Shown here one piece after another: positions 1 through 40,090 of a DNA stretch of 40,090 nt; position 1 is the stretch's first letter; each line of letters starts with the position of its first letter. The position numbers and the translations under genes were made by a program. Source of the DNA: Verrucomicrobiota bacterium (GTDB lineage Bacteria; Bacteroidota; Bacteroidia; Chitinophagales; UBA8649); NCBI GenBank assembly GCA_017853115.1, contig JAFMKE010000004.1, positions 1 to 40,090 on the forward strand, in the 5' to 3' direction. The notes under the pieces are model-generated. The model saw only the letters and a program-made list of their open reading frames with translations. It was not told the origin of the DNA and did no database searches.

Positions 1-401
1 GCATATTTGCTATCCCCTTTAACAATCGTCAAGTGTGGTTTGTCTTGATACTTGTAAAATTTATTACCATCTACCAATATGAGTTCAAATGGGTATTTTA
101 GTTTATCTAGGGCTTTGTGCATGGCAAGAATAGAGGCTTTTAAGATATTGATTTCATCAATTGTGTTGTTATCTACGAAAGCAACTCCCCAAGCAAGCGC
201 TTCTTTTTCAATAACTGTGCGAAGTGCATCTCTTTGCGATTTATTTAATTGCTTAGAATCATTTAAAAAGGGGTGGGAGAAATCTTTAGCTAAAATTACT
301 GCAGCGGCAACTACAGGTCCTGCTAAGCAGCCTCGACCGGCCTCATCGCATCCAACCTCTATTCTATCTTCTGCATAAAAGGGTGCAATCATGTGCATCA
401 T
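1..401 (-). CDS. rnhB: Ribonuclease HII, 3' truncated by the window edge
   Basis: RNase HII cuts the RNA strand of RNA-DNA hybrids and single ribonucleotides in duplex DNA, in the cytoplasm. The minus strand reads about 133 residues from an ATG at 401 to the window edge; the C-terminal part lies outside. The signature GCDEAGRGCLAGPV is at residues 17-30, with the first catalytic pair D19-E20. Further on come VDGN and, near the edge, KGD, which carry the other acidic positions of the family. Three in-frame ATGs (401, 398, 392) compete as start; 401 is the longest, and the difference lies in poorly conserved residues. A TATGTTTG element at 426-419 is close upstream, so the leader would be very short. 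The reading frame on the opposite strand at 79-378 is a shadow of this gene. Confidence 0.93.
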   Translation of the reverse strand, partial: MMHMIAPFYAEDRIEVGCDEAGRGCLAGPVVAAAVILAKDFSHPFLNDSKQLNKSQRDALRTVIEKEALAWGVAFVDNNTIDEINILKASILAMHKALDKLKYPFELILVDGNKFYKYQDKPHLTIVKGDSKY

Positions 402-418
402 TTTGTGTACAATCTATG

Positions 419-426
419 CAAACATA
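419..426 (-). promoter_or_regulatory. Bacteroidota -7 promoter element for rnhB
   Basis: The minus strand reads TATGTTTG, a perfect match to the Bacteroidota -7 consensus TAnnTTTG. It ends 17 nt before the first ATG of rnhB. No TTG lies at the expected 17-23 nt spacing, so only the -7 half is supported. Confidence 0.5.
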
Positions 427-483
427 CTCATTCAATGTTTACTAAAATACTTTAATCATTCAAGATCTCCATAGAGTTTCTCT

Positions 484-491
484 TACCTTTG
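484..491 (+). promoter_or_regulatory. -7 promoter element for the flippase gene
   Basis: TACCTTTG matches TAnnTTTG exactly, 40 nt before the TTG start of the flippase gene. No clear -33 TTTG at normal spacing. It diverges from the rnhB element, so both promoters share the 130 nt gap. Confidence 0.5.
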
Positions 492-531
492 ATTGAAGCA
501 GAGCCATTCGTGGCTATAAAACCAAATTTAC

Positions 532-2001
532 TTGAGTAAATTAAAGCGCCTAGCTGGACAGACTGCCATTTACGGAGTAAGTACCATACTTGTCCGTTCT
601 TTGAATTGGCTGATTAATCCCTTCCATACTTATGTTTTCGGGGAAAATCAAAGCGATTTAGGTATTGTTGTGGAGTTGTATGCTTATGTGGCTTTTATCA
701 ATGTCCTTCTCATGTATGGAATGGAAACGGCTTTTTTTCGTTTTGCTTCCAAAGAAAAGGAGCATGCCAACAGGGTATTTTCTACAAGCTTATTGTCTTT
801 GCTGCTTACCAGTGCTATTTTTTTTGTTCTAATTGCCTTTTCTTCTCAGCGGATTGCTGCCTTGCTTCAATATCCTCATTTGAGTCACATTGTATTGATG
901 TTGGGAGCGATAATAAGTTTCGATACGCTTGCGAATATCCCGTTTGCCAAACTGCGATTAGAAAACAAACCAATGACTTATGTCCGCATTAAGTTGTTGA
1001 ACGTCGTCATCACTGTAGGTTTAAACGTCTTTTTACTAACACCAATTCTGATGGGGCGTCCAGAGATGTTTGGTTTTAAAATCCAACAAGAACATGCCTT
1101 GACCTATGTCTTTATGGCAAATCTCCTCGCTAGCTTTGTAACCCTGTTAGTTTTTGTTCCAGATTTATTCAGGACTAAGTTTGAGTTTTGTAAGAATACC
1201 TGGCAAAAAATGATGCGTTATGCATTACCCTTAGTGATTGTGGGATTAGCGGGAATCGTGAATGAAACCATTGATCGAATTTTATTGAAATATTTGCTCC
1301 CTCAAGAGTCCCTAGCGGAAAGAAATGCGATTGTTGGTATTTATGGTTCAGTGTACAAACTTGCCATTTTTATGAGTTTGGTCGTGCAAGCTTATCGCAT
1401 GGGAGCAGAACCATTCTTCTTTAGTCAATCGAGAGATAAAGATGCCTTGGGGACTGTGGCTAAAGCGATGACCCTCTTTGTAGTACTTGGTATGCTAATT
1501 TTCCTGGGAGTAAGTTTAAACTTGGATTGGATTATTCTGGTCCTTCACGAGAGTTACCGAGTGGGAAAGAATATTGTTCCTATACTTTTGATGGCTTATC
1601 TATTCTTAGGTATATTTTATAATTTATCTGTTTGGTATAAGCTGCGAGATAAGACGCATTATGCCATGTTCATTTCTATTTCGGGAGCGCTTGTAACCAT
1701 CCTTATTAATGTGGTATTTATTCCTAAATATGGTTATTGGGCGAGCGCATGGGCTACTTTGGCGAGTTATTTTACAATGACTTTGATTTCATGGCAATGG
1801 GGGAAACGTTATTACGCGGTGCCGTATGACCTTGTTCGTATAATGGAATACTTTATTTTAGGACTAGGTTTGTATGGTCTTGCTTGGTATGTTGAATGGT
1901 CAAACCAAATTTGGAAGCTATTATTTAACAATATGCTTGTATTAATATTCTTTGCCTATGCGGTAAAACGAGATATACTATCGCTTTGGAAGGAAAGATA
2001 A
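532..2001 (+). CDS. Polysaccharide flippase (Wzx/MOP superfamily)
   Basis: Predicted multidrug/oligosaccharidyl-lipid/polysaccharide (MOP) exporter-family flippase that moves lipid-linked sugars across the inner membrane. The 489-residue product is almost wholly hydrophobic, with roughly twelve to fourteen membrane spans, and opens with the LAGQTAIYGVSTI segment typical of Bacteroidota members. The start is TTG at 532: there is no in-frame ATG before residue 60, and an in-frame TAA at 517-519 rules out extension. Family length is usually 450-500, so it is complete. It precedes a sugar nucleotidyltransferase by 38 nt, which fits a role in surface glycan assembly. The substrate cannot be told from sequence; a lipid II flippase role is less likely because the MurJ hallmarks are not evident. 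Confidence 0.85.
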   Translation: MSKLKRLAGQTAIYGVSTILVRSLNWLINPFHTYVFGENQSDLGIVVELYAYVAFINVLLMYGMETAFFRFASKEKEHANRVFSTSLLSLLLTSAIFFVLIAFSSQRIAALLQYPHLSHIVLMLGAIISFDTLANIPFAKLRLENKPMTYVRIKLLNVVITVGLNVFLLTPILMGRPEMFGFKIQQEHALTYVFMANLLASFVTLLVFVPDLFRTKFEFCKNTWQKMMRYALPLVIVGLAGIVNETIDRILLKYLLPQESLAERNAIVGIYGSVYKLAIFMSLVVQAYRMGAEPFFFSQSRDKDALGTVAKAMTLFVVLGMLIFLGVSLNLDWIILVLHESYRVGKNIVPILLMAYLFLGIFYNLSVWYKLRDKTHYAMFISISGALVTILINVVFIPKYGYWASAWATLASYFTMTLISWQWGKRYYAVPYDLVRIMEYFILGLGLYGLAWYVEWSNQIWKLLFNNMLVLIFFAYAVKRDILSLWKER

Positions 2002-2019
2002 GCTAATCCCATATATTTG
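1985..2019 (+). promoter_or_regulatory. Promoter with -33 and -7 elements for the nucleotidyltransferase operon
   Basis: TTTG at 1985-1988, a 23 nt spacer and TATATTTG at 2012-2019 fit the Bacteroidota TTTG-N(17-23)-TAnnTTTG pattern. The ATG at 2040 follows 20 nt later. The -33 part lies inside the 3' end of the flippase gene. Confidence 0.6.
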
Positions 2020-2039
2020 CAATCGGTAAAAACGAGAAT

Positions 2040-3050
2040 ATGAAAATAATTATCCCAATGGCAGGTTGGGGCTCTAGATTACGACCTCACACCCTTACGA
2101 TTCCTAAACCTATGGTTCCTATTGCAGGTAAACCTATTGTGCAGCGGCTGGTAGAAGGTCTAGTTCAAGCGGTAGATGAAAAAATTGAAGAAATAAATTT
2201 TGTTATTCGCGAAGAGTTTGGGCAGGCTACAGAAGAAAAATTGAAAGAAGTAGCGCGAGATCTGAATACGAAGGCTATTATTTCATATCAAGATAGTCCA
2301 GAAGGCACTGCTCATGCCATTTATTGTGCCAAGGAGAGTCTAAATGGTCCTGTAATTGTGGCGTTTGCAGATACACTATTTCGAACGGACTTTAAAATTG
2401 ATAGTGAGAAAGATGGAGTTATATGGGTTAATAAAGTAGAAGATCCGAAAGCCTTTGGTGTAGTAAAAGTAAATGATGATGATATCATTACTGATTTCGT
2501 TGAAAAACCACAAGAATTTGTATCCGACTTGGCCATTATCGGAATTTACTATTTCAAAGACGGAGAAGCTTTAAAGGAAGAGATTGAATATTTACTTGAT
2601 AACAAGCTCAGAGAAAAAGGAGAATATCAGTTAACTGATGCACTTGAAAATCTAAAGCGCAAAGGTGCAAAATTTGTTCCTGGAGAAGTTATTGAGTGGC
2701 TGGATTGCGGCAACAAAGCTGCCTGTATTTATACCAATGAGCGCGTTCTGGAAAATGCTCAGGGCAAAGAGCAACTTCAATTTTCGAAAGAGTTTAAAAA
2801 TACACGAATAATTGAGCCTTGTTTTATTGGTGAAGATGTTGTGTTGGAAAATGTTATTCTTGGTCCACACGTATCGGTTGGCAAGGGCTCTGTGATAAAG
2901 AATAGTATTGTTAAAAATTCTATAATTCAAACAGAAACCAGTATAAATGGCGTTATATTAGATAAAGCGATGCTTGGTAATAAGGTAGAGGTAAGTCTGA
3001 AGCCTCGGGATTATAGCCTAGGTGATTATACAACGGTTAACGATGATTAA
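2040..3050 (+). CDS. Sugar-1-phosphate nucleotidyltransferase with C-terminal left-handed beta-helix
   Basis: Predicted to form an NDP-sugar from a sugar 1-phosphate and a nucleoside triphosphate in the cytoplasm. The N-terminal pyrophosphorylase signature is clear: G9-W-G-S-R-L-R-P16 followed by K23-P-M, then SPEGTAHAI at 86-94 and a metal-binding D111 in VAFADT. Residues about 255-325 carry isoleucine/valine-rich hexapeptide-type repeats, as in GlmU- and RmlA-like enzymes with a left-handed beta-helix; no acetyltransferase activity can be claimed. Length (336) is normal for the group. The stop overlaps the start of the following TPR gene, implying translational coupling. Substrate (glucose-, mannose- or GlcNAc-1-phosphate; UTP, dTTP or GTP) is not resolvable here. 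Confidence 0.88.
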   Translation: MKIIIPMAGWGSRLRPHTLTIPKPMVPIAGKPIVQRLVEGLVQAVDEKIEEINFVIREEFGQATEEKLKEVARDLNTKAIISYQDSPEGTAHAIYCAKESLNGPVIVAFADTLFRTDFKIDSEKDGVIWVNKVEDPKAFGVVKVNDDDIITDFVEKPQEFVSDLAIIGIYYFKDGEALKEEIEYLLDNKLREKGEYQLTDALENLKRKGAKFVPGEVIEWLDCGNKAACIYTNERVLENAQGKEQLQFSKEFKNTRIIEPCFIGEDVVLENVILGPHVSVGKGSVIKNSIVKNSIIQTETSINGVILDKAMLGNKVEVSLKPRDYSLGDYTTVNDD

Positions 3051-4791
3051 ACTTAAATACGTTATTCTTTTATTCTGCATGTTGCAGGTGGCTTCTTTAC
3101 ATGCCCAAAAAAAGAACAAAAAGAAAGAAAGTAATCCAACAAAAGAACAGGTAATAAGCTTTGATGAAGCGACGATTATTAAGGCTGAAAGACTTTTTTT
3201 CGAAGGGCAGCAGGCTAAGTTGATTGGCGATTTGGATGAGGCTTATGAAAAATTCCTTGCTGCTTCCAAATTGTATGCACACCTGGATGCTGCTTTCTAT
3301 GAGTTAGCTCAATTAAAACAGTTAGCTAACGATTTCGAAGGGGCTGAGAACAGTATGTTAAAGGCTTTGGAGGTTTCACCGGATAATATTTGGTACCTGC
3401 GATATTTAGGTGATTTAAAAGCCTCGCAGTTTAAGTATGGTGAGGCTGCCGAGGTTTACCATGATCTGCGAATTGCCTACCCTCAGGAGTATGATTATTA
3501 TTTTCAGGAAGCCTACTATTTAATTATGCTTAATGAGCTCAAGGCTGCGATAGAGGTTTATGATGAAGTAGAGGCAGCTATTGGCGTTCAGGCAGATGCC
3601 TCACTGCAAAAACACAAGATTTACATTCGTTTAAATAAAATCGACGAGGCAGTTGCGGAACTGACAAAATTAATCAATGCCTATCCAGACGAAATGGATT
3701 TTCGAGTGGAATTGGCGGATTTTTATTTAATCAATGGCCAGAATGAAGAAGCGGTGAAAGTCCTTGAAACCATACTGAGTATAGAGGAAAATAATGTTTA
3801 TGCACTTACTTCGCTGGCAGATTACTATCGAACTATAGGCGAAAGTGAGAAAGCCCTCGAATATTCTGAGAAAGCTTTTGCCAATGCTGATATTCCCGTA
3901 GATGCAAAGATCTCTGTTTTGTATAATTATATCAAGTATTTTGAGCAACGGAAGGACCAGATTTCAGACGCTTATCTTTTGTCGAATATTCTAGTTGAAA
4001 CACACCCAAAAGAAGCTAAAGCGCATGCAATTGCGGGAGATTTGCGTTATTTGAATAATGAAGCGGAAAAAGCCTTGCCTTTTTATTATCGGTCGCTTGA
4101 GCTCCAACACGATATTTTTACGGTTTGGCAACAAGTGTTTTTTATAAATTCCGATTTGGCGCAATACGATGATTTAGTGAAAAACACGGATCAAGCTAAA
4201 GAGTATTTTCCTAATCAAGCGCTAGTTTATTTTTTCAACGGCTTGGGCCATCAACAATTAAAGCACTATTCTGAGGCTGAAAAAGCTTATCAAAGAGCGG
4301 TAAAAATGTCCGGGGATAACAAAGAATTGAAAGCTCAATTGTATTCAAATCTTGGTGATGTATATAACGATTTAAGCTTGTTTAATGAAAGTGACGAATA
4401 TTTTGATAAAGCTTTAGCGCTTAATCCTGAAAATGCCTATGTGTTGAACAACTATAGCTATTATTTATCCTTGCGTGGAGATAAGCTGGAAAAAGCAGCT
4501 CAAATGAGTTTGCTTTCGAATAAATTGGAGCCTGGCAACAGTTCTTTTTTAGATACCTATGCCTGGGTTCTTTTTAAGTCAGGTGAATATGAAGAAGCCA
4601 AAGAATGGCAGTTGAGAGCGATAGATGCAGCGGAAAACCCGAGTGCTACGCTGTTGGAACACTTGGGAGATATACTTTTCAAGCTAGGGTTAAAAGATGA
4701 GGCATTGAGTAAATGGAAAGAAGCAGCGGAGAAGAATGGAGGCAGCGAGAAGTTGACTAAAAAAATTGCGGATAAAACGTTTTATGAATAA
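3043..4791 (+). CDS. Secreted tetratricopeptide-repeat protein
   Basis: TPR scaffold protein of 582 residues, probably periplasmic. I chose the ATG at 3043 because it gives a clean signal peptide (MIKLKY, a hydrophobic core, then LHAQ before a lysine-rich stretch KKNKKK). The open frame extends 21 nt further upstream, but those codons would spoil the signal sequence. From about residue 35 to 560 the protein is a run of degenerate 34-residue helical repeats, with recognisable units such as YSNLGDVYNDLSLFNESDEY and YVLNNYSYYLS. No enzymatic domain is visible. It overlaps the nucleotidyltransferase stop by 8 nt and the next lipoprotein start by 8 nt, so the genes are likely co-translated. A role in envelope assembly is inferred from context only. 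Confidence 0.82.
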   Translation: MIKLKYVILLFCMLQVASLHAQKKNKKKESNPTKEQVISFDEATIIKAERLFFEGQQAKLIGDLDEAYEKFLAASKLYAHLDAAFYELAQLKQLANDFEGAENSMLKALEVSPDNIWYLRYLGDLKASQFKYGEAAEVYHDLRIAYPQEYDYYFQEAYYLIMLNELKAAIEVYDEVEAAIGVQADASLQKHKIYIRLNKIDEAVAELTKLINAYPDEMDFRVELADFYLINGQNEEAVKVLETILSIEENNVYALTSLADYYRTIGESEKALEYSEKAFANADIPVDAKISVLYNYIKYFEQRKDQISDAYLLSNILVETHPKEAKAHAIAGDLRYLNNEAEKALPFYYRSLELQHDIFTVWQQVFFINSDLAQYDDLVKNTDQAKEYFPNQALVYFFNGLGHQQLKHYSEAEKAYQRAVKMSGDNKELKAQLYSNLGDVYNDLSLFNESDEYFDKALALNPENAYVLNNYSYYLSLRGDKLEKAAQMSLLSNKLEPGNSSFLDTYAWVLFKSGEYEEAKEWQLRAIDAAENPSATLLEHLGDILFKLGLKDEALSKWKEAAEKNGGSEKLTKKIADKTFYE

Positions 4792-5533
4792 GTTGCTTTC
4801 CTTCATTATCCTTTGGGTTTTTATTTCTGCTTGCACTGGAGTAAAAAATACATCTACCGCTATTGGCAGTAAGATGACAAGCAAGCAGTTGTTTAAACAA
4901 ATGGACGCCGCCAACTTCGACTTTGATTTTCTGCAAGCGAAAGCCAAGGTAAAGTTTGATGACGGGGAGATCAATCAAAGTTTTACAGCCTTGATTCGTA
5001 TTGAACATAATAAGACAATTTGGATGTCTTTAACTGGCCCCTTTGGAATTGAAGGTGCTCGTGTTCTGATGTCCCCTGACAGAATTCAGGTAATCGATAG
5101 ATTGAACGACATGTATTATGATGAACCATTCGATTTCATAAATAATTATTTGCCTTTTCCAGCAGATTTTTCCTTTATGCAAAATTTGATTTTGGGGAAT
5201 GTGTTTCATTCAAGTACAATCAAAGAGAAACTTGAACTAGTGGATAATGCCTATATCATCAGAGATGCTTTTGATGGTATTGAAGCAGAGTATGAAGTTT
5301 CACCAAGCTTCCGATATCGTATGGTTAAGATGAATCAACAAGCATTTGAGCGGGATGTCAAGTTAACTTTTGATGATTATCGTTTTGTAGAAGATGAGTT
5401 GTTTGCGATGTTTAGACAATTGCATTTCAAACAAGCGCCTCAAGATGTGCAAATAGAAATGAATTTCACCAAGGTTCGGAAAGAAACAATGCTAGACTTC
5501 CCATTTTCGGTGCCTAATAAAATGAAGAATTAA
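4784..5533 (+). CDS. DUF4292 family lipoprotein
   Basis: Predicted outer-membrane-directed lipoprotein of 249 residues. The ATG at 4784 was chosen over one 18 nt upstream because it yields a compact lipoprotein signal, MNKLLSFIILWVFISAC, with the lipobox cysteine at residue 17. The region AKVKFDDGEINQSFTALIRI followed by IWMSLTGPFGIEGARVL is the core of DUF4292, a Bacteroidota family thought to have a LolA/LolB-like half-barrel fold. The start overlaps the TPR stop within ATGAATAA, and the next gene begins 3 nt after its own stop. This indicates one operon with the TPR and EnvC-like proteins. Carriage of lipids or lipoproteins is an inference from fold similarity; no function is proven for the family as far as I know. 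Confidence 0.85.
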   Translation: MNKLLSFIILWVFISACTGVKNTSTAIGSKMTSKQLFKQMDAANFDFDFLQAKAKVKFDDGEINQSFTALIRIEHNKTIWMSLTGPFGIEGARVLMSPDRIQVIDRLNDMYYDEPFDFINNYLPFPADFSFMQNLILGNVFHSSTIKEKLELVDNAYIIRDAFDGIEAEYEVSPSFRYRMVKMNQQAFERDVKLTFDDYRFVEDELFAMFRQLHFKQAPQDVQIEMNFTKVRKETMLDFPFSVPNKMKN

Positions 5534-5536
5534 AAT

Positions 5537-6793
5537 TTGAGACTTTCAAATCACATCATAAGCGGCTTGTTTCCAGTGCTCATACTCTGTGCCATACTTA
5601 GCTTTCTTGCTGTGCCAGTTTTTGGGCAAAGCAATAAGAAGCAAGAGCTTCAAAATCAGTACAAAAAGCTTCAAGAGGATATTAAAAATATTGAGGCGCT
5701 GATTACTTCTACGCAAACGGAAAAGAGTAATTCTTTGATTCAGTTAAAATCAATTAATTCTAAAATTGAGACCCGTCAACGGTTAATCAATAATATATAC
5801 AGTCAGCTTAAAGTGATTGATGAGAATATTCTGAGTAAGCAAGCAGTTATTACTTCATTGGAATTGGATATTGCTCGCTTAAAAGAAGACTATGCTAACA
5901 TGGTGCTGAGTGCCTACAAGAATAAGTTTAATTCGACTAGTGCCTTGAGTTTTCTTTTTGCCTCTGAAAGTTTCAATCAAGCTATTCAACGATTTACTTA
6001 TATGCGGAGCTATGGTAAAACTAGAGAAAACCAGGCGGAGTTGATTGAGCAGACCATTGCAGATTTGAATGATAAAATTAGCAAGCTTGAAGAAGAGAAG
6101 GCAGAGAAAGAAGCTTTTTTGGCTGAAGAAAAAATGCAGCGAAAGGCATTGGAAGAAGAAAAATTGGCCAAGAACCAGCTAATCGCCAAACTGCAGGATG
6201 ATGAAGACAAGCTAAAGCAGCAGGTAGATGAGAAAAACAAAGCAGCTCAAGCGTTGAATAGTCAGATTCAGAAGATTATTGAAGAAGAGATAAAACTTGC
6301 CAAGGAGAAGGCTGCTAAGGCCGCTGCAGCAAAAGGGGAGAAAGTTGCTGAAGGTTTGGCTTTAACTCCCGAGGAGAAGCAGTTGTCAAAAGATTTTATC
6401 TACAATATGGGTAAACTTCCCTGGCCAGTGAGTAAGGGCTTTATTATAAGTAAGTTTGGAAAGCATGAACATGAGTCCGTGAAAAATGTGTTCACCAATA
6501 ATAATGGTGTGGATATTAAGACTGAAGAAAATTCAGCAGTACGTGCGGTGTTTAACGGGACGGTAGTTAATTCGTTTTTCTTACCATCTACGCAAAACTC
6601 GGTCATTGTCAAGCATGGCGAATACTACTCTGTGTATTCAAATTTAAAAACGGTAGAAGTTCTACCAGGTCAGAAATTAGATACCAAGCAAATCATTGGC
6701 GTGGCATACACGGACAATGACTTAACGAAGGTGCACTTAGAAATTTGGAAGGGAATGGAAAAGACCAATCCAGAACTTTGGTTGGCCAAGTAG
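5537..6793 (+). CDS. EnvC-like murein hydrolase activator with degenerate M23 domain
   Basis: Periplasmic protein of 418 residues expected to activate cell-wall amidases at division rather than cut murein itself. A signal peptide (residues 1-30, ending VPVFG before Q31) is followed by a long coiled coil at about 32-260, rich in lysine and glutamate, and a LytM/M23 domain at about 292-418. Catalytic positions look lost. The usual first zinc histidine is N322 in NNNGVD (D326 remains), the histidine after the YSNL strand is N369, and the first histidine of HxH is K398 (only H400 remains). This is the pattern of EnvC and NlpD activators. The start is TTG at 5537, 3 nt after the DUF4292 stop. The next in-frame ATG is at residue 122, too late to keep the signal peptide. 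Confidence 0.88.
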   Translation: MRLSNHIISGLFPVLILCAILSFLAVPVFGQSNKKQELQNQYKKLQEDIKNIEALITSTQTEKSNSLIQLKSINSKIETRQRLINNIYSQLKVIDENILSKQAVITSLELDIARLKEDYANMVLSAYKNKFNSTSALSFLFASESFNQAIQRFTYMRSYGKTRENQAELIEQTIADLNDKISKLEEEKAEKEAFLAEEKMQRKALEEEKLAKNQLIAKLQDDEDKLKQQVDEKNKAAQALNSQIQKIIEEEIKLAKEKAAKAAAAKGEKVAEGLALTPEEKQLSKDFIYNMGKLPWPVSKGFIISKFGKHEHESVKNVFTNNNGVDIKTEENSAVRAVFNGTVVNSFFLPSTQNSVIVKHGEYYSVYSNLKTVEVLPGQKLDTKQIIGVAYTDNDLTKVHLEIWKGMEKTNPELWLAK

Positions 6794-6871
6794 GTGGTCT
6801 TAACAAATTCTGTTTATTTTCCCTTTTCTAAGTAAATCCTTGTAATTTTATGTGCTAAAATCATTTCAATT

Positions 6872-7096
6872 ATGAATGCTATGTTATTGTGGACACCAGG
6901 GGTAGGAGAGATTGTTGTTATTGCTTTGGTTGTTTTGTTGCTTTTCGGTGGCAAAAAGATTCCAGAGTTAATGAGAGGTTTAGGAAGTGGTGTGCGTGAG
7001 TTTAATTCTGCCAAGAATTCGATAAAGAACGAAATCGAAGAAGGCATGAAAGAACCGAAGAATACAAGTTCTACGGAGGCTGAAAAAGCAGAGTAA
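6872..7096 (+). CDS. tatA: Twin-arginine translocase subunit TatA/TatE
   Basis: Pore-forming component of the Tat pathway, which exports folded proteins across the inner membrane. The 74 residues show the whole family plan. A short N-terminal transmembrane helix ([16 protein letters not shown], about 10-25) is followed by the FGGKKIPEL hinge, an amphipathic helix ([18 protein letters not shown]) and a charged tail. ATG at 6872 is the natural start. Neither tatB nor tatC is adjacent; Bacteroidota often keep tatC elsewhere. It sits 10 nt before gatA and 78 nt after the EnvC-like gene. The best promoter candidate in that gap is an imperfect TAATTTTA at 6843-6850. Confidence 0.95.
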
Positions 7097-7106
7097 AGGC
7101 TGTTGA

Positions 7107-8516
7107 ATGAAAAATTACAACAAACTTGTTGATATACAAGTAGATCTTGCGGACGGAAAGCTCTCTTGCGTCTCGCTTGTTCAATCCTATTTAGCCAACA
7201 TCCAACAGAATCAAGATTTAAACGCCTTTTTGGAGGTGTTTGCGGATGAGGCACTGGCTAGAGCGGCAGAACTGGATAGAAAATCAGGTGCTAAAGGTAA
7301 ATTGTATGGCTTGGTGATTGCCATCAAGGATAATATTTGTTATCAAGGACATAAAGTAAGTGCCTCCTCCAAGATGTTGGAGAATTTTGAGTCTTTGTAT
7401 TCGTCAACGGCGGTTGAACGCCTATTGGCGGAAGATGCCATTATCATTGGCCGATTGAATTGTGATGAGTTTGCGATGGGCGGATCAAATGAAAATTCAG
7501 CCTATGGTCCAGTGCTTAATCAAAGAGACAAAACTCGAGTTTCTGGAGGGTCTTCTGGGGGAAGCGCGGTAGCTGTTCAAGCCAATTTATGTCAGGCCTC
7601 TTTGGGTTCGGATACGGGTGGATCTATTCGTCAGCCAGCCTCCTTTTGTGGAGTTGTGGGCATGAAGCCTACTTATGGCAGAGTATCTCGTCACGGCCTA
7701 ATAGCATTTGGTTCTTCTTTTGATCAGATTGGACCTTTTGCAAAAAGTGTTGAGGATGCTCAGTTGATATTGGAAGTCATTAATGGTCAGGATGAATATG
7801 ATGCAACGGCTATTCAGAATCGAGTAGCGAGCTTTGAATCGAAGGAGCAACGTAAGTATTGCATTGCGTATTTTCAGGATATCATCGATAGTCCCGGATT
7901 GAATGCTGAAGTAAGAGATGCCTTCCTACACTTGATTGAACGGTTGAGGGCTCTAGGTCATCAAGTTGTGCCTAAGACTTTTCCATATTTGGACTACGTT
8001 GTTCCTGCCTATTACGTTTTAACTACTGCGGAAGCCTCTTCTAATCTCTCTCGTTATGATGGTGTGCATTATGGATATCGCTCGCCATCTGCTAAGAATA
8101 TGGACCAGGTGTATAAGCAATCGCGTACGGAAGGTTTTGGGACAGAGGTAAAAAACAGAATCATGCTTGGAACTTTTGTGTTAAGCGCTGGATACTACGA
8201 TGCCTATTATTCCAAAGCGCAAAAAGTACGTCGTATTTTGAGTGAGGCAGTGAATGAGGTATATGATAGTTGTGATTTCATTTTATCGCCTACTACACCA
8301 TCAACGGCTTTTAAACTCGGATCGAAAACATCAGATCCCATTGAGATGTATTTGGAAGATATCTACACGGTTTTGGCCAATCTTGTTGGAAATCCTGCTA
8401 TTTCGCTTCCATTATATGAATCTAAAGAGGGCTTACCCGTCGGTATGCAGTTGATGACGAAAAATCAACACGAAGCAGATTTATTTGCTTTGAGTAAAGA
8501 GTTGATGACTGAGTAG
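7107..8516 (+). CDS. gatA: Asp-tRNA(Asn)/Glu-tRNA(Gln) amidotransferase subunit A
   Basis: GatA hydrolyses glutamine and passes ammonia to GatB for conversion of mischarged Glu-tRNA(Gln) or Asp-tRNA(Asn), in the cytoplasm. The amidase-signature triad is complete: K74 in IAIKDNI, cis-serine S149 in GGSSGGS and nucleophile S173 in GSDTGGSIRQPA. The spacing (75 and 24 residues) is the same as in characterised GatA proteins. The 469-residue length is normal. gatB and gatC are not in the window, so the complex is encoded at dispersed loci, as is common outside Firmicutes. It follows tatA by 10 nt and is probably co-transcribed with it. Confidence 0.96.
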   Translation: MKNYNKLVDIQVDLADGKLSCVSLVQSYLANIQQNQDLNAFLEVFADEALARAAELDRKSGAKGKLYGLVIAIKDNICYQGHKVSASSKMLENFESLYSSTAVERLLAEDAIIIGRLNCDEFAMGGSNENSAYGPVLNQRDKTRVSGGSSGGSAVAVQANLCQASLGSDTGGSIRQPASFCGVVGMKPTYGRVSRHGLIAFGSSFDQIGPFAKSVEDAQLILEVINGQDEYDATAIQNRVASFESKEQRKYCIAYFQDIIDSPGLNAEVRDAFLHLIERLRALGHQVVPKTFPYLDYVVPAYYVLTTAEASSNLSRYDGVHYGYRSPSAKNMDQVYKQSRTEGFGTEVKNRIMLGTFVLSAGYYDAYYSKAQKVRRILSEAVNEVYDSCDFILSPTTPSTAFKLGSKTSDPIEMYLEDIYTVLANLVGNPAISLPLYESKEGLPVGMQLMTKNQHEADLFALSKELMTE

Positions 8517-8597
8517 TGTCAGTTTACCGTCATAAGGATGTAGATGAATACTTCAATTGCTTTGTTTAGCGTAGAATATAAAAACCAAAAACTACAC

Positions 8598-9665
8598 ATG
8601 ATGAGATATTCCTTGCTGTTCATATTTTTACTAAGCTTATCATTATTCGGTTGCCGTTCAGGTAATCAATCTGGAGAAGGTCCATTATCAAGCATATTGC
8701 CTTCTTCTACAGGAGCTGCGGATGAGGTAATGTTTGTTATTCCGGATCAATTAAATACGGATGATACCAAGAGTATCATTAACCAATCTTTTAATAAGTT
8801 GTATCGTATTCTCCCAAAGGAAGAGAGTATTTTTACAATTAGTAAAGTTGATTTCAGTGCTGTTAATAGTTTGATGTATCGGTTTCGAAACATTGTTTTA
8901 ATAGCAAATACCAGTGAAAATGGTGAGCTATTAGCGATGGCTAAAGATATTTTATCGCCTGAACAGTTTGCGGCTTTGGAGAGTGGAGATCAATCCACGT
9001 TTCTATTGAAAAATATTTGGAGCAAACCGCAAAATGTTATTTTTATTTTCGGCTCAAGTGATGAAGCCTTGAAAGAAAATATTGTTTCTAGTGCTCCGAC
9101 AATAATCGAGCGTATACAAGAAACTGACCTAGTAGCACACAAAAAGATTGCCTATCTCAATGGAGTGAATGTAAAGCTTAAGGAACAGTTGAAAACTTAT
9201 TATAATATCGAATGGGATTTGCCCACCGATTATAAAATGGCGGAGAATGAAGGTAGTTTCATCTCCTTTAGAAAGGATGTCCCAAAGGGAATGATTTTTA
9301 TTTATTTCGATGTTATTGAATATAGTGGTGCGTTACCTGACGCGAATTATGGTATTACATTGCGCAATGAACGAGGAAAATATGTGAGCAGCAATGTAGC
9401 GAACAGTTATATGTCGACAGACAGTACTTTGGGTTTTATTGAAACCCGAACGGAGCGTGATGGGATTATTACCTATGAGACGAGTGGACTTTGGCGTATG
9501 GAAAATGATTTTATGGGTGGCCCTTTTATCAATCAGTATATTATTGACAATGCCAATAACCGGGTGATCCTACTTGATGGTTTTATGTTTGCTCCGGGAG
9601 AGGACAAGAAGAAGCGATATATGCGACAAATAGAGGGTATTTTTAGCACCCTCAATGTTCTTTAA
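8598..9665 (+). CDS. DUF4837 family lipoprotein
   Basis: Predicted lipoprotein of about 355 residues, function unknown. I place the start at 8598, the first of two adjacent ATGs. It opens MMRYSLLFIFLLSLSLFGC, a lipoprotein signal ending in a lipobox cysteine; an upstream in-frame ATG at 8544 would add 18 polar residues before the signal. The mature part opens LPSSTGAADEVMFVIPD and ends with KKRYMRQIEGIFSTL. This resembles DUF4837, a Bacteroidota-only family. Other recognisable segments are RNIVLIAN and NIWSKPQNVIFIFGS. It is followed by a strong bidirectional terminator and faces the PorP/SprF gene. The family assignment rests on remembered motifs, not a search. Confidence 0.72.
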   Translation: MMRYSLLFIFLLSLSLFGCRSGNQSGEGPLSSILPSSTGAADEVMFVIPDQLNTDDTKSIINQSFNKLYRILPKEESIFTISKVDFSAVNSLMYRFRNIVLIANTSENGELLAMAKDILSPEQFAALESGDQSTFLLKNIWSKPQNVIFIFGSSDEALKENIVSSAPTIIERIQETDLVAHKKIAYLNGVNVKLKEQLKTYYNIEWDLPTDYKMAENEGSFISFRKDVPKGMIFIYFDVIEYSGALPDANYGITLRNERGKYVSSNVANSYMSTDSTLGFIETRTERDGIITYETSGLWRMENDFMGGPFINQYIIDNANNRVILLDGFMFAPGEDKKKRYMRQIEGIFSTLNVL

Positions 9666-9697
9666 TTAGAGGGAATTACGCGCTAACTGGACTAATC

Positions 9698-9731
9698 AAA
9701 AAAGGGTGAATCATCGATTCACCCTTTTTTT
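9698..9731. terminator. Bidirectional rho-independent terminator between convergent genes
   Basis: A perfect 9-bp stem, GGGTGAATC / GATTCACCC (9704-9712 and 9716-9724), with an ATC loop is flanked by six A residues on the left and seven T residues on the right. It can end transcription of the DUF4837 gene (plus) and of the PorP/SprF gene (minus). Confidence 0.9.
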
Positions 9732-9752
9732 GTATGTTATTATTCGCTTAAA

Positions 9753-10814
9753 TTAAAAGGTAGGACAGAATCTGTCGTAGGAAATTTTTCCGGGCTCTTC
9801 TTGGTTGTGAATATAAATCACACTTACCTCCAACGCGCCAACTGATTTACTCGCTCCTCTAAATCCTGAGGTATTGAAATCATAGCTTACGCCCAGACGG
9901 GTGTTTGAAACCTCACCGCCAATGGTCACAACGGCTGCATCATTTTGAAAGCCATCTATGCCGCCTACGACACGTGTCCAAACTCCTGCGAATCCTTTAA
10001 AATTGTCAGAGAATTCATATTCGAATCCTGAACCCAAATTAATTTGTTGCGCTTGGGTTTGTAACATGTATAAGAAAGTAGGCAAGATTTTAAAGTACTT
10101 TCCTGTACGAATAGACAAACCTCCGTGGGCCGTATAGCGCATATCAATTTCATTTTCCTCTGACTGCTGATTTAGAAAGTTTTCACCCGGAGTAGTTAAG
10201 TGGTTAGCAGCGAATCCAAAGTAGTAACTGATATTATCCGTTGCTCGAGATGAAAATAAAGCACCGGCATTTAAATCGAAGTAGCCGAAATTACCTTGGT
10301 TAAAGTTTGTTTCTCCGTTGTCAAGGAATGGATTGAATGCATTGAGCGTTCCGTCGAACTGCTGCTCAAACAATAAGTCATACTCGAAAATCCTCTTTTG
10401 GATATAACCGGCTTGAAATCCTAAGGATAGCCGACTTTTCCCATAACGATCGACAGCTTGGTGATAAGCAATTGAACCCATAACTGCGTAGGTAGCTAAG
10501 GAACCATTTCCTGCTTCATCTGCGTAGAACATCGCACCAACTCCTAAGCCATTATCACGCAATTTTCTTCTTAACAAGGATGCATCAAATGATCCTTGAT
10601 AGGTATTGTAAGGGGCGATAGAGTTATTGGTAGGAAGCGTAAACCACTGTCCACGGTAATTAGCAGCAACCCTAAAATCACCATTAATCAATCCCGTCAT
10701 TGCTGGATTGAGCGTTAGTGGAGAGGCGTAGTACTGAGAAAAATGAATGTCTTGGGCTTGAATAAATCCAATCAAGGTAAGTGAAAGGATAAATAAAAAT
10801 AGTCTTGTTTTCAT
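9753..10814 (-). CDS. PorP/SprF family type IX secretion membrane protein
   Basis: Predicted outer-membrane beta-barrel of the PorP/SprF family, 353 residues. Family members work with the type IX secretion machinery or help place adhesins on the surface. A signal peptide (MKTRLFLFILSLTLIGFIQAQ) is followed by the hallmark DIHFSQYYASPLTLNPAMTG and then RVAANYRGQW. Alternating-residue strands run to the end. In gliding bacteria SprF partners the adhesin SprB and is usually encoded directly after it. Here no large adhesin with a T9SS C-terminal domain is adjacent; the upstream neighbour is a GNAT-like protein, so this is a solitary copy and its cargo is unknown. ATG at 10814 is well placed for the signal peptide. 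Confidence 0.92.
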   Translation of the reverse strand: MKTRLFLFILSLTLIGFIQAQDIHFSQYYASPLTLNPAMTGLINGDFRVAANYRGQWFTLPTNNSIAPYNTYQGSFDASLLRRKLRDNGLGVGAMFYADEAGNGSLATYAVMGSIAYHQAVDRYGKSRLSLGFQAGYIQKRIFEYDLLFEQQFDGTLNAFNPFLDNGETNFNQGNFGYFDLNAGALFSSRATDNISYYFGFAANHLTTPGENFLNQQSEENEIDMRYTAHGGLSIRTGKYFKILPTFLYMLQTQAQQINLGSGFEYEFSDNFKGFAGVWTRVVGGIDGFQNDAAVVTIGGEVSNTRLGVSYDFNTSGFRGASKSVGALEVSVIYIHNQEEPGKISYDRFCPTF

Positions 10815-10866
10815 AACATCTTGGTATTATTATGCTAAAGCACGAATTTAGTTAGTTAATTTCATG

Positions 10867-11781
10867 TTATCTCTTAAATATACGAAGGAATTTCGGCAAA
10901 AGATTCACTTTAACCTGATAAAAATTAAACTTGTTTGCGCCGAATCCTTTGTAAAAATTCGCAACTCCAGGTATCATCGAACCTTCAAAATCAAAAAATT
11001 TATATTGATTGGCGTTAGTAGAAATTAAATGGTCAATCAGGTAAGCCATAGCGCCCACTTGGTTTCCATTCTCACTACTAGCGGGCAATAAGTTAATCAA
11101 ACGTTGCGGATGATTAAGGAGGAAATTTGCGGCTAATAGTTCGCCCTCCTGGTTTTGAACACCTATGATAAAACCCATATTATAGTGTATGGCTTTGTAC
11201 ACCAATCGCAGAATCATATAATAATGTTTGTCTTTGAAGTCTTTGATTTTAGTTGCGGTATGTTTGCGATAGAAATCAGCAAACATTTCAGGACTGAGTT
11301 GCTTGTTTACATATAAGCCGGCCTTTTCAGCTTTTTTTATCTTTCTAAGGACATTGCCTGAATAGCGCTTTTGTATTTTTTCATGATTATCATTTAGGTC
11401 GAGTAAAAAATTGTGTCTTTCGGTCACTTCTCCAAACTGGGGCGCGAAATTACTCTCATTCAAAGCCATATCCATGTACTTAATTTCTTTTGGAATAGCG
11501 GCAAAAAAGGCATCAATAGTTTCTTGACTCAAAGGGGCTTCTGCATATACTCCTAGCTGTTGCGTGAAAAAGGGCTGATAATTGTATTGAATTCCAAATT
11601 TTTTACCAATTACTACTGGCATGACAATCTTGTAGTTTCCAACTACAAGTCCGAACCATTCTTCACAGACATTATCTAAAAACCAAGTATATGCATAAGG
11701 TGGGGCACCAAGTGCAAAATGAACACATCCGTTCCATCGTTTATCATCAATCTCCTCTCTGCGTTCTAATTTTATCTGCAT
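10867..11781 (-). CDS. GNAT/FemAB-like acyl- or aminoacyltransferase
   Basis: A 304-residue protein with the two-lobed look of the FemAB/Acetyltransf_6 branch of the GNAT superfamily. A first lobe (about 1-125) includes YKIVMPVVIGKKFGIQYNYQPFF. A central charged helix (LRKIKKAEKAGLYV, about 165-180) leads into a second lobe containing LLAANFLLN and the GAMAYLIDHLI helix. It ends FFDFEGSMIPGVANFYKGFGA, the characteristic end of such proteins. Relatives transfer amino acids to peptidoglycan precursors or acyl groups to glycans; which of these applies cannot be told. It lies 52 nt upstream of the PorP/SprF gene on the same strand and diverges from ridA across 53 nt. Confidence 0.7.
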   Translation of the reverse strand: MQIKLERREEIDDKRWNGCVHFALGAPPYAYTWFLDNVCEEWFGLVVGNYKIVMPVVIGKKFGIQYNYQPFFTQQLGVYAEAPLSQETIDAFFAAIPKEIKYMDMALNESNFAPQFGEVTERHNFLLDLNDNHEKIQKRYSGNVLRKIKKAEKAGLYVNKQLSPEMFADFYRKHTATKIKDFKDKHYYMILRLVYKAIHYNMGFIIGVQNQEGELLAANFLLNHPQRLINLLPASSENGNQVGAMAYLIDHLISTNANQYKFFDFEGSMIPGVANFYKGFGANKFNFYQVKVNLLPKFLRIFKR

Positions 11782-11834
11782 AACTGGAGTTAAAATTACT
11801 ACTTTGCTTTATTTTTACGCCAAAATCAAACAAT

Positions 11835-12215
11835 ATGAAAAAGGAAATAATCAATACAAGCCAAGCTCCTGCTCCGATTGGACCATACAATCAAGCAACA
11901 AGGGCAAACAATATGTTGTTCATTAGCGGTCAAATTCCTGCAGATCCTGAAACAGGTGAATTACTTATGAGCTCAATTGAGGAAGAAACGCATAGAGTTA
12001 TGAAAAACTTGAAGGCTATTTTGGAAGCGGCTGGTTTGGGATTCGAGAATGTGTTGAAGACATCCATTTTCATCTCAGATATGGATAATTTTAGCCGAAT
12101 AAATGAAGTGTATGGTTCTTATTTTTCTGGGGAATATCCAGCGAGGGAAACGGTTCAAGTAGCCCGTTTGCCCAAAGATGTTAATGTCGAAATCTCGGCT
12201 ATTGCAGCATACTGA
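11835..12215 (+). CDS. ridA: RidA family 2-iminopropanoate deaminase
   Basis: RidA hydrolyses reactive enamine/imine intermediates released by PLP enzymes, protecting other PLP enzymes from damage; it is a cytoplasmic trimer. The 126 residues match the family end to end: PAPIGPYNQATR, ISGQIPADPETGEL, the helix ETHRVMKNLKAILEAAG, and YPARETVQVARLPKDVNVEI. R104 corresponds to the essential arginine and E119 to the conserved glutamate of the active site. The gene is a single unit ended by a strong hairpin. A near-match -7 element (TATTTTTA, 11810-11817) lies 17 nt before the ATG. Confidence 0.95.
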   Translation: MKKEIINTSQAPAPIGPYNQATRANNMLFISGQIPADPETGELLMSSIEEETHRVMKNLKAILEAAGLGFENVLKTSIFISDMDNFSRINEVYGSYFSGEYPARETVQVARLPKDVNVEISAIAAY

Positions 12216-12242
12216 TAAGGCGTTAAAAAAGTTTAAATAGCT

Positions 12243-12275
12243 AAGGCAGTATTTCAAAAGGATACTGCCTTTTTT
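12243..12275 (+). terminator. Rho-independent terminator of ridA, abutting the batB promoter
   Basis: A 10-bp stem AAGGCAGTAT / ATACTGCCTT (12243-12252 and 12262-12271) with a 9-nt loop is followed by a T run. The last T of the run is the first base of the TAATTTTG -7 element for batB. Confidence 0.88.
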
Positions 12276-12282
12276 AATTTTG
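12275..12282 (+). promoter_or_regulatory. -7 promoter element for batB
   Basis: TAATTTTG fits TAnnTTTG exactly and ends 7 nt before the batB ATG at 12290. The batBCDE transcript would therefore be nearly leaderless. The expected -33 region falls inside the ridA terminator hairpin and shows no clear TTTG. Confidence 0.5.
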
Positions 12283-12289
12283 TCAGATA

Positions 12290-13291
12290 ATGTTTCAATG
12301 GGCACATAGTAATCACTTGTGGGCGATGGGTTTGTTACTCGTGCTAGTAATCATGTTTATTATTTACCTGGCTCGAAGAAAAGCTGTCATAAATAAGCTA
12401 GGTAAGCCAATTCTCATTAATAAATTAAGTCAGTCTTCGAATATACAAAGGCACTACGTTAAAGCGGTTTTATGGTTTATCGCTTTTTTCTCTTTGGTTA
12501 TCGCCTGGGCCAATCCTTTGTTAGGAACTAAATTTGAAAAGGTAAAACGAGAGGGCATTGATGTTATCTTTGCGATTGACGTTTCGAAATCAATGAATGC
12601 TGAGGATATCACGCCCAGCAGAATGCTGAAGGCCAAGCAAATTGTATCCAATGTTATCGATGGAATGAGCAATGATCGAATAGGTTTAATCGTATTTGCT
12701 GGCAACGCCTATTTGCAAATGCCTGTAACAGTAGATTATTCAGGAGCCCGAATGTATTTGAAAACGATAAATACCGATATGGTTCCCCGACAAGGAACGG
12801 CTATCAGTGAAGCCATAGATTTAGCACTTAAATCCTTTGACGCGGAATCTCAAGGGTTTAAAACTTTGGTTGTTCTTTCCGATGGTGAATCTCATGACGG
12901 AGATGCAGAAGCTATGGCAGAACGAGCAAGAGAAGAAGGTGTAGTTATACATACGATAGGTGTGGGTACTGAGCAAGCAGCTCGGATTCCGATAGATAAG
13001 CAAGGCAACTATAAAAAAGACAATCAGGGTGAATTTGTGACCACAAAGTTAAATGAAGAGATGTTGCAACAAATTGCTAAAATTGGTGGCGGTAAATATT
13101 TAAATGCTGCTTCTCCTGATATTTATGAAGATATTTTACTGGTGCTAAGTGCACAAGAAGGTCGAATGATAGATGAGAAAGTGTATACCAGCTTCAAAAA
13201 TCATTTCCCGATTTTTTTGATTATTGCCTTGGTAGCCTTGTTACTTGAATTTTTAATTCGTGAACGCAAACTGAATTGGCTTAATTGGTAA
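12290..13291 (+). CDS. batB: BatB: von Willebrand A domain membrane protein
   Basis: Inner-membrane protein of the Bat (Bacteroides aerotolerance) set. Two N-terminal spans (about 10-27 and 57-75) precede a vWA domain at about 88-285 that faces the periplasm, and a last span (about 306-322) closes the 333-residue protein. The metal-ion-dependent adhesion site is intact: D97-V-S99-K-S101, T170 in RQGTAIS and D198 in LSDGES. That keeps metal-dependent partner binding possible. The gene starts a run with batC (1 nt gap), batD and batE. No BatA, DUF58 or MoxR gene precedes it. BatA and BatB are paralogues; assignment to BatB rests on its position before BatC and on the AWANPLLGTK segment after the second span. 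Confidence 0.9.
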   Translation: MFQWAHSNHLWAMGLLLVLVIMFIIYLARRKAVINKLGKPILINKLSQSSNIQRHYVKAVLWFIAFFSLVIAWANPLLGTKFEKVKREGIDVIFAIDVSKSMNAEDITPSRMLKAKQIVSNVIDGMSNDRIGLIVFAGNAYLQMPVTVDYSGARMYLKTINTDMVPRQGTAISEAIDLALKSFDAESQGFKTLVVLSDGESHDGDAEAMAERAREEGVVIHTIGVGTEQAARIPIDKQGNYKKDNQGEFVTTKLNEEMLQQIAKIGGGKYLNAASPDIYEDILLVLSAQEGRMIDEKVYTSFKNHFPIFLIIALVALLLEFLIRERKLNWLNW

Positions 13292-13292
13292 T

Positions 13293-14069
13293 ATGAAGAA
13301 GTTTCTTTTACATATCATATGTCTTTTTTTCATCATTGAGAGTTTAGACGCACAAACGACATATCAATGGATAGAAAAAGGGAATAAGTTAGTCAAGAAA
13401 GAAGCATTTGATGATGCAGAAGTTGCCTACCGAAAGGCAATTGAGCAAGATGGTAATTTACCTGTTGCGGAATATAATGTAGGCGTAGCCAAATATGGTC
13501 AAGGCAACCATGATAAAGCCATTGAACGTTTTCTAAAAGCTACTGAAAAGTTTGAGTCGCCGGAGGATAAAGCCCATGCCTTTCACAATTTGGGGAATAG
13601 TTATTTGAGTAAGCAATCGTATGAAGAGAGCATAGAAGCGTACAAAGAAGCATTAAAATTAGTGCCTGGAGATATGGATACCAAATACAATTTGGCCTAT
13701 GCTCAAGCGATGTTGAGAAAGGAGCAAGAGCAAGAGAAACAGCAAGAACAGCAGCAGGAGAACCAAGAGCAGGAGGAGCAAGAAGAGAATCAAGATCAGA
13801 GTCAAGAAGAAGAGCAGCAAAAGGATCAGAATAATAAGCAAGAGGAAGAGCAGCAAAGTGAAGACGGTGAGGAGCAGAATCAGGATCAAGACCAAGGAGG
13901 TGAAGAAGATCAAGGGGAAAAAAAGGAGCAGGATAGGCCATCGCAACTCACGAAAGAACAGGCTGAACAGCTATTGAAAATGCTGGAGAATGAAGAGGGT
14001 AAATTGCAAGAAAAATTAGATGAACCTGAAGGTGAAGCGGTGAAAATTGTTATTGAGAAGGACTGGTAA
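13293..14069 (+). CDS. batC: BatC: TPR protein with Gln/Glu-rich tail
   Basis: Secreted TPR protein of 258 residues, working with the other Bat proteins in the periplasm. Residues 1-20 are a signal peptide ending LDA. Three TPR units follow at about 23-140 (for example AFHNLGNSYLSKQSYEESIE at 96-115). Residues about 143-215 are a low-complexity stretch of Gln, Glu, Asp and Asn, and a short helical tail follows (LTKEQAEQLLKMLENEE). Such a tail is usual for BatC. It produces long but meaningless open frames on the opposite strand. The stop TAA shares its last base with the ATG of batD, so translation is coupled. Confidence 0.9.
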   Translation: MKKFLLHIICLFFIIESLDAQTTYQWIEKGNKLVKKEAFDDAEVAYRKAIEQDGNLPVAEYNVGVAKYGQGNHDKAIERFLKATEKFESPEDKAHAFHNLGNSYLSKQSYEESIEAYKEALKLVPGDMDTKYNLAYAQAMLRKEQEQEKQQEQQQENQEQEEQEENQDQSQEEEQQKDQNNKQEEEQQSEDGEEQNQDQDQGGEEDQGEKKEQDRPSQLTKEQAEQLLKMLENEEGKLQEKLDEPEGEAVKIVIEKDW

Positions 14070-15889
14070 TGAAAAGCTTAAAGAGCATATTGTTTATTGT
14101 ATTTTCTTTATTTGCTGCATTGGTTAGTGCTCAAGCCAAGTTCTATGCTCAAGGGGCAAGTAATTCATACGTGGGGGCAGATTACAAAGTAGTTTTTGTT
14201 ATCGAGAATGCGGATGCGTCGAACTTTAAAGCCCCAAATTTTGATGATTTTCAGGTCTTAAGTGGTCCAAATCAAAGCAAAAGTTATCAGAACTTCAACG
14301 GAAATGTTAGCCGTTCATTGAGTATATATTATTACTTAAGGCCTAAAGAAGAGGGTGTTTTCACTATAGGTAAAGCATCGGTCAAGATCAATGGGGAGAC
14401 ATGGTATACGGATGAAATAATCGTAGAAGTTGGGCCAGCAAAGCAACAAAGTGCTCAGCAAAACAATTCCGGTGGTGGACAAAACCAAGCGCTTGACCCC
14501 AGAAATTCCGAGGAATGGAAAAAGCAAGCGAAGGAAAATATTTTTATTCGCCTGTATACAGATAATACCACACCTTATGTAGGCGAGCAGGTTTTTGTTT
14601 ATGCTAAGCTATATCAACGAATTAATAGCTATGGATCTCAGGTTACGGAAATGCCAGATTTCGAAGGGTTCTGGAAACAGGATATTGAGTTAAAGGATAT
14701 TAAGCCTCAATATGAGGAGTATCAGGGCAAGCAATATCAAACTATGCTGATTGGAAAATATGCCTTATTCCCTTTGAAGGAAGGAAGGCAAGTTATCGAT
14801 CCGATTAAAATGAATACCTTGCTTTTAGTTTCGGTACCTAAGGTAGTTAGTTATTGGGGTATGCAGATACAAACCATGGAGCATGAACAGTTTGAATATA
14901 ACTATGCGAGTAATGAATTGCTCTTAGATGTTCAGCCTTTACCTCAGGAAAACAAGCCGCTGGATTTTATCGGTGCGGTGGGTGAGTTTGAACTAGAAAC
15001 ACTTGTGGATTCTTTGGAATTGCAAGTGGGAAACCCTTTACATTTTACTTCTACTATTCGAGGTACAGGCAATATAATGGCCATTCAGGAACCAGTTATT
15101 GACTTTCCTCGACAGCTCGAAGTATATGACCCAGAAACAAAGGAACAGATTTCCAAGCAATCTAATCGAGTTAACGGGTCCAAGACCTATAATTATATTT
15201 TGGTTCCCACCAAACCAGGCAACTACACCATCCCAGGAGTAAGCTTTTCATATTTCGATGTAAACAAGGAAGATTACATAAGCTTACGTTCAGATCCTAT
15301 TGAGATTAAGGTCAATGGCGATGTTTTGGAGATAGTGGAAAATGAATTAGATGAGGAAGGTGAGGAGGAAATGCGGAAAGAATTTGACTTATTTGATATT
15401 TACAAAACTTCCATGTTCACTGATGTTGAATCGCATTTTTATGATTCGTGGCGTTATCCTCTCAGTCTGGCTTCTCCTTTCGTAGCTTACTTTCTTTTCT
15501 TGTTTGGTGCGCGACTAAAAGAAGAGTTTAAGCCAGATACCATAACCATGAAGTATAATCGCGCTTCAAAAGAGGCGGTAAAGCGACTCAAGCAAGCTAA
15601 GATTTATTTGGATCAGCAAAATCAGCAAGCATTTTACAATGAGGTTTTTGATGCCTTTAATGGGTATGTGAGTGATAAGTTGAATATCAATCAAGCAGAG
15701 TTGAGCAAGGAATTTGTTTTGGAAAAGTTTTCCGAGAAAAATGTTTCGGCAGCATTAGTTGAGCAATTTGAACAAGTGTTGCGCAATGCGGAGGAAGCTT
15801 TATATAGTCCGCAGTCTTTTGGGAAAATGCAAGAGGATTATCTAACCGCTATTGATTGGATTGTAAAGATTGAACATGAGATATCTTAA
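14069..15889 (+). CDS. batD: BatD: oxygen-tolerance family membrane protein
   Basis: BatD is a 606-residue inner-membrane-anchored protein with a large periplasmic part. A signal peptide (residues 1-21, ending VSAQ) is followed by beta-sandwich domains typical of the family, recognisable in YVGADYKVVFVIENAD, EGVFTIGKASVKINGETW and GNYTIPGVSFSYFD. One transmembrane span at about 464-482 leads to a cytoplasmic helical tail of about 120 residues. Deletion phenotypes in other genera are varied (aerotolerance, stress, virulence), so the exact role here is open. It overlaps batC by one base and batE by 14 nt. Confidence 0.92.
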   Translation: MKSLKSILFIVFSLFAALVSAQAKFYAQGASNSYVGADYKVVFVIENADASNFKAPNFDDFQVLSGPNQSKSYQNFNGNVSRSLSIYYYLRPKEEGVFTIGKASVKINGETWYTDEIIVEVGPAKQQSAQQNNSGGGQNQALDPRNSEEWKKQAKENIFIRLYTDNTTPYVGEQVFVYAKLYQRINSYGSQVTEMPDFEGFWKQDIELKDIKPQYEEYQGKQYQTMLIGKYALFPLKEGRQVIDPIKMNTLLLVSVPKVVSYWGMQIQTMEHEQFEYNYASNELLLDVQPLPQENKPLDFIGAVGEFELETLVDSLELQVGNPLHFTSTIRGTGNIMAIQEPVIDFPRQLEVYDPETKEQISKQSNRVNGSKTYNYILVPTKPGNYTIPGVSFSYFDVNKEDYISLRSDPIEIKVNGDVLEIVENELDEEGEEEMRKEFDLFDIYKTSMFTDVESHFYDSWRYPLSLASPFVAYFLFLFGARLKEEFKPDTITMKYNRASKEAVKRLKQAKIYLDQQNQQAFYNEVFDAFNGYVSDKLNINQAELSKEFVLEKFSEKNVSAALVEQFEQVLRNAEEALYSPQSFGKMQEDYLTAIDWIVKIEHEIS

Positions 15890-16619
15890 GTTGCTGATTC
15901 TTATCCCGCTACTGCTTTGTTCTTGCTCAAGTTTTGCCAATCAAATCTTGTTTGAGCAGGCGAACGGTGCTTTTGAAAATGAAGACTATGAGGAAGCCCT
16001 AAGTCTGTACAAGCAGCTGGAAACTTCCTATCCAAATCAATATGAATTACATTTTAATTTGGGAAACACCTACTACCACTTGGATAGTTTAGCTCTCAGC
16101 ATTCTCCATTTTGAAAAAACACTCAAGTATGATCCAGGCAATGAGCGTGCATTGCATAATTTGCAGTTATGTTATTTGAAAAGCGATTATTCGATTGAAC
16201 CCTTGCCGAAAGTCTTTTTTACTGTCTGGTGGGAGAAATATTTAGCTTATTTTTCTCTGAATTCTTGGTCGAAACTTACCATTTCAACTATGTGGTTTAG
16301 TATCCTTTTATTCTTTGTTAATTATTTTACAAAAAATCATTCGCTTAAAATTTTTGCCTATTCATCTTTAATAGTTGGTTTCGCATTAATTTATACTACC
16401 TCAAGAAAATCCAAGGTGCTTGATAGCCAAACACACGCAATCGTGGTGATGTCAGCTTTACCTCTTCAAGAGGGGCCCAATGCGGATAGCAGGGAAACCC
16501 TGGTGCTTCATGAAGGAATGAAAGTCCAATTGCTTGATTCCGTGGATAACTGGGTTCAAGTTAAAATCGATGAAGATACGGACGGATGGGTTGATCGGAA
16601 TGGTCTGGTTACCATCTAA
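15876..16619 (+). CDS. batE: BatE: TPR and SH3 domain membrane protein
   Basis: Last gene of the Bat run, 247 residues. The ATG at 15876 gives [17 protein letters not shown], a signal sequence whose LCSC motif could serve as a lipobox. Two TPR units at about 22-100 include [20 protein letters not shown]. Two membrane spans follow in the middle (around 125-142 and 150-170). The C-terminal 65 residues look like a bacterial SH3 domain, with [20 protein letters not shown] and [23 protein letters not shown] six bases upstream is an alternative start. The gene overlaps batD by 14 nt and meets the convergent metH-type gene with a 4-nt overlap at the stop codons. Confidence 0.87.
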
Positions 16620-17605
16620 GCCTCCACAGATAGATGCCGTGGTTTGTAATTAGCAGCTAAATCTGCAATTGCTTTGATATGCTCTGGTGTAGTACCGCAA
16701 CATCCGCCAACGACATTCAGTAAGTTTTCTTCGAGAAAAACTTTTATTTGCGCAGCCATCGCTTCAGGGCTCTCATCATATTGGCCAAATTCATTCGGCA
16801 AGCCGGCATTGGGATGAGCGCTTACACAAAACGGCGCATTCTTCGCCAGAATTTGCAGATAAGGGCGAAGTTGTTTTGCCCCCAACGCGCAGTTTAGGCC
16901 GATACTAAATAGTGGTGCATGTTCAACAGAAATTAAAAAAGCCTCAGTTGTTTGTCCACTAAGCGTCCTACCGCTGGCATCGGTAATAGTTCCCGAAACC
17001 ATAATTGGAAGCTGAATATCATTTTCATAATAATATTCTTGAATGGCGAACAAGGCAGCTTTCGCATTTAAGGTGTCGAAAACGGTTTCGACCAAAAGAA
17101 TATCCACACCGCCGTCAATCAATCCTTTTACTTGAAATTTATAAGCATCTTTTAGTTCATCGAAACTTACCGCACGAAACCCGGGATTATTCACATCGGG
17201 CGATAATGAAGCTGTCCGGTTGGTCGGACCAATACTTCCTGCCACAAATTTATTTTCAAACTCAGCAGCCACTTCTTTGGCAATTTTTGCTGATTGATAA
17301 TTAATCTGATATACATCATCAGCGTTCAGCCCGTAATCATCTTGAGCGATGGTAGTTCCACTAAAGGTGTTGGTTTCCACTATATCTGCTCCAGCCTCAA
17401 AATACTGTCGATGAATAGCCTTGATTATCTCGGGCCGCGTAATGGAGAGCAAATCGTTATTCCCCTTTAATGGTTGCTGGTGATTTTTAAAACGTTCCCC
17501 ACGAAAATCCTCTTCTTCTAGTGGATGGCGCTGAATCATGGTACCCATGGCCCCATCCAAAATGAGGATCTTATTTTGAGCTATTTTATGGAAATTAGAC
17601 GACAT
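16616..17605 (-). CDS. metH: MetH homocysteine-binding module (split cobalamin-dependent methionine synthase, N-terminal part)
   Basis: This 329-residue protein corresponds to only the first module of MetH, which binds homocysteine through zinc. It opens [11 protein letters not shown] and carries [11 protein letters not shown] and GSIGPTNRT. The three zinc cysteines are present: C239 in GLNCALG and C302-C303 in [10 protein letters not shown]. It stops after the barrel, so the folate, cobalamin and reactivation modules must come from another gene. Split MetH is common in Bacteroidota, but the second part is usually adjacent and is absent here. A stand-alone homocysteine S-methyltransferase is the alternative; the strong DDYGL...[15 protein letters not shown] likeness to MetH favours the split enzyme. 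Divergent metF, which supplies the methyl donor, lies 67 nt away. Confidence 0.87.
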
Positions 17606-17635
17606 AGAATTACGCTGGTGAAAATACCTAAAAAA

Positions 17636-17667
17636 TTGAAATTTAGTTCCTTTGCGCTGTACATTTG
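17636..17667 (+). promoter_or_regulatory. Promoter of metF with -33 and -7 elements
   Basis: TTG at 17636-17638, a 21 nt spacer and TACATTTG at 17660-17667 fit the Bacteroidota promoter pattern well. The ATG of metF starts 5 nt after the -7 box, predicting a leaderless or nearly leaderless message. Confidence 0.6.
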
Positions 17668-17672
17668 TAGGT

Positions 17673-18629
17673 ATGAAAGTTACTGATTTAATTAATCAAT
17701 CCGACGAAACACTTTTTTCCATTGAAGTGTTGCCACCGATGAAGGGCAAAAATATTGGTGACTTGTATAAAGTTTTAGACCCCCTCATGGAGTTTAATCC
17801 GCCCTTTGTGGATGTGACCTATCACCGGGAAGAAATCACTTATCGTAAAAATCCTGATGGTACCATGACGCAGATTCCTGTTCGTAAGAGACCGGGTACC
17901 GTGGGGATATGTGCGGCGATAATGAACAAATATAAAGTGGAAGCAGTCCCGCATTTGATTTGTGGTGGTTTCACTAAAGAGGAAACGGAAGATGCTTTAT
18001 TCTCTCTGTACTATTTGGGTATAGAGAATATACTGATAATTAAAGGGGATGAGATTGGCAAATCAGAATATCATATCGAAGATCGGGTTAATCGTAATAT
18101 TTACGCAGTAGATTTAGTCGATCAGGTGAACAATATGAATCAAGGTCGTTTCCTACATGAAGAGACGATATCTGATTTTCATACCAACTTTTGTTCCGGA
18201 GTAGCGGGCTACCCTGAAAAACATTTTCAAGCACCCAACTTGAATAGTGATTTAAAGTATTTGAAGGCTAAGGTTGATGCGGGAGCAGATTACATTGTAA
18301 CGCAAATGTTTTTTGACAATGATAAGTTTTTTGCTTTTGTAGACAAGTGTCGCGATTTTGGTATCCATGTACCCATTATTCCGGGGATCAAGCCTATTGC
18401 CACAAAGAACCATCTCAATGTTCTTCCAAGTATGTTTCATATTGACATTCCAGAAGCCTTGCAAAAAGAAGTAGAAAAGTGCAAGGATAACAACGCGGTG
18501 AAGCAGGTAGGTGTTGAGTGGGCAATAGAGCAAAGCAAAGCGCTCAAAAAGGCCAATGTTCCTTGTATTCACTACTACACAATGAGTAGGAGTGAAAATA
18601 CCGTGGCTATAGCTCGCGAAGTATTTTAA
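17673..18629 (+). CDS. metF: Methylenetetrahydrofolate reductase
   Basis: MetF reduces 5,10-methylenetetrahydrofolate to 5-methyltetrahydrofolate, the methyl donor for methionine synthase. The 318-residue TIM-barrel flavoprotein shows [12 protein letters not shown] near the N-terminus (the usual catalytic glutamate in a slightly changed EFFPP-type motif), [33 protein letters not shown] and PIIPGIKPI. The ATG at 17673 was chosen because it starts the conserved region and follows the -7 box; a TTG at 17652 would lie inside the promoter. It is divergent from the MetH module, so methyl transfer and methyl supply are controlled from one 67-nt gap. Its stop overlaps that of the convergent alkD-like gene. 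Confidence 0.95.
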
Positions 18630-19297
18630 TTTTTCCGGTGCTTTAAGGCTTCTCTTTTGCTCAGATTGGAAAGTGAATGCCCCTCTACAAAATCGTAAAC
18701 GGCCTCTTTATTAGTGTAAGCATATTGCCGGAGTGCCCATCCAATAGCTTTTTGAATGAAGAATTCTTTACTATATGATAAGCTTTTGCACAAGGTAAAG
18801 AGTATATCTTGATCTGTATCTTGTTTATATCTGAGTTGAAAAAGTAGCGTTGATCGTTGCAGCCAAATGTTATCGCTTTGTATAAAGTCTTTGAGGCAAG
18901 GATCTCGTAATTCTGGATAGTTTTGTAAAAATTTACCCAAAATATTTGGTGCAATTCCATCCACTGTATCCCACCATGAGCGAGTAAGAATTATCTCCCG
19001 AATCCATTGAAGATCTTCAGGTTGGCTATATTTTTTTTGAACCCTAAGTGCTAGATCTATTGCGGCATAGTTCATTTCGCGCTTGGGGTGATTCATTAAG
19101 TCTAGTATGATTTTTATGGCTAATTGTTGAGGAGGAATACCATGTGATTTAAGTATTTCACGAAACAACTCTTTTCGTTTTGGCGAACGGACACCATAAA
19201 AGTCAAAGTGTCCTTTCATGTACTTGATCATTGGCATTCGATCGCTGGCTACAGCGGCTTTTTCAAAGGCATTGGTAAGGTCATGAATTAAATGCAT
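18626..19297 (-). CDS. AlkD-like DNA alkylation repair protein (HEAT-like repeats)
   Basis: Predicted DNA glycosylase of the AlkC/AlkD superfamily (PF08713), which removes alkylated purines using stacked HEAT-like helices. The 223 residues carry the family marks: MPMIKYMKGHFDFYGVRSPK near the N-terminus, RSWWDTVDGIAPNILGKFL in the middle, WLQRSTLLFQLRYKQ, and FFIQKAIGWALRQYAYTN near the end. The catalytic aspartate of AlkD lies in the WDTVD segment of relatives. Its stop overlaps metF. Only 18 nt separate its start from the divergent recO start, so its promoter must lie within recO coding sequence. The best candidate there is an imperfect TACCTTTA at 19337-19330 on the minus strand. Confidence 0.88.
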   Translation of the reverse strand: MHLIHDLTNAFEKAAVASDRMPMIKYMKGHFDFYGVRSPKRKELFREILKSHGIPPQQLAIKIILDLMNHPKREMNYAAIDLALRVQKKYSQPEDLQWIREIILTRSWWDTVDGIAPNILGKFLQNYPELRDPCLKDFIQSDNIWLQRSTLLFQLRYKQDTDQDILFTLCKSLSYSKEFFIQKAIGWALRQYAYTNKEAVYDFVEGHSLSNLSKREALKHRKN

Positions 19298-19303
19298 TAG
19301 TTG

Positions 19304-19311
19304 TATTTTTG
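19304..19311 (+). promoter_or_regulatory. -7 promoter element for recO
   Basis: TATTTTTG matches TAnnTTTG and ends 4 nt before the recO ATG at 19316, in the 18-nt gap to the divergent alkD-like gene. The -33 region would lie inside that gene and shows no good TTG at normal spacing. Confidence 0.5.
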
Positions 19312-19315
19312 TTTC

Positions 19316-20023
19316 ATGCTTTTGTCCACTAAAGGTATTGTTTTTAAAACGATTAAATTTCAGGAAACCAGTCTGATTGTAAAAATTTTTACAGCCTCAC
19401 ATGGTGTGCAAACTTTTATGGTAAAGGGTGTAAGAAGTACCAAAGCCAATGGTAAAGCGGGTGTTTTTCAACCGGGGATGTTGTTAGATATAGTGATGAG
19501 TTATCAGGAGAGTAAGCAATTTAATCACCTGAGAGAATACCGTTCTTTGCTTGTTTATTCTACTGTGATGGATGATGTGCGCAAATCGAGTGTTTTAATG
19601 TTCTTGATCGAAGTATTAGAGCAGTGTATTGAGGAAAATAGTGAAGATGATCGTTTGTATGCGTTTATAGAACAATCATTAATCAATTTTGATCAACACC
19701 CTTTTGATCCTGATTTTCATGTACATTTCTTGTTGGAGTTTATGAAGCATCTCGGTATTTACCCAAGAGGACGGCAGTCGAGTACTTTACCTTATTTTAA
19801 TATCAAGGAAGGAGAGTTTACCGATCGTTTACTTAGTAAGGAATTTATCTGTTCTGTGGAGGCTTCAAGTCTTTTGAATAGTGTGTTAACTAATCAACCA
19901 CCTCCGCTTAAGCGGGTAGACCGTCAACAACTAACTCACCTCATTTTAGACTATTTTGGATTTCATATTGAAAAATATCGAGGAGCAAAAAGTCTGTCTA
20001 TTTTGGAAACCGTTCTTTCCTAG
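19316..20023 (+). CDS. recO: DNA repair protein RecO
   Basis: RecO works with RecR (and RecF) to load RecA onto SSB-coated single-stranded DNA. The 235-residue protein begins with the family OB-fold: MLLSTKGIVFKTIKFQETSL, IVKIFTASHGVQTFMVKGVR, and FQPGMLLDIVMSYQES. A helical domain follows, and the end RQQLTHLILDYFGFHIEKYR is typical. No CxxC zinc motif is present, which is not unusual in this phylum. ATG at 19316 was preferred to an upstream TTG at 19301 because homologues start at MLLSTKGIV and the -7 box sits between the two. Confidence 0.93.
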   Translation: MLLSTKGIVFKTIKFQETSLIVKIFTASHGVQTFMVKGVRSTKANGKAGVFQPGMLLDIVMSYQESKQFNHLREYRSLLVYSTVMDDVRKSSVLMFLIEVLEQCIEENSEDDRLYAFIEQSLINFDQHPFDPDFHVHFLLEFMKHLGIYPRGRQSSTLPYFNIKEGEFTDRLLSKEFICSVEASSLLNSVLTNQPPPLKRVDRQQLTHLILDYFGFHIEKYRGAKSLSILETVLS

Positions 20024-20154
20024 CATTGTATACATTATTACTCACTTCACAATACGCATTGGAAACGATTATTTAACAATCGACATATTCTTTACTTCAC
20101 TCGCTTATTTTAGCGCTTTAAAGCTTGGTATCAAATCAAGATGAACGTATAGAC

Positions 20155-21132
20155 ATGCTCAAAATTGGCGTACTAGGTGCGGGACATTTAGGAAAAATTC
20201 ACATGAAGCTCATTAAGGAAATAGAGACCTTGGAGCTAATAGGATTCTACGACCCCCAGGATAAAAATGCATCTAAAGCTGAGGAGAAACTTGGCGTAAA
20301 ACGATACACTGACCTTGAAGAGCTCATTCATGCATGTGACGCAGTTGATATTGTAACTTCGACCATTTCACATTATGAGTGTGCCCGTTTAGCTTTAAAA
20401 AATTCTAAGCATATCTTCATTGAGAAGCCCATGACATCTTCCTTGGAAGAGGCATTCAGTTTGGTTGAATTAATTAAAGAGGCAGGGGTGAAGGCACAAA
20501 TTGGCCATGTTGAGCGGTTTAATCCAGCTTTCCTGGCTGTAAAGGATTATCCTTTCGATCCAATGTTTATTGAATCACACCGATTGGCACAATTTAATCC
20601 TCGGGGTACAGATGTTTCGGTTATTCATGATTTAATGATACATGACATCGATATCATCCTAAAGTTGGTTAACACGAATGTGAAAAACATACATGCGAGC
20701 GGGGTGCCGATAATCAGTGATTCTCCGGATATCGCGAATGCGCGTTTAGAATTTGACAATGGCTGTGTAGCGAATGTTACTGCGAGTCGATTATCGATTA
20801 AAAATATGCGAAAAACGAGGGTTTTTCAGCGAGACTCCTATGTGAGTATTGATTTTTTAGAAAAGAAGACAGAAATCTTTCGCTTGTACAATGAACAACC
20901 CAGCGATTTTAACACCTTTGAATTGGATTTAGGCGAGGATAAAGCTAAAAAGTACATTCATTTTGATACTCCTGAGATTGTTCCTGTGAATTCCATAAAA
21001 ATGGAATTGGAAGAATTTGCTTTGAGTATTTATCACAATACAGAACCACCGGTGAGTGCCCTGGATGGATTGCGAGCTATGGAGGTTGCGTATGGCGTGC
21101 TTGATAAAATTCAGCGACTGAATATTATTTAA
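20155..21132 (+). CDS. Gfo/Idh/MocA family oxidoreductase
   Basis: NAD(P)-dependent sugar dehydrogenase-type protein of 325 residues. The N-terminal Rossmann fold shows IGVLGAGHLGKIHMKLI (GxGxxG), VDIVTSTISHYECARLAL and the EKPMTSSLEEA segment with the catalytic lysine. GHVERFNPAFLAVK and a histidine-containing IHDLMIHDIDIILKL follow. Family members oxidise sugars or nucleotide sugars such as UDP-GlcNAc; the substrate cannot be told. The start at 20155 begins the conserved fold; an upstream TTG at 20125 adds ten charged residues and is unlikely. The 131-nt gap to recO holds a perfect palindrome GCTTTAAAGC (20115-20124) but no perfect -7 box. Downstream envelope-glycan genes hint at a role in surface polysaccharide supply. 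Confidence 0.85.
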   Translation: MLKIGVLGAGHLGKIHMKLIKEIETLELIGFYDPQDKNASKAEEKLGVKRYTDLEELIHACDAVDIVTSTISHYECARLALKNSKHIFIEKPMTSSLEEAFSLVELIKEAGVKAQIGHVERFNPAFLAVKDYPFDPMFIESHRLAQFNPRGTDVSVIHDLMIHDIDIILKLVNTNVKNIHASGVPIISDSPDIANARLEFDNGCVANVTASRLSIKNMRKTRVFQRDSYVSIDFLEKKTEIFRLYNEQPSDFNTFELDLGEDKAKKYIHFDTPEIVPVNSIKMELEEFALSIYHNTEPPVSALDGLRAMEVAYGVLDKIQRLNII

Positions 21133-21133
21133 T

Positions 21134-21141
21134 TATTTTTG
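21134..21141 (+). promoter_or_regulatory. -7 promoter element for the lipoprotein/sugar transferase pair
   Basis: TATTTTTG, a perfect TAnnTTTG match, lies directly after the stop codon of the Gfo/Idh/MocA gene and 25 nt before the lipoprotein ATG. It suggests that the pair can be expressed separately. No -33 at the usual spacing. Confidence 0.42.
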
Positions 21142-21166
21142 TCGTTCAATTAGTCAAGTGTTTGTT

Positions 21167-21994
21167 ATGCGGTCACATTGGATCAGCTTATTTATTATTT
21201 TTTTACTCATTCTTTCGGCGTGTGCAGATGGGCCTAATGATGGCATCCCTGCATATATCCAGATTGATTCTGTTTCAGTGAATGCGAAAGCAGGTCAAGG
21301 TTCATCCTCCCATGCGATTAATACCCTTTGGATAGAAAGTGAGGGGGAAAATATTGGCCCTTTTGAAATGCCTGTATTGGCGCCGGCTTTGGTTAGTGGT
21401 AATCGAGAATTGATTTTGAATGCGGGAGTTTTCGTTAGAGGCGATTTTTTCAATCGCGAAATTTATCCAGCGTACCAACCGTATAAGGTAAACCTTGATT
21501 TTGTTCCAGGACAAACCCAGCTTGTCAATCCGACTTTTGAGTATTATGACGAAACAGCTTTTCCTTTGATTGAAGATTTCGAGAGCGGCAATGCTTTTGG
21601 TGGGCTTGACAGAACGGATGTCAATGACCCCAATAATATAGAAGGTAAAGCGCTATGGATTTTTGTGGATGAGGCTACCCCTTTGGTAAAAGGAGTTACA
21701 AGTTCACCGGTTAGTATCCCACCCTTACGTCGGGTATACATTGAAATGGATTACAAAGCGGATACTGATTTTGCTATAGGGATCGAAGGTTTGCAAAATG
21801 GAAGTATTTCTCAAGATGGTTATATCGATCGATTTTTTGCTTCTGAAGATTGGACCAAAATTTACTATGAAATTTCTGGTATTATAAACGCCATTGATGC
21901 AGATAATTATAATTTTTATATTGAAGTTCTCAAGCTAAGCAACGTTCCAGAATCCAATGTATATATCGATAATTTCAAAATTGTCGTCATTTGA
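21167..21994 (+). CDS. Hypothetical lipoprotein with beta-sandwich C-terminus
   Basis: A 275-residue predicted lipoprotein that I do not recognise. The start at 21167 gives MRSHWISLFIIFLLILSAC with a lipobox cysteine; a GTG 9 nt upstream is less likely. The first half is beta-rich and polar. A second module starts at about residue 124 with PLIEDFESGNAFGG and ends YNFYIEVLKLSNVPESNVYI then DNFKIVVI. This resembles the jelly-roll carbohydrate-binding-like domains often found on Bacteroidota surface lipoproteins; that is only a resemblance. Its stop overlaps the start of the sugar transferase gene (TGATG), so the two are translationally coupled and may act in one glycan process. Confidence 0.72.
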   Translation: MRSHWISLFIIFLLILSACADGPNDGIPAYIQIDSVSVNAKAGQGSSSHAINTLWIESEGENIGPFEMPVLAPALVSGNRELILNAGVFVRGDFFNREIYPAYQPYKVNLDFVPGQTQLVNPTFEYYDETAFPLIEDFESGNAFGGLDRTDVNDPNNIEGKALWIFVDEATPLVKGVTSSPVSIPPLRRVYIEMDYKADTDFAIGIEGLQNGSISQDGYIDRFFASEDWTKIYYEISGIINAIDADNYNFYIEVLKLSNVPESNVYIDNFKIVVI

Positions 21995-23409
21995 TGATGG
22001 ATAAAAGCAATCATAGCACGACGATCTTTAAGTTTTTAGATTGGTTATCTGCTTTAGTCGCTTGGCTAATTTTCTTCATTTTTCGTAAAACCTACGTAGA
22101 CAATTACCGTTTTGAGTGGTCAGAGGTGGCGAGTGATAAGAATTTTATTTTAGGTATCACCTTGCTACCTTTAATATGGATTTTATGGTATGGTTTTACA
22201 GGGCAATACCATAAAGCTTACCGTCAATCGCGCTTGAAAATGGTGTTTCGATCCTTTTGGCAGGCCTTGTTAGGTGTATTAGCTATTTTTTTTATTTTGC
22301 TTCTCGATGATAAGGTGGCAAGTTATAAGAATTACTACGCTACTTTTTCCTTTCTGCTCATCACGCATTTTATTTTAACGGTTAGCCTTCGGGTTTTCCT
22401 CCTTACAGTTATTAAGGATAAAATGGCGAGAGGGGAGGTTTTAATTAATGCCTTAATTGTTGGGAGTTCGTTTAAGGCGCATCAGTTCTTTGAAGAGTTT
22501 AAATCCAATCCTTTGGTATATGGTTATGATATAAAGGGTTTGGTTTCCCTGAACGGAACGATTAAACAACTGGATGACGAACTGCCTATATTGGGCACTA
22601 TGGATGATATAGAGACGATTTGTAATGAACTGAATATTGAGGATGTGATTATTGCCGTCGAACAAAAAGAACATACCTATATCAATCGCATAATCATTAG
22701 CTTGTCATTGCAAAAGGTGTTTATTCGAATCATTCCCGACTTGTACGATATTTTAGCTGGTTCAGTGAGTATGAGTGAAGTGGTAGGTGCCCCGTTGATT
22801 GATATTTATCCTGATGCTATGCAGCCATGGCAGCAAAATATGAAACGGGTATTAGATATAGTGATTTCTCTAGTCGCCTTGGTGCTGTTGACTCCTGTTT
22901 TTTTACTATTAACATTAATTATTAAGTTGCATGACGGAGGTAAAATCTTGTATTTACAGGAGCGAGTGGGGAAAGGAGGTTTACCATTTCAGTTGTATAA
23001 GTTCCGATCGATGAATGAAAATGCGGAGCCCAATGGTCCTGCGTTATCCTCAGACAATGATCTGCGAATTACCCCAATTGGCAAGTGGATGCGTAAATGG
23101 CGAGTGGATGAATTGCCACAGTTTTGGAATGTGGTAAAAGGAGAGATGAGCTTGATTGGTCCTAGACCAGAAAGACATTTTTTTATTCAAGAAATGAGTA
23201 AAATTGCTCCCCAGGTTAAACATCTACAACGCGTAAAACCAGGCATAACCTCTTTAGGTATGGTCAAATATGGATATGCCCAAAATGTAGATGAAATGAT
23301 TGACCGCTTGAAGTACGATATCATCTACATTGAAAAGCGCTCTTTGGGCTTGGATTTTAAAATTTTCCTGTATACCATTGTTACCCTTATCAATGGAAGG
23401 GGGAAGTAG
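21994..23409 (+). CDS. Initiating undecaprenyl-phosphate sugar phosphotransferase (WcaJ/WbaP type)
   Basis: Predicted polyisoprenyl-phosphate hexose-1-phosphate transferase, which starts a surface polysaccharide repeat on the lipid carrier at the inner membrane. The 471-residue protein has four or five N-terminal spans (within about 12-150) and a Rossmann-like central part (INALIVGSSFKAHQFFEEF onwards). Another span (RVLDIVISLVALVLLTPVFL, about 284-303) precedes the catalytic bacterial sugar transferase domain. Catalytic-domain motifs are LYKFRSMNENAEPNG, WRVDELPQFWNVVKGEMSLI and GPRPER. The ATG at 21994 overlaps the upstream stop; a second ATG at 21997 is equally possible. The specific sugar is unknown. 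It ends 4 nt before the convergent patatin gene, with no terminator between. Confidence 0.92.
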   Translation: MMDKSNHSTTIFKFLDWLSALVAWLIFFIFRKTYVDNYRFEWSEVASDKNFILGITLLPLIWILWYGFTGQYHKAYRQSRLKMVFRSFWQALLGVLAIFFILLLDDKVASYKNYYATFSFLLITHFILTVSLRVFLLTVIKDKMARGEVLINALIVGSSFKAHQFFEEFKSNPLVYGYDIKGLVSLNGTIKQLDDELPILGTMDDIETICNELNIEDVIIAVEQKEHTYINRIIISLSLQKVFIRIIPDLYDILAGSVSMSEVVGAPLIDIYPDAMQPWQQNMKRVLDIVISLVALVLLTPVFLLLTLIIKLHDGGKILYLQERVGKGGLPFQLYKFRSMNENAEPNGPALSSDNDLRITPIGKWMRKWRVDELPQFWNVVKGEMSLIGPRPERHFFIQEMSKIAPQVKHLQRVKPGITSLGMVKYGYAQNVDEMIDRLKYDIIYIEKRSLGLDFKIFLYTIVTLINGRGK

Positions 23410-23413
23410 AAAC

Positions 23414-25636
23414 TTACTCTAAGAGTTTGATTAGTTTTTCGTACTTCTGCATGTTGGTTTTACTTAACGCAGATTCACTTACTTTTTGTTTTTCTTTGGC
23501 TGAGAGTCTCAGGCTCATACTTACTCGTTTTTCGTTTTCTGCAGGTTCATATTCAAAGCGAACCACTTCAATTTTGTTGTCTAAAACATCATCAATTCCT
23601 TCAAGCATGTAGTCTTGTGTATAATCTTGAAAGGTAGTAATGTTGCCACTCAAGCTGCCTAAGAAAGAGCTGAGTTTAGAAGCAAAGGACTTGTATTCGA
23701 ACTCTTCGACCGGATTATCCTTGAGCGAGCCGCGAATTTGAATAATAACCACGCCACTCGTATTTCTTTTTATCCAGTCTTGGAAAACATGGGTAAATCG
23801 GATGGCATTTTCCATTCCGAAGTTGTCTCTTATACCCGCATCGAAAACATCTATTTTGGGATTACTTGGTAGCGATACATTGGGAAGTATCATAGGGTAG
23901 GTAGCATTCATTCGCAGGGCGCTAATCATGCGTAGGTTATAAGGGTTGTTGTTTTTGAAAAATGCACCAAAATCAATGGCATCAATTTCGTACATTTCAT
24001 CTTTCTCAGGGTCGTCCTGTGAATAACCGTGCATCATGTAGGATACGGGTTGAGGGCTAATAATAAATTTTCTCAAATCATTGACATTGGAAGCGCTGAG
24101 GAACATCATCGGGATTTTAGCTTCTTTTTCAAACACTTTATAGGCAGCAATAGGTTTATCAAGCGCACCATCCGTGTAAGTGTTTAACGCAAGCTCGAAG
24201 GCAGTTCCCCTGTCAAAAGGGTATTTTTTATCTTCATATTTGTATTTTCTGAAGCCAAAGAAAATATCATTTGAAACAATGGTTGTGGTCATCTTATTAA
24301 TTAAATCGCCACTAATATTATTGACGAATTCTTCGCTATATAATCTGTTTTCAATTCCCAATAAATTTCGGAGATACAATTCGCGGTAATAGGCAAGACC
24401 CAGCATGCCACCTGATGCTCCAGACATCATGATTGTCCGTTTCATAAACTCTCCTTGACTCAAACTATCTATGGTTTGCACAACCTTCATTGTGAAGGCT
24501 GCTGATCGACTCCCCCCTCCAGAAGCTAAGACGATAAACAGCTTCGGTTTGTGGTAATACGATTTACCTTCAATATTCTTTTTCTTCCAGGCGTTTAAAA
24601 TTTCAATAGTATTCTGTTTGTCAGCCTCTACTTTTTCTGGCGTTGATATAGCATCTAACTCCGCCAGTGAATAGATTTGTTTTTCCGAATAATCTAGGCC
24701 ATAGGCTTGACTATCGGTTTGAACCCACTTGAATTGAGAAAACATATTAAGTAAAACAAAGAGCAATATGAGTACAAAAGATCCCCATCGACCACTCCAA
24801 TAGTAAACAAGTCCCGATAAGGAAATGATTAATCCAAAAAATAGAAAAATGGTACCCGCAGCGGGAATTTCAAAAAGTGGTTTATCAACTAAAAAACCCA
24901 AGCCAATTAAAATGGCAGTATTTACAAAAATTATAATAAAGGCATTTAAATGATGTTGAAAAAATACCCTTTTGAGGATGTTTTCATGATAATGCGTTAC
25001 ACTACGAATATGTCGCAAACGGAATTTCCTGCTTAAATAGTAATCCACTCTGTCGGCTTTTCCCTCGCCGGCTAAATGTTCCCAGTGATCGCTTTGCGCT
25101 GTATGTTGGTCTTCCTGCCCGAGGTATTCATGAACATTTTTGTTAGTGAATAGAAAGTAGGCTGATACGATGAGTAAAACAAAGATAAATCCTGAGAGCA
25201 GACCAAGTATCATCCAAAAAATCTGGATATTTTCCTTTCCCATCTCCTGTGATTGGTACATAATAACTTCATACAGGTAGAAGATCAGAAAAGAAAATGG
25301 TATCAGGCTATTGTTGAAAGTAAACATGGCGAAAGGCCACTTTAGGCTAGCCATGAAAGGATATCGATAACTGTAGAGCAAATAGCTGACCAAGTTCCAG
25401 GTAATATAAAATGCCCCAAGACAAACACCTACGAGTTGAAAGCTAAAATAGCCTACTACGCCGATGTATTCCGGATTAAGAAACAAGATAGGAACACCAT
25501 AGTTGTCTCCAATCTTCCCAAGAATGATAAGTAAAATGACTAGCCAACTGAGAATCAAAACAAAGTTTTCCTTTATGTGATTCAGAACAAGGCGGAATGG
25601 GAAAAAATAGAAAAGACTAATTAACCGCTCTAGCAT
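23414..25636 (-). CDS. Patatin-like phospholipase fused to an N-terminal multi-span membrane domain
   Basis: A 740-residue protein. Residues 1-310 are membrane-embedded, with about seven hydrophobic spans: four or five before 165, then about 232-250, 262-278 and 286-300. Residues about 365-700 look like a patatin-type lipid acyl hydrolase. The oxyanion glycine run is SGGGSRSAAF (372-381), the nucleophile motif is GASGG (406-410, S408) and the partner aspartate is D599 in DAG followed by IRDN. The glycine run differs from the common DGGGxRG form, and DAG replaces DGG/DGA. Patatins hydrolyse membrane lipids; in bacteria they act in toxin, defence or lipid turnover roles. No defence genes or nucleotide sensors are adjacent, so lipid metabolism is the safer reading. 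An imperfect TAACTTTA box lies just upstream (25651-25644, minus). Confidence 0.78.
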   Translation of the reverse strand: MLERLISLFYFFPFRLVLNHIKENFVLILSWLVILLIILGKIGDNYGVPILFLNPEYIGVVGYFSFQLVGVCLGAFYITWNLVSYLLYSYRYPFMASLKWPFAMFTFNNSLIPFSFLIFYLYEVIMYQSQEMGKENIQIFWMILGLLSGFIFVLLIVSAYFLFTNKNVHEYLGQEDQHTAQSDHWEHLAGEGKADRVDYYLSRKFRLRHIRSVTHYHENILKRVFFQHHLNAFIIIFVNTAILIGLGFLVDKPLFEIPAAGTIFLFFGLIISLSGLVYYWSGRWGSFVLILLFVLLNMFSQFKWVQTDSQAYGLDYSEKQIYSLAELDAISTPEKVEADKQNTIEILNAWKKKNIEGKSYYHKPKLFIVLASGGGSRSAAFTMKVVQTIDSLSQGEFMKRTIMMSGASGGMLGLAYYRELYLRNLLGIENRLYSEEFVNNISGDLINKMTTTIVSNDIFFGFRKYKYEDKKYPFDRGTAFELALNTYTDGALDKPIAAYKVFEKEAKIPMMFLSASNVNDLRKFIISPQPVSYMMHGYSQDDPEKDEMYEIDAIDFGAFFKNNNPYNLRMISALRMNATYPMILPNVSLPSNPKIDVFDAGIRDNFGMENAIRFTHVFQDWIKRNTSGVVIIQIRGSLKDNPVEEFEYKSFASKLSSFLGSLSGNITTFQDYTQDYMLEGIDDVLDNKIEVVRFEYEPAENEKRVSMSLRLSAKEKQKVSESALSKTNMQKYEKLIKLLE

Positions 25637-25674
25637 AGTTCTATAAAGTTAGGAAGATTTCAACTTATATGGAC

Positions 25675-27087
25675 TTAATTTTGAAAGGCAACCGCTCCAA
25701 TGTCTCTCGGAGAATTATGCGGATTGCAGTAGTAATCATCCAATAAACTATTTGCTTTTCCAGTACCTATGCACGGTGAATTCGATCCAAGACTGAAAGT
25801 TAAATCGCCGGAATTGTCAAATAATGGAGGTGAATCGGTTATACAGTTTACGAATGTTGTGGTATCTGTATTCAGGTTGGTCCGAATAAGGCAATGCTCA
25901 AACAGGTAATTAAAATTGGCAGCGTCCTCGTTATTTAGCAACAATTCATCCGATTTTCCTCCGTATATAATGCAGTTGATGAAATTTGCTTGGCTGAGGT
26001 CGCCATAGCTGCCTTGAATACCATTACTGGCAAAATTGGAAAGCACAAGGGCTTCATTCTGTCCAGTTCCTGAAAAAGTACAATTCTCAAAAGAATAACT
26101 TCCACCCATAGCTAAAGTGGCTAAACTCGCGTTTGCTTCGTTGAAAATACAATTGGAGGCAGTAACTTGACTATTTAGACAAAACAGGTTACTGTTAGAA
26201 CTGTAAAGTATTTTTACCTTGTCCATACTGATTACGGGTTGGTTGCTTATTGTAAAATCAGTAAAATCATCGAATACCCACCTACCAGCGATGCCATAGG
26301 TGGCGTTTTTTATACAAACGTTGTTGAATGATCCCGTAGCACCATTTCTTAGAATAACGCCCAGCCACATCCCCGGCGTGGTTTCAAATTCAACACCATT
26401 AGGTAGGTCTTCTACGCGATCGGTTTGTAAAACTACGGAGTCTGGACATCCAGGTGCTCCAATGATTACCGGGCCGTCGCTAAAAATTGCACTGCCTTGA
26501 TTGAAATATACTTGACAACCTGGTTCAATGGTTAATGAACCAAAGGCCTCAATGCCCACACCAGGGAAGTTTCCTGTGCGAACGACCACATGGGGCTTGT
26601 CATTTTGCCATACCGAATCCCCTTCAATTATTTCTCCATAATGAAAATGAGCATTTTGTCCCCAAGCACGTAAATAAGAACTTTGTTGAGTGCCATTATA
26701 CACGTATTGGATTTCATCAAGGACCACAAAAGGGTTGTTTTGATTGTTGGGGTCGATTGTAGCTTCAGCAAAAATATATACATAATCTTGAGGAGGAATT
26801 TCAACATCAGTTACAGACCGTCCAGATATTCCATCTACATTAATTCTAAATTGAGTGCCGTTGAGTCCCACTAATCGAATTTCATCAATCTTAATGGCTT
26901 CTTTGAGCGGGTTTTCTACCCGAAAGTAACGGGTTACAGATCCAACAGTTGTGAACACCGTATCGAAAGTTAGGGTGTCTGCAGAAAAAGCTAAAACCTG
27001 ACCTTGACCTTCGTAAAAACGATCTTTTTTGCACGAACTGAATAGGATAACAGCGAGTAAAACTAAGATGATCGGGGAATTCTTCAC
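25675..27087 (-). CDS. Right-handed beta-helix lipoprotein
   Basis: Predicted cell-surface or periplasmic lipoprotein of about 470 residues, function unknown. The signal MKNSPIILVLLAVILFSSC ends in a lipobox cysteine followed by KKD. An immunoglobulin-like N-terminal part (about 25-140: FDTVFTTVGSVTRYFRVENP) precedes a pectate-lyase-like parallel beta-helix (about 155-440). The latter has short repeats such as SLTIEPGCQVYFNQGSAIF, FNNVCIKNATYGIAG, FENCTFSGTG and FINCIIYGG. The tail SPCIGTGKA...SPRDIGAVAF is typical of such proteins. No lyase catalytic residues can be named. The start is taken as GTG at 27087, because the alternative TTG at 27096 lies inside the perfect -7 box TACATTTG (27101-27094) and could not be transcribed from it. 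Confidence 0.78.
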   Translation of the reverse strand: MKNSPIILVLLAVILFSSCKKDRFYEGQGQVLAFSADTLTFDTVFTTVGSVTRYFRVENPLKEAIKIDEIRLVGLNGTQFRINVDGISGRSVTDVEIPPQDYVYIFAEATIDPNNQNNPFVVLDEIQYVYNGTQQSSYLRAWGQNAHFHYGEIIEGDSVWQNDKPHVVVRTGNFPGVGIEAFGSLTIEPGCQVYFNQGSAIFSDGPVIIGAPGCPDSVVLQTDRVEDLPNGVEFETTPGMWLGVILRNGATGSFNNVCIKNATYGIAGRWVFDDFTDFTISNQPVISMDKVKILYSSNSNLFCLNSQVTASNCIFNEANASLATLAMGGSYSFENCTFSGTGQNEALVLSNFASNGIQGSYGDLSQANFINCIIYGGKSDELLLNNEDAANFNYLFEHCLIRTNLNTDTTTFVNCITDSPPLFDNSGDLTFSLGSNSPCIGTGKANSLLDDYYCNPHNSPRDIGAVAFQN

Positions 27088-27093
27088 AGCAAA

Positions 27094-27101
27094 CAAATGT
27101 A
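27094..27101 (-). promoter_or_regulatory. -7 promoter element deciding the start of the beta-helix lipoprotein
   Basis: The minus strand reads TACATTTG, an exact TAnnTTTG match, ending 6 nt before GTG at 27087 and covering the TTG at 27096. It favours the GTG start and a nearly leaderless message. Confidence 0.5.
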
Positions 27102-27144
27102 CTTTGAAAAACTGAATAATCGCAGATTTATTGTGCCTTTGCTG

Positions 27145-27846
27145 CTAGATTTTACAGGCCATTGTAAATACATGAACCTTGGCTTGGCAAGATTTTATAA
27201 TACTTGATGCACATGCTTCGAGTGTCGCACCTGTAGTGAGTACATCATCGACTAGCAGGATTTCTTTTCCTTCGAGCAGGGAAGAATTATTGATGCGAAA
27301 AGCTTGACTTACATTCTCCCATCTTGAAGATCTGTTCATTTGTGTCTGAGATGACTGAAAACTTATTCGCGATAGCGCTTTCGGGTAAAATGGGATGCCT
27401 AAGGCTTGGCTCAAGGAAATGCAGAATTGATGGCATTGATTGTAGCCTCTTTGTTTGAGTCTTTTTTTGTGCAAGGGTATGCATAGAATGACATTTATAC
27501 CTGAATTTTTCCATATGTTTCGATACTTTTTCGCAGTCTCTTCTGCCAAGAATTCGCCTACATCTTCTCTGTTTTGGTATTTTAATCCATAAATGAGTCT
27601 TTCGGATTTTGAAAGTTTCTCCATGAAAAGCAAGCTACAGGTAGATTCAATGGTCACGCGACCCCAAAACTTTTTATCCAGTGGGTTGCTTGCCAGTAAG
27701 TGAAAATTAGTAAAAGGCAATGATAATGTGCAGGGTATACAAAGTAAACGCTCGTGTTTGCTTAAGCTTCGGTCACATGTCAGGCAAATGGCTGGATAGA
27801 TTAAGTGAATGACGGCGTAGGCTAGTGTTTGTAGAGCATGCTGCAT
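27145..27846 (-). CDS. ComF family protein (phosphoribosyltransferase-like)
   Basis: ComF-type protein of 233 residues, linked in naturally competent bacteria to uptake or processing of single-stranded DNA. An N-terminal double zinc finger has C21, C24, C36 and C39 (CLTC, CIPC). The centre contains LIYGLKYQNREDVGEFLAEE and IPLHKKRLKQRGYNQ. The C-terminal phosphoribosyltransferase loop is ILLVDDVLTTGATLEAC (about 196-212), with the acidic pair of PRPP-binding enzymes intact. Length is standard. No competence genes are adjacent; the gene stands between the beta-helix lipoprotein and the divergent GT5-like gene. A perfect palindrome CGGCATGCCG (27877-27886) lies upstream, of unknown meaning. Confidence 0.92.
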   Translation of the reverse strand: MQHALQTLAYAVIHLIYPAICLTCDRSLSKHERLLCIPCTLSLPFTNFHLLASNPLDKKFWGRVTIESTCSLLFMEKLSKSERLIYGLKYQNREDVGEFLAEETAKKYRNIWKNSGINVILCIPLHKKRLKQRGYNQCHQFCISLSQALGIPFYPKALSRISFQSSQTQMNRSSRWENVSQAFRINNSSLLEGKEILLVDDVLTTGATLEACASSIIKSCQAKVHVFTMACKI

Positions 27847-28020
27847 AAGGGAGGGTGAAAGTAAGCCTAGTTATTGCGGCATGCCGGATCTTTGTTTGAA
27901 AGCCCGAAATAAATGAATAATTTGATTCAATTGATGAGTAGCTTGGCAATAGCAGATAGGAGGAAGACCTTAAAGCCTTGTAAAATTTGACTTGCCCCAA
28001 GTTTTTAGGACAATATTTTG

Positions 28021-28028
28021 TATCTTTG
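28021..28028 (+). promoter_or_regulatory. -7 promoter element for the GT5-like/DUF4270/glmS operon
   Basis: TATCTTTG is an exact TAnnTTTG match, 52 nt before the ATG at 28081. A TTG at 27992-27994 stands 26 nt upstream, slightly too far for a standard -33. The leader of about 45 nt holds only a weak AGGTT/AACCT dyad. Confidence 0.48.
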
Positions 28029-28080
28029 TCGTTCTGTTTTTAAAGGTTAAAAAACCTCAACAAAAAGAACCCAATATTAT

Positions 28081-28905
28081 ATGAGTAAGAAAAGAGTTTT
28101 AATCATCACGCAAGAGATGAAGCCTTACATCGACTTAACCGATATTTCGAGTATAGTTTCAGGATTGCCAACCAAACTACAAGAGCAAAATTTAGAAATT
28201 CGTGTATTAATGCCTCGATTTGGTGTTATTAACGAACGGAGACATCGACTGCATGAGGTGGTTAGATTGAGTGGAATCAATGTGGTGGTTAATGATGAAG
28301 ATTATCCATTAATCATTAAAGTTGCCTCTCTGCCTGGTGCTCGCCTACAAGTGTATTTCTTGGACAACGATGATTATTTCAAACGGAAAGAAATGTTTCA
28401 CGATAAAAAAGGAAACAACTTTGAGGATAATGTTGAGCGTATGATGTTCTTCTCGCTTGGAGCAATTGACATCGTGCGCAAGTTTGGTTGGGCTCCAGAT
28501 GTGATACATTGCCACGGTTGGATGACAAGTCTTGTACCATTATTGTTAAAAACGCAATATCAATCAGAGCCGATTTTTGATGGAAGCAAGGTTCTTTATT
28601 CTGCTTATCAGGAGGAAAGTTTTGAAGGTCCGATAACTGCAGATTTTCATTCATTTGTAAAAGAGAACACGGATATTCCGGAGGATATGCTTAAAGCTTT
28701 CGGGAGTGGGGCTGAAAACGAATTGAATGTAGGAGGAATGCGTTACGCCGATGCTATTACCATAGGAAGCGAAGAGGTGGAAGATGTAATTCAAGGGGAG
28801 TTTGATTCTCTGGATGTACCTAAGCTAGCCTACAATAATGATAAGGATATTTTGATAGAGTATGCACAATTTGTTAAAAGTCTTACCGATACATCAGTTG
28901 AATAG
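28081..28905 (+). CDS. Short glycogen/starch synthase-like protein (GT5 N-terminal domain only)
   Basis: A 274-residue protein resembling the N-terminal half of bacterial glycogen synthases: VLIITQEMKPY, LPTKLQEQNLEIRVLMPRFG, YFLDNDDYFKRKEMF and DVIHCHGWMTSLVPLLL. The C-terminal Rossmann domain that completes a GT-B glycosyltransferase is missing. The KTGGLADV-type loop that contacts ADP-glucose is replaced by YIDLTDISS. It is therefore probably not a working glycogen synthase by itself. Short forms like this occur upstream of DUF4270 and glmS genes in other Bacteroidota, as I recall, so it is a conserved protein rather than a fragment. A regulatory or amino-sugar-related role is conjecture. 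Its end overlaps the DUF4270 gene. Confidence 0.8.
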   Translation: MSKKRVLIITQEMKPYIDLTDISSIVSGLPTKLQEQNLEIRVLMPRFGVINERRHRLHEVVRLSGINVVVNDEDYPLIIKVASLPGARLQVYFLDNDDYFKRKEMFHDKKGNNFEDNVERMMFFSLGAIDIVRKFGWAPDVIHCHGWMTSLVPLLLKTQYQSEPIFDGSKVLYSAYQEESFEGPITADFHSFVKENTDIPEDMLKAFGSGAENELNVGGMRYADAITIGSEEVEDVIQGEFDSLDVPKLAYNNDKDILIEYAQFVKSLTDTSVE

Positions 28906-30145
28906 GATTGCTTTTGCCCTTTTAATTTTTTTGTTTGCCTGCGAAAAGGAACCAGGGCTTCCAGGTAATGGGGCAAATGATAATTTGGAACTTATTGATA
29001 CCCTGAGTTTTCGTTCATATACTGTTTTGGATGATGCAAAAGATGCTTTAAATGAGGCAGACATCGCTTTAGGTCGATTGGAGGATCCTCGTTTTGGAGA
29101 GAGCATAGCATCTTTTTATATGCAGTTGCGACTAGGAATTCTGGATTTTGAAACAGGAGCAAACCCGGTATTGGATTCAGCTATACTGGTGCTAACCATA
29201 GAAGATATTTATGGTCCACTAGAGAATCCTATCGATTGGGAGGTTTATCGACTCACAGAATCGCTCACAACCAGCGAGGTATATAAAAGCGATGAAGAAT
29301 TGAGTACAGATATGACGCTTATTGGTGGTCGAAATGCCTTTGTTTACAATGAGGAGCAAACACTTCGTATTCCATTGACCCAATCATTTGGAGAAGAGTT
29401 ACTCAATTTATTCGGCTCAACTGAAACAGAAAATAACGATAATTTTCTGGCCTACTTGAATGGCCTGTATGTAACCCTTAATCCAAATTCGGGCGGGGAT
29501 GGCTTGTTTGACTTGGATATAAGTAATGATAACACACAATTGGAATTGCATTTTAGCAGTGATAATCCTGATGATAGTTTATATGTTTTCACTACAGGTA
29601 TTCAAGCGCTGACTGTAAATAGGTATCAACACGACCGGGTAGGAAGTGAATTGGAAACGGCAATTAATGACTTATCGAATGATGACGAAACTTTATTAAT
29701 TGGCGGTTTAACACTTTCTAAAGGAGTTATTGAATTACCCGATTTGAGTTTTTTAAGTGGGAATATTATCAATCAGGCTCGACTCTCTTTTTATCAAGCA
29801 GACTACGGAGATGCATTAAACACTGACTATGACAATCCAGAATTTTTGTTTTTGACAGGTAAAATCGCTAATGATAGCTCACAATACTTTTTATCGGATT
29901 ATTCAACGAGCGAGCCAACGGCCTATGGTGGCACACCTGAGTTGATTGACTTGAATGGTAATCCTACTATCCAATACGCTTACAATCTTCCTAGATTTAT
30001 TCAGCGTTATGTCAACGGTGATACGGAAATTAGCAGTTTAAATATTGAAGTACTTAATTTTAACAATGGGAATAGGGTGAAATTGGGTGGCGGAATAAGC
30101 CCTGATTTCCCTATAACTCTAGAAATACTTTACAGCAAACCCTAA
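28862..30145 (+). CDS. DUF4270 family lipoprotein
   Basis: Predicted lipoprotein of 427 residues, Bacteroidota-specific, function not established. From the ATG at 28862 it begins with a signal ending FALLIFLFAC (C27), then EKEPGLPGNG. Typical DUF4270 features are TLSFRSYTVLDD near the N-terminus and LGRLEDPRFGESIASFYMQL. The C-terminal beta-rich part ends INQARLSFYQADYG and RFIQRYVNG...LEILYSKP. A TTG at 28898, inside TTGAATAG at the previous stop, would give a shorter signal (C15) and tighter coupling; the ATG is preferred because a 14-residue signal is unusually short. glmS follows 9 nt later. Membership rests on pattern recognition, not a search. Confidence 0.83.
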   Translation: MHNLLKVLPIHQLNRIAFALLIFLFACEKEPGLPGNGANDNLELIDTLSFRSYTVLDDAKDALNEADIALGRLEDPRFGESIASFYMQLRLGILDFETGANPVLDSAILVLTIEDIYGPLENPIDWEVYRLTESLTTSEVYKSDEELSTDMTLIGGRNAFVYNEEQTLRIPLTQSFGEELLNLFGSTETENNDNFLAYLNGLYVTLNPNSGGDGLFDLDISNDNTQLELHFSSDNPDDSLYVFTTGIQALTVNRYQHDRVGSELETAINDLSNDDETLLIGGLTLSKGVIELPDLSFLSGNIINQARLSFYQADYGDALNTDYDNPEFLFLTGKIANDSSQYFLSDYSTSEPTAYGGTPELIDLNGNPTIQYAYNLPRFIQRYVNGDTEISSLNIEVLNFNNGNRVKLGGGISPDFPITLEILYSKP

Positions 30146-30154
30146 ATTAATTGT

Positions 30155-31996
30155 ATGTGTGGAATTGTTGCATACATCGGTCACAGAGATGCATTTGATA
30201 TTATTGTAAAAGGCCTTAAGCGTTTAGAATATAGAGGCTATGATAGCGCTGGGGTTGCCTTAATGAATGGTGACCTAAGGGTGTACAAAAGTCAAGGAAA
30301 AGTTTCTGATTTAGAAGCAATTAGTGAGGGAAAAGACAGAAGCGGTTCTACGGGAATGGGTCACACCCGATGGGCTACTCATGGCGCTCCAAACAATGAA
30401 AATGCTCATCCACATGTAAGTCAATCAGGAGACATATCAATAATTCATAATGGAATTATTGAGAACTACGCTACGCTTAAAGAAGGTTTGATTCAGAGAG
30501 GCCACAATTTCAGTAGTGATACGGATACTGAAGTTTTGGTTCATCTAGTTGAAGATATCATGGATCATTCCAAACTCAGTTTTGCAGATGCCGTTCGTTC
30601 TGCTTTAAAGCAAGTTATTGGAGCTTATGCGATTGTGATTTTGAGTAAAAACCATCCGGAACACCTTATTGCGGCTCGTAAAGGAAGTCCATTGGTTATT
30701 GGTATAGGTGATGGAAGAGGAGAATATTTCTTTGCATCTGACGCTACCCCAATCGTAGAATATACCAAAAAAGTTATTTATCTGAAGGACGGAGAGATTG
30801 CCATAGTTGAGAATCAAGAAATGATTATTAAGACTATTGAAAATGTGGTACAAACTCCTTATATCCAAGAATTGGAAATGAACCTTGAGCAATTAGAAAA
30901 AGGAGGATATCCTCATTTTATGCTCAAAGAAATATACGAACAACCTAAGTCAATTTTTGATAGTTACAGAGGGCGTTTTGATTCAGCCACAGGTGAATTC
31001 CATATGCGAAGTATTGAAGAGTTTGGCGCTAAACTTAAGGATATTAAGCGATTGATTTTGGTAGGCTGCGGTACGTCATGGCACGCGGGATTAGTTGCTG
31101 AGTATTTATTTGAAGATTTTGCTCGTTTACCTGTAGAAGTTGAGTATGCCTCAGAGTTTAGATATAGAAATCCTGTACTTTATTCGGATGATTTAGTATT
31201 GGCAATTTCTCAAAGTGGAGAAACGGCAGATACATTAGCAGCAATGGATTTAGCAAAACGTAAAAGTGCTACTGTTTTTGGAGTTTGTAATGTGGTGGGA
31301 AGTAGCATACCGAGGTTAAGTGATGCCGGCGCATACACGCATGCAGGACCTGAAATTGGTGTAGCGTCAACAAAAGCATTCACCTCTCAGGTAACCGTGT
31401 TAACATTGTTAGCCTTAGGAATAGCCAAATTAAGAGGTGCTATGTCAATTGACAAGATAGCAGGAGTAATGCAGGAGTTAGAGCAAATTCCAGAAAAGAT
31501 TGAGAAGGCGCTTTCATTAAACGATGAGATTGTCAAGCTGTCTGAAAAGTATAAGGATTCAAGAAATTTCTTGTATTTAGGAAGAGGGTATAATTTCCCT
31601 GTGGCCTTGGAAGGTGCGCTTAAGTTGAAAGAGATATCATACATTCACGCAGAGGGATATCCGGCTGCTGAAATGAAGCATGGCCCTATTGCTTTGATTG
31701 ATGAGAACATGCCTGTAGTAGTAGTGGCTACGAATAGCGAACACTATGAAAAAGTGGTAAGTAATATTCAAGAAGTAAAAGCAAGAAAGGGTGTGGTTAT
31801 TGCTCTGGTTTCAGAAGGAAATAGGATGTTGGATGGGTTGGTAGATCATGTATTGGAGGTTCCAGAGACCATTGAACCTTTAAGCCCTTTGGTAAATACC
31901 ATTCCTTTACAACTTTTAAGTTATCACATTGCAGTTATGAGAGATTGCAATGTTGATCAGCCAAGAAATTTAGCGAAGTCGGTTACTGTGGAGTAG
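30155..31996 (+). CDS. glmS: Glutamine-fructose-6-phosphate aminotransferase (isomerising)
   Basis: GlmS makes glucosamine 6-phosphate from fructose 6-phosphate and glutamine, the first committed step to UDP-GlcNAc for peptidoglycan and lipopolysaccharide. The 613 residues begin MCGIVAYIGHR, with C2 as the glutaminase nucleophile. They continue with GMGHTRWATHGAPN, IIHNGIIENY and SDTDTEVLVHL, then two SIS sugar-isomerase domains. The first has LVGCGTSWHAGLVAEYL and ISQSGETADTLAA; the second has YLGRGYNFPVALEGALKLKE and YPAAEMKHGPIALI. The end is NLAKSVTVE, the usual catalytic tail. The gene is intact and lies 9 nt after the DUF4270 gene. No glmS ribozyme is visible upstream, as expected outside Firmicutes. 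Confidence 0.97.
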   Translation: MCGIVAYIGHRDAFDIIVKGLKRLEYRGYDSAGVALMNGDLRVYKSQGKVSDLEAISEGKDRSGSTGMGHTRWATHGAPNNENAHPHVSQSGDISIIHNGIIENYATLKEGLIQRGHNFSSDTDTEVLVHLVEDIMDHSKLSFADAVRSALKQVIGAYAIVILSKNHPEHLIAARKGSPLVIGIGDGRGEYFFASDATPIVEYTKKVIYLKDGEIAIVENQEMIIKTIENVVQTPYIQELEMNLEQLEKGGYPHFMLKEIYEQPKSIFDSYRGRFDSATGEFHMRSIEEFGAKLKDIKRLILVGCGTSWHAGLVAEYLFEDFARLPVEVEYASEFRYRNPVLYSDDLVLAISQSGETADTLAAMDLAKRKSATVFGVCNVVGSSIPRLSDAGAYTHAGPEIGVASTKAFTSQVTVLTLLALGIAKLRGAMSIDKIAGVMQELEQIPEKIEKALSLNDEIVKLSEKYKDSRNFLYLGRGYNFPVALEGALKLKEISYIHAEGYPAAEMKHGPIALIDENMPVVVVATNSEHYEKVVSNIQEVKARKGVVIALVSEGNRMLDGLVDHVLEVPETIEPLSPLVNTIPLQLLSYHIAVMRDCNVDQPRNLAKSVTVE

Positions 31997-32218
31997 ACAC
32001 AACCCTATCTCCAGTTCATTCTACATTCATCTCTCTTTTAAAAGCACAAAGTAAAATCCTCTTTTCGTTAAATTGGGTACAAGTCTGCATGCAAATAATG
32101 TCGGACCTAAACATTTTTGATAATTTTACGTATCTTAAGTAAACTAGAATTCACAGCTAAGTGAATTTCAACAAAAAAATAGCGATTATTTGAACTAACT
32201 TCTACTCGAACCAATTCT
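31997..32218. other. Intergenic region after glmS with one hairpin
   Basis: This 222-nt gap is one of the longest in the window. It holds an inverted repeat AATTCAC / GTGAATT (32148-32154 and 32161-32167) with a 6-nt spacer and no T tail, so an operator or RNA hairpin is more likely than a terminator. Imperfect -7 boxes TAATTTTA (32121-32128) and TATCTTAA (32131-32138) lie 81-98 nt before the next ATG. No credible small ORF is seen. Confidence 0.4.
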
Positions 32219-33385
32219 ATGACTTTTGATGCATCTGCTGTCGATCTATCCATTCTTTCAGCTCGAGCCTATAATTTACGTTGGGCTGAGTTGCCGAAAG
32301 GAGTTATCCCGCTAACTGCGGCTGATCCTGATTTTCCTATCGCCCCAGCGGTTAAACATGCTCTTCAATCATACATTGACGGCGGATATTTGAGTTATGG
32401 TCCTGCTGGTGGATTTAAAGAATTTAAAGAGGCGGTTGCGAATAACTATCAGCTGAAAAACCAGGTTTCTTATTCGCCGGAAAATATTCTGCCAGTAGAT
32501 AGTGCAGCTTTTGGTATTTATTTAATTTGTCAGGCATTACTTCAGCCGGGCGATGAGGTTATCGTTTTTAATCCTGTCGATTTTCTTTTTAAATACGCTG
32601 TTGAACAAGTGGGTGGAGTGGCTATTCCCTTTGATACGCCACAGTCGGAGGCGAGAATGGATTTCTCTGGTTTATCTTCCTTAATTACCCCAAAGACGAA
32701 AATGATTTGCTTGTGTAATCCATTGAATCCTACGGGAAAGGTTTTTACCCAAGAGGAATTAGAAGATTTATCAAAAATTGCAGCAGAGCATGATTTGTAT
32801 GTTATGTCGGATGAGATATGGAGTGATATTGTTTTTGCTCCCCATCGATTTTGCGCTTTTTCTTCGATAGAACGGACCTATGCGAAAACGATTACGGTAA
32901 CAGGGTATAGTAAGTCTTACGGACTTGCTGGATTGCGAATTGGTAGTGTTTTATGTCCTGATGAAACCATTTATCAGAAGATATTTTTAAAATCATTGCA
33001 TCAATCTACGGTACATGGTGTAAATGTTTTGGGGCAGGTAGCTGCTACTGCCGCGCTCAATGATGCCCAGGTATGGCTGGATGGTTTTTTACAACATCTG
33101 CACAAAATGCGCGACCTGGCAGTCCAGGAGCTTAATGGAATGCCAGGCGTAACTTGTTCTTCGCCACAGGGCTGTTATCTGGTTTTTCCTAATATTGAAA
33201 ATACGCCTTATACAGCTGAAGAACTTCACCATGTTCTATTGCAAGAAGCTAAGGTTGCAGTTGTTCCTGGGATGCCGAAGTGGTTTGGCGCAGGAGCCCA
33301 AGGACATATACGTCTAAGTTTTGCTACTTCAGAGGAGATATTATTGGAGGGTTTAAGTAGAATAAAAAGGTTTTTAACGAAATGA
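32219..33385 (+). CDS. PLP-dependent class I/II aminotransferase (or MalY/PatB-like C-S lyase)
   Basis: Fold-type I PLP enzyme of 388 residues. The cofactor lysine is K232 in TGYSKSYGLAGLRIG. The cofactor-binding N167-P-L-N-P-T-G173 loop and D198 in MSDEIWSDIVF are present, and a carboxylate-binding arginine lies in GHIRLSFA near the end. Overall it reads as an aspartate-type aminotransferase. The N-terminal LTAADPDFPIAPAV and the SDEIWSDIVF segment also recall MalY/PatB cystathionine beta-lyases, so a C-S lyase is a real alternative. The substrate is unknown. Its stop overlaps the next ATG (ATGA), coupling it to the flavoprotein fusion; a shared pathway is the natural inference. Confidence 0.88.
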   Translation: MTFDASAVDLSILSARAYNLRWAELPKGVIPLTAADPDFPIAPAVKHALQSYIDGGYLSYGPAGGFKEFKEAVANNYQLKNQVSYSPENILPVDSAAFGIYLICQALLQPGDEVIVFNPVDFLFKYAVEQVGGVAIPFDTPQSEARMDFSGLSSLITPKTKMICLCNPLNPTGKVFTQEELEDLSKIAAEHDLYVMSDEIWSDIVFAPHRFCAFSSIERTYAKTITVTGYSKSYGLAGLRIGSVLCPDETIYQKIFLKSLHQSTVHGVNVLGQVAATAALNDAQVWLDGFLQHLHKMRDLAVQELNGMPGVTCSSPQGCYLVFPNIENTPYTAEELHHVLLQEAKVAVVPGMPKWFGAGAQGHIRLSFATSEEILLEGLSRIKRFLTK

Positions 33386-35352
33386 GAATCGTAATATTCG
33401 GAGCAGGTATAGCCGGTTTGGCTGCGGGTATTAGGCTTAAGCGCTTAGGCCATTCGGTGCACGTTTATGAACAAGCACCCCAGATGAATGATCAAGGGAA
33501 TGCCTTTTTGATGCATGATGATGGCCTAGATATTTTACGTGATTTAGGTGATGAAGAGAGGTTTGACCAAATGGGTGAAAATATTACGCACTTCAAGCTG
33601 AATGCGCATGAGGGTGAAGAAGTTAAGTCAATACGTTTAAGACCTTGGCGATGTTTTAAACGAAATCAAGTTATTCGTTATTTGTATGATGCTTTTGGTG
33701 AAGATCATATTACCCACAATGCATCATTTGAAAAGTTTGAATGGAAAGATGGTTTAGCTAAAACTGCTTTTCTTTCCAATGGTCAAAAGATTGAAGCGGA
33801 TTTTTTTATCGGCGCGGATGGAATTCACTCGAAGGTTCGAGAAGATGCCGTTTTTCAAGTCGAGTTCTCACCGGTGTTTACGTACGAACTTCTCGGATTT
33901 ATACAAAACCCAGAGTTGTACCAAGAACTTAAGACGAAATTTGTGAAGTATCAACATCGCACCAAGAGTATCGCCTGTGGCGTGTTGCCTGCTGCTAAAA
34001 ATGAACTTATCATGGTATTGCAGTTCGATCCAGCATTGATTAGGCAGGCCAATATTGATGATGCTGACCATGCAAGGATTTCTTCCTTTCTATTACAAGA
34101 TTTTCCGAAGGAATTGCAAGATCTTATGTCTCATCAGACATTTGATCAAACCTATATATGGAAGACCCGAGATTTCGATTTAATCCCACGTTTTCACAAT
34201 AAAAATGTGGTTGTGATTGGCGATGCAGCGCATGTAGCTCTTCCATTTTCAAGTTCTGGCACAACCAATGCCTTACTGGATGCAGAGAGTTTAGCTCATT
34301 TGGTTTTTAGTAATGAGAAAGTTGCATCCACTCCGGCTAAAATGGATAGGGCGTTAAAAGAATTTTATCGGAAGCGATCGAAAGAAGTTGGCCATCAAAT
34401 TCAGTTTGGTCGGGAGTTAAAAGACAAATTCTTAATGCCAAGTAAGCATCCCTTAGAGAATCAGCGTGTCCCTTTGGTTTTCAGACAACCGGAGAAAGAA
34501 GTGCGTCCACCAAAACACAGATATTTGCGTGTATTGTATTTTACTGATCCTATCTGTTCGACATGTTGGGCTATTCAACCACAGTTGAGAAAACTAGAGT
34601 TGGAGTTTGGAAATCAAATTCAGATACAGCATCGTATGGGTGGACTTCTTCCCCACTGGAAAGGGTATAATCGCTTTGGGATAAGCCAGCCATTGGATGT
34701 AGCTGAACATTGGGATGAAGTCGAATCTTGGTCGGGTATGCCAATGAACGGTGACATTTGGCGACATAATCCTTTACCTTCCTCTTATCCACCTTCGATT
34801 GCGTTTAAAGCTGCCCAAATACAGAGCGCTAAAAAAGCAATTATCTTTCTGAGAAGGATTCGTGAAGTTTTGTTTGTTGGACAACAGAATATATTAAATA
34901 TCCGTGTCTTGTATGATTTAGCCCTACAATCAGGGCTAGATGCTGCACAATTTTTACGTGATCTACCTGATTTGGCCAGCGAACGATTTAATGATGACTT
35001 GGACTTAAAAGATTCTTACGAAGTGAAAATTCTTCCTACCATGATATTCGAGAATCACACCGGGGAAGTTAGAAGGATTGAAGGATATAGAGAATACGAT
35101 AAATATGTGCAAGTCATTCGCGAGCTAAACCCCAATCTAAAAGTCAACACCTATCCTACAAGTGGAAAAGAGTTGTTTGATCGCTTTCCAAGTATGAGTT
35201 TAAAAGAGTTTATGTACCTAAGTAATCAAACAGAGGAGGATGCACTGAATGAATTAAAGGAACTTCAACAACACGAGGCTATTGAGATTTGGGAAACACC
35301 AAGAATGAAGTTGTACCTCAGTACACTGAAACTTCAACAGGGATTTGTTTAG
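33382..35352 (+). CDS. FAD-dependent monooxygenase fused to a YjbH/FrnE-type DsbA-family domain
   Basis: A 656-residue two-part protein. Residues 1-365 form a PHBH-fold flavin monooxygenase: FAD-binding G7-A-G-I-A-G12, the GADGIHSKVRE motif at 144-154, and the IGDAAHVALPFSSSG motif at 279-293. A short proline- and lysine-rich linker (about 368-380) leads to a thioredoxin-fold domain, LRVLYFTDPICSTCWAIQPQ (382-401). Its CxxC pair is C392/C395, and RMGGLLPHWKG follows, as in YjbH/SpxH and FrnE-type DsbA proteins. The last 60 residues (SLKEFMYLSNQTEEDALNEL onwards) look like a small winged-helix tail. The frame is continuous through the linker, so no frameshift is needed to explain the fusion. 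There is no signal peptide, so it is cytoplasmic. The PLP enzyme gene overlaps its start. Reaction and substrate are unknown. Confidence 0.88.
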   Translation: MRIVIFGAGIAGLAAGIRLKRLGHSVHVYEQAPQMNDQGNAFLMHDDGLDILRDLGDEERFDQMGENITHFKLNAHEGEEVKSIRLRPWRCFKRNQVIRYLYDAFGEDHITHNASFEKFEWKDGLAKTAFLSNGQKIEADFFIGADGIHSKVREDAVFQVEFSPVFTYELLGFIQNPELYQELKTKFVKYQHRTKSIACGVLPAAKNELIMVLQFDPALIRQANIDDADHARISSFLLQDFPKELQDLMSHQTFDQTYIWKTRDFDLIPRFHNKNVVVIGDAAHVALPFSSSGTTNALLDAESLAHLVFSNEKVASTPAKMDRALKEFYRKRSKEVGHQIQFGRELKDKFLMPSKHPLENQRVPLVFRQPEKEVRPPKHRYLRVLYFTDPICSTCWAIQPQLRKLELEFGNQIQIQHRMGGLLPHWKGYNRFGISQPLDVAEHWDEVESWSGMPMNGDIWRHNPLPSSYPPSIAFKAAQIQSAKKAIIFLRRIREVLFVGQQNILNIRVLYDLALQSGLDAAQFLRDLPDLASERFNDDLDLKDSYEVKILPTMIFENHTGEVRRIEGYREYDKYVQVIRELNPNLKVNTYPTSGKELFDRFPSMSLKEFMYLSNQTEEDALNELKELQQHEAIEIWETPRMKLYLSTLKLQQGFV

Positions 35353-35419
35353 TCAAATCGACAAGGATAACTTCCAGATTTATACTGTTTAGCCAAAGGC
35401 TTGTAATGTCGAATACTTT

Positions 35420-35836
35420 TTAAAAGCGTTCGAAGTGGCTAAAAAAGAAGTTCCCTTCGATTGCCGCATTTTCGTCACTATCACTGCCGTGAACTGCATT
35501 GCGACCAATATTTTCAGCAAAACGCTTGCGAATAGTTCCTTCTTCAGCTTCCGCTGGGTTGGTCGCACCGATTATTTTTCTGAAATCAGCCACGGCATTC
35601 TCTTTCTCTAAAATCGCAGCATAAATTGGTCCTTCTGTCATGAAATCAACCAATTCTCCAAAAAATGGACGCTCGGCGTGAACAGCATAGAAAGCTTGTG
35701 CTTGTTCTACAGTAAGTTGCGTATATTTCAAAGCAATCACTTTGAAGCCACTTTGCAAAATTTGATCAAGAATAGCACCAGCATGTCCATTAGCTGTTGC
35801 ATCGGGTTTAATCATTGTGAAGGTTCTATTTGACAT
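35420..35836 (-). CDS. ndk: Nucleoside diphosphate kinase
   Basis: Ndk balances NTP pools by moving the gamma-phosphate through a phosphohistidine. The 138-residue protein has [15 protein letters not shown] at the start, [17 protein letters not shown] in the middle and [12 protein letters not shown] with catalytic H116. Its length is normal. The ATG at 35836 was chosen because it begins the conserved [13 protein letters not shown]; a TTG at 35863 would add nine residues not seen in the family. A TATCTTTG element lies 35 nt upstream on the minus strand. It converges with the flavoprotein fusion gene across 67 nt that hold only a weak AGCC/GGCT dyad. Confidence 0.97.
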
Positions 35837-35871
35837 TATAATTTTTTTAGTGATAATTTTCAAATCTCGCG

Positions 35872-35879
35872 CAAAGATA
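35872..35879 (-). promoter_or_regulatory. -7 promoter element for ndk
   Basis: The minus strand reads TATCTTTG (exact TAnnTTTG), 35 nt before the ndk ATG. It is one half of a divergent promoter pair with the nrnA box at 35912-35919. Confidence 0.55.
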
Positions 35880-35911
35880 AGCTTATTAAACCCATTTTAA
35901 TAGATTAAATT

Positions 35912-35919
35912 TAACTTTG
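35912..35919 (+). promoter_or_regulatory. -7 promoter element for nrnA
   Basis: TAACTTTG matches TAnnTTTG and ends 4 nt before the ATG at 35924, predicting a leaderless or nearly leaderless message. No clear -33. Confidence 0.52.
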
Positions 35920-35923
35920 TCCT

Positions 35924-36928
35924 ATGAAGAATGAAATGCCGGCTATACGCAAACGTTTAAAGGATGCCAAACAGGTTATCATAACTACACACCTCAGTCC
36001 TGATGGCGATGCGATAGGTAGTTCTCTCGGGTTGCATCATTTCTTAACCCAAGAAGGTATTCCTTCTCAAGTTATTGTGCCTAATGCCTTTCCGAAGTTC
36101 CTGCAATGGCTAAAAGGGAGCGATGAAATTTGTGTTTTTGATGAGGATAAGGAACGAGCACAGCAATTAATTGAAGTTGCTGATGTGGTTTTTTGTTTGG
36201 ATTATAACGAAACTAAGCGCACGGGTCCTATGCAAGAAGATTTAGATAAATCTATGGCGTATAAAGTGCTCATTGATCACCATATCGGGAATCCGACTTG
36301 GCCAGATATTAATCTTTCCGTGGTGGGAGCGAGCTCAACGTGTGAATTGGTTTATGATTTCGCAGAGGCGTACAGTAATGGTGAATTGACTTTAAATCAA
36401 GATTTAGCTTACGCTTTGTATACGGGATTATTAACCGATACGGGCAATTTTCAGTTTTCTGCCACAACACCCAAGGTGCATATGCAGGCGGCTCGACTTA
36501 TAGAAGCTGGCGTTCAACCCGATCTAGTGCATAACCACATCAACAACAGTTTTGATGAGTTGCGCTTGCAATTTTTTGGATTTTGTGTTTCAGAACGGAT
36601 GAAGATATTGAAAGATCGCGGCATTGCCTACATGGCGCTAAGCAGAGAGGATATACAGCAATTTAATATTCAGACCGGCGGAACAGAGGGCTTGGTTAAT
36701 GAACCGATGAAGATTGCTAATATTGATGTGTCTATATTGCTGAAAGAAGATGAGGGAAAAGTGAAACTAAGTTTTCGGTCGAAACGAGATATTGATATCA
36801 GTGTATTTGCCCGTGAGTTTTTTCAAGGAGGCGGTCACCGCAATGCGGCTGGTGGGGTTTCTTTCGCTTCATTGGCAGAGACGGAAGAAGAATTAGTTAA
36901 ACGACTGAATAATTTTAACATTAGTTAA
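35924..36928 (+). CDS. nrnA: DHH/DHHA1 phosphoesterase, NrnA-like (oligoribonuclease/pAp phosphatase)
   Basis: Cytoplasmic enzyme expected to degrade short RNA oligonucleotides and 3'-phosphoadenosine 5'-phosphate. The 334 residues show the DHH motifs in order: THLSPDGDAIGSSLGL, CLDYNETKRTGPM, LIDHHIGNP and GLLTDTGNFQFSATTP. The C-terminal DHHA1 substrate domain has the glycine-rich GGGHRNAAGGVSF. Length fits NrnA (about 310-340) rather than RecJ, which is far longer. It is divergent from ndk and followed, across a 69-nt gap with its own -7 box, by two immunophilin lipoproteins. The same order (ndk, DHH protein, GldI) is, as I recall, common in flavobacteria. Confidence 0.92.
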   Translation: MKNEMPAIRKRLKDAKQVIITTHLSPDGDAIGSSLGLHHFLTQEGIPSQVIVPNAFPKFLQWLKGSDEICVFDEDKERAQQLIEVADVVFCLDYNETKRTGPMQEDLDKSMAYKVLIDHHIGNPTWPDINLSVVGASSTCELVYDFAEAYSNGELTLNQDLAYALYTGLLTDTGNFQFSATTPKVHMQAARLIEAGVQPDLVHNHINNSFDELRLQFFGFCVSERMKILKDRGIAYMALSREDIQQFNIQTGGTEGLVNEPMKIANIDVSILLKEDEGKVKLSFRSKRDIDISVFAREFFQGGGHRNAAGGVSFASLAETEEELVKRLNNFNIS

Positions 36929-36932
36929 AACC

Positions 36933-36956
36933 TTGGGATTCCCAATGCCCGGCATT
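36933..36956. promoter_or_regulatory. Two adjoining dyads ahead of the FKBP lipoprotein promoter
   Basis: TTGGGA-T-TCCCAA (36933-36945) adjoins AATGCC-C-GGCATT (36944-36956), each with perfect 6-bp arms. They lie just 5' of the TATCTTTG box. Either a weak terminator of nrnA (a few T residues follow) or an operator pair. Confidence 0.35.
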
Positions 36957-36960
36957 TTGC

Positions 36961-36968
36961 TATCTTTG
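36961..36968 (+). promoter_or_regulatory. -7 promoter element for the immunophilin pair
   Basis: TATCTTTG matches TAnnTTTG, 29 nt before the ATG at 36998. A TTG at 36933-36935 stands 25 nt upstream, a slightly long spacing, and is part of the first dyad. Confidence 0.5.
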
Positions 36969-36997
36969 CGACTTATTATTGATTACAAAAAAGAAAA

Positions 36998-37696
36998 ATG
37001 AAAAAAATAGCACACTTTATTACGATAACTGCATTGGCCAGTTTTGTCCTATTGGCATGTAACCAATCTTCTAATTCGAAGGATGGTGAAGTATCCCTGA
37101 CAACTATGGAGGATAGTTTAGCCTATGCTTTGGGCGTGAGCATTGGTGAAAACTTGAAACAATCTGGGTTTGACGAGCTCAACACAGCGGCAATGAATCA
37201 GGCATTGAAAGATGTCTACGGCGGAGATAGTACGCGTATGTCGGTAGAAGATGCTACCATGATAATTAATGATTTCATGATGGCTAAAACGGAAGCTGAG
37301 GCTGCGGGAGCCAAGCAAGCTGGTCAAGATTTTCTTGCTTTTAATGCGGAACGCGAGGGAGTAGTTACGACTGCAAGCGGTTTGCAGTACGAGGTAATTA
37401 CAGAGGGGACAGGTGCCTCTCCGAGTGCAACAGATCAAGTGACGGTTCATTATCACGGCACTTTGATTGATGGAACTGTTTTTGATAGTTCTGTCGACAG
37501 AGGACAGCCAGCTACTTTCCCTTTGAATGGTGTTATTCCGGGATGGACGGAAGGTTTACAATTTATGAAAGAAGGGGGTAAAACAAAGTTGTTCATTCCT
37601 TCTGATTTAGCGTACGGAGATCAAGGTGCAGGTGAGCTTATTGGTCCGGGAGCCACGCTTATTTTTGAAGTGGAATTGATTAAAGTTGGTCAGTAA
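36998..37696 (+). CDS. FKBP-type peptidyl-prolyl isomerase lipoprotein (GldI/Mip-like)
   Basis: Predicted periplasmic lipoprotein of 232 residues that speeds proline isomerisation in exported proteins. The signal MKKIAHFITITALASFVLLAC ends with a lipobox cysteine (C21). An FKBP-N type helical dimerisation region (about 35-110: DSLAYALGVSIGENLKQSG) precedes the FKBP domain (about 125-232), with TVHYHGTLIDGTVFDSS, FPLNGVIPGWTEGLQFMKEG and AYGDQGAGELIGPGATLIFE. Most residues that line the FKBP active site are kept. GldI of gliding flavobacteria is a lipoprotein of this kind. The position behind nrnA and ndk supports that reading, but I leave the symbol open because similar lipoproteins serve general folding. 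Confidence 0.9.
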   Translation: MKKIAHFITITALASFVLLACNQSSNSKDGEVSLTTMEDSLAYALGVSIGENLKQSGFDELNTAAMNQALKDVYGGDSTRMSVEDATMIINDFMMAKTEAEAAGAKQAGQDFLAFNAEREGVVTTASGLQYEVITEGTGASPSATDQVTVHYHGTLIDGTVFDSSVDRGQPATFPLNGVIPGWTEGLQFMKEGGKTKLFIPSDLAYGDQGAGELIGPGATLIFEVELIKVGQ

Positions 37697-37723
37697 CACG
37701 TTTATTGGTAAAAGATTATTAAT

Positions 37724-38758
37724 ATGAATGGTTTAAAATTTTTAATTCTAAGTTTAGCTTTAATCGTTGCATTTGGGTGCAATGCAGGAGGCAAAAAAAA
37801 AGACGGTAAAATGTTTGCAGAAATAACTACTACACAAGGTATCATTAAGGTTCAATTGTTTTACAAAGAAGCACCAATGACGGTGGCTAACTTTGTTGCT
37901 TTGGCTGAAGGTGAAATGAAAAATGAGGCGAAAGAATTAGGTGTTCCTTACTACGATGGATTGAAATGGCATCGCGTAATCAGTAAAGCGCAAGGAAGTG
38001 GCCAAGATTTTATGATTCAAGGTGGCGACCCTATGGGTAATGGAATGGGTGGTCCTGGATATCAGTTTCCCGATGAAATTGTAGATAGCTTAAAGCATGA
38101 TGTTCCCGGTGTTTTATCTATGGCGAATGCGGGTCCGGGTACGAATGGTAGCCAGTTTTTTATCACCATCGTTCCTACACCGTGGTTGGATGGAAAACAT
38201 ACGGTTTTCGGTAAAGTTGTGGAAGGACAGGATATCGTAAATAAAACCCGTCAAGGCGACACGATTGAGTCGGTTAAGATTATCCGAGAAGGTAAAGATG
38301 CTGAGAAATTCAATGCACCAGAAGTCTTTGAGCAGCAGCTTGAAGCATTGAAGCAGGCTGAATTGGACAAGGAAAATGCGGAGAAAGCAGTTTTGGAACA
38401 GTTCATTAAAGACCACTATCCGGAAGCGCAACAAACTGCCTCTGGTTTGTATTATGTGCACACTGTTGAAGGTACAGGTACTCAGCCAACCGCAGCCAAT
38501 CAAGTGGAAGTACATTATGAAGGCAGATTCATGGATGGCAATGTCTTCGATAGTTCAATAGCGCGTGGCCAAACGATTACCTTTGGCTTGGGTCAGGTGA
38601 TTAAAGGCTGGACAGAAGGACTACAGTTAATGAAAGAAGGTGGTAAAACTACCTTAATTATTCCTTACCCATTGGCTTATGGTGCTGCGGGACGACCGCC
38701 GCAAATTCCTGCGAAATCGACTTTGATTTTCGATATAGAATTAATAAAAGTAAAATAA
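37724..38758 (+). CDS. Dual-family immunophilin lipoprotein: cyclophilin-FKBP fusion
   Basis: A 344-residue lipoprotein with two different prolyl isomerase domains. The signal MNGLKFLILSLALIVAFGC ends in a lipobox cysteine (C19), followed by a lysine-rich stretch. A cyclophilin domain (about 30-190) shows APMTVANFVALAEGE, YYDGLKWHRVI, DFMIQGGDPMGNGMGGPGYQ, MANAGPGTNGSQFFIT and WLDGKHTVFGKV. A charged helical linker (about 200-232) leads to an FKBP domain (about 243-344) with VEVHYEGRFMDGNVFDSS, VIKGWTEGLQLMKEGG and YGAAGRPPQIPAKSTLIFDI. Both keep their main active-site residues. The FKBP half closely resembles the upstream lipoprotein, pointing to a duplication. It follows that gene by 27 nt in one operon and ends in a strong terminator. 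Confidence 0.92.
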   Translation: MNGLKFLILSLALIVAFGCNAGGKKKDGKMFAEITTTQGIIKVQLFYKEAPMTVANFVALAEGEMKNEAKELGVPYYDGLKWHRVISKAQGSGQDFMIQGGDPMGNGMGGPGYQFPDEIVDSLKHDVPGVLSMANAGPGTNGSQFFITIVPTPWLDGKHTVFGKVVEGQDIVNKTRQGDTIESVKIIREGKDAEKFNAPEVFEQQLEALKQAELDKENAEKAVLEQFIKDHYPEAQQTASGLYYVHTVEGTGTQPTAANQVEVHYEGRFMDGNVFDSSIARGQTITFGLGQVIKGWTEGLQLMKEGGKTTLIIPYPLAYGAAGRPPQIPAKSTLIFDIELIKVK

Positions 38759-38760
38759 TA

Positions 38761-38787
38761 AAAAGAGCGCTCATTGAGCGCTCTTTT
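38761..38787 (+). terminator. Rho-independent terminator after the immunophilin operon
   Basis: A 12-bp perfect stem, AAAAGAGCGCTC / GAGCGCTCTTTT (38761-38772 and 38776-38787), with an ATT loop, starts 2 nt after the stop codon of the cyclophilin-FKBP gene. The A/T flanks would let it work in both directions. Confidence 0.92.
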
Positions 38788-38824
38788 TTGTCTCAATCGT
38801 CTGGTTCTAAAAACCTGTTAAGCC

Positions 38825-38856
38825 TTGAACAAAAAAGCGATTTCTTTGTAACTTTA
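38825..38856 (+). promoter_or_regulatory. Probable promoter of the sterol desaturase-family gene
   Basis: TTG at 38825-38827, a 21 nt spacer and TAACTTTA at 38849-38856 fit the Bacteroidota pattern with one mismatch (final A for G). The ATG at 38862 is 5 nt downstream, again predicting almost no leader. Confidence 0.42.
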
Positions 38857-38861
38857 GACGC

Positions 38862-40090
38862 ATGGAAGCTTACGCTCAGGCATTGAATATTGCAATTCCT
38901 TTTTTCACGCTTTTGATTGTGATTGAGATCTTGTATGGTGTATACAAAAAGCAGGTTACCGCCAATCTACCTGATACGATTTCTAGTCTGAGCAGTGGGA
39001 TTACGAATATTACGAAAGATGTGCTGGGCTTAATCATTGCGGTTGTATCTTACCAGTGGGTAGAAGAGAACTATGCTTTTTTTGATTTTGGCGTAAGTTG
39101 GTGGATGTTCCCTTTAGTCTTTGTATTGAAAGATTTCGCTGGATATTGGATTCATCGCTTCGAACATATGGTCAATTATTTTTGGAACAGACACATGATT
39201 CATCACAGTAGTGAAGAATATAATTTGGCTTGTGCATTAAGACAGTCCATTTCAGAAATTTTTAGTTTTTCTATACTCTTTATGTTTCCTTTGGCGCTCC
39301 TTGGTGTTCCAACCGCTGTATTCGCTATTGTAGCTCCGATTCATTTGTTTGCTCAGTTTTGGTATCATACCAGACTAATTGGTAAACTGGGTGTTCTAGA
39401 GAAGTTTATGGTTACACCTTCGCATCACAGAGTGCATCACGCCATTAATGATAGGTATATTGACAAGAATTTTGCTCAAATTTTTATCATTTGGGATAAA
39501 TGGTTTGGTACCTTTCAAGAGGAGTTAGAGGATGTGCCACCGGTTTATGGTGTGAAGAAAGCCGTTGCTACCTGGAATCCCATCTTAATCAATTTTCAAC
39601 ATGCTGGAAGGATTTGGCTGGATTTCTTTCGCACTAAAAGTTGGAAGGACAAGGCAAGAATTTGGTTTATGCCAACAGGCTGGAGACCTGAAGATGTCAA
39701 AGAGCGATATCCAATAGAAATTATTGAAGATCCATATAAGCAAGTCAAATACATGGCTCCCATGAAGATATGGGTGAAAGTTTGGAGCAGTGCACAGTTG
39801 GTTTTTACCTTGACCACAGCTATTTTTTTCTTTAATAACATTGGCTTGATTGGTTTCCCAAATGCTTTTTTTGTGGGCGCTTTTGTTTTCCTTTCAGTTT
39901 TTAGTTACACTGCTGTAATGGATGGTAAAGCGTATGGCGGAATAATCGAAATAGTAAAAGCTTTGGTGGCTGTTATGGGTATATATTGGCTTACTCAAAG
40001 CAACATTTTTTCGTCAACTTGGATATTTCTATTGCATATCCTTGTCGTTTATCACTTGGTTTGCATTCTGCTTGCAGTGATATTTTTAGT
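38862..40090 (+). CDS. Sterol desaturase / fatty acid hydroxylase family membrane protein, 3' truncated
   Basis: The frame runs open from ATG at 38862 to the window edge, at least 409 residues. It belongs to the fatty acid hydroxylase superfamily (PF04116), membrane di-iron enzymes. The histidine clusters are complete: H98-RFE-H102, H111-MI-H114-H115 and H188-H189-RV-H192-H193, with an extra H169. Several spans precede and surround them. After about residue 300 the chain continues with at least three more spans, longer than simple hydroxylases. This recalls alkylglycerol monooxygenase (TMEM195)-type proteins; that subtype is an inference. Substrate may be a lipid, ether lipid or carotenoid. 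A near-consensus promoter lies directly upstream, after a strong terminator, so it starts its own unit. Confidence 0.86.
   Translation, partial: MEAYAQALNIAIPFFTLLIVIEILYGVYKKQVTANLPDTISSLSSGITNITKDVLGLIIAVVSYQWVEENYAFFDFGVSWWMFPLVFVLKDFAGYWIHRFEHMVNYFWNRHMIHHSSEEYNLACALRQSISEIFSFSILFMFPLALLGVPTAVFAIVAPIHLFAQFWYHTRLIGKLGVLEKFMVTPSHHRVHHAINDRYIDKNFAQIFIIWDKWFGTFQEELEDVPPVYGVKKAVATWNPILINFQHAGRIWLDFFRTKSWKDKARIWFMPTGWRPEDVKERYPIEIIEDPYKQVKYMAPMKIWVKVWSSAQLVFTLTTAIFFFNNIGLIGFPNAFFVGAFVFLSVFSYTAVMDGKAYGGIIEIVKALVAVMGIYWLTQSNIFSSTWIFLLHILVVYHLVCILLAVIFL

Follow-up and report, generated by a model that had tools for sequence, protein, structure and literature searches.

A predicted flavin monooxygenase fused to a YjbH-type thioredoxin domain and encoded beside a PLP-dependent enzyme in Bacteroidota

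Introduction

A single open reading frame in a 40,090-nucleotide stretch of contig JAFMKE010000004.1 (the window) raises the question of what a thioredoxin-fold domain of the YjbH type does on the same chain as a flavin monooxygenase. YjbH (SpxH) is a ClpXP adaptor of Bacillota. The original prediction, made from the window alone, saw one polypeptide of uncharacterised architecture and offered three roles for the cysteine pair of the C-terminal half: delivery of thiol electrons to the flavin, protection of a thiol substrate, or action as an adaptor. The domain structure, the distribution of the fusion and the neighboring genes narrow this choice.

Domain structure of the fused protein

The fused gene occupies positions 33382–35352 of the forward strand. 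It begins with an ATG at 33382, its stop codon ends at 35352, and it encodes 656 residues in one frame with no internal stop, in agreement with the predicted single chain across the junction. Residues 1–360 (33382–34461) make up the flavin monooxygenase (FMO) domain. The Pfam family FAD_binding_3 (PF01494) matches residues 3–306 with an E-value of 2.8e-25 and a score of 89.7 bits, compared with a gathering score of 22 bits. The three class A motifs lie at the predicted residues: the GxGxxG FAD motif (GAGIAG) at residues 7–12 (33400–33417), the DG motif (GADG) at residues 144–147 (33811–33822) and the GD motif (IGDAAH) at residues 279–284 (34216–34233). All three are nearly invariant across 69 aligned fused proteins, and G7, G9, G12, G144, D146, G147, G280, D281, A283 and H284 are identical in every row of the alignment. 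The Pfam match together with the motifs places this half among the class A flavin monooxygenases of PHBH fold. Its Foldseek neighbors include HpxO (TM-score on the target 0.82), Tet(51) and 2,6-dihydroxypyridine hydroxylase, and are mostly aromatic or heteroaromatic hydroxylases. HpxO, 2,6-dihydroxypyridine hydroxylase and the tetracycline destructases are the nearest sequence or structural relatives, with about 20% identity in the structure matches. Identity as an HpxO urate hydroxylase (NF033623, 123.7 bits for a cut-off of 500) or as a tetracycline destructase (NF033476, 48.4 bits for a cut-off of 550) was rejected.

Residues 361–381 (34462–34524) form a linker that is predicted to be flexible and is poorly conserved. 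Its pLDDT blocks in the AlphaFold2 model are 60 and 51, and its mean majority-residue frequency is 0.39, compared with 0.62 and 0.68 in the flanking domains. The model, based on 69 aligned homologues, contains two confident domains with a mean pLDDT of 89 and a pTM of 0.84; values below 50 are confined to residues 368–374 and the last residues.

The thioredoxin-fold domain of YjbH/SpxH type spans residues 382–578 (34525–35115). Thioredoxin_5 (PF13743) matches residues 386–577 with an E-value of 1.4e-43, above its curated cut-off, as PF01494 is in the other half. In a phmmer search of PDB sequences, residues 380–635 match Geobacillus YjbH (6ghb) with an E-value of 4e-41, and the Foldseek match to the same structure has a TM-score on the target of 0.90–0.92 over about 270 columns. 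The alignment extends past the thioredoxin fold and covers, through residue 635, most of the YjbH-specific C-terminal region (residues 579–656, which together with the stop codon occupy 35116–35352). This region has a mean majority-residue frequency of 0.50, compared with 0.68 in the thioredoxin part. The CxxC motif, C392-S-T-C395 (34555–34566), is found where it was predicted, and P552 (35035–35037) takes the cis-Pro position of the thioredoxin fold. The C-terminal half is thus best described as a full-length YjbH/SpxH with the CSTC motif and cis-Pro intact. Of the YjbH/FrnE-type domain originally proposed, the YjbH part is borne out by PF13743 and 6ghb, but the FrnE part is not, as the FrnE/DSBA family (PF01323, COG2761) scores 18.1 bits, below its cut-off of 25.6 bits. 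The likeness to 6ghb, which covers the fold, the CxxC motif and the C-terminal extension, is one of sequence and fold. Unlike YjbH/SpxH of Bacillota, the window domain is fused to a monooxygenase, occurs in Bacteroidota and belongs to an operon with a PLP enzyme gene.

The thiol site is strongly conserved. C392, W396 and the P552-T553 pair are invariant in the 69 fused proteins and C395 is present in 67, compared with a mean column identity of 55%. The conservation of C392, C395 and the cis-Pro indicates that the catalytic features of the thioredoxin fold are under selection. Two complete fused homologues (L155:1432-3360 and L157:1568-3493) have CSTS in place of CxxC. A further cysteine, C91 (33652–33654), belongs to the FMO half, where it precedes the invariant R94 by three residues, and is itself invariant in the 69 rows. 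A relay between C91 and the CxxC motif was considered and set aside, since C91 is also retained in forms without the YjbH half.

Distribution of the fusion

A GTDB-wide scan of 84,980 species genomes with a profile of the FMO half found 135 loci with relatives, of which the best 80 were retained. The scan gave no match with the single window protein as the query; an alignment-based query was needed. All of these best 80 loci are Bacteroidota by title or taxonomy, among them members of Chitinophagaceae, Saprospiraceae, Pedobacter, Flavobacterium, Flectobacillus and Arcicella. They comprise 68 complete fusions in the same order, one fusion in which the contig breaks off with most of the YjbH half present, nine loci without the YjbH half and two that end at a contig edge. 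The complete fusions are 36–43% identical to the window protein over the full length. Because the same fusion recurs in 69 of the best 80 FMO homologues, an in-frame assembly error at the junction is excluded. An even draw of 399 genomes from the window's order contains fused open frames in 11.

The PLP partner gene

Immediately upstream of the fused gene, positions 32219–33385 of the forward strand encode a PLP-dependent enzyme with the aminotransferase class I/II fold, similar to GntC, PatB and aromatic aminotransferases (PF00155, E-value 1.6e-57). The start of the fused gene overlaps the stop of the PLP gene in an ATGA (33382–33385), and translational coupling of the two is probable. This neighborhood is nearly constant: the PLP gene adjoins the FMO gene upstream on the same strand in 77 of the best 80 of the 135 loci, with the identical 4-bp overlap in 49 of the 77. 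The exceptions are L108, L110 and L114; one of them begins at the edge of its contig. Across six loci arranged as in the window, the PLP enzyme is 55–58% identical whereas the fused protein is 36–43% identical.

The PLP enzyme is placed between PatB-type C-S lyases, GntC and aromatic aminotransferases, and none of the listed NCBIfam families matches it above its cut-off. Its best matches there are GntC (NF041364, 242.1 bits for a cut-off of 415) and the C-S lyase PatB (TIGR04350, 229.5 bits for a cut-off of 340), and neither identity was accepted. The PatB/MalY C-S lyases, GntC and the archaeal aromatic aminotransferase 1dju belong to the same superfamily. In contrast to PatB and GntC, the partner enzyme forms a subfamily of its own, linked to this FMO.

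In some loci, a GAF/PAS histidine kinase and a single-domain response regulator are encoded directly upstream of the PLP gene, for example at L103:2400-4774. The pair is also seen in L096, L100, L102, L105, L113, L115, L117–L119, L121, L128, L135, L139, L142, L145, L151, L161 and L168, mostly on the same strand and separated by less than about 100 bp. In 23 of the 80 loci, but not in the window, a kinase gene stands at this place. Through the kinase, a signal may control the PLP-FMO-YjbH module, or the product of the module may be sensed. In two genomes of one genus (L191:6237-12786 and L192:6478-13008), an unfused FMO-PLP pair lies between tryptophanase and TonB receptor genes. The upstream tryptophanase gene, not seen elsewhere, may point to aromatic amino acids. 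The TonB receptor at L191 had suggested a link to transport or to a metallophore, an idea that was dropped, as the neighbors of other unfused pairs (MutS, M16 peptidase and glutamine synthetase) are unrelated.

Gene arrangements and loss of the YjbH half

Three arrangements are observed. In the first, as in the window, the PLP gene is followed by the FMO-YjbH fusion. In the second the domain order is reversed, and a YjbH-FMO fusion is followed by a downstream PLP gene (L060, L062 and L251); both Pfam domains are confirmed in this order for L062 and L251, and for L060 the order comes from BLAST. All three reversed fusions retain CSTC and PT. The third is an unfused FMO gene followed by the PLP gene (L252–L255, L266, L173, L174 and L268); L266 is from the same family as the window's genome, and L268 is an annotated Persicobacter plasmid, with a PLP enzyme that shares 41% identity with that of the window. 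The three arrangements are one gene set. The PLP gene and the reversed fusion, both absent from the original prediction, argue most strongly for a joint action of the parts.

In the FMO tree, the unfused L252 and L254 group with the window-type clade (support 98), apart from the reversed fusions. This placement and the opposite domain order favor two separate fusions of the same partners. In the YjbH tree, the window-type domains form one deep clade (support 100/98) and the branches are long. A single clade holding every fused YjbH domain survives an AU test (p 0.176), so the case for two origins is carried by the FMO tree and the opposite order. At L256:5978-10201 and L257:5561-9724, a standalone YjbH gene is convergent with the FMO-YjbH fusion gene and directly adjoins it.

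The nine unfused members with the PLP gene upstream are interspersed with fused members of the FMO tree, several of them at well-supported positions, and the YjbH half was therefore lost several times. No YjbH was found anywhere in those nine genomes at E ≤ 1e-8. One loss is seen in decay: in Flavobacterium urumqiense (L156:7131-7200) a stop codon ends the frame where the YjbH domain begins, and a decayed YjbH remnant with further stops follows. Since the YjbH half is lost repeatedly while the FMO-PLP pair stays, the PLP enzyme and the FMO are the core of the set and YjbH an accessory.

Standalone YjbH proteins

Standalone YjbH proteins of the window's order are about 34–48% identical, and no FMO or PLP genes of these families were found near them in that order. 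One Bacteroidota standalone homologue is named 'ClpXP adapter SpxH family protein' in PLSDB/RefSeq. A divergent HxlR regulator gene adjoins the standalone Bacteroidota gene in 12 of about 27 loci, and at L072 the gene stands in a row with RclC, 4,5-DOPA dioxygenase, DoxX and YceI genes. This setting suggests electrophile, reactive-chlorine or catechol stress. YjbH of Listeria requires its CxxC motif for function and binds many proteins, while in B. subtilis and S. aureus Spx is degraded even without the YjbH cysteines; thioredoxin activity of YjbH was undemonstrated as of the 2020 Listeria study (PMC7253607). The window's own genome encodes an ArsC/Spx-like protein with a CSTC motif (L199:1477-1854), a possible partner of YjbH if the domain acts as an adaptor.

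Relation to known hydroxylases

A thioredoxin-like fold at the C terminus is already known from class A hydroxylases, namely HbpA, PHHY, RdmE and RebC (PMC4515095, PMC3546652). They likewise consist of a PHBH-fold FAD monooxygenase, a linker and a thioredoxin-like fold, and the combination is not new at the fold level. Their third domain belongs to another family and has no assigned function in these enzymes; in HbpA, which resembles PHHY, RebC and RdmE, it makes oligomer contacts (PMC4515095). A three-domain protein of PHHY/HbpA type was rejected here, with no PF07976 match at E ≤ 1 and Thioredoxin_5 found instead. Unlike the HbpA group, the window protein carries an entire YjbH, including its CxxC, its cis-Pro and the C-terminal region typical of that family. 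The literature searched, largely papers available without subscription, yielded no description of a complete YjbH that keeps its active-site cysteines, of fusion in both domain orders or of a constant PLP partner; within the same literature, the view that the architecture is uncharacterised holds.

Proposed function

Our preferred reading, which we hold tentatively, is that the PLP enzyme and an NAD(P)H-dependent monooxygenase catalyze consecutive steps on an amino-acid-derived metabolite, with the tethered YjbH half handling thiol or electrophile chemistry. The PLP enzyme, of the aminotransferase/C-S-lyase superfamily, and the FAD-dependent monooxygenase, whose flavin would most likely be reduced by NAD(P)H, would act successively on one metabolite, which the fold neighbors suggest to be aromatic or heteroaromatic. 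The YjbH half would be an accessory thiol-disulfide module rather than the principal source of the flavin's electrons. Its CxxC motif could reduce or trap a reactive product (a quinone, a disulfide or a sulfenyl species), or alternatively could keep a thiol substrate or enzyme cysteines reduced. The adjacent PLP gene, the three arrangements, the conserved FMO motifs, CxxC and cis-Pro, the stress setting of standalone YjbH and the need of Listeria YjbH for its CxxC motif all support this reading. Several findings weigh against it. The chemistry can run without YjbH, since the half is lost in lineages that have no other YjbH in the genome; two homologues have CSTS; and the HxlR and RclC neighbors belong to standalone YjbH rather than to the fused gene.

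The PLP-FMO-YjbH set points to an unassigned two-step pathway that is testable in culturable members of Flavobacterium, Pedobacter or Flectobacillus. The joining of YjbH to a single enzyme family in both orders, next to the same PLP enzyme, hints from comparative genomics that the YjbH family has a catalytic or protective task. It is doubtful, though conceivable, that the set makes up a previously undescribed two-protein pathway of Bacteroidota, for a natural product or for detoxification, in which the FMO channels a reactive quinone- or sulfur-type product to the tethered thiol domain; such channeling would be the first direct enzymatic role of the YjbH family in small-molecule metabolism.

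Alternative explanations

The main alternative, on the unlikely side in our judgment, is that the YjbH half is a protein-protein module (an SpxH-like adaptor, a dimerization domain or a regulatory domain, comparable to the thioredoxin-like third domain of HbpA) that governs how stable the FMO or the PLP enzyme is or how it assembles, with cysteines that serve at most as a redox sensor. The cysteine-independent Spx degradation in B. subtilis and S. aureus, which also counts against our preferred reading, and the many binding partners in Listeria (PMC7253607) agree with such a module, and the C-terminal thioredoxin-like domain of HbpA contacts the neighboring monomer (PMC4515095). Retention of the YjbH-specific C-terminal region, the repeated loss of the YjbH half, as expected of an accessory, and the ArsC/Spx-like CSTC protein of the window's genome are consistent with it as well. 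However, a purely structural role accounts neither for the near-invariant CxxC and cis-Pro nor for the attachment of YjbH to the front of the FMO in some proteins and to its end in others. The known third-domain family (PF07976) is not matched, and conservation drops from the thioredoxin part to the C-terminal region.

That operon rearrangement produced the fusion incidentally, by joining neighboring genes to little functional effect, is improbable. Operon neighbors fuse easily, and the losses in several lineages, with the decayed remnant in Flavobacterium urumqiense, would suit a dispensable attachment, but chance joining accounts poorly for opposite-order fusions of the same FMO family beside the same PLP partner, or for a forward fusion that forms one deep YjbH clade and keeps its catalytic motifs at high divergence.

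Least likely of the three roles first proposed, and very improbable, is transfer of thiol electrons from the CxxC motif to the flavin in place of NAD(P)H or as a supplement to it: a complete CxxC thioredoxin fold does lie on the same chain and the invariant C91 could act as a relay, but the FMO keeps its class A motifs, including an intact DG motif, and persists beside the PLP gene after repeated loss of YjbH, CSTS variants exist, and C91 is kept where YjbH is lost and is replaced by Ser in the fused L054 and L056, which have an intact CxxC.
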